33,932 nt of DNA, from positions 1 through 33,932 of the forward strand of contig CALUYU010000025.1 in NCBI GenBank assembly GCA_944325075.1, read 5' to 3'. How positions within the stretch are numbered: position 1 is the first letter of the stretch; the number at the start of each line of letters is the position of its first letter. Positions 1-33,932 of this stretch are shown piece by piece. The notes under the pieces were generated by a model. The model had not been told where the DNA came from and made no database searches. It saw only the letters and a program-made list of their open reading frames with translations. The position numbers were made by a program, and so were the translations under genes. The DNA is from Candidatus Gastranaerophilales bacterium (GTDB lineage Bacteria; Cyanobacteriota; Vampirovibrionia; Gastranaerophilales; Gastranaerophilaceae).

Positions 1-98
1 TGTGAGAGATAGCACCGGTACAATTCAAACAATTATTTTAAATTGTATTTGAATGCGAGCGGTCGGATAAGCAAGCCGGGATTAAGTAGCGCAGTTTG

Positions 99-140
99 AC
101 TCTGCCGAACAAAAACAATTGAGTATTGTTTTTGTGAGAG
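99..140 (+). repeat. D-loop hairpin element, Pro-array copy 1
   Basis: The ends are ACTCTGCCGAAC and GTGAGAG. They enclose a 9-bp stem (CAAAAACAA/TTGTTTTTG) with a 7-nt loop, TTGAGTA. The outer CTCT and AGAG can pair around an internal loop. The element sits exactly where the D-loop of the tRNA-Pro 5' fragment would continue. An identical copy lies at 231-272, and the same element recurs on the minus strand near the right end of the window with a slightly different but fully paired stem. Confidence 0.85.
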
Positions 141-230
141 ATAGCACCGGTACAATTCAAACAATTATTTTAAATTGTATTTGAATGCGAGCGGTCGGAT
201 AAGCAAGCCATGGCAAAGTAGCGCAGTTTG

Positions 231-272
231 ACTCTGCCGAACAAAAACAATTGAGTATTGTTTTTGTGAGAG
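231..272 (+). repeat. D-loop hairpin element, Pro-array copy 2
   Basis: Second copy, identical to the one at 99-140. It lies between a GTAGCGCAGTTTG fragment and GTAGCAC. The next unit downstream is the intact tRNA-Pro, whose D-loop has no insertion. Confidence 0.85.
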
Positions 273-317
273 GTAGCACTGGTGCGCTTCAAACAACTTA
301 CTCTTAAATTTCTATCT

Positions 318-391
318 CGGAATGTAGCGCAGTTTGGTAGCGCACCGTGTTCGGGTCGCGGGGGTCGCAGGTTCAAATCCTGTCATTCCGA
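318..391 (+). tRNA. tRNA-Pro (anticodon CGG)
   Basis: A full 74-nt cloverleaf can be drawn. The acceptor stem is CGGAATG/CATTCCG with discriminator A. The D-stem is GCGC/GCGC with loop AGTTTGGTA. The anticodon stem is CCGTG/CGCGG with loop TTCGGGT, giving anticodon CGG. The T-arm is GCAGG-TTCAAAT-CCTGT. The 3' CCA is not encoded, since the gene is followed by TTTTTTAATG, so a CCA-adding enzyme is required. The last 19 bases overlap the 3' end of the convergent cca gene. The upstream tandem array carries copies of its 5' D-arm. Confidence 0.93.
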
Positions 392-1818
392 TTTTTTAAT
401 GCAAAATTTTTAATAAACTCAATGGCCTGCTCTTTAGTCATAACGTCACCGTTTAATTGAGCTTCATGTAAAGCTTTTAAAATATTCCCAAGCATTGGCC
501 CCTGCTTAATATTAAGAATATCAATAACCTCATTTCCATCAAGAAGTTTTGGCAACGGCTTCAACTCTTCAATGGAATTAAAGTAGAGCGCAAGCAGGCG
601 ATCAAGATTATTGAGATTGTGAGCGATAATCTCATCAGTAATAAGCTCCCCTCTGGCAGATAATCTATCAGCTTTAGCAAGAATAATATTATCAATAACG
701 TTGTCACCAAGCTTCCTGAGATAGCGCATCATCGCTTTTTCATTAACATTTGGATCCTGCATGAGGCAGGAAGGATAAATATGGTTTTTAATCATCTCTG
801 AAATATAGCCAATCTGTTTGTTTGAACAAGAAAGATCTTTTAAAATCGGCTTAACAAGTTTTGCCCCGACATCATCGTGCTTAATAAAGCGGTGACGCCC
901 GGTATCTTTGTCAATAGTCCAGGTAGAAAACTTTCCGATATCATGCAAAAAACCGGCAAATTTTAAATGCGCCAGACGTGAAAATCCACCAAAATCAATT
1001 CTGTTAAGATGAGTTTGTATTAACTCATCAGCTTCATCGTACAAAATTTGAATCTGATTAACAGTTTCAATACTGTGATGTAAAAGATCAAGATGGTGAT
1101 GTGAATTAGGCGGAACCTGTTTTAATTCAAGAACAACCGGAAAAATTTCCTCAAGCAGCCAAGTTTTATTCATATTCAAAAGAGCTTTTGCAGAATATTT
1201 TCCGTCAAAAAGTTTCATAAGTTCATATAGTATCCGTTCTTTGGCGGGCCTTTTAATCAAACCGGAGTACTTGCAAACTGCGTTAATAGTTTCGGGACTA
1301 AGCTCAAAACCCAATGCGGCCTGAAATCTGTAGACTCTTAACAGTCTTAGCGGATCATCAACAAAGTTATTTTCATCAATATAATCAAGATTTTTGTTTT
1401 TAATATCAGCAATGCCGCCGCATAAGTCAATGACCTCGCCGGATCTAATATTAACTGCAATTGAATTAATAGTTAAATCACGACGCATTAAGTCTCTTTC
1501 AAGGGAATTTTCAATAGGATTGGTAATATCAATAATTTCGGGATTATGCTTGGAAAGACCATCTTTCAGCACAATTCTATAAATCTTATTTTCTTCATCA
1601 AGAGGAACAAAAGCAGAATTAAATAATTCATGAACCTTTAGTGCAAATTCTCTGGCATCCATTCCAACAATAATCAGATCTCTATCCAAAGGACTTTTGC
1701 CCATATAATAGTCCCTAACAGTCCCGCCAACAGCATAAATATCCTTATCAGAAAATTGAGCGGCAATTCGGGAAAGAATTTTATCAGATTTAATTTTTGA
1801 AAGAATTGTAGTATTCAT
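373..1818 (-). CDS. cca: CCA tRNA nucleotidyltransferase / poly(A) polymerase family, HD-domain type
   Basis: A 481-aa class II nucleotidyltransferase. It is expected to add or repair the 3' CCA of tRNAs, or possibly one part of it, since some bacteria split the activity between two enzymes. The GG-x-VRD motif is at residues 31-36 and the metal-binding D-R-D at about 45-47. The motif RRDLTINSIA, near residue 113, is typical of the head/neck region. A C-terminal HD domain has FLHDIGK near residue 290, as in bacterial CCA/phosphohydrolase forms. The start overlaps the end of rsmE by 29 bp, so the two are probably co-transcribed. The stop lies within the opposing tRNA-Pro gene, whose transcript would itself be a substrate because no CCA is encoded. 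The family call is firm; CC- versus A-adding specificity cannot be settled here. Confidence 0.93.
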   Translation of the reverse strand: MNTTILSKIKSDKILSRIAAQFSDKDIYAVGGTVRDYYMGKSPLDRDLIIVGMDAREFALKVHELFNSAFVPLDEENKIYRIVLKDGLSKHNPEIIDITNPIENSLERDLMRRDLTINSIAVNIRSGEVIDLCGGIADIKNKNLDYIDENNFVDDPLRLLRVYRFQAALGFELSPETINAVCKYSGLIKRPAKERILYELMKLFDGKYSAKALLNMNKTWLLEEIFPVVLELKQVPPNSHHHLDLLHHSIETVNQIQILYDEADELIQTHLNRIDFGGFSRLAHLKFAGFLHDIGKFSTWTIDKDTGRHRFIKHDDVGAKLVKPILKDLSCSNKQIGYISEMIKNHIYPSCLMQDPNVNEKAMMRYLRKLGDNVIDNIILAKADRLSARGELITDEIIAHNLNNLDRLLALYFNSIEELKPLPKLLDGNEVIDILNIKQGPMLGNILKALHEAQLNGDVMTKEQAIEFIKNFALKNRNDRI

Positions 1819-2542
1819 AAATTATATTTCCTAACGCAACAATAACAGCAGTATCAGCTTTAAGAATCAGATTTCCAAGTGTAAGCATAGGGATATTATT
1901 TGACCTGAAAAAATCAAATTCTCTATCAGAGAAACCTCCTTCCGGACCAATAATTACAAGAATATTTGAGTTATCAGCAAAACATCCTGGATTTTCACTG
2001 AAAAAAGTCCTGAAAGTTTTACTGCTGAGTCTCTCGCAAAAAGCAAAAACATAGTCAAATTTTCCGTTTTGAATTAGATCCTGAATTTTGGTCAGCTCGT
2101 AACATTTTGGAATATCAGCTCTTTCACACTGCTTGGAGGCCTCATACATAATTTTTTGCCACTTGGCAGTTTTTTTATCAATAACCGCTTTATTTAAGGC
2201 GCAATTATCACTTAGTACCGGAAAAACTCCGGCAGCACCAAGCTCCGTAGCCTTTTCGATAAGAATATTTTGAGCATCACTTCTTAAGGGAGACTGTACC
2301 AAATATAAATTAAACGGAAGTTTTCGATTTGATTTGTAAGATTTCAAAATTTCAGCAGAAATAGTATCTTTCGTAATATCAGTAATTTTTGTCTCGTACT
2401 GAATCTGATTTTCATCTATAAGAAGAAGATCTTCCCCACATTTTGCCCTCAAGGATCTGGCAATATGATTATAATTCTCTTTATCATCTATAATTACGAA
2501 CCCCTCAGATATACTCTCTGATTTTATAAAAAAATGAGGCAT
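1790..2542 (-). CDS. rsmE: 16S rRNA m3U1498 methyltransferase RsmE
   Basis: A 250-aa SPOUT-family methyltransferase of normal length for RsmE, which methylates N3 of U1498 in 16S rRNA using S-adenosylmethionine. The knotted SAM-binding signatures are present: IIGPEGGFSDRE (about residue 197) and LGNLILKADTAV (about 222), corresponding to the family's LG-x-RIL-R-x-ETA. The N-terminal PUA-like part starts MPHFFI. A ribosome-binding site AAAGGAG lies 7 nt before the ATG, and a good promoter lies upstream at 2566-2595. It is the first gene of a probable two-gene operon with cca. Confidence 0.93.
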   Translation of the reverse strand: MPHFFIKSESISEGFVIIDDKENYNHIARSLRAKCGEDLLLIDENQIQYETKITDITKDTISAEILKSYKSNRKLPFNLYLVQSPLRSDAQNILIEKATELGAAGVFPVLSDNCALNKAVIDKKTAKWQKIMYEASKQCERADIPKCYELTKIQDLIQNGKFDYVFAFCERLSSKTFRTFFSENPGCFADNSNILVIIGPEGGFSDREFDFFRSNNIPMLTLGNLILKADTAVIVALGNIIYEYYNSFKN

Positions 2543-2565
2543 AATCTTCTCCTTTATCAGTAGAA

Positions 2566-2595
2566 ATTATATCATGCATTAATTAAAAAATTCAA
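2566..2595 (-). promoter_or_regulatory. Promoter for rsmE-cca
   Basis: Read on the minus strand: TTGAAT, an 18-nt spacer, then TATAAT with an extended TGA just upstream. Transcription would begin about 20 nt before the rsmE ribosome-binding site. This is a strong sigma70-type match, judged by eye. Confidence 0.6.
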
Positions 2596-2920
2596 TAATA
2601 AAAGCATGGATAAAAAAACAAAAAAGTATATACAAAGTAGATAATTTTATTGATTTTACAAAATATATTTACAAAAATTTACAAAAAAGTTAATTAAGAT
2701 ATTTTCATAAATCGACTGAAAAAATGACTTAATAACGTAAAAAAAACACTAAAAAATAAAAAAAAAGTTTTAAAATTTCATATTTTTAAAAAAATATTAA
2801 AAAGATGGTCTTAATATTAACTTTACAATTGGTGAAGATAAGGCAAAAAAAAATTTTCCTCACTTTTAATATAAGTGTAGTGTTGTTATAATAAACGTTG
2901 TAAATAATAAACAAACAGTT
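2596..2920. other. AT-rich intergenic region between divergent units, with TTTACAAAA direct repeats
   Basis: No credible gene. The stretch is extremely AT-rich with many A-runs. TTTACAAAA occurs three times in phase at 2655, 2668 and 2678. The same word occurs as a tandem pair upstream of the glucan-phosphorylase-family gene at 15428 and 15438. For the rightward gene at 2921, TATAAT lies at 2887-2892 just after the inverted repeat CACTT/AAGTG (2861-2877). No Shine-Dalgarno is visible before its ATG. Confidence 0.5.
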
Positions 2921-4702
2921 ATGATACAAAAAGTTAGTGTAGAAAATAGCAAACAAAGAAAATATACCCCAGCAAATACCAGGGATGTGTCAGACCGATT
3001 ACCAAGCTTTACCGGATTGGAAAAGTTAGGCGAATGGGCAATAAAGGGTATGCAAAAATGTGAAGCCGAACCTATGGTAAACGTTACGGTATTAGATTTG
3101 CTAACAGCTATTGGTCCCCGTACAATAGTTGAAACTACTGCTGCCTCAAAAGTAACTGATGAAAACGGGAACCCGGTGTTGGATGAAAACGGAAAACAAA
3201 AACGAAGATTTAATTTTTTAGCCGGGTTTGAAGCATTGCGCCGAGAAAGTTCAGGACTATTTATTAACTGTTTATTGCCGGGTGTTTTTGTAATTGGCGC
3301 GGCAAAGCTGCTTAATGGCGGTATTATGGGGAAAAAGTCCAATTTAACAAAAAATTGGGCTGATAGAGAAACTTTAACAACAATTAACAGTTTTTACAAA
3401 GGTACCGGTTCTGAAAACTATTCTTCAATGATAAAAAATATGTTCCTTGACTTGAAGGGAGCAGATGGAACTGAAATTGACAAATCGTTCCTTGATATTT
3501 ACAAAAAAGAACCTGAAGCTTTTGATGCAATGTTTGAAAATCTTGGGAAAATGGCTGACGGTGACAAGATAGACAAAAAGGTATTGCAAAAGGCTGTCGA
3601 TAACGTAATAGAAAAAACAAAAATTTCAGAAAATATTAAATTTACACAAAATAATCCGAAAAACAGTTATTTTGGCAACTCATTAGAATCTTTGTTGAAA
3701 AATACCGTCGAAGTCCTGCATGATGCTAAAAAAGCAGGTATCTCAACAGCTGAAGAATTTTCAAAATATATTACAAAGGCACAAAAACTTGTAAAATATA
3801 AAAGTATAGGCGGTATGGCTATAACCATACCATTGGCGCTTGCAGCCCAGCCAATAAACAGATGGATTACACATAAAACAGCAGGCGGTAAAAAAGGCGC
3901 TCCTATATACAATGATGACAAAGAAAGAGTTCTCTCTGAAGAAGACAAAAAGAAACTCTTAAAGCAGAAATTTATATCAATAGGTTCAATGTTGGGATTG
4001 TCATGGACATCCATGATGTTTAAGCTACCATCCATGAAAATGCTTGAATTTAAAAAATTCTTCCCGACAATGGATCAGACAAGGCTTGTTTCAACTGCAA
4101 CCTTCGCCAGCCGCATGGGAGCTTCAGAAGATTTCAATGATCTGAGAGAATCTACAGTAAGAGATCTTGCGACCTTTGCAAGTTTTTATTTCCTTGGCGA
4201 CTTTGCAGCTAAAGGTATTGCATCATTCCTTGAAAAACGATATCCTGATATTAAGTTAATAAATGATTTAAAACCTATAGATAAAGATAAAACAAATATT
4301 TTCCAAAAAATGTGGCATTGGACAAAAGACACTGCTCTTAAATCAACAAGTGAACTTACATCCAAACGGGCGCAGAATTTACGCTCAATATGCCAACTTG
4401 GTAATTTAACATTCTCGTTGATCGCGCTGGGAGTATTTATCCCTATATACAACAGAATCCAGACAAGCAAAAAAGCACAGGAAGAGAAAGCCAAGTCTAA
4501 CGATACACAAAAAACGGCTCAAATAGCAAATGATAAACCTGCCGGAGCAGCATCCGCAGAGACCACCTCAGGAGTCGGCTCGGGCGCCGCGGGCACAACC
4601 GGAGCAAGCAGTCCTGAAAAGGCGGTAACCGCAAGCGGAAAGCCTAAGTTTAATCCGGTAGACCTTAAATCAACAGCATTTGGAGCATTTTTTAATTCGT
4701 AA
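2921..4702 (+). CDS. Unknown protein A of a tandem paralogous pair
   Basis: A 593-aa protein with no family I recognise. Alignment by eye shows it is a paralogue of the next gene. Shared blocks in the same order are: LDLLTAIGPRTIVET (about residue 58), GFEALRRESSG (about 102), an AAQPINRWITHK block (about 307), a LRESTVRD block (about 407), and a hydrophobic stretch before a charged tail. Segments near 115-130, 295-310 and 492-508 are hydrophobic enough for membrane contact. The tail (about 525-580) is low-complexity Ala/Gly/Ser/Thr. There is no signal peptide. The motif PSFTG at residues 28-32 recurs near the N-termini of two other unknown proteins in this window. The ATG is chosen because TATAAT lies 28 nt upstream; no Shine-Dalgarno is seen. 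Confidence 0.85.
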   Translation: MIQKVSVENSKQRKYTPANTRDVSDRLPSFTGLEKLGEWAIKGMQKCEAEPMVNVTVLDLLTAIGPRTIVETTAASKVTDENGNPVLDENGKQKRRFNFLAGFEALRRESSGLFINCLLPGVFVIGAAKLLNGGIMGKKSNLTKNWADRETLTTINSFYKGTGSENYSSMIKNMFLDLKGADGTEIDKSFLDIYKKEPEAFDAMFENLGKMADGDKIDKKVLQKAVDNVIEKTKISENIKFTQNNPKNSYFGNSLESLLKNTVEVLHDAKKAGISTAEEFSKYITKAQKLVKYKSIGGMAITIPLALAAQPINRWITHKTAGGKKGAPIYNDDKERVLSEEDKKKLLKQKFISIGSMLGLSWTSMMFKLPSMKMLEFKKFFPTMDQTRLVSTATFASRMGASEDFNDLRESTVRDLATFASFYFLGDFAAKGIASFLEKRYPDIKLINDLKPIDKDKTNIFQKMWHWTKDTALKSTSELTSKRAQNLRSICQLGNLTFSLIALGVFIPIYNRIQTSKKAQEEKAKSNDTQKTAQIANDKPAGAASAETTSGVGSGAAGTTGASSPEKAVTASGKPKFNPVDLKSTAFGAFFNS

Positions 4703-4714
4703 AGGAAAATAATC

Positions 4715-6634
4715 ATGGCAATCAATTACATAACCCCAAAATTAGAAGATCAAAGACATCAATTTAAAAATTATGAAAATAAAAATAACGGTCATAGCAG
4801 TAATTCAGCACCGGCATTTACCGGCGCGGTTGATACACTTATAGCAGCACCCAGCGTATTTTTAAGATTTTTGGACACAAACCAGGCTTGGGGAGCCAAT
4901 CTGGTTGATGTAGGTTCTATGGTTATACCAAGAACAGTATATGATACAAAACACCGTGGAATAGCAACCGGGTTGGAAACCGGCAGACGTGAATCAACCG
5001 GAACCTTTAACCATGCAATGGTCGGGGTTTATGGGACAGTTCTTGGGGCCGCTCTTGCAGTGGGAATTAACAGAGCCTATGAACTGAAAGCCCACAAGAT
5101 TTTTGCGAACAATGACACAATAGGTATTCTTGGTGATAATTGGTATAAAGCACTTAAATCGGGATCAGATGATCCGCTTAAAGTTTATCTTAATGAAGTT
5201 GTTTCTAATATACGTGTATACAATCCTTCAAATGAAAAAGCCGTTGATGGTCTTGTACCGATCAACGATATGAAACAAAATGTTGTTGATAAATTATACG
5301 ATCTGATTAAGAACGGAAAAAATGAAACCATTTCAAAAGCAGATACAAATTACCTGAGAACATTAATTACAGCCGAAACCGGCGGAGAAAAAAATGTTAT
5401 TCTCCAGGGATTTAATAACGGACACGCTGCTACTGCGGATAACACGTTGTCTACATTAATTGAGAATATTCATAACGTAACAAAAGCATTCAACAAAGAA
5501 AAAGTTATTGAAAGCTTCAAAAATGCTCCTGATTTCAATTCTGTTAAAATTCTTAAATCCCTCAAGAGTTTGAACGTTGGAAGATCAATTGCAGGACTTG
5601 GATTTGCCTCATTATTCGGGATGTCAGTTCAGCCGATAAACATGTATTTAACGAAGAAAAAGACCGGCTGTGACGGTTTCCCTGGAGTTCCGGGACGTAA
5701 AAAAGATGATTCGCTTAAATTCAAAATTCTAAAAACAGCCATGGCTGTTCTATTTGGAGCTGGAGCTATTTCAACAATAATGATCGGAGATAAAAGATCT
5801 GCTGCTAAAGAATTAAGTAAGGCTCTGCCAAAATCAGAACAATTGAAAGAATTTGTTAACAGATTTTTGGCAAAAATACAGTTCAAAGGCATGATGCCGA
5901 CAATTAATCAATTAAAATTCGTATACGGTATGACAATTACATCAAGATTAATGTGCGCCAGAGATGAAAACGAGCTGCGTGAATCAACAGTAAAAGATAC
6001 TCTGGGCTTTTTAAATCTTCTTATCCTTGGAAGTCTTGTTACCAAGGGGGTTACAAGATTAATGTCCAAAGATTTAATTAACCTTCCTAAAAACAGCGGA
6101 AAGGGATTTATTAACTGGATGAAAAATTCATCAGTTAAAACAAGGGATGAAATCTTACTCTCAACCCTGAACAAACATGGCAAGAATGTTGTTGAAAACG
6201 GAAAAGCATTATCATACAGTAAACTTCTACAACTCACCAAAGAACTTCCAAAAGAGGCACGCAAACCGCTAAAGAAACAGCTTGCAATATTGAATATAGC
6301 TCAATTAATTGGATATGCTTATTCCGGAATATTCCTCGGCTACTACCTGCCTAAAATCAACGACAAAATGTCAAAAGCAAATGAAGAACGCAGAATAGCA
6401 AAAGTTGCAAAGGAAGAAGGGAAAACGGTTGCACAAGTTAAAGCTGAAATGGCTGAAGAATTAAAAAGGATGAATGAAGAAGCTGCAAGACGCAATAATA
6501 AAAAGGCCAACAAAACAGTTGTTCCGCAAACTGAAGAACCGGTATCGGAAATCAAAGTAGACAGTGCAGCAAATCCTGAAATGCTTACACAATACAATAA
6601 CAGCTTTATCTCAAAATACCTGAAAACCTCATAG
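4715..6634 (+). CDS. Unknown protein B, paralogue of the preceding gene
   Basis: A 639-aa protein of unknown function, 12 bp after its paralogue and with its own ribosome-binding site (AAAGGA, 4701-4706), so probably co-transcribed. Blocks shared with protein A include VIPRTVYDT (about 70), GLETGRREST (about 86), a SVQPINMYLTKKKTG block (about 306) and a LRESTVKD block (about 422). A C-terminal hydrophobic segment is followed by a Lys/Glu-rich, coiled-coil-like tail (about 540-600). The N-terminal 32 residues are polar and end in PAFTGA, at the same place as PSFTG in protein A. Hydrophobic patches near 100-118, 295-310 and 345-360 suggest membrane association, an inference only. The inverted repeat at 6644-6671 follows the stop. 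Confidence 0.85.
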   Translation: MAINYITPKLEDQRHQFKNYENKNNGHSSNSAPAFTGAVDTLIAAPSVFLRFLDTNQAWGANLVDVGSMVIPRTVYDTKHRGIATGLETGRRESTGTFNHAMVGVYGTVLGAALAVGINRAYELKAHKIFANNDTIGILGDNWYKALKSGSDDPLKVYLNEVVSNIRVYNPSNEKAVDGLVPINDMKQNVVDKLYDLIKNGKNETISKADTNYLRTLITAETGGEKNVILQGFNNGHAATADNTLSTLIENIHNVTKAFNKEKVIESFKNAPDFNSVKILKSLKSLNVGRSIAGLGFASLFGMSVQPINMYLTKKKTGCDGFPGVPGRKKDDSLKFKILKTAMAVLFGAGAISTIMIGDKRSAAKELSKALPKSEQLKEFVNRFLAKIQFKGMMPTINQLKFVYGMTITSRLMCARDENELRESTVKDTLGFLNLLILGSLVTKGVTRLMSKDLINLPKNSGKGFINWMKNSSVKTRDEILLSTLNKHGKNVVENGKALSYSKLLQLTKELPKEARKPLKKQLAILNIAQLIGYAYSGIFLGYYLPKINDKMSKANEERRIAKVAKEEGKTVAQVKAEMAEELKRMNEEAARRNNKKANKTVVPQTEEPVSEIKVDSAANPEMLTQYNNSFISKYLKTS

Positions 6635-6643
6635 GTCATAAAA

Positions 6644-6680
6644 ATCGCCTCAAAAATTCTTATGAGGCGATGCTATTTTA
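6644..6680 (+). terminator. Likely terminator after the paralogous pair
   Basis: A perfect 9-bp stem, ATCGCCTCA (6644-6652) and TGAGGCGAT (6663-6671), lies 9 nt after the stop codon. It is followed by GCTATTTTA. The T-tract is weak, so termination may be partial. Confidence 0.55.
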
Positions 6681-6745
6681 CCGAAAATTCAATAAGAATA
6701 ATTATCTGATAAATCCTTTTAAAGAAATAGGGATTTATGTATAAT

Positions 6746-6898
6746 TCTCCACCGAATTTGCTTGAAAGGTAATCATAGCCTCATTCCAAACTTGTGGTGA
6801 AATCTTACCGTTGTAAGCCCCTGAAATACTCTACTAGCGTCAATCCTTGGAAAACTCATCTTCCTCTGAAATAAGAGTAGCCGCAAGTTAAGTGGAAC
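6746..6898 (+). ncRNA. Candidate structured small RNA, possibly 6S-like
   Basis: There is no ORF here, but the 5' and 3' ends close on each other. TCCAC (6748-6752) pairs with GTGGA (6892-6896). After a 2x2 internal loop, AATTTGC (6755-6761) pairs with GCAAGTT (6883-6889). Further in, TTCCAA (6784-6789) pairs with TTGGAA (6847-6852), and CTTAC-cgtt-GTAAG (6804-6817) is a hairpin. A small hairpin, CTCT-gaaata-AGAG (6864-6877), sits on the 3' side of the open central region. A perfect TATAAT at 6740-6745 places the start at the base of the closing stem. A long rod with a central bubble and a 3'-side hairpin of about 150 nt is the layout of 6S RNA, the RNA polymerase-binding regulator. No sequence match is claimed, so the identity is tentative. 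No clear terminator is seen. Confidence 0.45.
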
Positions 6899-6992
6899 AT
6901 TTTAGCAATTTGAGGCAAAATTTGGTATACATATCCTAAGAAATCAGGAATTCAATGTTAGCCGGCTTGTACAAAGTATGAGACCAGAAATT

Positions 6993-8936
6993 TTAAATAA
7001 TTTTTCCATCAAAAAGATCCATAATCATACTGACTTGATCGGAGTGGGAAACGGCATATTCAACCTTGTCGGCATCTGAATCATCTTGAGAGGGAGTCCC
7101 TTTTGTTTCTTCAACAATTTCCTCATCAAGGGTTTCATCGCTGCTATTTTGACTAACAGTTTCTTGCGACGCCGTCGGTTTATTATGTTTAGGAAAATTT
7201 TCAGGCGGCGCTGTCTCTTTGGGAGGAGTATAAGCATTTATATGCCTGGGAGAAGAAGTTTGGGGTGAAGGTTTTATTTGTACATCATCTGGTTTTGGCA
7301 GACGTACAATTATATTTGAATCTGATTGTGCAAAAAGTGCATCTACTGCATCCGTAAGAATTTTTTTCTTATTACCCGAAATAAACTGAGACATCAAGAT
7401 TTCATTTTTTATAGTTAAAATTGTTTCTTCCGGAGAAATTTTAATAGGATTTGCCCATTGCTTCAAAAGGGCGCGGGTTGGGGCAGAGGAGACATTATTA
7501 AGTAAATTGCCCCAAAGTACTGCGATATCTTGCGTTCCGGAAACATTTGAGTGAGTATGAACAGGCGTTTGTGACGGGGCAGGTGTGACACCTTCCGATT
7601 TAGAAGCACTATTTATTTCCGGGCCGACCGTTTGCCCTGATCGAGTTGTCGGAGGCACAGAAGAAACTGGAGAATTAGATTGAACAGTTTCTTCTTTATG
7701 TGGTAGTACAGAAGGCTTAGGCCCCACAGCAGGGGCAGGTGGAGCCTTAAATATTTTAACCGGAGTCGATTGGACCTGAATACCTGATTCAAGTTTTGTA
7801 ATTCGATTTTGCAGCTCAAGCAAAGATGTATTTTCGGTAAGATTCGCCAGGTCAATAATACCAACCTCAAGCCACAATCTTGGATTATTTGTCGTTTTAA
7901 CTTCTTTTATATAATTTGAGGTTTTATCTATTAAAAAAGTAATTTGATGAGTCTCAAGTTTTTCAGTTTGGACAGTAAGTTCTTTTATTTGCGGCTCATT
8001 CAATTGTGTTAATTCAAATATAATAGAAGGATTACAGTTTTTAACAATAAGAAGATTTTTAAAATAATCCAGCAAATTAGTTAAAATTTGGGAAGGTTCA
8101 TTTCCCGAGTTATAAATTTTTTCCAAAACTTCAATTGCGCCCTGCGGGTTAGAATTAATTACTTCATCCGCAAGACCGTGCAGTGTATCGAAAGAAATTC
8201 TGCCAAGTAGATTATTAATATCGTCAGTTGAAATTGCCTCTTCGCCATCAAGAATGCTCAGTTGATCAAGCAGAGCAATACTGTCGCGCATACCTCCCGC
8301 TGAATTTTTTGCAATAGTAAAAAGTGCGTCATCTGTAATATTTATCCCTTCTTTATCAGAAATAAATCTCAGGTGCTTTACTATATCATCTGTAGTAATT
8401 CGTCTAAAATCAAATCTTTGGCATCGGCTTTTTATGGTATCAAGAACCTTATGCACTTCGGTTGTTGCAAGAATAAAAATTACATTCTTAGGCGGTTCTT
8501 CAAGAGTCTTCAAAAGCGCGTTAAAAGCTGTATTGGAAAGCATATGAACTTCATCTATAATATAGATTTTATACCGGCTGTTAACCGGTGCATACATAAC
8601 TTTTTCAAGAATATTTTGAGCATCCTCAACTTTTCTATTGCTTGCAGCATCTATCTCAATAACATCCATTGGCACAGAATTTGTTATATCAAGACAGTTT
8701 TCACAAACCCCGCAAGGATTAACAGTAGGCCCCTCCTTACAGTTAAGAGACTTTGCCAAAATTCTTGCTGTAGAAGTTTTTCCGGTACCACGAGGACCGG
8801 TAAACAAATAAGCATGCGAAATTTTATTCATAGTAATAGCATTAGTTAATGCTTTTTTTATATGCTCCTGCCCGACAATTTCTTCTAATCTTTGTGGACG
8901 ATATTTTCTATATAAAGGTATATATTTCTCATTCAT
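6993..8936 (-). CDS. dnaX: DNA polymerase III subunits gamma/tau
   Basis: A 647-aa clamp-loader ATPase that loads the beta sliding clamp onto DNA. The Walker A motif GPRGTGKT is at 47-54. Zinc ligands are C66, C75, C78 and C81. The Walker B motif DEVH is at 128-131 and the SRC arginine-finger motif at 170-172, followed by the AAA+ lid and collar domain to about residue 370. A proline/serine-rich linker (about 395-470) and a C-terminal region resembling the tau domain follow. No A-run suggestive of programmed frameshifting was noticed, so only the full-length product is predicted. On the minus strand TATAAT lies at 8946-8951, only 9 nt before the ATG, and no ribosome-binding site is seen, so the mRNA may be nearly leaderless. 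Confidence 0.95.
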   Translation of the reverse strand: MNEKYIPLYRKYRPQRLEEIVGQEHIKKALTNAITMNKISHAYLFTGPRGTGKTSTARILAKSLNCKEGPTVNPCGVCENCLDITNSVPMDVIEIDAASNRKVEDAQNILEKVMYAPVNSRYKIYIIDEVHMLSNTAFNALLKTLEEPPKNVIFILATTEVHKVLDTIKSRCQRFDFRRITTDDIVKHLRFISDKEGINITDDALFTIAKNSAGGMRDSIALLDQLSILDGEEAISTDDINNLLGRISFDTLHGLADEVINSNPQGAIEVLEKIYNSGNEPSQILTNLLDYFKNLLIVKNCNPSIIFELTQLNEPQIKELTVQTEKLETHQITFLIDKTSNYIKEVKTTNNPRLWLEVGIIDLANLTENTSLLELQNRITKLESGIQVQSTPVKIFKAPPAPAVGPKPSVLPHKEETVQSNSPVSSVPPTTRSGQTVGPEINSASKSEGVTPAPSQTPVHTHSNVSGTQDIAVLWGNLLNNVSSAPTRALLKQWANPIKISPEETILTIKNEILMSQFISGNKKKILTDAVDALFAQSDSNIIVRLPKPDDVQIKPSPQTSSPRHINAYTPPKETAPPENFPKHNKPTASQETVSQNSSDETLDEEIVEETKGTPSQDDSDADKVEYAVSHSDQVSMIMDLFDGKII

Positions 8937-8979
8937 AATGATAATATTATAACAGAAGAGAAATAAAAAAGGACAATTT

Positions 8980-9858
8980 ATGAATTTAGTTAAACCGCGA
9001 ATTTTGGCAGAAGGTGATACAATTGCAATTATCGCTCCGTCGGGACCTGTTGAGTATGACCAAATTATGCTCGCAAAGAGCTACTTTGAAACCAAAGGAT
9101 TTAAAATAAAGCTTGGCAGCCACATTTTTGAAACGGACAGATATCTTGCAGGAGAGGATAAAGTAAGAGTTGAGGATCTGCATAGCGCCTTCCTTGATGA
9201 AGAAGTCAATGGGATTATTTGTGCAAGGGGAGGTTACGGGGCAATAAGGCTCATAAAAATGATTGATTTTGAGGTTATACGCAGACACCCAAAATTCTTT
9301 TGCGGTTATTCAGATATTACGGCGCTTTCGGCAATGTTTCTTAAGCATTCGGATTTAATAACCTTTTCCGGCCCAATGGCTCAAAGCGATTTTAATACAT
9401 ATGAGCCTCAAGGTCTTACTGAAGAATCTTTCTTTAAGGCGTTAAGAGGTATCCCCCAGGAATATTATTACAACAAAATATATAAAGCCGGGCAGGCCGA
9501 GGGGATAATATTTGGAGGAAATCTTTCGACTCTGGTTTCACTTTGCGGTATTGACTTTATTCCGGAAAGAGATTTTATATTTTTTGTTGAGGATGTTAAC
9601 GAACCGGTTTATAAACTTGATAAAATGTTCCAGCAGCTTATTAACATGAAACAATTCCGCAAAAATATTAAGGGGATTGCGTTTGGAGAATTTACGGGAG
9701 TTGATGATGAACAGTGGCTTGAGCTGCTTTTGGCAGAAGTTGCCTCTACACTTGATGTACCCGCTTATGGAGGTTTTTCATTTACGCACGGAGAGGCAAA
9801 ACAGACAATTCCATACGGAGCTTATGCAAAATTAGACGGAAATATTATAATAGATTAA
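8980..9858 (+). CDS. ldcA: LD-carboxypeptidase (muramoyltetrapeptide carboxypeptidase, peptidase family S66)
   Basis: A 292-aa cytoplasmic serine peptidase. The family removes the terminal D-alanine from tetrapeptide stems during peptidoglycan recycling. The S66 Ser-Glu-His triad can be placed. Ser111 is in GYSDITAL. Glu204 is in FFVEDVNEPV. His270 is in SFTHGEAKQTIPYG. IAPSGP near the N-terminus and ICARGGYG (79-86) are typical family motifs. The length fits and there is no signal peptide. A ribosome-binding site AAAAAGGA lies 7 nt before the ATG. The gene is divergent from dnaX across a 43-bp gap. Confidence 0.92.
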   Translation: MNLVKPRILAEGDTIAIIAPSGPVEYDQIMLAKSYFETKGFKIKLGSHIFETDRYLAGEDKVRVEDLHSAFLDEEVNGIICARGGYGAIRLIKMIDFEVIRRHPKFFCGYSDITALSAMFLKHSDLITFSGPMAQSDFNTYEPQGLTEESFFKALRGIPQEYYYNKIYKAGQAEGIIFGGNLSTLVSLCGIDFIPERDFIFFVEDVNEPVYKLDKMFQQLINMKQFRKNIKGIAFGEFTGVDDEQWLELLLAEVASTLDVPAYGGFSFTHGEAKQTIPYGAYAKLDGNIIID

Positions 9859-9912
9859 AATTTCCCCAAGAGTCTAATGTTTTAAATCGTATTAAACTTT
9901 TATAATAACATT

Positions 9913-10626
9913 ATGAAAAAGTTTATAATACTGATAGCACTGGCCGTCGCAATACCGGCATTCGGAGGAGATTACGGAGTTTACGGGCCGCAAAATTACC
10001 AATATAATCAGGATGAAGGAGAAATGACACTTTTTATTCTTGACTTTTCCAACTCCATGTCTGAATATCTTGAGGGTCAAAGTAAAGCACAGATGATGGT
10101 TGAAACAGTAAGAAATCTTCTACCTTCAATTAACCGTAACAACAAAGTGGGCCTGCGAGTCTATGGACACAAAATGGGATTTACGCCATTTGACGCTTGC
10201 AGGGCGTCTTCATTGCTCGTACCAATAGGCAAAATGGATAATTTTGCAATTAATCAGGCGCTTTCTGAAACAAAACCGCGCGGGATGACGCCAATAACTT
10301 ATTCACTTAAACAAGCAATTAAATATGATTTTATGGGATTTTCCGGGAAAAAACACATAATTCTGCTAACAGACGGCGGAGAAAATTGTGACGAAAGCCC
10401 CTGCAAATTTGTTATGGAAATGATAAAAGAACGCAAGGACGTAACAATAGATGTTATTGCGTTTAATATTTCGGATAAAGATGACCTTGCGCAATTGCAA
10501 TGCACATCACTTGTAACCAGCGGGAAATTCTATACAGCAAACACGGCAGCAGAACTTGCCCGGAGCCTTGGAAATACAATTAACGTGCATAAAGAAGTTG
10601 AAGCTAAAATTTTACCGCCAAGATAA
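9913..10626 (+). CDS. Secreted von Willebrand factor A (VWA) domain protein
   Basis: A 237-aa protein with a signal peptide (MKKFIILIALAVAIPAFG, cleavage near residue 18-19) and one VWA domain. The metal-ion-dependent adhesion site is complete: D-F-S-N-S at 44-48, T126 in RGMTPITYS, and D154 in LLTDGGENCD. It is probably periplasmic or extracytoplasmic and binds a protein partner through Mg2+; the partner is unknown. TATAAT at 9901-9906 lies 6 nt before the ATG with no ribosome-binding site, which suggests a leaderless transcript. The gene ends directly against the convergent gene at 10627-10998, with no bases between them. Confidence 0.85.
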   Translation: MKKFIILIALAVAIPAFGGDYGVYGPQNYQYNQDEGEMTLFILDFSNSMSEYLEGQSKAQMMVETVRNLLPSINRNNKVGLRVYGHKMGFTPFDACRASSLLVPIGKMDNFAINQALSETKPRGMTPITYSLKQAIKYDFMGFSGKKHIILLTDGGENCDESPCKFVMEMIKERKDVTIDVIAFNISDKDDLAQLQCTSLVTSGKFYTANTAAELARSLGNTINVHKEVEAKILPPR

Positions 10627-10998
10627 TTAAACGGTATATCTGTGATTAACCTCATCAAGTTCCACATTGCTAAGGTTTTGCTGTGTATATAAATCAGTAA
10701 AATTATCAGTCTTTCCGACAAGATTTTGGAGCAAGCTAAAGCCCATAAACCGGTCAACAGCATTTTGTGCCCATCCAGGCAACCATGTTGGCGCAAACCC
10801 GCCATAGTGATGGTGCGGTGGTTCATAATACATTGGCGCCATTGTTACATGGTTTCTATACCCGCTCCAGATGTTCTGGTATGGGGTGCGAACACCTCCG
10901 CCATAAAAATTATTCTGAATGTAAGTATTTCCGCCATAGTTTCTTGTGCGTTCGCGCCCGGACATGTAGAGCAATCTTGGAATTGATCCGTTACCCAT
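10627..10998 (-). CDS. Small Gly/Tyr/His-rich protein of unknown function
   Basis: A 123-aa protein with no recognised family. The N-terminal half is rich in Gly, Tyr, Asn and His. Examples are NYGGNTYIQNNFYGGG and a PPHHHYGGF stretch near residue 62. A more ordinary amphipathic C-terminal half follows. It has no clear signal peptide. It is called as real because a ribosome-binding site AGAAAGG lies 9 nt before the ATG, and its stop abuts the stop of the convergent VWA gene. The composition resembles small, poorly structured envelope-associated or RNA-binding proteins, but this is not evidence of function. Confidence 0.65.
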   Translation of the reverse strand: MGNGSIPRLLYMSGRERTRNYGGNTYIQNNFYGGGVRTPYQNIWSGYRNHVTMAPMYYEPPHHHYGGFAPTWLPGWAQNAVDRFMGFSLLQNLVGKTDNFTDLYTQQNLSNVELDEVNHRYTV

Positions 10999-11103
10999 AG
11001 ATTTATACCTTTCTCTTATACATATATATAAAGTATTTAATCTATAGATAATTGCTATTTTCGCAAAATCTAACGTTACATAACTTAATATTTAAAATAA
11101 CGG

Positions 11104-13488
11104 CTAAATTTCTAGACCACCAAACATCTCTAATGAAGTGACTTTTTCAAGAATAGGATAATCCTTAATTTTGTTGTTTTTAACAAAATTGATTGCTTCT
11201 GCCCGTGCCATTTCAAGTATTTTAGCATCCTTGACAATATCAGAAAGAATTAAATCCGGCAGGCCGCTCTGGCGCGTACCTAAAAATTCTCCCGGCCCCC
11301 TTAGCTGTAAATCTTTTTCTGCAATTACAAAACCGTCATTGGTTTGCGTCATAATATTAAGCCGTTCACGTGTTTCCTGGGATTTAGAGGATGAAACAAG
11401 TACACAGTAAGATTGAAGAGAACTTCGTCCAACTCTGCCTCTTAGCTGGTGTAACTGTGAAAGCCCAAACCTCTCGGCATTTTCAATCACAATAACAGTA
11501 GCATTAGGCACATCTACCCCGACTTCAACAACCGTCGTCGATACAAGAATGTCATATTTATTATTCTTAAAATCAGACATTACCTGATCCTTCTCATCAT
11601 TCTTTAGCTTTCCGTGAAGCAAGCCTATTCTGTACTGAGGGAAAATTTCATTTTGAAGTTTTTCAGCCTCAATCGTTGCTGCTTTTGCCGATAGAGTTTC
11701 ACTTTCTTCAATTAAAGGATATACCACATAAGCTTGGCGGCCGTTTTCAATTTCTCTTTCAAGGAGCTCATAGACACCTCTGTGTGAACTTGTAAGAGAT
11801 GTCTTAATAGGGAGTCGTCCTTTAGGTAATTCATCAATAATTGTTAAATCTAGATCACCGTGAACCGTCATAGCAAGCGTTCTTGGAATAGGAGTAGCTG
11901 TCATTGTGAGCATTTGAGGATTTGTGGACTTTTTCTTCAGTAAATTTCTCTGCTTAACCCCAAACCGATGCTGCTCATCAACAACTATAGCCCCCAGATT
12001 ATTAAAATCAACCTGGTCCTGAATCAGTGCATGAGTTCCAACCGCAATATTGGTCTGCCCGTTTCTGAGATCAGTATGGAATTTTTCCCGAACTTTTTTA
12101 CCCTGAGAACCAAGGAAAAGGCCGACACTAAGCCCTAGTGGCATCAGCCAGCTAACCAAATTGTTATAATGCTGCTGTGCTAAAATTTCAGTCGGAGCCA
12201 TAAGCGCTCCCTGATATCCATTCTCTACAGCAGCCAAAAGCATTATACATGCAACAACCGTTTTACCGCTGCCAACATCTCCCTGAAGCAGTCTGGCCAT
12301 TGGTTTATCAGAATTCAAATCATGTAAAATTTCGTTCACGGCTTTTTTTTGCCCGCTTGTAAGCTCAAAAGGCAAACTCTCTATAAATCGTTGAACAAGC
12401 CCGTTTTCTTTTATTTTTAAGTTTAACGCCTTATGTGTACTGTTCTCTTCCCTCAAACGAACAAGTTTTAGCTGGAGTAAAAAAAGTTCCTCAAAAACAA
12501 GTGAAAATCTAGCCTGGGCTAGTTTTTCCATTGTTTCAGGAAAATGAATCTGCTCAACCGCCTCCTGCTTATTCATAAGCCCAATTCGCTCTCTTATTTC
12601 ATCGGGAACAACATTCACAATATAGTTTTTATAAAGGCTAATAGCATTGTAGATTGCTTTTCGTAATATTTTTATATTAAGATTTTCACAAACTGTATAT
12701 ACCGGAACAATCCTTGCAAGATTTAAATCAGTTTTTTCACCGGACAGAAATTCTCCGGTCATAATTGAGTAAGTTGGCTTATCAAAAGTAAGCCTGTTAG
12801 TATAGCTGTCACGCTTTACCGTGCCTGACAACATAATTCCTGCGTTCTTTGGGAACTGTGACCTCATACGTTCTTGCACAAATTTGTTAGATTTTGCATT
12901 AAAAAAGGTCAGCGGAAGACGCCCGCTCTCATCTTCAACCAGAACCTTTGTGATTGACAACCCCTTAGGGGAATTAAAAATTGATACACTTCTTATGTAT
13001 CCAAATACTGTTGTTGTCTCGCCTTCTTTCAACCTGCTTATAAGAGTTCTTGAAGAATAATCAACATGTTTTCGCGGGAAATAACAGATTAAATCATTTG
13101 CTGTGTAAATACCAAGCTTATTGAGCAGGTAAGCAATCTTTGGCCCGACACCCTTGACGTACATAACGTCAACCTCTTTGGGATTTTTAGGAACATCAGT
13201 CGCCCCGGATTGTGCGGTCTCAGAAGTCCTTGTTGATAATTCCGATTTTATAACCTTTATAAGAAGGTCTATTGCACGCCGTCTTTCAATTATTGATGCG
13301 CAGGGATAATGTTCAAAAGTTTCAATTATTACAGACCATTTCGGATTTTTCCCGGATTTTTTGTAATATTTTTTAGCCTCCTTACGGATAAACGATGAAA
13401 AACATTCCTGCTTCCCTCTTATATCAATATATTTATGTTTAATTTCAACATCAATAGCAAGCCTCAGCTGCTCCAAATTCTCAATCAT
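11104..13488 (-). CDS. recG: ATP-dependent DNA helicase RecG
   Basis: A 794-aa superfamily 2 helicase that reverses stalled replication forks and migrates branched DNA. After an N-terminal extension of about 105 residues comes a helix-hairpin-helix-like segment (YVKGVGPKIAYLLNKLG, from about 110). The OB-fold wedge domain follows. The helicase core has Walker A GDVGSGKT (about 402), the DEQH box (about 501), TATPIPRT, and QLRGRVGRS (about 680). The extension makes it longer than the usual roughly 690-aa enterobacterial RecG, as is common outside Proteobacteria. It lies downstream of the glucan-phosphorylase-family gene but behind a strong terminator, so it is probably transcribed separately. 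Confidence 0.95.
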   Translation of the reverse strand: MIENLEQLRLAIDVEIKHKYIDIRGKQECFSSFIRKEAKKYYKKSGKNPKWSVIIETFEHYPCASIIERRRAIDLLIKVIKSELSTRTSETAQSGATDVPKNPKEVDVMYVKGVGPKIAYLLNKLGIYTANDLICYFPRKHVDYSSRTLISRLKEGETTTVFGYIRSVSIFNSPKGLSITKVLVEDESGRLPLTFFNAKSNKFVQERMRSQFPKNAGIMLSGTVKRDSYTNRLTFDKPTYSIMTGEFLSGEKTDLNLARIVPVYTVCENLNIKILRKAIYNAISLYKNYIVNVVPDEIRERIGLMNKQEAVEQIHFPETMEKLAQARFSLVFEELFLLQLKLVRLREENSTHKALNLKIKENGLVQRFIESLPFELTSGQKKAVNEILHDLNSDKPMARLLQGDVGSGKTVVACIMLLAAVENGYQGALMAPTEILAQQHYNNLVSWLMPLGLSVGLFLGSQGKKVREKFHTDLRNGQTNIAVGTHALIQDQVDFNNLGAIVVDEQHRFGVKQRNLLKKKSTNPQMLTMTATPIPRTLAMTVHGDLDLTIIDELPKGRLPIKTSLTSSHRGVYELLEREIENGRQAYVVYPLIEESETLSAKAATIEAEKLQNEIFPQYRIGLLHGKLKNDEKDQVMSDFKNNKYDILVSTTVVEVGVDVPNATVIVIENAERFGLSQLHQLRGRVGRSSLQSYCVLVSSSKSQETRERLNIMTQTNDGFVIAEKDLQLRGPGEFLGTRQSGLPDLILSDIVKDAKILEMARAEAINFVKNNKIKDYPILEKVTSLEMFGGLEI

Positions 13489-13525
13489 AAAATAATTTTA
13501 TCATAAGAAAAATTTTTAAACAAAA

Positions 13526-13554
13526 CAGAAAAAGGCGGGATTTTCTCCCGCCTT
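13526..13554 (-). terminator. Rho-independent terminator of the glucan-phosphorylase-family gene
   Basis: A 9-bp GC-rich stem, AAGGCGGGA (13532-13540) with TCCCGCCTT (13546-13554), and a 5-nt loop. On the minus strand it is followed by TTTTTCTGTTTT. It lies 28 nt after the stop at 13582. Confidence 0.85.
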
Positions 13555-13581
13555 AAGCATTTTATACAGAGTTTCAAACTC

Positions 13582-15273
13582 TTATTTAATATTTGAGAAT
13601 GTCCAAGCATCAAAAGTAGGTGCTTCAGAAATTTTCATTTCTTTTCTGGTTTCACCGGCAGTTGAATCATCGTGAGCAATCGGCTTGTACAATCTGTTAT
13701 AGTATTCAATAACCATACGGTCAGAATTGAAGTATGCCTCAGAAGTTCTGATTGCCTGTCTCATTAAACGAGCCCATTCAGTTTTATTTTCATAGTATGT
13801 AGGAATGATTTCGTTTTCAATGATATTCATCAAGCATTCATGATCTTTCCAATGACGTTCTTCCCAAGGCATTTCATCATCAAGCTCAGGATATTCAACA
13901 GTGTAACCATTGATTCCGTTAAATGTACCTTCAACAGTCCATCCGTCAAATATAGAAAGGTGAACTGCGCCGTTAGCGTTAGCTGACATACCGGAAGTAC
14001 CAGAAGCCTCAAACGGACGGAGAGGTGTATTTAACCAAATATCAGAACCGCGTTTCAGCATACCTGACAATTGAAGTTCATAACCAGGAAGAACAACAAC
14101 GTTATTCATACTGTGAGAACGGTTCAATAATTTGTTAAACATTTCTTTACCCATGATATCATCCGGGTGGAATTTACCGGCAAAGATAATTTGAACTTTA
14201 TTTTCATCCAAAAGTCTTGTAATACGGTCTTTATCCATAAGGATTAACCAAGCACGTTTGTAATCAGCAAATCTACGCGCCCAAGTAATTGTCAATACAT
14301 CCGGATTAAATCTCTTACCTGCAACATCAGCAACATAGTTAAACAATTCAACCTTCATTTCACGTTTAACAGCAAGAAGTTGTTCCGGAGTTTTAGCTTC
14401 TTTAATACGATCATCCTGCCAGTAGTGGAGGTTAACAGCATTTGTAATAGCTCTAATAGGACATCTTCCGTCAACCCATTCCCACATCTTGTTAGCAACA
14501 AGACCGTGAAGCTGAGATACTGCGTTAGCAATTCTGCTCATTCTCAATGCTGCAACAGTAAGTGAGAAGTTTTCACCGCCGAGGTTAACTGCTGTTTCAC
14601 GGGATGCACCTGCAAAGAATCCGCCTTCAAGCAATGTGTCAACCCAGTGAACTTCGTTTCCTGCCGCAACCGGTGTATGAGTTGTAAATACTGTACGTTT
14701 TTTAACTTCATTTAAATCACCGTTGTATTGTCTTAACAATTCAAATGCAGCCGGCAATGCATGACCTTCATTCATATGAATTACATCAAAGTTGTAACCA
14801 AGAGCCTGAAGTATTCTAACACCTGCTACACCAAGAACAGTTTCTTGAGCAATTCTGATCTTCTCATTTCCATCATAAAGTTTATGTGAAATGCTTTTAG
14901 CCCAATCACTATTACCATCAATATCGGTTGTCAATAAATAAACCGGACAAGTACCGAATAATTCAGGTCTAACCAATAAAGCTTTTACTTTAACTTTTTC
15001 GCCGAATATGTCAACTTCAGTTGAAACATTAGTATCCTGCAAAAAGTCATAATATTTTCTGATATAAGCAACTTCTACCTGGCCATCATGTGCGATTCGC
15101 TGATCGTAATAACCATAAGACCATAACATTGTAACACCGACCATAGGCATTTGTAAGTATCCTGCAGACAACATGTGTGAACCTGCCAAAAATCCCAAAC
15201 CGCCTGAATATGTTTTCAAAGACTGGTCAATTGCGATTTCCATTGAAAAGTATGCTACGTTTGGTAATGTCAT
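13582..15273 (-). CDS. Short alpha-glucan phosphorylase-family (GT35) protein lacking the PLP lysine
   Basis: A 563-aa protein, shorter than the roughly 700-850 aa of most bacterial glucan phosphorylases. Family motifs are clear: YFSMEIAIDQSLKTYSGGLG near the N-terminus, HMNEGHALPA (about 166), FTTHTPVAAGNE (about 197), WARRFADYKR (331-340), and a region near 420-450. In active phosphorylases that region reads GTSGMK or GTGNMK, and the lysine holds pyridoxal phosphate. Here it reads GTSGMSANANGA, with serine at residue 430 (codon TCA). The cofactor lysine is therefore absent although the frame is intact. The protein may be a PLP-independent glycosyltransferase, a regulator, or use another lysine. 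A ribosome-binding site AAGAAAGGG precedes the ATG. Confidence 0.8.
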   Translation of the reverse strand: MTLPNVAYFSMEIAIDQSLKTYSGGLGFLAGSHMLSAGYLQMPMVGVTMLWSYGYYDQRIAHDGQVEVAYIRKYYDFLQDTNVSTEVDIFGEKVKVKALLVRPELFGTCPVYLLTTDIDGNSDWAKSISHKLYDGNEKIRIAQETVLGVAGVRILQALGYNFDVIHMNEGHALPAAFELLRQYNGDLNEVKKRTVFTTHTPVAAGNEVHWVDTLLEGGFFAGASRETAVNLGGENFSLTVAALRMSRIANAVSQLHGLVANKMWEWVDGRCPIRAITNAVNLHYWQDDRIKEAKTPEQLLAVKREMKVELFNYVADVAGKRFNPDVLTITWARRFADYKRAWLILMDKDRITRLLDENKVQIIFAGKFHPDDIMGKEMFNKLLNRSHSMNNVVVLPGYELQLSGMLKRGSDIWLNTPLRPFEASGTSGMSANANGAVHLSIFDGWTVEGTFNGINGYTVEYPELDDEMPWEERHWKDHECLMNIIENEIIPTYYENKTEWARLMRQAIRTSEAYFNSDRMVIEYYNRLYKPIAHDDSTAGETRKEMKISEAPTFDAWTFSNIK

Positions 15274-15490
15274 AATTTACCCTTTCTTCTTAATACTACA
15301 TACAAACATTTTCACCACCCATTTTGGGGTCTTCAACAGCATAACATAAAAATTCTTTATTAGATACGAAACTTATATATTTTTTTTATCTAATCCCTAA
15401 GAATTAGTTATATCAGGCTAATTTGGCTTTACAAAACTTTACAAAAAGTACTTTTAGCAATAATTTCATCATTTTAAAGGGATATAAGAC
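15274..15490 (-). promoter_or_regulatory. Upstream region of the glucan-phosphorylase-family gene
   Basis: No gene in this 217-bp gap. On the minus strand an extended -10 (TGTTATGCT) lies about 65 nt before the start. Between it and the gene is a small inverted repeat CCC-aaaat-GGG (about 15317-15327). Further upstream, TTTACAAAA occurs twice in tandem on the plus strand (15428 and 15438), possibly a regulator site. The same word clusters at 2655-2686. Confidence 0.35.
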
Positions 15491-16729
15491 TTAATTTTGG
15501 GACACTTTATCGAGAATGTGTCTTAACGCAATTTTAACATGAGCATAATTAAGTCCGCCTTGCATATATGCTACATAAGGCGGCCGCATAGGACCGTCAG
15601 CAGAAAGTTCAATAGTTGAACCCTCAATGAACGTACCTCCTGCCATTATTACTTTATCCTCATATCCCGGAATATATTCAGGTATCGGAGTTACATAGCC
15701 GTTAACCGGAGACAGAGACTGAATTGTTCTGCAAAACTGTTCTAACGGCTCAGGCGCCCCAAAAGTAATATTCTGAATAATATCAGTACGTTTTTCCCAA
15801 TACTTTGGATAAGAATCATAGCCGATTTCATCAAATATTTTTGAGGCTAAAACAGCTCCCTTAACGGCTTCTGAAACAACGGAAGGAGCCATAAACAAAC
15901 CCTGAAAAATAAGCCTGTGCTGATTAAACATTGCTCCGCCTTCAGAACCGATTCCCGGGGCTGTAAGTCTTATTGCAGAGCGTTCAACCAAAAGTTCTTT
16001 ACCCGCAATATATCCGCCGGCTTCAACAATACCGCCTCCTGCATTCTTTATCAAGGAACCGGCAATTAAATCTGCTCCGGCCTCAACAGGTTCCCTTGAA
16101 TCGACAAATTCTCCGTAACAGTTATCAACAAAACAAATGCAATCCGGATTTTTAGACTTTACAATTTTACAAATTTTTTCAATATCATCTATTGTCAAAG
16201 ATTTTCGGATAGAATACCCCTTTGAACGTTGAATTAAAGCCATGGTAACTGACTTATCTATTCTGTTTTGTATTTCATCGAAATCAACTTCTTGGCCATT
16301 TTTTAAGGGAATTTCTTCATATAAAACACCGTTGCCTATTAAAGAAGAGCGTTTTGTTTCTTCATCCCCCATTGTTCCGATGACTTCACGCATTGTATCA
16401 TAAGGCTCACCAGCAACAGAAACAAGTTTGTCTCCGTATTTAAGGTTTCCAAATAAAGCGCAGGCCAATGTATGGGTTCCGGAAACGAAATGAACTCTTA
16501 CCAGCGCTTTCTCTGCCCTAAATACCTGCGCAAAAACTTTATCTAAAACTTCCCTACCCAAATCATCATGGCCATAACCGGAAACAGTATAAAAATGTTC
16601 CGGCGCAACCTTATTATCAATAAATGCCTTTAAAACTTTTTCCTGGTTAAAATCCCTTATCTCATCAATTTTAGCAAACTGTTCCCGCAGATCGCTTTCT
16701 GCCTGCTTTATTATTTCACGGCTGTTCAT
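15491..16729 (-). CDS. Methionine gamma-lyase-family (PF06838) PLP enzyme, YnbB-like
   Basis: A 412-aa fold-type I PLP protein of the family annotated as methionine gamma-lyase or, in older databases, aluminium resistance protein. The family start is recognisable (YTVSGYGHDDLGRE near residue 47), as is VRVHFVSGTHTL (about 77). The lysine expected to bind PLP is K228, in GSLIKNAGGGI. The RLTAPGIGSEGG block near 256 is also typical. The substrate is not established for most members; sulfur amino-acid lyase activity is the usual assumption. A ribosome-binding site AAAGGG lies 6 nt before the ATG. It is tandem with the glucan-phosphorylase-family gene, but the 217-bp gap argues against one operon. 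Confidence 0.85.
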   Translation of the reverse strand: MNSREIIKQAESDLREQFAKIDEIRDFNQEKVLKAFIDNKVAPEHFYTVSGYGHDDLGREVLDKVFAQVFRAEKALVRVHFVSGTHTLACALFGNLKYGDKLVSVAGEPYDTMREVIGTMGDEETKRSSLIGNGVLYEEIPLKNGQEVDFDEIQNRIDKSVTMALIQRSKGYSIRKSLTIDDIEKICKIVKSKNPDCICFVDNCYGEFVDSREPVEAGADLIAGSLIKNAGGGIVEAGGYIAGKELLVERSAIRLTAPGIGSEGGAMFNQHRLIFQGLFMAPSVVSEAVKGAVLASKIFDEIGYDSYPKYWEKRTDIIQNITFGAPEPLEQFCRTIQSLSPVNGYVTPIPEYIPGYEDKVIMAGGTFIEGSTIELSADGPMRPPYVAYMQGGLNYAHVKIALRHILDKVSQN

Positions 16730-16859
16730 AATATCCCTTTTCTAAAAAAATTATTTAAACAAAATTAATATAAAAAAAAAAAATAACTAAGTCAAACACA
16801 ATTTTACAATTAACAAAGTTTTATTATAATTAAGGAAAAGATTAGGGAAATAATCATAA

Positions 16860-17219
16860 ATGGGTGTAATATACAAAATTATAGGGAATACTAAATCATA
16901 CTGGCCCAAGTGCCAGTCATTCATAACTGCCCAGTCCAAAAATATCAGAGGTGATTTGGGATCAAGCATTAAGCATTATAAAACAAATGCCCAAAATGGC
17001 TGGCAAATAGGAAAAAGGCTTTCACAAGTCAAACATATGTCCAAATATAAATCTTTTTACACTAAAATATATTCATCCATAGCAAAAACCAGATTTCGAA
17101 AAGAAGATATTCCTGCTTTAATGGGCGGGATTGGAGCAATTTCGCCACTTCCGGGAGGAACCGTGCTTGGATATGTAATCGGAAAAATTCTTCACAGATG
17201 TTTAAAAATATTTAAATAA
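16860..17219 (+). CDS. Small basic protein with Gly-rich hydrophobic C-terminus, unknown function
   Basis: A 119-aa protein. The first 80 residues are polar and basic with no recognised domain. The end, IPALMGGIGAISPLPGGTVLGY (from about residue 87), is a Gly/Pro-broken hydrophobic segment that could insert in a membrane as a hairpin. Short proteins ending this way occur widely as uncharacterised proteins in cyanobacterial-type genomes, but I cannot name a family. It has a promoter (TTTACA, 16-nt spacer, TATAAT ending near 16830), a TTAGGG ribosome-binding site and a strong terminator, so it is probably a single-gene unit. Confidence 0.7.
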   Translation: MGVIYKIIGNTKSYWPKCQSFITAQSKNIRGDLGSSIKHYKTNAQNGWQIGKRLSQVKHMSKYKSFYTKIYSSIAKTRFRKEDIPALMGGIGAISPLPGGTVLGYVIGKILHRCLKIFK

Positions 17220-17223
17220 CAGA

Positions 17224-17251
17224 ACGGCCCGGATTTAAAAATCCGGGCCGT
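17224..17251. terminator. Bidirectional terminator between the small + gene and atpG
   Basis: A perfect 13-bp stem, ACGGCCCGGATTT (17224-17236) and AAATCCGGGCCGT (17239-17251), with a 2-nt loop. It lies between convergent stops at 17219 and 17276. The T-tracts are short on both sides, but the stem is very stable. Confidence 0.8.
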
Positions 17252-17275
17252 CTTATAATCAACATATAATAATTG

Positions 17276-18208
17276 TTATCCCATCTGAGCATTGGCCCCG
17301 GAAACAACTTCAACTATTTCCTGAGTAATTGCCCACTGACGTGATTTATTATACTCAACAGAAAGAGTTTCAATCATTTTTTCTGCATTGGTTGTTGCAG
17401 AAGACATAGCAGTCATTCTTGAAGCCAACTCGCTTGCCTGAGCCTCCAAAAGTGATTGATAAATTATATTTGTAACATACATAGGCACAACCTTTTGAAG
17501 AATATGATGCATATCAGGTTCAAACTCCATAAGCGGATCTACAACATTATCGCCCGGAGTTTCAGAATCCTCGTCAAAATTGGTTAATGGTAGAACTTCC
17601 CATTCCTCAACAAAATAGCTCATCATATTTTTGAAACGAGTTGTCACTATTTCAATTTTGTCAATTTTACCATCTACAAAATAAGCAGCAAGATCTTCCG
17701 TAACAAGTTTCGCCGCCTCAGGAGTAGGATTATTAGCAATATTCAAATATGTTTTTACTATTTCACAGTTATAGTTTCCAACTTTGCGCTTAAGTGCCGC
17801 ATTCCCCTTTTGTCCAATCACAAAAAGATAAGTTTTTACACCATTATTATAATATTCTTCAATTTTCTTTAATGTTTTTCTTACAACATTAGCATTATAC
17901 GCTCCTGCCAAACCCTTATTAGATGTATTAACCAATAAACCTACAGCCTTAATTTCTCTTCTCTGTAAAAGTGCAGGATAATCATCCACCGGAGATTTTA
18001 TTTTCAAACTTGCAGAACTAAAATCTCCCACAGAATTTAGCAGTTTTCTAAACATGGTATTTAGACTTTGCGTAAATGGACGTGAAGCTTTAACAGTATT
18101 TTCCGCTTTTTTAACTTTTGCGGAAGCAACCATTTTCATAGCTCTTGTAATCTTTTTGGTGCTTTCGACACTTTGTATTCTGTTTTTAATATCTTTTAAA
18201 TTAGTCAT
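17276..18208 (-). CDS. atpG: ATP synthase F1 gamma subunit
   Basis: A 310-aa rotor shaft of F1. The N-terminal helix LKDIKNRIQSVESTKKITRA and the C-terminal helix ending NKSRQWAITQEIVEVVSGA are canonical. The central region runs straight from YFVEEWEVLPL to the MHHILQKVVPMYV helix. It lacks the roughly 35-residue insert that inhibits ATP hydrolysis in photosynthetic cyanobacteria and plastids. This agrees with a non-photosynthetic sister lineage. It is the last gene of the cluster, followed by the terminator at 17224-17251. Confidence 0.95.
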   Translation of the reverse strand: MTNLKDIKNRIQSVESTKKITRAMKMVASAKVKKAENTVKASRPFTQSLNTMFRKLLNSVGDFSSASLKIKSPVDDYPALLQRREIKAVGLLVNTSNKGLAGAYNANVVRKTLKKIEEYYNNGVKTYLFVIGQKGNAALKRKVGNYNCEIVKTYLNIANNPTPEAAKLVTEDLAAYFVDGKIDKIEIVTTRFKNMMSYFVEEWEVLPLTNFDEDSETPGDNVVDPLMEFEPDMHHILQKVVPMYVTNIIYQSLLEAQASELASRMTAMSSATTNAEKMIETLSVEYNKSRQWAITQEIVEVVSGANAQMG

Positions 18209-18226
18209 TACATTACCTTTTTGTTA

Positions 18227-18436
18227 CTATAAAATCAACAATAAAAGAATAATTGCAAGAAGAATTATCCCAACCCAAAAACCAATACGGCAGCGGTCAA
18301 GAATCTTTAAACAGTTCAAGCTATTATTACAAACAATTACACCGTTTTCTTCTTTCATGCACTCAAGGCATAATGCTTTACCGCAAGCCTTACATATACC
18401 AAAAGCATCTCTGTCATGATGATTATAACATTTCAT
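18227..18436 (-). CDS. Small zinc-binding membrane protein (B-box-like) inside the ATP synthase operon
   Basis: A 69-aa protein. Residues 3-36 carry a Cys/His pattern (C3, H6/H7, C15, C18, C23, C26, C36) of the kind found in bacterial B-box-type zinc-finger proteins. One transmembrane helix follows at about 52-69 (IGFWVGIILLAIILLLLIL). It lies 17 bp after atpA and 18 bp before atpG on the same strand, so it must be co-transcribed with them. No ATP synthase gene cluster I know carries such a gene here. The role is unknown; assembly or membrane anchoring is only a guess. It has a reasonable ribosome-binding site (AAAGGAG, 18442-18448). Confidence 0.75.
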   Translation of the reverse strand: MKCYNHHDRDAFGICKACGKALCLECMKEENGVIVCNNSLNCLKILDRCRIGFWVGIILLAIILLLLIL

Positions 18437-18453
18437 AATTTTTCTCCTTTAAC

Positions 18454-19965
18454 TTAAAAAGTTTTCTTAAAAGACTGTATGGCTTCTTTTAAATGATTTT
18501 TATCATCATCGGATAAAGCTTTTCCTTCGTTTAATTGAGCCATCAAGTCCTTAATATTGGCATTTAAGTATACAAACAAATCAGATCTGAATCTGGCAAT
18601 ATCAGTATTTGCAATGTCATCAAGCAAACCTTCATTAGCCGCAAACAGAATACAAACCTGCTCTGCAACGCTCAAAGGTTTATATTGAGGCTGCTTAAGC
18701 ACTTCAGTAAGTTTTTCACCTCTTAAAAGCTGATTTTTAGTGGCCTGATCAAGGTCTGATGCGAATTGTGCAAAAGCTTCCAATTCTCTGTATTGAGCCA
18801 AATCAAGTCTTAACTTACCCGAAACCTGCTTAATACCCTTTGTCTGAGCGGCACCGCCAACACGTGAAACGGAAATACCAGCGTTAATAGCCGGACGGAC
18901 GCCCGAATTAAATAAGTTTGACTCAAGGAAAATCTGACCGTCTGTAATTGAAATTACGTTTGTTGGAATGTAAGCGGACACGTCACCTGCCTGGGTTTCA
19001 ATAATAGGCAACGCCGTAATACTTCCTCCGCCCAGCTCATCATTCAATTTAACGGCACGCTCAAGAAGTCTTGAATGTAAGTAGAATACATCTCCCGGAT
19101 AAGCTTCACGGCCAGGTGGTCTTTTAAGTAGAAGACTCATTGCACGATAAGCCTGAGCATGCTTACTCAAGTCATCATAAACAATTAATACATCTTTACC
19201 CTGCTCCATAAATTCTTCCCCGATTGTAACACCTGAGAAAGGAGCAATATATTGAAGCGGAGCAGCCTCATTTGCTGTAGCCGAAACAATTATTGAATAT
19301 TCCATTGCCCCGTGTTCTTCCAGAGTTTTTGCAATCTGAGCAACAGTTGATGCCTTCTGACCAATAGCTACATAAATACAGATAACACCCTGCCCTTTTT
19401 GGTTAATAATAGTATCTAAGGCAATAGCTGTTTTCCCTGTCTGACGGTCACCAATAATTAACTCACGCTGACCGCGTCCAATCGGGGTAAGAGCGTCAAT
19501 TGCCGTTAAACCGGTTTGTAAAGGCTGATGAACCGATTTTCTTGTAACAATCCCCGGAGCAACACGCTCAATAGGGCGGGTTTTAGAATATTCGTACTCA
19601 CCTTTTCCATCCAAAGGTTTCCCTGTAGGGTCAACAATTCTACCAATAAGACCATCACCAACCGGAACAGAAGCAATTCTTCCGGTCGTTTTAACGGTCA
19701 TACCCTCTTTAATATGAGTATATTCACCCAAAATTACAACACCAACATTGTCCTCATCAAGGTTCATCGTAATTCCGAGTGTATCATTACCATCTTCAAA
19801 TACAACAAGCTCACTTGCCATTACATTTCGTAAGCCGTATATGCGGGCAATACCATCTCCAATTTCTATTACACTACCGGTATTGGCAACTTCGGTTTGC
19901 ACCTCGAAATTTTCGATTTTACTTTTAATTATAGAGCTTATTTCATCAGGTTTAATTACTGCCAT
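18454..19965 (-). CDS. atpA: ATP synthase F1 alpha subunit
   Basis: A 503-aa non-catalytic nucleotide-binding subunit of F1, full length. The Walker A motif GDRQTGKT is at 172-179. The beta-barrel start ([10 protein letters not shown]), [10 protein letters not shown] and the [11 protein letters not shown] region are all canonical. The C-terminal helical domain is present. It begins 18 bp after atpH and is part of the F-type operon. The beta and epsilon genes that should partner it are not in the window; in cyanobacteria they form a separate operon. Confidence 0.97.
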
Positions 19966-19983
19966 GATTACCTCTTTCAGTTT

Positions 19984-20541
19984 TTATTTTAACATCAAAC
20001 TTTTACTTAAATTATCAATACGCGTTTTCAAACTCATATCAATAACATCATCATTAACTTTAACCGTAAGCCCGGCTATAATACTCTCATCCTTCTCCCA
20101 ATCCGGTAAAATTGTTTTATTGAGTTTAGCCGATAATTTTTCCAAAATTCTATTTTTTTGTTCTTCCGTAAGATCTATTGCCGATACAATTTTTACCGGT
20201 TGAATATTATTAAGTTCATTCAACTTTTCAGTAAAATCAGCACAAATTTGCGGAAATTCGTTAATCCGTTTTTTCTCAACAAGAATTTTTAAAAAATTAA
20301 GAATATCTTCACAGACCTTACCGCTGAAAATCGAAACTAAAATATCAATTTTAACACCGTCATTAATAGATGGATTGAGAATTACCGAACGTAAATCCTC
20401 TGAGTTGTCAAAAGCATATGATACAGTTGCCAAATCTTCCGACAATTTTTCAAAAGATTCCCGTTGATCCTTTCCAAGGTCTATAAGAGCTTCGGAGTAA
20501 TTTTTTGCTGCTAATGAAATTTTTTCAAATGATTTTACCAT
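19984..20541 (-). CDS. atpH: ATP synthase delta subunit (OSCP)
   Basis: A 185-aa peripheral-stalk protein that ties the b/b' dimer to the top of F1. Length and layout fit: an N-terminal helical bundle, then LDKTILP-like and GLTVKVNDDVIDMSLKTRID in the C-terminal part, matching the family G-x-x-V-x-x-G-D-x-v-iD-gS segment. It starts 2 nt after atpF. Sequence is poorly conserved in this family, so the call also rests on position between b and alpha. Confidence 0.92.
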   Translation of the reverse strand: MVKSFEKISLAAKNYSEALIDLGKDQRESFEKLSEDLATVSYAFDNSEDLRSVILNPSINDGVKIDILVSIFSGKVCEDILNFLKILVEKKRINEFPQICADFTEKLNELNNIQPVKIVSAIDLTEEQKNRILEKLSAKLNKTILPDWEKDESIIAGLTVKVNDDVIDMSLKTRIDNLSKSLMLK

Positions 20542-20543
20542 AA

Positions 20544-21053
20544 CTATATTGTTACCTTATCTAATTCATCAATACTTTCATCAATATACTTATCATGTAG
20601 TGACGGATCTTGCTGCAATTTAAGTTTTACAAATTTTCTTGCAAGATCAACAGATGAATTTGCAGTCTCCAGAGTAAGCGAGGTAAAAAGAGTTTTTTCC
20701 TCGGCCTCCACAACTTTTTTTGCATTATTTTCAATCTGGCTGATTTTCCGTCTTGTTACCTCTTCAATAGATCTGGCAATATTTTCTGCACGCTCATGAG
20801 CAAGTGAAAGCTTTTCAGAAATTTCATCTTGAATGTGTTCAATTTTAGATTTAGCGCCGTGGAAATAATTCATTGCACTCTCTTTAGCCAGTTTTGAGTC
20901 TTCAATTTTGGTTATAATTTCTGTTTTTAACTTTTCAAGCGCATCTGCAACTTTTAGTTTTTGCATAATAACAGCAAGAATTACAACAAGAACAATGAAG
21001 TTGAAAGTATTTGATTCAAGTATTAATGTCCACAAATTGCTTATGTCATTCAT
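20544..21053 (-). CDS. atpF: ATP synthase F0 subunit b
   Basis: A 169-aa peripheral-stalk subunit. One N-terminal transmembrane helix (about 11-30, after LILESNTFNF, matching the ETN-x-IN motif of cyanobacterial b) is followed by a long charged helix rich in Lys and Glu to about residue 145. It overlaps the upstream b' gene by 4 bases (ATGA), indicating translational coupling. Having b and b' as separate genes is typical of cyanobacteria and some other photosynthetic or related lineages. Confidence 0.92.
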   Translation of the reverse strand: MNDISNLWTLILESNTFNFIVLVVILAVIMQKLKVADALEKLKTEIITKIEDSKLAKESAMNYFHGAKSKIEHIQDEISEKLSLAHERAENIARSIEEVTRRKISQIENNAKKVVEAEEKTLFTSLTLETANSSVDLARKFVKLKLQQDPSLHDKYIDESIDELDKVTI

Positions 21054-21511
21054 AATTTAATTCCATTCAATTGGGTCGTATCATCAATTTTAACATCAAA
21101 TCCCAAAACTTTAGACGAAATACGTTCTGCAAGCCCAAGAACTTTAGAGTCAAGTTCAGACTTGGCAGAAATTCTTTCATCAGCAAGTGCGGACTTTCTG
21201 TTTTTAATTTCTTCTGCCGACTTTGAGGCAGCTTCAGAAGTCAAAACTTTACTATCGGCATTGGATCTGTCCATTTTATCAGTAATAATTTTTCTTGACT
21301 GATCTTCAGCCTCAGCAAGCTTTTCATCCCGTTCACGGAGTATTTGTTCAGCATCACTGTTAAATTTTTCAGCTTCATGGTAGTTGCCATCCAAGATTTC
21401 TTTTCTCTCACATACAACATTAGTAAGGGGGGTATAGAAAATCTTGTTCATTATAGCAACGAACACTAAAAAACTTATAACTGATACTAAAAAAGTAGCA
21501 TTAAATTCCAT
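21050..21511 (-). CDS. ATP synthase F0 subunit b'
   Basis: A 153-aa paralogue of subunit b, placed between c and b as in cyanobacterial operons. A membrane helix near the N-terminus (about 5-22) precedes the motif NKIFYTPLTNVVCERKEIL, which corresponds to the family N-x-x-FYKPL-x-x-x-x-x-x-R. A long alanine/glutamate-rich coiled-coil helix follows. It would form a heterodimer with b in the peripheral stalk. It is called b' rather than b from this FY-x-PL signature and gene order. Confidence 0.92.
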   Translation of the reverse strand: MEFNATFLVSVISFLVFVAIMNKIFYTPLTNVVCERKEILDGNYHEAEKFNSDAEQILRERDEKLAEAEDQSRKIITDKMDRSNADSKVLTSEAASKSAEEIKNRKSALADERISAKSELDSKVLGLAERISSKVLGFDVKIDDTTQLNGIKL

Positions 21512-21532
21512 AATTTAACTCCGTTTCAACGA

Positions 21533-21760
21533 TTATTTACCCAACAACAGGAAGGCGATAACGAATGCATACAATGCACAAGCTTCAGCAAGAGCAGCAC
21601 CAAGAAGGAAGAAACCAAATGCCTTACCTGCAACTTCCGGCTGGCGGGAAACAGCATCCATCAAACCTTTAGTAGCAACACCAATACCAAGTCCGGCACC
21701 AATTGCGCCAAAACCAATTGCAATACCTGCACCTAATTGAGCTAATTGTAAATTTTCCAT
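21533..21760 (-). CDS. atpE: ATP synthase F0 subunit c
   Basis: A 75-aa proteolipid with two membrane helices joined by the RQPE polar loop (39-42). The ion-carrying carboxylate is E59 in GAALAEACALY. E59 is followed by Ala rather than Ser/Thr, and the Gln of the Na+-site motif in helix 1 is absent (AGLGIGVAT). This points to proton rather than sodium coupling. Helix 1 is Gly-rich as expected for ring packing. A strong ribosome-binding site (AAAAAGGAG) lies before the start, fitting the high copy number of c in the ring. Confidence 0.96.
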   Translation of the reverse strand: MENLQLAQLGAGIAIGFGAIGAGLGIGVATKGLMDAVSRQPEVAGKAFGFFLLGAALAEACALYAFVIAFLLLGK

Positions 21761-21804
21761 AATTTTTTCTCCTTTTTTATTATATTAATTAACGTATATT
21801 TATC

Positions 21805-22494
21805 TTAATGTTCTTCACCTGTTGCCGAACCAACATATGCAATCGTCAGCATCATAAATACTGTCGCCTGAATGAATGCAACCAGGATTTCAAATAGCAT
21901 AACCGGTAGCGGAGCAAAGTAGGCGCTTGCAGCCAAAGCTATTGATACAAGAATTTCTCCTGCAAATATGTTTGCAAAAAGTCGGATTGCCAAACTTAAA
22001 GGTCTTGTTACCATTTCTAAAAGTTCAACAAGCGCCATTACAATACTCACAAAAGAAAAATCATGCAAGAAGAACTTAGGTCCCTTTTTTAATAAGCCTG
22101 CGCCGACATAATAAATTAAAACTATTATGGCCATAGCCGCCGTCATATTTATATCATTGGTAGGAGAAGCTAATTCTCCTTGTTTAATATGAATAATTCT
22201 TAGAGGAAGCTGCCCCATCAAATTAGCAAATAAAATAAATAAAAACAGAGAAGCCACAAGAGGCACATGCTGTTTATTATCCGCCGGCATCATCGTATCC
22301 ATGACACCCCAGAAAAAGCTCATAACTTTTTCGCAAAAAGCTTGAAGTTTGCCCGGTACAACGGACAAATTACGGGTAGCAATAAATGCAAAAATTATAA
22401 GGCAAATCATTGCAAACCACATTGTAAAAATTGTATCAAGATTTACCGTAAATGAATGCCCCGCAACGCTAAAAGTATATAACCAATGTTCCAT
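21805..22494 (-). CDS. atpB: ATP synthase F0 subunit a
   Basis: A 229-aa membrane subunit forming the proton half-channels with the c-ring. The essential arginine is R171, in LSLAIRLFANIFAGEI. Five or so membrane helices are visible from residue 24 to the C-terminus. It is the first gene of the cluster; no atpI precedes it, unlike in many cyanobacteria. A ribosome-binding site AGGGAGAG lies 6 nt before the ATG, and a promoter at 22517-22544 is upstream. Confidence 0.95.
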   Translation of the reverse strand: MEHWLYTFSVAGHSFTVNLDTIFTMWFAMICLIIFAFIATRNLSVVPGKLQAFCEKVMSFFWGVMDTMMPADNKQHVPLVASLFLFILFANLMGQLPLRIIHIKQGELASPTNDINMTAAMAIIVLIYYVGAGLLKKGPKFFLHDFSFVSIVMALVELLEMVTRPLSLAIRLFANIFAGEILVSIALAASAYFAPLPVMLFEILVAFIQATVFMMLTIAYVGSATGEEH

Positions 22495-22516
22495 ATATCA
22501 CTCTCCCTATAAAACA

Positions 22517-22544
22517 ATCGTAACACGTAAAAAAAAAGTTGCAA
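22517..22544 (-). promoter_or_regulatory. Promoter of the ATP synthase operon
   Basis: Minus strand: TTGCAA, a 16-nt spacer, and TACGAT preceded by TGT, giving an extended -10. The spacer contains a T9 run, and further T-runs lie upstream, possibly an UP-like element. The leader to the atpB ATG is about 15 nt and carries AGGGAGAG. Confidence 0.6.
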
Positions 22545-22681
22545 ATTTTTTTTTTTTAATCCATTGACATTGTTGAATATACAGCATTTGATAAGAATTG
22601 TTAAATTTAAATTAAATATTTTAAAGTTACCGGAACATAATTCCGAATATAAATACGAACTGAATTTTTACTGTGTGGGAA

Positions 22682-22900
22682 ATGACAAATTTGGATATCG
22701 GAAAGAAAAATTTTAATATTGATCAGCTTAGAGAAGGTTTAAAAATTGACAGAAACAATAAATTTTTGAAGCAATATGACCTTGACGGGAACAGCATTTT
22801 CTCAGCAAATGAGCTTGCTGCGCTAAAGAAAGACCTGGAAACCGCGGCCGGCAATGATAAAAAAACTACAGAGAGAAGAAGCTGTAAAACTTTTAGCTGA
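22682..22900 (+). CDS. N-terminal EF-hand piece of a frameshifted large protein
   Basis: An open frame of 72 residues from ATG 22682 (a GTG at 22673 is possible). It contains a 12-residue EF-hand calcium loop, DLDGNSIFSANE (about residues 34-45), with Asp, Asp, Asn, Ser and a final Glu at the coordinating positions. It runs out of frame at A7 (22859-22865). Removing one A joins it to the 1113-residue frame that follows. It is therefore probably the true N-terminus of the next gene rather than a separate gene. No clear ribosome-binding site precedes either start. Confidence 0.6.
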   Translation: MTNLDIGKKNFNIDQLREGLKIDRNNKFLKQYDLDGNSIFSANELAALKKDLETAAGNDKKTTERRSCKTFS

Positions 22901-25900
22901 AAAGATGAATATATCGTTGGAAGAAGCCCAAAAACTTTACGGCACAGGAGAGGTAATATCAGACGGACTCACCGGACTTACGGCACAGCAGGAAGCACAG
23001 GAAATTACAGAAACTCTTCATGACTTGATAGAAGACAACTTTACTTTTGCGTCTGTTGATAAAAAGAAATTTCAAAATGCCTTTAATAAAATAAATGAAG
23101 ATAATATTCTGGAAGTACTTGAAGAATATAAAAAACGCTCCGGCGGAGAAACTCTTAGCGCGGCGATTATGGCAGAAAAGACAGCATCAGGCGGAGGGCG
23201 TGCCGGAGCCATAAAAAAAATCTTTAATCTTCTTATGGCCAAAATAGATAAAAATAAATATGATACAAGTGAGGTTGAATATGGATTTAACAGATGCATA
23301 AGCAGTGGGCAGTTATTTGTAGAACCTGACAGTGTTGACAAAATTTTCGACACAATGATTGCAATGGCCAAAGGCAGCTCTGTAAGCGGGAAACAGGATC
23401 TTGATAAAACAACAAAAAATGCCCAAACGAGAAATAATGAAGCAGCCGAAACAGTTAAAACAAAAGCTAAATCGCAAGGCTTTATATCAAAAGCACTGGA
23501 TAAAATAAGCGGATTATGGGGCGGAATAAATCAGGATGATGTTGAAAAAATCATAAGTGAGCATGATAAAGAATTACAGGAGCTGGAATCGTTAAAAAAT
23601 GATCCTAAAGCCTATGCTGCAAAATTCAAAGAAATTTTCGGAATAAATTACTCTAAAGACGCAGTAGAAAATTACAACCAGATAAATACCCAATACAAAA
23701 GAACTCTGCTTCTCACGCAGCAGCAGCAAATTTTTGACAGCACATTTAAAGAAGAACTTGAAACCCCTAATCCTGGAAAAATTACTGACGAACAGTACCG
23801 GAAAACTTATCAGAAATTAAGTGATATGCTTGGAGAAAATGTTATCAATACATTTCTTGAGCAGGCCGGCGTTGAAGGCAAAAGCACCACTGAAAAGTAC
23901 AAAATATTAACAAACCTCATTAAAGAAATCTCAGAAATGAATAATAAAAAGACACTTGAAGCCAGCGGCGGAAAAAGTCTGGAAGAATTGGCAAATGGAA
24001 GGACAGATGCTTATCATGCTGCATACGGAATGAAAAAGGACACACTTCTAAAGGCTCAGGATTGGGTGGAAGCACAGCAGTCAAGACTTACAACGACAAT
24101 GGTCGGGGCAAATATTCTCGCAATGGCAGGAGCCGTATTTACAGGAGGCGGATCTATTGCACTGCTTTCAACCGCAGTTATGATAACTGATCCGGTGGGT
24201 TTTGCAGAACGTGCAACAGATTCGGACGGAATGACCAAGGAAGATTGGCAGAATTTTGGAAGCGAAAGACTTGAAAATCTTGGCTGGATGGCCCTAGGTA
24301 TGGGAGTAGGAAAGGCTGCCCAGAGTGTTGCAGGTTACGTAAAACTTAAAGGATTATCTCATCTGATGAAGAACAGCGGGAAATCACTTGATGAGCTGCT
24401 AAAAAATAATAATCTTCCGGCAGATCTTGCAACAAAAGTTAAAAGTGTTACAAGGATATCTGAGAGTGTAGGAATATCTACCGAAGTTGCGCTTGATGTC
24501 GTTACCACTGCAATGCTACAAAAAGACGGAGTTACCCAGGGAGATTACTTAATGTCTTTGGCCGGAGCACTTGTCGGTTCAAATCTTGCAAGAGACATCA
24601 AAAACCTGCCGCCGGATCGACAAATTTCAACAATTCAAAATACCTTTAAAGATTTTAATCTTTCCAAAGAAGACGCAATGAAAATTCTTAACAGCATTAA
24701 AGACAGCAAATTTATAGAACATGTTAAAAATGCAAAAAACAAAGTCCAGGAGTGGGGATTTTTTGTTCCTAATAATAACACCGGCTCCAAGGGCAGCGGA
24801 ACACTTAATTCCGGATTAAATCCGGAAGAGATGGTAAAAGCCGGCAAAACCGCATACAATCTTGCGAAATCAGCAATTAATAAGATTAAAGGCGGTGAAG
24901 CAGAAAGTCTTACACCTCAAGAACGTTTCCAAAAAGCAAGCGGAGATCAGGCAAATACAGCCAATTTCAAGCAGTTTGAAAAACTTATGAAAAAAGATCC
25001 CGACATGGCAAATGCGCTGCTGGACAGCATGGAAACAATGAAGTCCAAAATTCAAAACGGAGAAGTGCCGTCAAAAGACATGAAACAATCTGTTATAGAT
25101 GAAATGAGCAAAAAATATAATATTGATGGTGATGACCTTGCAGATTATCTGGATACATTTATGGAAGATTCAGATAGCTGGAGCACAATTTCATACTTAT
25201 TTACAAAATCTGAAAATTACGTAAAACAGCGTTCGGATGAATTGTCAGATACAATTGATGAATTTAGAAATATGGATAAGGCCGAGGGGGCAGCCGGCCA
25301 GACGGCTGAAGTAAAACCTCAGGAAGAGACCTCTCCTGAAAGCCACGCAGCCAATACTGAAACAAATAATGATACCCGAATTCCGGCAGAAAAGGCCACA
25401 CAGGCCGAAAATACCAAGGCTACAGATGAAACTCAGACAGCCAAAGAAATTAAAACATCAGAAGAAGAATTTAAAATTTCAGATGAACTAGCTGAAAAAT
25501 ATCCTGATGTAGCGAACACTAATTTTTATGGCGGTGCGGAAACCGAAAAGAAAACTATAGAATTACTTGAAAACTATGAAAATTTAGTCAAAAACCAGAA
25601 AATGGATTACGAAAATTTTGACCCAAGCGTAATTTACAGACTTATAAGCGATCATGGAATTGCAGACAATGACATGGACAGAGTTTTCAATATAATTAAA
25701 AATCGGTTCCACAAAGATGTTATTGCTGAAGAAAACAGAATTTCAGGACTTAAAAATCAGTATAAATTCAGCAGTGAGGAATCTATTACACAATCGGACA
25801 ACATTATAAACACTATTAAAGAAAAACAGGCAAACGGAGAAAAAATATCGATTGATGATATCGAAGATATGATTTTGGATAACCTGGCAGACCAAAGAGA

Positions 25901-26195
25901 TTTTGAAAAAATTAAAAAACGGATAATGGAAGATCCGGAGATTAAAAATTACATAAATGACAACACTCATGCCGATATTTTGGGAAATCCGGAATATACA
26001 GATATTTATTCGGAAAGAGAATTAAAGCAGGCCACCAAAATATTAGACGATATACTTGCAAAAGTTCGTGGAGGAGAAGAATTTAATAAGGAACTTATTG
26101 ATAATTATGAAGCAAGCGGTATGGTTAAAGAGGCACTGGAAAAAATGCTTGCAAACCACTGGGAACTTGGCCCAAAATTTAAAGAAATATCCTAA
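22854..26195 (+). CDS. Very large unknown protein, body of a probable frameshifted gene
   Basis: The frame is 1113 aa from an internal ATG, but the true gene probably begins at 22682 and enters this frame at the A7 run, for about 1170 aa in all. I recognise no family. The protein is mostly charged and helical. A hydrophobic stretch at about 413-446 (rich in Ala/Gly, including AVFTGGGSIALLST) could insert in a membrane. Residues 809-875 are a low-complexity Glu/Thr/Ala linker. The rest looks like several helical repeats, with no signal peptide. It stands alone between the ATP synthase promoter region and birA. An EF-hand start, great length and no known relatives make it a candidate lineage-specific surface or cytoskeletal protein; this is inference. 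Confidence 0.8.
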   Translation: MIKKLQREEAVKLLAEKMNISLEEAQKLYGTGEVISDGLTGLTAQQEAQEITETLHDLIEDNFTFASVDKKKFQNAFNKINEDNILEVLEEYKKRSGGETLSAAIMAEKTASGGGRAGAIKKIFNLLMAKIDKNKYDTSEVEYGFNRCISSGQLFVEPDSVDKIFDTMIAMAKGSSVSGKQDLDKTTKNAQTRNNEAAETVKTKAKSQGFISKALDKISGLWGGINQDDVEKIISEHDKELQELESLKNDPKAYAAKFKEIFGINYSKDAVENYNQINTQYKRTLLLTQQQQIFDSTFKEELETPNPGKITDEQYRKTYQKLSDMLGENVINTFLEQAGVEGKSTTEKYKILTNLIKEISEMNNKKTLEASGGKSLEELANGRTDAYHAAYGMKKDTLLKAQDWVEAQQSRLTTTMVGANILAMAGAVFTGGGSIALLSTAVMITDPVGFAERATDSDGMTKEDWQNFGSERLENLGWMALGMGVGKAAQSVAGYVKLKGLSHLMKNSGKSLDELLKNNNLPADLATKVKSVTRISESVGISTEVALDVVTTAMLQKDGVTQGDYLMSLAGALVGSNLARDIKNLPPDRQISTIQNTFKDFNLSKEDAMKILNSIKDSKFIEHVKNAKNKVQEWGFFVPNNNTGSKGSGTLNSGLNPEEMVKAGKTAYNLAKSAINKIKGGEAESLTPQERFQKASGDQANTANFKQFEKLMKKDPDMANALLDSMETMKSKIQNGEVPSKDMKQSVIDEMSKKYNIDGDDLADYLDTFMEDSDSWSTISYLFTKSENYVKQRSDELSDTIDEFRNMDKAEGAAGQTAEVKPQEETSPESHAANTETNNDTRIPAEKATQAENTKATDETQTAKEIKTSEEEFKISDELAEKYPDVANTNFYGGAETEKKTIELLENYENLVKNQKMDYENFDPSVIYRLISDHGIADNDMDRVFNIIKNRFHKDVIAEENRISGLKNQYKFSSEESITQSDNIINTIKEKQANGEKISIDDIEDMILDNLADQRDFEKIKKRIMEDPEIKNYINDNTHADILGNPEYTDIYSERELKQATKILDDILAKVRGGEEFNKELIDNYEASGMVKEALEKMLANHWELGPKFKEIS

Positions 26196-26244
26196 GCCGG
26201 AAATATTTGTTTGATGTAAAATAGTTTGGCAAAGAGTAATACCA

Positions 26245-26970
26245 ATGCTGAACAAAATACACCTAAAAACGATTAATTCGACAAACACATACGCAAAAGA
26301 AAATATAGCCCTTCTGGCGGACAAAACAGTTATTTATGCTGATAAGCAAACTGCAGGGCGGGGACGGTTTACAAGGGCTTGGGTTGATCTTGGACCTGAT
26401 AATATTTTTATGACAATTGTCCTTAAGCCCTCTGATAAATTTTTACCGGTATATTCAAATCTTACACAATATCTTGCCCTAAAATTGTGTCATGTATTTG
26501 AGAATTATAAAATTAATCCGCAAATAAAATGGCCAAATGATGTTTTGGTTAACGGCAAGAAAATTGCAGGTATCCTCTCCGAAGCAGTTTTTGAAGGAGA
26601 AAAATTAAAAGGTATTGTACTTGGAGCAGGTGTCAATCTTAACGCAAAAGAAGATGATGTTCTTGCTATTCCGGACAGAGCCGCAACTGCTCTAAATATA
26701 GAAACCGGGAAATTTATCAACAGGGATATTTTTATGGACAAACTTCTTCAATGCTTTTTTAAAGATTATGATAATTTTATAAATAATAATTTTTCATCCA
26801 TTATTAATGAATATAACAAATATTTTTCATTAAAAAGCGGAAATGAAATTACTATAATGGTTCTGGACAAAAAATATTCCGGCAAATTTCATTCTGTTAA
26901 TGCCGATGGGACTATAAAACTTTTAACCGATGAGGGGGAGCAGAATTTTTCTATAGGCGATATACTCTAA
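26245..26970 (+). CDS. birA: Biotin--[acetyl-CoA-carboxylase] ligase
   Basis: A 241-aa biotin protein ligase that attaches biotin to the carrier domain of acetyl-CoA carboxylase. Motifs include STNTYAKE near the start, the adenylate-binding QTAGRGR (35-41), KWPNDVLVNGKKIAGIL (95-111) and GAGVNLN. It lacks the N-terminal winged helix of E. coli BirA, so it should be an enzyme without repressor function. A short C-terminal SH3-like domain is present (about 195-241). It is followed 18 bp later by the PurD-like gene on the same strand. Confidence 0.93.
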   Translation: MLNKIHLKTINSTNTYAKENIALLADKTVIYADKQTAGRGRFTRAWVDLGPDNIFMTIVLKPSDKFLPVYSNLTQYLALKLCHVFENYKINPQIKWPNDVLVNGKKIAGILSEAVFEGEKLKGIVLGAGVNLNAKEDDVLAIPDRAATALNIETGKFINRDIFMDKLLQCFFKDYDNFINNNFSSIINEYNKYFSLKSGNEITIMVLDKKYSGKFHSVNADGTIKLLTDEGEQNFSIGDIL

Positions 26971-26988
26971 ATGATTTGAGGTAAGCCA

Positions 26989-27846
26989 ATGAAAAAAATT
27001 AATTTACTCGTATGGGGCAATTCAGACGGAGAAAAAGCGGTTGCTGAGGCACTTTCTAATTCACCGCTTGTAAACAATTTATTTACAACAGCAGATTTTA
27101 AGATTAAAAATGCTAAAATACTCAATATTGCAGAAAAAGATTTTAGAAAGCAAGCCAAAAAGGCTCTTGAATATGGAATAAATCTGGTCATATTCGGAGG
27201 AGAAAATGCTATCTACCAAGGAGCAGTTAATATATTTAAGAATGAAGGGATTGCAGCAGTTGGGGTTAATAAAACATTCTCGCAACTGGGCTCATCTAAG
27301 ACTTTTGCCAAAAGATTTATGAACAGATACGGAATAAAAACACCGGAAATTAAACCTGATAAATATGACCAATTCCCGCAGGTAATAAAGGCAGACAGCT
27401 ATATTGACAGCGGACTTGACAAAATATTATATAACCAGGTTGAAAAGCAGAACGCTCTAAAAGAATTAAAAAACAAAAATTTTTTCATAGAAGAATTTCT
27501 GGAAGGGGAAAAAATCTCCGTCACAAGTTATCTAACAGGCGGAAACTTTACTCATTTCCATCCGTTTAACACCTCAGCCCCTTCTAAACCATTAAAGCTT
27601 ACCTCAAACCAAAAATTGAAACTCAACATTTATCTTTGTAAATTTGAATATGCACTTTTGCTTGAAAACGCAAACTTTGACGGAGCAATAACAACGGATT
27701 TAATCTGGCATGAAATTGACTGGTTTGTACTAAAATACAGAGTCAACTTTGGAGAAAAGGAAATTCAGGAAATCCTAATGCATATAGATAACGATTTTCT
27801 TGATATCTTGATAAACGGGACAACTCCAATATACAAGCTATCTTAG
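26989..27846 (+). CDS. Truncated, degenerate PurD-like protein (GARS-related ATP-grasp)
   Basis: A 285-aa protein that follows the layout of phosphoribosylamine-glycine ligase (PurD, about 420 aa) without its C-terminal third. The Rossmann-like N-domain is recognisable (INLLVWGNSDGEKAV, INLVIFGGENA, AAVGVNKTFSQLGSSKTFAK). So are FFIEEFLEGEKISV and, near the end, KYRVNFGEKEIQEIL, matching the family NVRFGDPETQ-x-x-L. Key residues are lost: GREHA is replaced by DGEKA, the ATP loop GLAAGKGV by YIDSGLDKI, and the GPNTGGMG segment is missing. It is unlikely to be an active purine-synthesis enzyme and may be a repurposed paralogue. A good ribosome-binding site (TGAGG) is present. It overlaps the convergent cpaF-like gene by 9 bp. 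Confidence 0.75.
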   Translation: MKKINLLVWGNSDGEKAVAEALSNSPLVNNLFTTADFKIKNAKILNIAEKDFRKQAKKALEYGINLVIFGGENAIYQGAVNIFKNEGIAAVGVNKTFSQLGSSKTFAKRFMNRYGIKTPEIKPDKYDQFPQVIKADSYIDSGLDKILYNQVEKQNALKELKNKNFFIEEFLEGEKISVTSYLTGGNFTHFHPFNTSAPSKPLKLTSNQKLKLNIYLCKFEYALLLENANFDGAITTDLIWHEIDWFVLKYRVNFGEKEIQEILMHIDNDFLDILINGTTPIYKLS

Positions 27847-29121
27847 AAAGCGAGAACTAAAAGAGTTAATTTTCTTTTCTTTTACCGGTTCTTTGGGCGG
27901 TGCAACTTGTTTGGGCGGCTCAATATTCGGAAGATTATAGTTGTATTCTCCCGACTTAAACGAAAGTTTTTCCGTTAAAACCGGTGTGCCGGCTTTATTA
28001 CTGCCAACTTCATAAATAGCCTGGATAACAAAATATTCATCCGTTTTTTTCAATTGAATAATATAATTGAAATTTTTTGGAAAACGTAACTTGCCTTGTT
28101 TTTCAGTACACTTCAGCTTAGCCGCCTCAACAGCTGTATAAAGATTAAGCGCCTCAACCGGTGATTCTGCACGAATACTTGTAACAAACCCGGATGTATT
28201 TGACAGCAAATCTGATATCTCAATATTAAAACCAACATCATTTATATCCGAAAAAACGTAATCGGGTTTATAATATAAAGCAGCCGTTATCAGATCCTGC
28301 TGTTCTTTTTCTGTAAGCCCTTCAGTATCAAAACGATTTACAGTCGTTTTGTCGGTGTTAATAAGAGCGCCTTCCTCAAATAAAAGTATCCGTTTATTCT
28401 CCGGAACCTCATTCAGGAAAGAGTTAAGAAAAGCAGTTTTTCCTGATTGAACCGGTGATGAAATTAAAATTTTCTTTTTCGCCAAAAGCGCAGAACGTAA
28501 AAATTTTGCAATATCAGAGTTCAAAACCTGTCTTACCTCAAAATAACTAAAGTCAAAAATTGTATTTTCAACTTTTTTTAATATTAATTTCTTTTGGCAA
28601 ACCGGCTCTTTTAGTATAGTGACAAGAACGCTGTCATAACGAAATTTTACTACCGGAGAATCTTTTCCGCTCATTTCGCAAAGTCTTTTAATTAGTGACT
28701 CATATTGTTTTTTATTCATTATGATATCAGATTTTAAAATCTCACCGTTAATTTCATAAAGAATATCCTCAGCCGAATTAACGAAAACAGTAGACACTTT
28801 ACTTTGAGCAATCAGAAAATCCAAAGTACCGAAACCATATACAGAATTAAGAAAAGCCTTACTAATCCGTTCTCTTTCAGGAGTAGTCAGCTTAATTTCA
28901 GAGAATTCTTCATTAAGCCTTGTGTTAATAAAATTTAAAATTAATTCACGCTGTTCATCCCTTGAATAGTCAAACCAGATAGGAATTGCAGAGATCTTTT
29001 TTGAAAGGGATTTTGCAAGCCATGTACAAAGTGAAACCAACTCCGGAGAAGTTGAGTCAACATTTTCTTCCCGTTCTTGCAGCAAATCAAATTTTCTGAA
29101 TCTTTCACTCAATGATACCAT
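27838..29121 (-). CDS. CpaF/TadA-like secretion ATPase, divergent
   Basis: A 427-aa protein related to type II/IV secretion and Flp-pilus ATPases. The N-terminal domain is followed by an RecA-like core with Walker A SSPVQSGKT (221-229), where the usual first glycine is serine. A region near 285-315 (YVFSDINDVGF, then TSIRAESPVEAL) corresponds to the family EVRGGEAxxML and STVHANSPxxAL blocks, but the acidic Asp/His-box residues are mostly changed. A proline/lysine-rich tail ends the protein. It begins 2 nt after the cpaE-like gene with an AGGAG ribosome-binding site, so the two are coupled. ATPase activity is uncertain. Confidence 0.8.
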   Translation of the reverse strand: MVSLSERFRKFDLLQEREENVDSTSPELVSLCTWLAKSLSKKISAIPIWFDYSRDEQRELILNFINTRLNEEFSEIKLTTPERERISKAFLNSVYGFGTLDFLIAQSKVSTVFVNSAEDILYEINGEILKSDIIMNKKQYESLIKRLCEMSGKDSPVVKFRYDSVLVTILKEPVCQKKLILKKVENTIFDFSYFEVRQVLNSDIAKFLRSALLAKKKILISSPVQSGKTAFLNSFLNEVPENKRILLFEEGALINTDKTTVNRFDTEGLTEKEQQDLITAALYYKPDYVFSDINDVGFNIEISDLLSNTSGFVTSIRAESPVEALNLYTAVEAAKLKCTEKQGKLRFPKNFNYIIQLKKTDEYFVIQAIYEVGSNKAGTPVLTEKLSFKSGEYNYNLPNIEPPKQVAPPKEPVKEKKINSFSSRFLR

Positions 29122-29123
29122 CG

Positions 29124-30317
29124 CTAACTCCTAAATATATCATCCAATCTTGACTGTCCATCACCGGAAAACTTTTTAATCAGCCTTTTTCTGAATACGC
29201 TATCAGACACATAAATGGCCAACTCTTTAAAACTTTGGGCAACATTTGATCCCGGGTTCAACTCGGACAACAGAATACCTTTGTTTATTGACGCCATAAG
29301 CGCAAAGTAGTTGTTAGGAATTTTCCAATAAACATTCTTTTTCAAAACTTCCTCTACTTCATCCAAAGTTATTTCATCATTTTCCATATACCGATTCACT
29401 AAGATCTGAACTTTATCTTTGTCATACCCGAGTTTGTCAAAAATCTCAAGACACCGCTGGCAATTCCGCAACGCAGGAAGATTTACTATTGTTACAAGAA
29501 ATATTAAATCCGAATAATCTAGAGTAGTTATAGTTTTTACATCGAAACTTGATTCGGTATCAACAACTATATATGAAAAACTTCCTTTCAAAACCTCAAA
29601 AAATAATGACAGCTGCTTTTGTGAAATAGTCTGTGCCTGCTTAAAATATGGAGGATCAGCCAGAACATACAAACTTGTATTTTTATATCTTTCCATCGTA
29701 CTCAACAGAAAATCTTTGTTCAGAGAACCAAGATTCTGAAACATATACGGAATACCAAACGAAGGCTGCAAATCCATAAATGTCGTAATATCGCCCAGCT
29801 GAAAATTTAAATCAATAAGTGCAACATTTTCCTTGGTAATTTGTGCCAGCTGATATGCAAGATTTGCGGCAATAGAGGTTTTCCCAATTCCGCCTTTATT
29901 TGAAAATACTGTAATCATCCGGCATTTATTCTGCTTTTGGTAATTTGCGTTTAACTGTTTTTTTACACGCGCCATAACATCAACAAATTCTGATTTAATA
30001 ACAGGATAAGAGATAATTTCTTTTGCGCCAAGACGCACTGCTTTTATTATAAAATTCACATCCGGATTTTCTTTAATACCTACAACGCGGCAATTAGGAC
30101 AATCCGCTGAAATTTTTTCTATTAACAATTCACAGTCAGTGCTCATATCAACAAGCAGAATTGCTTTAGGCAAAGACGATACAGTATTATAAATTTCAGA
30201 AGTATCTGTAAAGTTTTCACAAAGTTCAACCCACTCAAGGTCCTTCAAATATAATGAAAGCAGCTCCATCAATCGTTTATTTGATGTAATAATAATTACA
30301 GAAATCTTCTCAGCCAC
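29124..30317 (-). CDS. CpaE/TadZ-like protein: receiver-like plus MinD/ParA-type ATPase
   Basis: A 397-aa two-domain protein. Residues 1-120 form a response-regulator-like fold with a possible Asp57 in LLVDMS. From 131 there is a deviant Walker A, KGGIGKT (141-147), typical of MinD/ParA family members that localise Flp (Tad) pilus machinery to the pole. The start is GTG with GAGG 6 nt upstream. It is the first gene of a two-gene unit with the CpaF-like ATPase; no pilin, secretin or prepilin peptidase is nearby. A structured leader RNA precedes it. Confidence 0.88.
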   Translation of the reverse strand: MAEKISVIIITSNKRLMELLSLYLKDLEWVELCENFTDTSEIYNTVSSLPKAILLVDMSTDCELLIEKISADCPNCRVVGIKENPDVNFIIKAVRLGAKEIISYPVIKSEFVDVMARVKKQLNANYQKQNKCRMITVFSNKGGIGKTSIAANLAYQLAQITKENVALIDLNFQLGDITTFMDLQPSFGIPYMFQNLGSLNKDFLLSTMERYKNTSLYVLADPPYFKQAQTISQKQLSLFFEVLKGSFSYIVVDTESSFDVKTITTLDYSDLIFLVTIVNLPALRNCQRCLEIFDKLGYDKDKVQILVNRYMENDEITLDEVEEVLKKNVYWKIPNNYFALMASINKGILLSELNPGSNVAQSFKELAIYVSDSVFRKRLIKKFSGDGQSRLDDIFRS

Positions 30318-30337
30318 TTTTTACCTCTTAACTATAT

Positions 30338-30472
30338 AAAAAAAGCTCTAACGGATGTGATTTTGTTACCTGCTAGTCTCGCAGGTGGGTGAGCGCCTTG
30401 GCAAATCCGTTTCCCACTGGCGATTATTAATCGGTGGGTATACTTCAGTACCTATGAGAGTCAACTCTCCCT
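30338..30472 (-). ncRNA. Structured leader or small RNA ahead of the cpaE-like gene
   Basis: Transcribed on the minus strand from a TATAAT at 30473-30478, with TTCAAT 17 nt further up at 30496-30501. It contains a hairpin GAGAG/CTCTC (30456-30469). The next hairpin has stacked stems CCCAC/GTGGG and CGATT/AATCG (30413-30438). A 7-bp stem AACGGAT/ATCCGTT (30350-30356 with 30405-30411) encloses the hairpin ACCTGC/GCAGGT (30368-30386). The last stem is followed, on the minus strand, by AGAGC and a T7 run (30344-30338), which looks like an intrinsic terminator just before the cpaE ribosome-binding site. This fits either a riboswitch or attenuator controlling cpaE-cpaF, or a separate small RNA. I could not match it to a known riboswitch class. 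Confidence 0.55.
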
Positions 30473-30501
30473 ATTATAATTAATGTAGGAACAAAATTGA
30501 A

Positions 30502-30706
30502 CACCCGCATAGAGCAATTACAGTATAACAGTTTTTTTCTCAAAAAACAATACCTTTCAGGCTAGTTTTAAGTATTATTATAATTTTTGGGATTCAATTT
30601 ATATCAATATTAATTTTTGTAACAAAATATTTAGGAATAATGCAAATTAAATTTTTTACAAGCATTATGACAACATAAATATGTGCATAGAAAGGTCTTG
30701 GAATAT
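30502..30706. other. Intergenic region between divergent transcription units
   Basis: No gene is seen. The stretch is AT-rich and holds the promoter region for the rightward gene at 30707. The only ribosome-binding-like sequence is AGAAAGG at 30689-30695. No strong -10/-35 pair stands out for that gene. Confidence 0.4.
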
Positions 30707-32212
30707 ATGATTAACAAAATAATAAATTTCGGGTACTTCTCTAACATTAACAACAGCCCAACCAATTATTCACCTAATATAAAAACAGCATCAACACTTA
30801 CCCCGCTTAGCAGAGATACGGTTTCTTTTACCGGGATGTCACTTCCGTCACAATACAAATCAGTATTTGATTATCTTGCAGCGGAAATTGTCGGCAAAAA
30901 TAAAAAATGGCAGGTTGATGGAAGTATGCTTTCAGCAACTAACATTCCCGCAGCAATTGAAAGACTATTTAAATTAAACAAAGTTTATGGCCCATATACC
31001 GAGTCAAATCCAAATAAGATTAACTGGAAAAACTATATTCCGGAAGACGTTAGAACATACTGTACGGACAAAATTAACGAGGCCAGAGCCGGAAGATTAA
31101 AACAATGGCAAACTTTTTTGGAAAACCCGGACTCTGGAAAGTATTCACAAAATTTTCCTCAACTTTCAAACGAGGTTAAACAGGACAAATCTCTAAGGTT
31201 TGTAATATGGAATGCTGTAAACAGTGAACTAAAAGCCACAAACAGACATATTCCGGTTCCGTTTGATCTTAAAGCGCTTGACGAAACAGTTAAACACTTC
31301 AAAGGAATAGAACCCAAATTCCGAGCCGTAACATGTGCATCTCCGTCATTTTTGGAAATGTATACACACAGACTAAGAGACAACCTGCTGATGGAAAAAG
31401 GCCTTTCTGATAACTCTTCCGTATGGATAAAAATTCCATCAATAAAAAAAGATCTGGACAAGGTCAAAGAAAACATATCAGCTTTAGAAATTTTAAGTTA
31501 CAAAAACTGGTGTACACGTTCAAGACTTGATAAAGCAGAAGCAGCACTTGAGGACGGTGATTTTTACATATACCTCGAAAGAGACAAAAATAATAATATA
31601 TGGCACTCGCTTCTTGGTATGACTACCCTTAAAGGTAAAATTGACCAAATTCAAGGTATAGAAAATAATAATTTTATTCCGCTTACTGAGATTAAAAATA
31701 TTACAGAATACCTAAAATCGCAAGGGCTGAAATGCCAATCAGGCTTAACCGATGAAGGGCCTAAAGCATTACAGCAGATACTTATTGCAGAAAAACTTGC
31801 AAAACCAGATCCGGAAGTCGGAAAAACATTAGGTAAAGCAATTAAGGATGATGATGTACCTGCTATTTTAAAAATTTTAGGTCAGAAATTTAATTATACA
31901 CCGGACGGGCTGCTGGAGATTGGAAGTTACAAACCTAAAGTGCTGCTTAGCGCAAAAAGCGGGATATCAGTACCATATACCTTTATGGGAATAGATGAAG
32001 ATATACTGCTAAGCAAAGTAAAAACAATAAACGGCGATTTTATAATGCACAATAAAAATAAACTTTATAACACAAGCATTACAACATTCCCGAAAAACCT
32101 GGAAAAAGTAACCGGACGGATAGTATGCAGTGAAGAACAATTTGCAAAATATTCACAAGATATCCTTAGAGTTACTGACGGGAATAGAAATAACATTATT
32201 ATCCATGAATAA
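30707..32212 (+). CDS. Large unknown protein with N-terminal FTG motif and WCTR-type C-terminal block
   Basis: A 501-aa protein from ATG 30707; a GTG at 30683 would add 8 residues, but AGAAAGG at 30689-30695 favours the ATG. The N-terminal 38 residues are polar and end in VSFTG (39-43), the same short motif found in the tandem paralogues. The middle is helical with no known domain. Near residue 270, SYKNWCTRSRLDKAEAALEDG leads to a DFYIYLERD strand and an IQGIENN segment. This resembles a block seen in large uncharacterised gut-bacterial and PcfJ-like proteins; the resemblance is from memory and weak. There is no signal peptide or membrane segment. It stands alone. Confidence 0.75.
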   Translation: MINKIINFGYFSNINNSPTNYSPNIKTASTLTPLSRDTVSFTGMSLPSQYKSVFDYLAAEIVGKNKKWQVDGSMLSATNIPAAIERLFKLNKVYGPYTESNPNKINWKNYIPEDVRTYCTDKINEARAGRLKQWQTFLENPDSGKYSQNFPQLSNEVKQDKSLRFVIWNAVNSELKATNRHIPVPFDLKALDETVKHFKGIEPKFRAVTCASPSFLEMYTHRLRDNLLMEKGLSDNSSVWIKIPSIKKDLDKVKENISALEILSYKNWCTRSRLDKAEAALEDGDFYIYLERDKNNNIWHSLLGMTTLKGKIDQIQGIENNNFIPLTEIKNITEYLKSQGLKCQSGLTDEGPKALQQILIAEKLAKPDPEVGKTLGKAIKDDDVPAILKILGQKFNYTPDGLLEIGSYKPKVLLSAKSGISVPYTFMGIDEDILLSKVKTINGDFIMHNKNKLYNTSITTFPKNLEKVTGRIVCSEEQFAKYSQDILRVTDGNRNNIIIHE

Positions 32213-32318
32213 AAGAACACATGGTTTGATTTCGTGCTACAGATGGTTTGATCATTTTCATTTTGTCGGGATAGAAATCCCTAACTACAGGCTACATTAA
32301 AACACCAAATTTGAGGAT

Positions 32319-32367
32319 TTGACAGAAAATTAAAATTAGTCCAATATTAGACTATCAAATATTGGAC
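32319..32367 (+). promoter_or_regulatory. MarR promoter and palindromic operator
   Basis: TTGACA lies at 32319-32324. The -10 region, 17 nt later, falls inside the left arm of a perfect 10-bp palindrome: GTCCAATATT (32339-32348) and AATATTGGAC (32358-32367), spacer 9 nt. The palindrome ends 6 nt before the marR-type ATG. This is the expected arrangement for autorepression by the MarR dimer, with the nitroreductase under the same control. Confidence 0.75.
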
Positions 32368-32373
32368 TTATTT

Positions 32374-32850
32374 ATGAATTTTGAAGAAGTAAGAACTTAC
32401 GTTAATAAATATTGTAAACTTCGTGATGTACAGTTTGCCGCTTACGAAATGTATGCACGAAAACATAATCTTACGGCAAGAGAACTGTTTGTTCTGGACA
32501 TAATATGGTTTGCCCCTGCTCGCCGCTGCCTTCAGTCAGAAATTTGTGAAAGATTATCCGCAACCAAACAAACAATCAGTGCTATTATCAAAAAATTTAT
32601 GAAGAAAGGATATATATCACTTGAAGTATCTCCGAATGACCGTCGAAATAAAGTTATCAGGTTTACAAATTCCGGTATAGATTATGTAAAAAAGATAATT
32701 CCTCCTGCAGCGGATGCGGAAATAAATGCTATGGGAGAACTTAATGCAAATGAGATTAAAGAACTTGTACGGCTAACAACAATTTTTTCTAATTACATGA
32801 AAAATAAGTTTGACAATATAAAAATTGATAATAGAGAAAGGAGAATATAA
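32374..32850 (+). CDS. MarR-family transcriptional regulator
   Basis: A 158-aa winged-helix regulator from ATG 32374; a TTG at 32362 is the alternative start but lies inside the operator. The wHTH is clear: LTARELFVLDIIW, then LQSEICERLSATKQTISAII as recognition helix, and a wing with NDRRNKVIRFT. Dimerisation helices flank it. The stop overlaps the start of the nitroreductase by one base (TAATG), so the two are coupled. The palindrome immediately upstream is its likely binding site. The ligand is unknown; MarR-nitroreductase pairs usually respond to quinones, phenolics or other electrophiles, which is family knowledge only. Confidence 0.9.
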   Translation: MNFEEVRTYVNKYCKLRDVQFAAYEMYARKHNLTARELFVLDIIWFAPARRCLQSEICERLSATKQTISAIIKKFMKKGYISLEVSPNDRRNKVIRFTNSGIDYVKKIIPPAADAEINAMGELNANEIKELVRLTTIFSNYMKNKFDNIKIDNRERRI

Positions 32851-33470
32851 TGGATTTATATGAAGCTATTTACAACAGACGTATTGTAAGAGATTTTAAA
32901 GACAAAAGTGTACCGGATGAAGTCCTAAAAAAAATTATTGATGCGGGGCTTCAAGCTCCGACTCATGATCATTTAAGGAATTGGGAATTTGTAATCTTAA
33001 AAGCAAGGGAAGATAAAGAAAGGGCTTTACAGTTTGTAAAACAAGGTGTTGAACCAACTCTTGAGATCCTAAAACAGACTCTTGTAACCGGAACACCGCA
33101 ACAAAAAATGTATGCAGTTGCTATGCCAAGACAATATTCAATGTTAATGAATGCTTCACATATAATACTGCCCTTCTTTAAGTCAAATTCAGGTGTTATG
33201 AATCCAACATCAGTAAGTTCCTTAAACCCTCTTTCTTCTATTTGGTGTGTGATCGAAAATATCTTTCTTGCAGCTACCGCAGAGGGGCTGGCTTGTTCAA
33301 TGAGAATTACTGTTGGGGAAGAGGGGGAAAATGTTGCAAAAATTTTAGAAGCGCCTGAGAATTATCTATTACCTTGCTACATTGGTCTTGGCTATGCTTC
33401 TGATGATAATATAGAGGTTGAACAGGTAAAATATACTGCAGAAGAAAAAATGCACTATGGCAAATGGTAA
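32850..33470 (+). CDS. Nitroreductase-family FMN oxidoreductase
   Basis: A 206-aa flavoprotein of the nitroreductase fold, which reduces nitro or quinone compounds with NAD(P)H. The FMN-binding start is typical (YEAIYNRRIVRDFKDKSVP, with R10/R11), followed by GLQAPTHDHLRNWEFVIL. The helix SIWCVIENIFLAATAEGLACS (from about 129) and the GLGYAS segment are also conserved. A strong ribosome-binding site (AGAAAGGAG) lies within the end of the marR gene. It is the second and last gene of the operon and is followed by a bidirectional terminator. Confidence 0.88.
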   Translation: MDLYEAIYNRRIVRDFKDKSVPDEVLKKIIDAGLQAPTHDHLRNWEFVILKAREDKERALQFVKQGVEPTLEILKQTLVTGTPQQKMYAVAMPRQYSMLMNASHIILPFFKSNSGVMNPTSVSSLNPLSSIWCVIENIFLAATAEGLACSMRITVGEEGENVAKILEAPENYLLPCYIGLGYASDDNIEVEQVKYTAEEKMHYGKW

Positions 33471-33525
33471 GCAATTTGATAAATTTACTTAAAGGCTTAC
33501 TACAGAGTTTCCTATTTAAAAGACA

Positions 33526-33553
33526 AAAAAAGAGGGTCTAAAACCCTCTTTTT
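33526..33553. terminator. Bidirectional terminator between nitroreductase and tRNA-Leu
   Basis: An AAGAGGGT stem (33529-33536) pairs with ACCCTCTT (33543-33550) around a short loop. T-runs lie on the 3' side on both strands (CTTTTT plus strand, A-run at 33525-33530 read as T on minus). It lies between convergent genes ending at 33470 and 33557. Confidence 0.8.
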
Positions 33554-33556
33554 AAA

Positions 33557-33638
33557 TGGTGGGCATGAAGAGATTCGAACTCCCACGCGTTAGCACTAGT
33601 TCCTAAGACTAGCGTGTCTACCATTCCACCACATGCCC
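33557..33638 (-). tRNA. tRNA-Leu (anticodon UAG)
   Basis: Read on the minus strand: acceptor stem GGGCATG/CATGCCC, discriminator A and an encoded CCA (33557-33559). The D-arm is GTG..CAC with GG at 18/19. The anticodon stem is CTAGT/ACTAG with loop CTTAGGA (anticodon TAG). The variable arm is 11-12 nt and the T-arm has loop TTCGAAT. The long variable arm confirms a class II tRNA. The encoded CCA contrasts with tRNA-Pro at the other end of the window. Its upstream side carries an array of copies of its own 5' part. Confidence 0.92.
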
Positions 33639-33684
33639 ACATATTCGATTGTCAAATCTTTCAGATTTGAGGCGTGTCTACCAC

Positions 33685-33724
33685 CTCTCACAAAACGATA
33701 TTCAATCGTTTTGTTCGGCAGAGT
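33685..33724 (-). repeat. D-loop hairpin element, Leu-array copy 1
   Basis: In minus-strand sense the ends are ACTCTGCCGAAC and GTGAGAG, with an 8-bp stem CAAAACGA/TCGTTTTG. The loop is TTGAATA here and TTGAGTA in the other two Leu copies. Those copies lie at 33782-33821 and 33879-33918. Relative to the Pro-array copies, one A-T pair is missing and another is replaced by G-C, so pairing is preserved. Confidence 0.85.
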
Positions 33725-33781
33725 ACCACATGCCCACATATTCGATTGTCAAATCTTCCAGATTTGAGGCGTGTCTACCAC

Positions 33782-33821
33782 CTCTCACAAAACGATACTC
33801 AATCGTTTTGTTCGGCAGAGT
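33782..33821 (-). repeat. D-loop hairpin element, Leu-array copy 2
   Basis: Same 40-nt element as at 33685-33724 but with loop TTGAGTA. It interrupts the D-loop of the second tRNA-Leu 5' fragment. Confidence 0.85.
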
Positions 33822-33878
33822 ACCACATGCCCACATATTCGATTGTCAAATCTTTCAGATTTGAGGCGTGTCTACCAC

Positions 33879-33918
33879 CTCTCACAAAACGATACTCAAT
33901 CGTTTTGTTCGGCAGAGT
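33879..33918 (-). repeat. D-loop hairpin element, Leu-array copy 3
   Basis: Same element as the copy at 33782-33821, followed by the start of a further tRNA-Leu 5' fragment at the window edge. Confidence 0.85.
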
Positions 33919-33932
33919 ACCACATGCCCACA

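Follow-up and report, generated by a model that had tools for sequence, protein, structure and literature searches.

Arrays of tRNA end fragments and a conserved hairpin module beside tRNA genes of Gastranaerophilales, with a proposal that they are miniature insertion units

The stretch of DNA analysed here, referred to as the window, comprises 33,932 nucleotides and corresponds to contig C25 in the draft genome (G000; 2.26 Mb in 107 contigs) of a Candidatus Gastranaerophilales bacterium. Its left end (positions 1 to 316) carries 2.3 copies of a 132-bp unit, located on the strand and on the 5' side of a tRNA-Pro(CGG) gene, and this array runs off the contig. TRF places it at 1-310 with a period of 132, 2.3 copies and 92% matches. 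Each unit contains 13 nt of the tRNA-Pro D-arm followed by a hairpin of about 42 nt, ACTCTGCCGAACAAAAACAATTGAGTATTGTTTTTGTGAGAG; the 13-mer GTAGCGCAGTTTG begins at 86, at 218 and, within the intact gene, at 324. The features of this end are the following:

1-132, plus strand: array unit 1, outermost in the contig, starting inside a hairpin (TRF period 132; 127/132 identical to unit 2)
133-264, plus strand: array unit 2 (TRF)
265-316, plus strand: partial last unit, diverging, which leads into the intact tRNA (sequence, TRF)
86-98, plus strand: displaced tRNA-Pro D-arm start GTAGCGCAGTTTG (exact match to 324-336)
218-230, plus strand: displaced tRNA-Pro D-arm start GTAGCGCAGTTTG (exact match to 324-336)
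99-141, plus strand: class-1 hairpin module (covariance model R1, 49.8 bits)
231-273, plus strand: class-1 hairpin module (covariance model R1, 56.8 bits)
317-392, plus strand: intact tRNA-Pro(CGG) (ARAGORN 317-392; Rfam RF00005 318-391, 61.2 bits)

A first-pass annotation had described this layout of 132-bp units with a 13-nt D-arm start and a hairpin, the last unit grading into the tRNA, and TRF, ARAGORN, Rfam and the covariance model all confirmed it; the array runs into the tRNA gene, on its strand and 5' side as had been stated. At the Pro-CGG array a dihydrouridine synthase (Dus) gene lies upstream and a CCA-adding-enzyme-like gene downstream, both of them tRNA-acting (L002; window 373-1818, minus strand).

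A second array, absent from that annotation as are the 3'-side arrays of other loci, occupies the right end of the window (33639-33932, minus strand), where units of 97 bp precede a tRNA-Leu(TAG) gene. Each displaced tRNA-Leu 5' end, GGGCATGTGGT, is followed by a hairpin of the same kind as in the Pro-CGG array:

33639-33932, minus strand: array on the 5' side of tRNA-Leu(TAG), running off the contig (TRF 33628-33932, period 97, 3.1 copies, 98%)
33919-33929, minus strand: displaced tRNA-Leu 5' end GGGCATGTGGT (sequence match)
33878-33918, minus strand: class-1 hairpin module (R1, 62.8 bits)
33822-33832, minus strand: displaced tRNA-Leu 5' end GGGCATGTGGT (sequence match)
33781-33821, minus strand: class-1 hairpin module (R1, 62.8 bits)
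33725-33735, minus strand: displaced tRNA-Leu 5' end GGGCATGTGGT (sequence match)
33684-33724, minus strand: class-1 hairpin module (R1, 61.7 bits)
33557-33638, minus strand: intact tRNA-Leu(TAG) (ARAGORN; genome-wide RF00005, 58.6 bits)

Elsewhere in the same genome, the end of contig C2 also carries a Pro-CGG array unit (77 bp identical to the window array) and is the partner of this array, and contig C64 starts within a hairpin with a Leu-like fragment. Several arrays being situated at contig ends, an assembly artefact, which had been named as a way in which the first description could fail, has to be considered. Against it, arrays flanked by unique sequence at either end lie inside contigs of many independent assemblies, and the unit length differs from one tRNA to another. 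This highly improbable explanation is thereby refuted for the phenomenon as such, the copy number in the window excepted.

Synteny upstream of the Pro-CGG array is conserved within the genus, of which five genomes give BLAST matches to the flanks of the array. In G012 the site is empty: the Dus gene (identified by PF01207), a short spacer and an intact tRNA-Pro follow each other with no array. In G002, a similar spacer is followed by TCGGAATGTAGC and a hairpin, TCGGAATGTAGCGCAGCTTG and a different hairpin, and then the tRNA, while G006 has one fragment and then two nested hairpins. These two genomes carry one or two units, inserted after nucleotide 11 or nucleotide 17 of the tRNA, and the leader adjoining the Dus gene precedes the outermost fragment. 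Since the site is empty in G012 and differently occupied in G002 and G006, insertion points, modules and numbers vary between congeners at one locus. Which of these states is ancestral we infer; G012 belongs to a different species of the genus rather than being a sister strain, and it may have lost an array.

The hairpin has the general form ACTCTGCCGA-stem-GAGAGG. In an alignment of 30 variants, CTCTGCCGA and GAGAGG are invariant and the stem is variable. The inner stem covaries, with all eight of its pairs changed on both sides and a covariation score of 0.320; shuffling gave 0.106, and slid versions did not exceed 0.062. The GA/GA bases of the internal loop are invariant (30/30) and the bulge reads as four nucleotides, TGCC; a kink-turn likewise has tandem GA/GA pairs, but they follow a bulge of three nucleotides. 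A search against Rfam gave nothing but tRNA at or above the gathering scores.

A search of 84,980 species with the exact hairpin pattern gave at least 100 stretches; the matches listed are nearly all from Gastranaerophilales or gut bins and include a few chance hits in GC-rich genomes. With the covariance model, 32 of the 34 genomes examined from the window's family proved to contain the hairpin (1 to 46 copies each), as did four genomes belonging to two further families of this order. Within the family, G016 has 46 copies and G019 has none. Among 194 genomes drawn from the phylum, the hairpin was present in 81 of the 85 belonging to the Gastranaerophilales family and in none of the 109 others. 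Phages and plasmids were rejected as carriers: a blastn search of them with the window array gave no match, and the strict hairpin pattern matched once among 2.9 million viral contigs (L446, 3448-3492, minus strand), in a sequence which may be host DNA. Besides L446, a looser pattern gave only chance hits in the viral contigs.

The window's own genome has 17 matches to the covariance model. Twelve of them are in the Pro-CGG, Pro-TGG, Leu-TAG and Ile-GAT arrays, broken-off array ends included; three are on contig C90 behind 5' end copies of Leu-GAG type (read by eye), which makes 15 of 17 in tRNA arrays or in tRNA-matching arrays at contig ends, and the remaining two are elsewhere, on contigs C22 and C36. 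Because 12 of 17 hairpins belong to arrays that abut a tRNA gene, or that are sequence-paired with an array abutting one (binomial P about 4e-19), an association with tRNA genes by chance is excluded. For 39 of the 59 hairpin clusters sampled in other genomes, a tRNA is found on the expected side no more than 400 bp away, and several of the others are cut by a contig end while a tRNA fragment is still visible. The possibility that the element would be found mostly away from tRNA genes, envisaged in the first-pass annotation, is therefore not borne out, with the qualification that dispersed copies are common in some genomes and dominate in some, such as G016 and G031. The hairpin is also present in REP-like palindromes away from tRNAs. 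As for protein families recurring beside hairpins, there are only pilin-like and HTH proteins. In four loci (L143, L116, L125 and L115), open frames continue through hairpin modules that precede type IV pilin-like N-termini.

Comparison of the tRNA genes revealed a common geometry. From the outer tRNA end inward, a unit consists of a tRNA end fragment, the module, filler and a leader or terminator, followed by the next fragment or by the intact tRNA. Units measure about 85-260 bp, are uniform in size and mostly non-coding. On the 5' side, the fragments end mostly after nucleotide 11 or 12 of the tRNA, or near nucleotides 17-20; for Ile they end at nucleotide 26 and the hairpin is located in the anticodon arm. 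On the 3' side (Leu-CAA, Arg-CCT, Gln, Phe, Glu and Met), the hairpin is located in the T-arm and the units end in the 3' strand of the T-arm plus the acceptor. From both sides the hairpin points toward the tRNA, and it is therefore on opposite strands at the 5' and at the 3' side. Other modules, classed by eye, occupy comparable positions. Hairpins of GACCC or GACTCC type are also held by D-arms, and two more families, with the cores GGC-GA-stem-GA-GCC and GGCAGA...GTTTAACGCC, break the T-loop between GGTTC and GAGTCC on the 3' side. A tRNA-Leu(GAG)-like gene at L134 received no ARAGORN call; a module replaces its T-arm and two 3'-end copies lie downstream. The flanks of the outermost and innermost fragments are unrelated beyond the tRNA end in many loci and identical in others. 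In several 3' loci, terminator-like hairpins are found behind the tRNA and behind the fragment alike.

Such arrays could be functional RNA, the pre-tRNA 5' leader with its half-tRNA structures serving as decoys, attenuators or processing signals. The invariant GA/GA internal-loop bases and covarying stem, which recall a kink-turn, would suit this explanation, as would the native leader or promoter-like sequence upstream of 5' arrays. The boxA-like motif TTGAMAAYTWAATA (at most two mismatches) is commoner in leaders with 5' arrays (42 of 89, for example L227 and L086) than in leaders without (11 of 44). The earlier suggestion that the array would form part of the precursor leader if co-transcribed is plausible for 5' arrays, given the native leader outside the outermost Pro-CGG unit and a promoter-like site before the Pro-TGG array, although the number of such sites is not above chance. 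The 3' units argue against decoy half-tRNAs or a processing device, two further roles that had been put forward: they follow the terminator-like hairpin of the tRNA itself, there is hardly any space for a promoter, and the hairpin of the units is antisense to the tRNA. Moreover, insertion points, hairpins and their very presence differ among congeners, and no Rfam family matches. Pairing of the fragment with the sequence after the hairpin (P1) was convincing in single loci, before the control over 120 units, in which its mean was 12.6 versus 12.1 with fragments of other tRNAs; pairing in 3' units was likewise no better than control. A role as RNA is accordingly quite unlikely in our judgement.

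The configuration of displaced fragments was examined by a census, in which 1 kb on each side of the tRNAs was searched for 11-mers of each tRNA end. It covered all or nearly all tRNAs of G012 and G000, with the window's Pro and Leu left out. G012 has a 5' copy upstream of 2 of its 41 tRNAs and a 3' copy downstream of 14 (16/41 in total), and G000 has a 5' copy upstream of 5 of its 37 tRNAs and a 3' copy downstream of 6 (11/37 in total). Copies on the wrong side (5' downstream or 3' upstream) were seen in neither genome. A displaced end whose side and orientation are both correct is the mark by which tRNA islands are recognised (PMC4383910), and over the two genomes it was found at 27 tRNAs with no wrong-side case. 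In G017, which has few hairpins, 16 tRNAs showed no displaced copies of tRNA ends. Far copies of tRNA ends, sought for gene-bearing units, were few.

These counts bear on another explanation, namely tandem duplication of tRNA genes with their flanks and decay to end fragments, together with a selfish REP-like hairpin settled in free loops and expansion by slippage. The near identity of the units of one locus, the duplication of leaders or terminators together with the fragment at some loci, and the presence of the hairpin in palindromes unrelated to tRNAs would all be expected in this case; G000 also has half-tRNA copies that lack the hairpin, at Met, Arg-CCT and Lys. Decay after duplication should, however, also produce remnants on the other side, 5' ones downstream of the tRNA and 3' ones upstream, and the two-genome census revealed none. 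Nor does decay alone explain two insertion points in the same gene among congeners, and in many loci (though not in those where the flanks are identical) an unrelated outer flank stands beside an almost perfect fragment. Duplication followed by decay, with a loop-seeking hairpin, would account for much of the pattern but is in our view rather doubtful.

We consider it somewhat probable that the arrays consist of miniature insertion units, non-coding for the most part, which act at the DNA level, target tRNA genes and rebuild each gene. Such a unit would enter an arm of a tRNA gene, either from the 5' side, in the D-arm or anticodon arm, or from the 3' side, in the T-arm. The cut-off end fragment would be left beside the conserved structured module of the unit, with the old leader or terminator. 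At its other end the unit would bring in that tRNA end anew, complete with a leader or terminator of its own, and the gene would be rebuilt in this way. Repeated insertion combined with unequal exchange or slippage would then produce tandem arrays. The units would move as units, and the insertion step would take place at the DNA level, because the orientation of the module follows the gene end rather than the transcript and 3' units lie behind terminator-like hairpins. Growth of the arrays by unequal exchange is suggested by the near identity of the units; tandem duplication alone can suffice for identical copies within an array. Neither circles nor excision nor polymorphism between strains were seen. 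The idea of a mobile element targeting the D-loop, found in the first-pass annotation, comes close to this reading, and was too narrow in its target: the hairpin also occurs in the anticodon arm (Ile), in T-arms and in palindromes away from tRNAs.

Cargo genes were seen at four loci. At tRNA-Asp of G000 (contig C48, L346), a Fic-family gene comes after a unit, and beyond the gene there are a module and a second displaced 3' end, the latter at a distance of 1.7 kb. G012 (contig C13, L374) also has a Fic gene at tRNA-Asp, enclosed by the tRNA and a displaced 3' end some 1.1 kb off, so that Fic-family genes occupy this position in two congeneric species. At L132, a gene for a WapI-like immunity protein is located between 3'-end copies of tRNA-Leu(GAG), at about 634-1057 of the stretch from tRNA to fragment. 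Finally, the C-terminal part of an integrase and a Fic gene separate tRNA-Ile of G004 (contig C14, L349) from a displaced 3' end of greater length, directly after which comes a mini-unit; this is the remnant of a true, conventional island beside a mini-unit. At tRNA-Thr(CGT) of G000 (contig C3, L276), a third 3' unit lies about 840 bp away and the gap holds a very small ORF, type I toxin-like by eye. The remnant in G004 is what would be expected if the units were ordinary tRNA genomic islands whose bodies have been deleted and whose attachment sites remain. This is very unlikely, since one module serves many different tRNAs, which is not expected of one integrase, the units are uniform and small, and every deletion would need to stop at the same module.

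Regarding the enzyme, Y1 transposase was rejected as the mover: in these draft genomes PF01797 is missing from the hairpin-rich G004, G020, G024 and G031 and present in some hairpin-poor ones. The integron integrase profile TIGR02249 was over its cut-off in none of 38 genomes, the window's genome among them. G016, which with 46 hairpins is the richest genome checked by integrase profile, has only two PF00589 tyrosine recombinase genes, presumably XerC and XerD, and dosage of tyrosine integrases was discarded as an explanation. It follows from these two genes that a host recombinase or other machinery moves the units, or that many of them are relics; host Xer action, lost helpers or ordinary recombination may spread them. 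A more specific version, which we regard as unlikely, is a cassette system landing in tRNA genes, in which the folded modules would act as recombination sites for a recombinase, perhaps host Xer, that enters and rebuilds many tRNAs. The units would be mostly empty and sometimes toxin- or immunity-bearing, and the system would be integron-like without an integron integrase.

Should the proposal of miniature insertion units hold, inserts have entered roughly one in three tRNA genes in two whole genomes from a gut family that is widespread. These inserts would be too short for island finders, with their 2-kb minimum, and would be passed over by repeat finders as well, and they would account for many contigs of these genomes ending at tRNA genes. 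The question would then be how one short module enters many tRNA genes, leaving an intact gene each time, without an enzyme of its own.

Several known systems share part of this organisation. Rickettsia palindromic elements are also short palindromic repeats in genes, some of them open in frame, as are the modules upstream of pilin-like sequences here; by their description, they measure about 150 bp, reside in coding genes and have no rebuilt tRNA with a displaced end (PMC10969869). With the GTAG- and CGTC-tagged repeats of REP/RAYT systems (PMC3733652), the units share short hairpins and, in some genomes, dispersed copies, but they differ in having no matching transposase distribution and in their association with tRNAs. 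Integron cassette arrays likewise have a folded site beside each unit, one anchor point and an occasional single toxin or immunity cargo gene. Here there is no integron integrase, the anchor is a tRNA gene and most units are geneless. By eye, the module ends do not look like the attC boxes RYYYAAC/GTTRRRY. With regard to MITE features, the palindrome formed by the module is imperfect, the block that is duplicated is none other than the tRNA end, and no parent transposon was found. The double-hairpin elements of fungal mitochondria resemble the units as short, mobile-looking hairpins near RNA genes, but are organellar. A search of open-access papers, with subscription papers and preprints outside its scope, found no description of such a layout. 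The closest likeness is to tRNA islands of the Islander type, in which the tRNA is rebuilt beside the insert, the displaced end fragment is found across the insert from it (upstream for 5' fragments, downstream for 3' fragments), breakpoints fall in the tRNA arms and cargo is occasional (PMC4383910). Those islands measure 2-200 kb, the finder discarding anything below 2 kb, and only a minority of them (159 of 3919) have 5' fragments (PMC4383910), which are common in the units. The units, at 85-260 bp, contain no integrase and have no room for one; they possess a conserved structured module by the fragment, one module family serving many tRNAs, and form tandem, near-identical arrays. Set apart from tRNA islands by size and integrase, from integrons by IntI and from REP/RAYT by the transposase, the units work like a tRNA island in miniature.

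Follow-up and report, generated by a model that had tools for sequence, protein, structure and literature searches.

The small dispersed repeats (SDRs) of Nostoc are reportedly very short, 21–27 nt in size, and scattered through the genome; they are said to occur inside one another as well as inside other repeats, and to share a common fold with compensatory changes; their mobiliser is reportedly unknown. The rtT-type repeats at tyrT of E. coli are said to consist of tandem units with tRNA 3' ends located after the gene. SDRs of Nostoc and relatives are cited in PMC3116915. REP and REPIN sequences form systems with RAYT proteins (PMC3733652, PMC3116915), and REPs carry a GTAG (or CGTC) tag at their end (PMC3733652). 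The palindromic elements YPAL/RU-2 and RPE measure 105–168 bp. YPAL is associated with target duplications of variable length (3–26 bp) at or adjoining dyad symmetry, while RPE has entered the RNA genes for tmRNA and M1 RNA (PMC2229807).

Arrays upstream of two tRNA genes

The window, the whole stretch of 33,932 nt analysed here, contains two intact tRNA genes near its ends, tRNA-Pro(CGG) and tRNA-Leu(TAG), with a tandem array upstream of each. Every array unit comprises a truncated start of the neighbouring tRNA, and a hairpin element of 41–43 nt (n = 5) is located in its D-arm. The following features were annotated.

1–310, plus strand: tandem array upstream of tRNA-Pro, 132-bp period (Tandem Repeats Finder: 2.3 copies, score 525)
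1–9, plus strand: tail of one more hairpin element (TGTGAGAGA), truncated at the edge of the contig; its 3' end is that of the copies ending at 140 and 272
86–98, plus strand: truncated 5' tRNA-Pro copy (GTAGCGCAGTTTG), the left flank, named T; its letters recur in the intact tRNA-Pro at 317–392
99–140, plus strand: element copy 1, with CTCT/AGAG outer helix, GCCGA internal loop, covarying stem and TGAGT loop (match of covariance model R1 at 99–141, E-value 5.4e-13)
218–230, plus strand: truncated 5' tRNA-Pro copy of the second unit
231–273, plus strand: element copy 2 (231–272) plus the next G (match of covariance model R1, E-value 2.2e-14)
317–392, plus strand: intact tRNA-Pro (CGG) (ARAGORN and Rfam RF00005, 61.2 bits)
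33557–33638, minus strand: intact tRNA-Leu (TAG) (ARAGORN and Rfam RF00005, 58.6 bits)
33628–33932, minus strand: tandem array upstream of tRNA-Leu, 97-bp period (Tandem Repeats Finder: 3.1 copies, 98% matches)
33684–33724, minus strand: element copy nearest to tRNA-Leu, loop TTGAATA (E-value 2.4e-15)
33781–33821, minus strand: element, middle Leu copy (E-value 8.6e-16)
33878–33918, minus strand: element, outer Leu copy (E-value 8.6e-16)
33725–33738, 33822–33835 and 33919–33932, minus strand: truncated 5' tRNA-Leu copies (TGTGGGCATGTGGT), with letters matching the start of the intact tRNA-Leu region
33846–33864, minus strand: second hairpin in the Leu unit (TCAAATCT-GAA-AGATTTGA), seen in the sequence as a local fold-back that varies between species at the same place; taken to lie outside the putative mobile element

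A preliminary description of this DNA had recognized five copies of a shared element. The copies are real; ACTCTGCCGAAC is exact in 5/5. Allowing up to two mismatches, this sequence has 5 matches against 1.2 expected by shuffling, a number reached in 1/100 shuffles. The heptamer TTGAGTA alone is uninformative (10 found, 4.8 expected). The whole element lies far beyond chance, with E-values of about 1e-13 to 1e-16 for a covariance model that had the window copies among its training sequences, and its folding z-score is about -3.5. The stems of the Pro and Leu copies differ as had been claimed (AAAAACAA/TTGTTTTT versus AAAACGA/TCGTTTT). The loop, described as constant, is shared as TTGAGTA, but one Leu copy has TTGAATA, and the base following the copy at 99–140 is an A, not a G. 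Copies that share an array duplicate each other almost exactly; the five represent only two independent stems, and the case for covariation therefore depends on a wider set. Rfam matched tRNAs alone in the window at gathering score; in a search of positions 1–330 up to an E-value of 1, no match was obtained for the element.

The contig starts and ends within the arrays. Two other contigs of this assembly, C64 and C2, also terminate in them, the latter in the initial unit of an array of the same type. Arrays of tRNA stumps thus break assemblies in this gut lineage, as at both ends of the window's contig. Convergent with tRNA-Pro, on the minus strand, are the genes for a PolyA_pol/HD-domain tRNA nucleotidyltransferase-like protein (373–1818), whose listed 3' end overlaps the tRNA, and for an RNA methyltransferase of the Methyltrans_RNA family (1790–2542). 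In relatives, dusB is located upstream of the Pro array; RNA-modification genes cluster at the tRNA-Pro locus.

Fold and covariation

The consensus is ACTCT-GCCGA-AC-stem-T[AG]AGT-stem-GT-GAGAGG, in an element family of about 39–47 nt. The invariant ends, ACTCTGCCGA and GAGAGG, define the end-pattern class. In the first 15 distinct copies, 193/193 cells are paired and five pairs change on both sides; pairing drops from 100% to 47–66% when the partners are slid. A larger set, chosen by the ends and not by the stem, comprised 45 distinct 41-nt elements with 450 stem cells and about 40 different 5' stem arms. Changes on both sides affect 62 of these cells, changes on one side 9 (G-U), and 10 are broken. 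The compensatory stem change, initially proposed from the window copies, is thereby confirmed as strong covariation across the 45 elements: stem breaks as frequent as pair-preserving changes did not appear, with 62 double changes standing against 10 broken cells. Since the covariation is strong and slid partners lose pairing, the sequence is shaped by the folding of one strand. The preliminary description took stem changes of this kind to imply selection on a folded strand, which goes too far. Folding matters, but hairpin-templated repair could keep the palindromes perfect without selection.

The ends, also considered constant, are so within one class; the outer helix shows no variation in the main class, as it was a requirement of the search. 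In sister hairpins located at sites of the same type, the outer helix is CTCC/GGAG or ACCC/GGGT, and most of these hairpins contain the T[AG]AGT loop. As the sister classes vary the ends and retain the loop, the common feature of the wider family is the loop and not the ends. A kink-turn formed by the GCCGA/GA internal loop is a guess. The motif GCCGAAC resembles the R box of attC; an attC-like site was dropped as a candidate, for the 3' side GTGAGAG fails to pair as an R' box would.

Occurrence in genomes

The end pattern is present in 13 copies in the window's genome, and a reversed-pattern control gave 0. A covariance model built from 15 distinct copies found 20 matches in this genome, matches in 13/13 genomes of the genus and matches in 257/286 Gastranaerophilales genomes, many of them with at least 20 copies and many with at least about 22. 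In a sample of the phylum, 146/339 genomes had matches, all within Gastranaerophilales among the matches listed. No match was obtained in seven genomes from a different family of this class, nor in the remaining phylum members listed; 173 further matchless genomes are known as a count only. A scan of named genomes with the end pattern, whose counts are a sample among the matches listed, gave almost exclusively Candidatus Gastranaerophilales, Melainabacteria or gut bacteria. Matches in Dehalococcoidia, Chloroflexi and Propionibacteriaceae were rejected, as they have no stem. The end-pattern scan of IMG/VR yielded 31 matches, taken as chance; six were inspected and showed no matching stem, and the inspected 50-nt matches share one stretch, coding in appearance. 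As far as searched, the element family is confined to Gastranaerophilales. The genome data are mostly MAGs, and loci of related genomes are not independent. The literature search found no description of such an element in Gastranaerophilales.

Position relative to tRNA and tmRNA genes

Among the 147 copies listed for the sample of named genomes, 69 are located no more than 400 nt from a tRNA or tmRNA gene, compared to 8 of 1112 control positions at the same loci. Read along the strand of the element, the gene follows downstream in 66 of these 69 listed cases, 47 of them sense and 19 antisense. The sister class E2 is placed likewise (7/7). The left flank of the element is repeated downstream without the element for 76/181 copies, the right flank upstream for 4/181. 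Given this position of the gene and the recurrence of the left flank downstream, with the right flank rarely found upstream, the layout is 5'-T-element-X-T-gene. T, the gene's outer end, is duplicated and has a median length of 21 nt (range 12 to >50). X, of about 45 nt and mostly local sequence, is located between the element and the second T. It opens with a brief duplicate of the native letters that follow T (score 14.7 versus 9.4 ± 0.4 for shuffled sequences), after which a local fold-back is often present. In a sample biased to element-bearing loci, 60 tRNA genes have truncated 5' copies that without exception bear the element, and 10 have such copies lacking it, several of the latter carrying sister or degenerate hairpins; for 3' tRNA ends of the same sample, 13 have the element and 23 other inserts or copies. 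As far as the literature searched shows, the tie to tRNA ends with a fixed polarity is undescribed.

Other inserts were seen at such sites. Truncated tRNA 3' copies harbor a second kind of insert in antisense, (G/C)TCTTG..TCGCTCGCGTTAAACGG followed by a long hairpin, at the loci L069, L149, L178, L350 (G000 C79), L361 and others. Another antisense insert in tRNA 3' copies is GTAGGCGA..GAGCCGTACG. For the inserts in tRNA 3' copies, tRNA was the sole Rfam match. At L265 and L293, the intact tmRNA has beside it truncated copies of its 5' end that contain different structured inserts; at L293, a borderline Rfam match to permuted tmRNA overlaps the standard tmRNA match. At L305, the tRNA-Pro of G001, the element's interior between ACTC and GAGAGG is swapped for an unrelated palindrome.

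Occurrence within other repeats

In genomes G126 and G063, the element replaces the small loop of a dispersed GTCATCCTGAG...GAAGGATC palindrome: the empty form is GAGC-AAA-GCGAAGG, the filled form GAGC-element-GGCGAAGG. It is located within a CCCTCCC palindrome in G040, and copies are also adjacent to or nested in other copies (L061, L065). The flanks are mutually more complementary than shuffled ones in windows of 20–30 nt. The effect is modest, so placement of the hairpin in the loop of another is no more than a tendency. Three levels of nesting are present at L155–L173 (G126, G063), with the element in a palindrome GTCAT..GAAGAATC and the palindrome in a dispersed repeat TATAGCAAATTCC...GGAATTTGCTATA. 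A dispersed palindromic repeat, GCGGATTTGC...AGTCCGGATAGCGAGGAAATTGAGC...GAGCAAATCCAAGAC, has the element near its 5' end and is perhaps partly inside reading frames (L056 on G000 C22, L063, L210, L215, L276 and L283).

Signs of movement

An empty site exists in G007, where dusB (Dus by Pfam) is followed by tRNA-Pro without a unit. The same site carries one to three units with different elements in most other members of the genus, and in sister species the element is found at two different points of the tRNA-Pro D-arm. Many identical copies are present on different contigs of G040 and G126. They ride in larger repeats, and these may have moved instead. Within the genus, the elements that a genome carries at its different tRNAs resemble one another no more than expected: 80/300 label permutations reach the observed likeness, so that no recent burst from a single source or master copy is visible. 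Elements at the same tRNA in different species have a likeness of 0.668, compared to 0.642 for others, and do not clearly appear related by descent. Altogether, the evidence for movement fits a quick turnover and falls short of proof.

Origin of the element

The element is probably a very small (about 39–47 nt) non-autonomous mobile hairpin of Gastranaerophilales, inserted with fixed polarity and with duplication of T. This reading builds on the observed fold, spread, polarity, duplication and loop replacement. In the proposed mechanism, a trans-acting enzyme would recognize the folded single strand, either RNA or ssDNA, by its loop and ends. The 3' end of a nicked target, T, would be joined to the element or would copy it. 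Synthesis would then return to the start of T, which would duplicate the gene end and leave a working tRNA. This return alone would explain why the order is fixed, why T varies, why X is local and why the gene is intact. Because interrupting a lone tRNA gene would do harm, the insertions that survive would be those that bring the duplication. Repetition of the whole unit would afterwards build up tandem arrays like those of the window. A history in two steps, with the stump formed first and the element arriving later, is possible; alone it is insufficient because 5' stumps nearly always bear such a hairpin.

The preliminary description suggested a transposase of the REP-associated type as partner, a suggestion that found no support. 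Y1 transposase genes (PF01797) occur in 98/286 genomes and were not detected in the element-rich G005, G040, G063 and G126. In the fetched flanks, an element is near 4/30 Y1 loci and absent near 26/30. That a Y1 (RAYT/IS200) transposase moves a REP-like element is hence very unlikely, despite the short imperfect hairpin in many copies and one strong Y1 gene in the window's genome (G000 C73): besides this distribution, the GTAG tag is absent from the inside of the element. GTAG sometimes follows it, as tRNA D-loop sequence. A reverse transcriptase partner was rejected; RVT_1 is present in 110 genomes of the order and does not track the element. The element-rich G005, G040 and G126 are among the genomes matched for neither family, and the Y1 and RVT_1 searches of 286 genomes found no mobilising gene. 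On G005 C3, a test for an element-bounded gene showed an ORF of 322 aa between two element copies. The element's orientation has no bias with respect to GC skew (50:48) or coding strand (49:49), thus giving no hint of ssDNA at replication forks.

Alternatively, the units may be produced together with the tRNA precursor and serve as leader or decoy RNAs, the hairpin being a protein-binding arm under RNA selection, in which GCCGA/GA could form a kink-turn-like tandem G-A motif. The covarying stem, the constant internal loop and the mostly constant apical loop agree with a working RNA, as do units upstream of the same tRNAs in many members of the genus. This explanation is nevertheless unlikely, given that 19/66 downstream cases are antisense to the tRNA, that many copies reside in unrelated repeats distant from tRNAs, and that the Pro unit is missing from G007. 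Across species, elements at the same tRNA are hardly more alike than others (0.668 versus 0.642), and Rfam gave no match up to an E-value of 1. A purely mutational origin would need no movement at all: slippage and fold-back would duplicate tRNA ends, and hairpin-templated repair (quasi-palindrome correction) would perfect the stems and create the covariation. Template switching predicts the native-sequence copy at the start of X (14.7 versus 9.4 shuffled) and the local fold-backs, and double changes with few intermediates fit such repair. The identical ends of 10 and 6 nt and the loop at unrelated loci in many genomes would be left unexplained, as would the loop replacement in other repeats; moreover, most duplicated 5' tRNA stumps bear the element (60 versus 10 in the element-biased sample). 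A passive palindrome is improbable for these reasons. Finally, the truncated tRNA copies could be att sites of former islands integrated by a tyrosine integrase or a Cas1-like integrase. Partial and intact genes on either side of a tRNA and the long duplications T would be expected from such remnants. The inserts consist of just the element and about 45 nt of mostly local sequence, with no integrase-bearing insert, elements are found away from tRNAs too, and T varies from 12 to >50 nt in length, which makes an island origin highly improbable.

The mobile hairpin thus preferred may, as a tentative extension, represent a superfamily of hairpins of about 40 nt, whose ends are exchangeable and whose T[A/G]AGT loop is shared, a mobile element of its own. 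Its movement as a folded single strand would involve a kind of enzyme new to mobile DNA, and entry into tRNA and tmRNA genes with fixed polarity and end duplication would render it harmless in essential genes. If the mobile reading is true, the element is among the smallest mobile elements known and a case of an element inhabiting tRNA and tmRNA genes through duplication of the gene end. Hundreds of natural copies would then be available for asking whether such elements move as RNA or ssDNA. A clear search is offered as well, for a gene family that tracks the element number across several hundred related genomes.

Comparison with known elements

With regard to bacterial MITEs, the duplication T seen at tRNAs is of variable length (median 21 nt), and no parent transposon was found. 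Like REPs and REPINs, the element is a short imperfect palindrome in many tandem and dispersed copies; in contrast to the REP/RAYT systems, it has no GTAG/CGTC tag, is not regularly flanked by Y1 genes and is not tracked by them. With YPAL it shares variable target duplications near dyad symmetry, and with RPE the location in RNA gene sequence. It differs from YPAL/RU-2 and RPE in its size of about 40 nt, its freely covarying stem and its position in duplicated stumps, the real RNA gene staying intact. The window resembles rtT in having tandem units with a tRNA piece beside a tRNA gene, whereas the units here have no Rfam match and carry an inserted hairpin. The likeness to SDRs is one of general description: the element is also dispersed and nested, with compensatory changes in a shared fold, and both occur in the cyanobacterial phylum. 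Unlike SDRs, it is 39–47 nt long, is tied in a fixed polarity to the ends of tRNA and tmRNA genes, which are duplicated, and was here found in Gastranaerophilales only.

Follow-up and report, generated by a model that had tools for sequence, protein, structure and literature searches.

The gene for tRNA-Leu(UAG) near one end of this contig is preceded by tandem units that each carry the beginning of the same gene, broken by a hairpin in the D-loop, and the question raised by the locus is how a hairpin and a piece of a tRNA came to be repeated together beside a gene that is itself intact. tRNA genes are highly conserved and are favourite integration sites. The window, by which we mean the whole stretch of 33,932 nt that was analysed, is the complete contig C25 of G000, a 2.26-Mb draft genome in 107 contigs.

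Anatomy of the tRNA-end arrays

The intact tRNA-Leu(UAG) gene lies on the minus strand at 33557..33638 (ARAGORN; Rfam RF00005, 58.6 bits), and its 5′ leader contains a tandem array of three 97-bp units (33639..33932, minus strand) that runs off the contig end. The initial annotation had described three 97-bp units bearing the first 11 nt of tRNA-Leu, a hairpin and the second half of the D-arm, and this description was confirmed by TRF and by comparison of the units: TRF reports one array on this side (33628-33932, period 97, 3.1 copies, 98% matches), with the units arranged head to tail on the minus strand upstream of the tRNA. Read on that strand, each unit starts with GGGCATGTGGT, corresponding to tRNA nt 1-11, followed by a 41-nt hairpin element, here termed H1. 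After H1 the D-arm resumes with its 3′ half (TGGTAGACACGC), and a further hairpin and an AT-rich linker fill the rest of the unit up to the start of the next. All three units are exactly 97 nt long, with two variable positions, one in each hairpin loop. The H1 copies occupy 33684..33724 in the unit nearest the tRNA (63.4 bits with the R1 model), 33781..33821 in the middle unit (63.5 bits) and 33878..33918 in the outermost unit in the window (63.5 bits), all on the minus strand; with filters off the Leu copies have E values of ∼4e-13, and the best match in the window outside both arrays has an E value of 0.6. The predicted fold of a single 97-nt unit has an energy of -30.4 kcal/mol (z -3.4).

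The array continues on another contig. In the correct orientation, C64 (L027) has a promoter-like site, TTGACA-N17-TAATAT, together with a leader hairpin and one further Leu unit, which is the first unit and is slightly different, with the divergence in its first bases. As the array in the window is cut by the contig end and C64 supplies an extra unit, there are at least four units, and as the C64 unit is preceded by a promoter-like site, the array lies downstream of that promoter. An AT-rich motif, approximately TTGA(A/C)AATT(A/G)AATA, occurs just 5′ of many tRNA starts with or without an array (window 33639-33655, L237, L244), and is possibly a candidate leader processing site.

A second array, of ∼132-bp units with H1, lies at the opposite end of the window (1..310, plus strand, TRF), upstream of an intact tRNA-Pro(CGG) gene (317..392, plus strand; ARAGORN; Rfam 61.2 bits). 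Its H1 copies are at 99..141 (R1, 57.7 bits) and 231..273 (64.6 bits), both on the plus strand, and contig C2 (L025) terminates in a similar unit. H1 had been thought to enter both tRNAs at an equivalent point; in fact it follows tRNA nt 11 in the Leu array and nt 20 in the Pro(CGG) array. Three more units, with H1-like hairpins and a tRNA part resembling the tRNA-Leu(GAG) of L139, are found at positions 1-302 of contig C90 (L028/L293) of the same genome. There is no intact tRNA-Leu(GAG) among the G000 tRNAs read, so that gene was probably lost in an assembly gap.

The initial annotation had proposed that orthologous tRNA-Leu(UAG) loci be compared for presence or absence of the array, and both states are seen within the genus. 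Among 13 genomes, five carry H1 units at this gene (G000, G003, G005, G007 and G012), five carry none (G001, G006, G009, G010 and G011), and three have a different insert or a remnant (G002, G004 and G008). The G011 site is unoccupied, and its upstream flank matches that of G000 through the promoter and leader. In G006, TATGGCATG stands immediately 5′ of TGGGCATG, and resembles the beginning of a first unit, apparently left behind after collapse. Adjacent units of G012 differ by a paired stem change, GAGCGAAAC..GTTTCGCGAG in one versus GAGTAAAAC..GTTTTACGAG in the other. The Leu leaders of G002 and G004 (L240 and L241) hold another element, beginning GCAAGCCGAGCAGAGCCACGA, in the D-loop of the partial copy where relatives have H1. 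The suggestion that the units are real, ageing copies was borne out, and the copies are recurrent.

Sequence, stem and distribution of H1

H1 has the form A-CTCTGCCGAAC-stem-GTGAGAG-G, with a covarying stem and a length of 39-47 nt including the terminal A and G. The exact pattern CTCTGCCGAAC-N-GTGAGAG has 12 matches in G000 and is present in 32 of 97 relatives, and the reversed pattern, used as a control, gave none in G000 or in any relative. We collected 159 H1 contexts with 68 different cores, a set that includes some contexts from the same strains present in two collections. The core is preceded by A in 151 of 158 contexts and followed by G in 153 of 155, and the flanks further out are unconstrained. 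Eighteen fixed bases are common to copies with differing stems, at many loci and tRNAs. Within 40 hand-chosen H1 sequences both sides were changed in 8 of 13 stem pairs (37 cells versus 14.4 in shuffles), and the covariation score was 0.204 versus 0.075 in shuffled alignments (0 of 500 shuffles as high); in most of the 40 sequences the outermost four pairs were dictated by the search pattern and had no room to vary. The stem is conserved in shape and not in sequence, and the element has sharp ends (A-CTCTGCC...GAGAG-G). No Rfam family matched H1 above its gathering score in the window, L022, L037, L137 or L053, where tRNA alone was matched.

A covariance model built from aligned H1 copies was run on the 97 relatives, mostly draft or metagenome-assembled genomes like the other genomes surveyed, and was positive in 58: 54 of 58 genomes of the source family and, for two further families within the same order, 3 of 4 and 1 of 3 genomes. 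None of the 97 relatives outside the order was positive. In a phylum sample of 386 genomes, H1 was detected in 167 of 170 members of the family and in one genome of a neighbouring family of the same order, and in none of the remaining genomes of that sample, 198 unlisted ones included. Copy numbers among the 97 relatives reach at least 66 in G057, with 49 and 38 matches in G016 and G031, respectively; the counts for the 386-genome sample refer to the best 16 candidates per genome. Named H1-bearing records, among the matches listed, are mostly 'Candidatus Gastranaerophilales', Melainabacteria, Cyanobacteria and uncultured bacteria. One further record is titled Acinetobacter (L124) and is possibly a mislabelled metagenome-assembled genome. 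H1 is a repeat scattered through the genomes of a single bacterial family, Gastranaerophilales in the named records. Carriage by phage was considered and rejected: 31 IMG/VR stretches fit the pattern, most of them variants of one 50-nt sequence, and the palindrome was present in 0 of 31. We found no report of tRNA-end H1 arrays in Gastranaerophilales or Melainabacteria in the open-access literature, which is not proof of novelty.

Several known classes of small repeat resemble H1. The small dispersed repeats (SDR) of Nostoc are reportedly very small hairpin repeats of 21-27 nt with compensatory stem changes that are nested in other repeats, have no known mobiliser and are confined to a group of filamentous cyanobacteria. 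By that description H1 shares the hairpin, the compensatory stem changes and the dispersal within one coherent clade, but at 39-47 nt it is larger, and we know of no tRNA-end arrays of SDR. Rickettsia palindromic elements are palindromic repeats, larger than H1, that can sit in frame inside genes; tRNA-end arrays of these elements are likewise not known to us. One H1 copy of G000 shares the in-frame habit, as it lies within a larger palindromic repeat in a 337-aa open reading frame (L023 103-1116, contig C22). Integron attC sites have R″ RYYYAAC and R′ GTTRRRY boxes, and by eye, on conserved columns, H1 could not be assigned to them, its GCCGAAC being off RYYYAAC by one base and GTGAGAG misfitting GTTRRRY. 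REP palindromes are described by Di Nocera et al. 2013 (PMC3733652) as extragenic hairpins of 20-40 bp in many copies; one end bears a GTAG or CGTC tag that stays unpaired. H1 is similarly small, multi-copy and palindromic, but its ends lack a GTAG or CGTC tag, its flanks are free past the A and G, it is not linked to RAYT genes and it is enriched at tRNA ends. RAYT-like genes of ∼180 aa were also observed (L214-L233), mostly between their own GTAGG-type palindromes; these are apparently the REP/RAYT system of the H1-bearing family.

Position of H1 relative to tRNA genes

On named contigs we kept 126 H1 copies of 141 pattern matches, among the matches listed; of the 15 that failed the palindrome score, 11 appeared chance-like and four (L118, L155) looked real and were lost. 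Among these listed matches, 55 of the 126 copies have a tRNA within 600 nt, compared with an estimated ∼2-3% of random points (40 tRNA genes in ∼2.2 Mb), and 71 have no detectable tRNA within that distance, 21 of them at contig edges. Many of the non-tRNA copies sit inside larger palindromic repeats. The nearest tRNA lies to the right of H1 in 52 of the 55 listed tRNA-near copies, on the same strand in 43 and on the opposite strand in nine.

Forty-nine copies could be mapped onto the tRNA itself. Of these, 42 lie within a copied 5′ part: 28 follow nt 11-12, six follow nt 18-20, four follow nt 26 (tRNA-Ile, past the D-stem) and four follow nt 7-8. The other seven are in copies of the 3′ part, in the T-arm, 10-14 nt inside the tRNA 3′ end and on the antisense strand. 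The T-arm copies belong to tRNAs for Arg, Gln, Glu, Phe and Leu. At each of the 49, the matching tRNA sequence extends right up to the edge of H1 with no stray base, and a few tRNA nucleotides are missing on the far side of H1; the distance from the tRNA end, mostly 10-14 nt, is much the same for the 5′ and the 3′ end. The initial annotation had seen in two arrays a recurring process specific to D-loops. Recurrence is well founded, with the 5′-side arrangement seen for seven tRNA identities in the mapped set (Leu, Pro, Val, Ile, Lys, Met and Thr), but the D-loop specificity does not hold, given the seven T-arm copies of 49, the tRNA-Ile copies past the D-stem and the 71 of 126 listed copies with no tRNA nearby. 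As to whether related genomes would carry the repeat at random positions, the hairpin does roam, as the same 71 copies indicate, but its enrichment at tRNA ends is strong.

The sequence beside H1 behaves differently near tRNAs and away from them. The 10 bases to its left are found again on the right, at most 700 nt away, in 47 of the 55 tRNA-near copies versus 4 of 50 copies with neither a tRNA nor a contig edge near, three of which look tRNA-array-like by eye (all among the matches listed). Since this recurrence is rare away from tRNAs, H1 insertion itself does not seem to duplicate its target. A first test of flank complementarity over 98 contexts gave a mean helix score of 11.9 versus 10.3 (0 of 200 permutations as high). 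With similar contexts removed, a hairpin apex was not favoured over other positions (28 tRNA-near contexts, p 0.27; 27 others, p 0.43), and a general preference for hairpin loops is not claimed.

We also searched the flanks of every tRNA for copies of that tRNA in three genomes, G000, G053 and G068, the last from the same order with no H1 found and with 35 of its 43 tRNA hits examined. A copy of the 5′ part was present in the 5′ leader of 8 of 39 tRNAs in G000, 8 of 38 in G053 and 0 of 35 in G068. The 3′ part was duplicated in the 3′ trailers of four, nine and three tRNAs, respectively. No direct tRNA-end copy was found on the wrong side in these three genomes, and shuffled flanks passed the threshold in 0 of 312, 0 of 304 and 1 of 280 tests, in the same order. 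Within G000, the copies at Met(CAU) and Arg(CCU) have no insert at all, those at Lys(CUU), Tyr, Arg(UCU) and Ser have other inserts, and that at Thr(GGU) has an H1-like variant; the 3′ copies of G068 have other inserts. Tandem duplication of tRNA ends and H1 are therefore separable. The 3′ copies of G000 and G053 mostly begin in the T-loop, and different inserts have a common T-arm start point of the 3′ copy. Other hairpin-rich elements of ∼100-150 nt were noted on the 3′ side of some tRNAs, where they separate the gene from a repeat of its final 16-20 nt with downstream sequence (L257, L264 and L290 in G000, L312 in G053; tRNAs Tyr, Arg(UCU), Ser and Asp), several of them with a (G)TCTTG end beside the tRNA piece, read antisense.

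Origin of the arrays

On balance we consider it probable that H1 is a gene-less palindromic mobile repeat that settled in redundant duplicates of tRNA ends, which were then amplified in tandem. By this two-part account, tRNA ends would be copied in tandem (the 5′ part with the leader, the 3′ part with the terminator) by slippage or unequal exchange, and such copies would be tolerated because the intact gene remains, for which the tyrT repeats of E. coli are a precedent. H1, with its defined ends and presumably moved by a hairpin-recognising enzyme, would land at many sites and, within tRNAs, survive solely in redundant copies: in a working tRNA it would be harmful and in a redundant end copy tolerated, and H1 and other hairpin elements would therefore be retained there, usually with nt 11-12 of the tRNA on one side and G18-G19 of the D-loop on the other. 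Units might then be added or deleted by slippage or unequal recombination, with the intact tRNA staying at the array end. A promoter-like site like that of L027 precedes the first unit in L236, but such sites were matched 5′ of the first H1 at only 4 of the 15 loci inspected, a set in which contig ends truncate some loci. Because the visible promoters precede the entire array, its units are probably transcribed in the pre-tRNA leader, and they are probably removed during tRNA maturation.

The order of duplication and insertion is the point at which the main alternative departs. The constant junctions between the tRNA match and H1 in 49 of 49 mapped copies could reflect a single event of duplication and insertion, in which a recombinase or a template-switching replication fork adds H1 in the first arm, copies the flank and the tRNA end, and leaves a restored gene on the right of H1, much as integrative elements do when they rebuild their target tRNA. 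Such one-step duplicative insertion would accommodate the rightward tRNA in 52 of 55 listed copies irrespective of tRNA strand, the similar distance of the junctions from both tRNA ends, and the T-arm start common to the 3′ copies of different inserts, a feature found likewise in the tyrT repeats of E. coli. It has difficulty with H1-free copies such as Met(CAU) and Arg(CCU) and with the dispersed H1 copies, which have no flank duplication; moreover, there are just two arrangements, D-arm sense and T-arm antisense, and the polarity may be chance or target asymmetry. We regard it as conceivable but rather unlikely, and prefer the two-part account because the left flank recurs so much more often near tRNAs than elsewhere (47 of 55 versus 4 of 50, among the matches listed).

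The E. coli repeats deserve a closer comparison. In the tyrT-tyrV locus (rttR region), the last 19 tRNA nt recur every 178 bp downstream of tyrV, as computed from NC_000913. As in H1 arrays, tandem direct units lie beside a tRNA and each contains an exact piece of the tRNA end, but the E. coli units are on the 3′ side only and at one locus, whereas H1 arrays are mostly on the 5′ side, in the D-arm, at many tRNAs and across a clade. To our knowledge, no roaming hairpin in a tRNA arm accompanies the tyrT-tyrV repeats. A broader reading, which strikes us as distinctly unlikely, is that a hairpin-using recombination or replication-repair system of this family targets tRNA ends and places H1 and other hairpin elements ∼10-14 nt inside either of them while copying the flank and the end; it would always restore the tRNA gene on the same side of H1, and the tRNA-end copies beside bacterial tRNAs in general, those of E. 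coli tyrT among them, would be its footprints.

A selective role for the hairpins seems improbable to us. As insulators, they would let the partial copies in the leader fold on themselves and avoid mispairing with the real tRNA. Across 22 loci, hand-chosen and not independent, predicted acceptor-stem formation averaged 0.50 with one real unit versus 0.32 with H1 swapped for D-loop bases (16 higher, 4 lower; Wilcoxon p 0.037) and 0.36 with shuffled H1 (16 higher, 5 lower; p 0.012), and the stability of the 97-nt unit noted above agrees with such a role. The effect is uneven, however, with acceptor-stem formation of ∼0 in several loci with or without H1 and a mean of 0.82 when no unit is present, and the dispersed copies would need a separate explanation.

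Two candidate mobilisers were rejected. Movement of H1 as a REP-type element by RAYT (Y1) transposases fits its size, palindrome and dispersal, and RAYT-like genes are present in the family, but these genes are mostly flanked by other, GTAG-bearing palindromes, with CTCTGCCG of H1 in only 2 of 20 such loci, and the H1-rich genomes G031, G053 and G004 have no PF01797 match; we judge it very improbable. Movement through an RNA intermediate by an RVT_1 reverse transcriptase of the same genome is not required, as G016 and G031 are rich in H1 yet have no RVT_1 match (57 genomes), and neither enzyme explains the distribution of H1. Finally, although the two window arrays and those on C2, C64 and C90 of G000 all touch contig ends, where repeats may be collapsed or chimeric, an assembly artefact is scarcely credible in view of the single-base differences among units and of arrays inside long contigs, such as four 90-bp units by tRNA-Lys in the 364,566-bp contig C1 of G053.

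H1 arrays combine two known kinds of repeat, the small palindromic repeats (REP, SDR and Rickettsia palindromic elements) and the tandem arrays of tRNA ends. A gene-less hairpin of ∼43 nt is near-universal in the sampled genomes of this family, and nearly half of the examined copies lie by tRNAs, with the functional gene spared. The arrays offer a reason for assembly breaks at tRNA genes in these bacteria, and the many strains, some with the site occupied and others with it empty or apparently collapsed, make both the movement of a repeat that has no enzyme of its own and the origin of tRNA-end duplicates testable.
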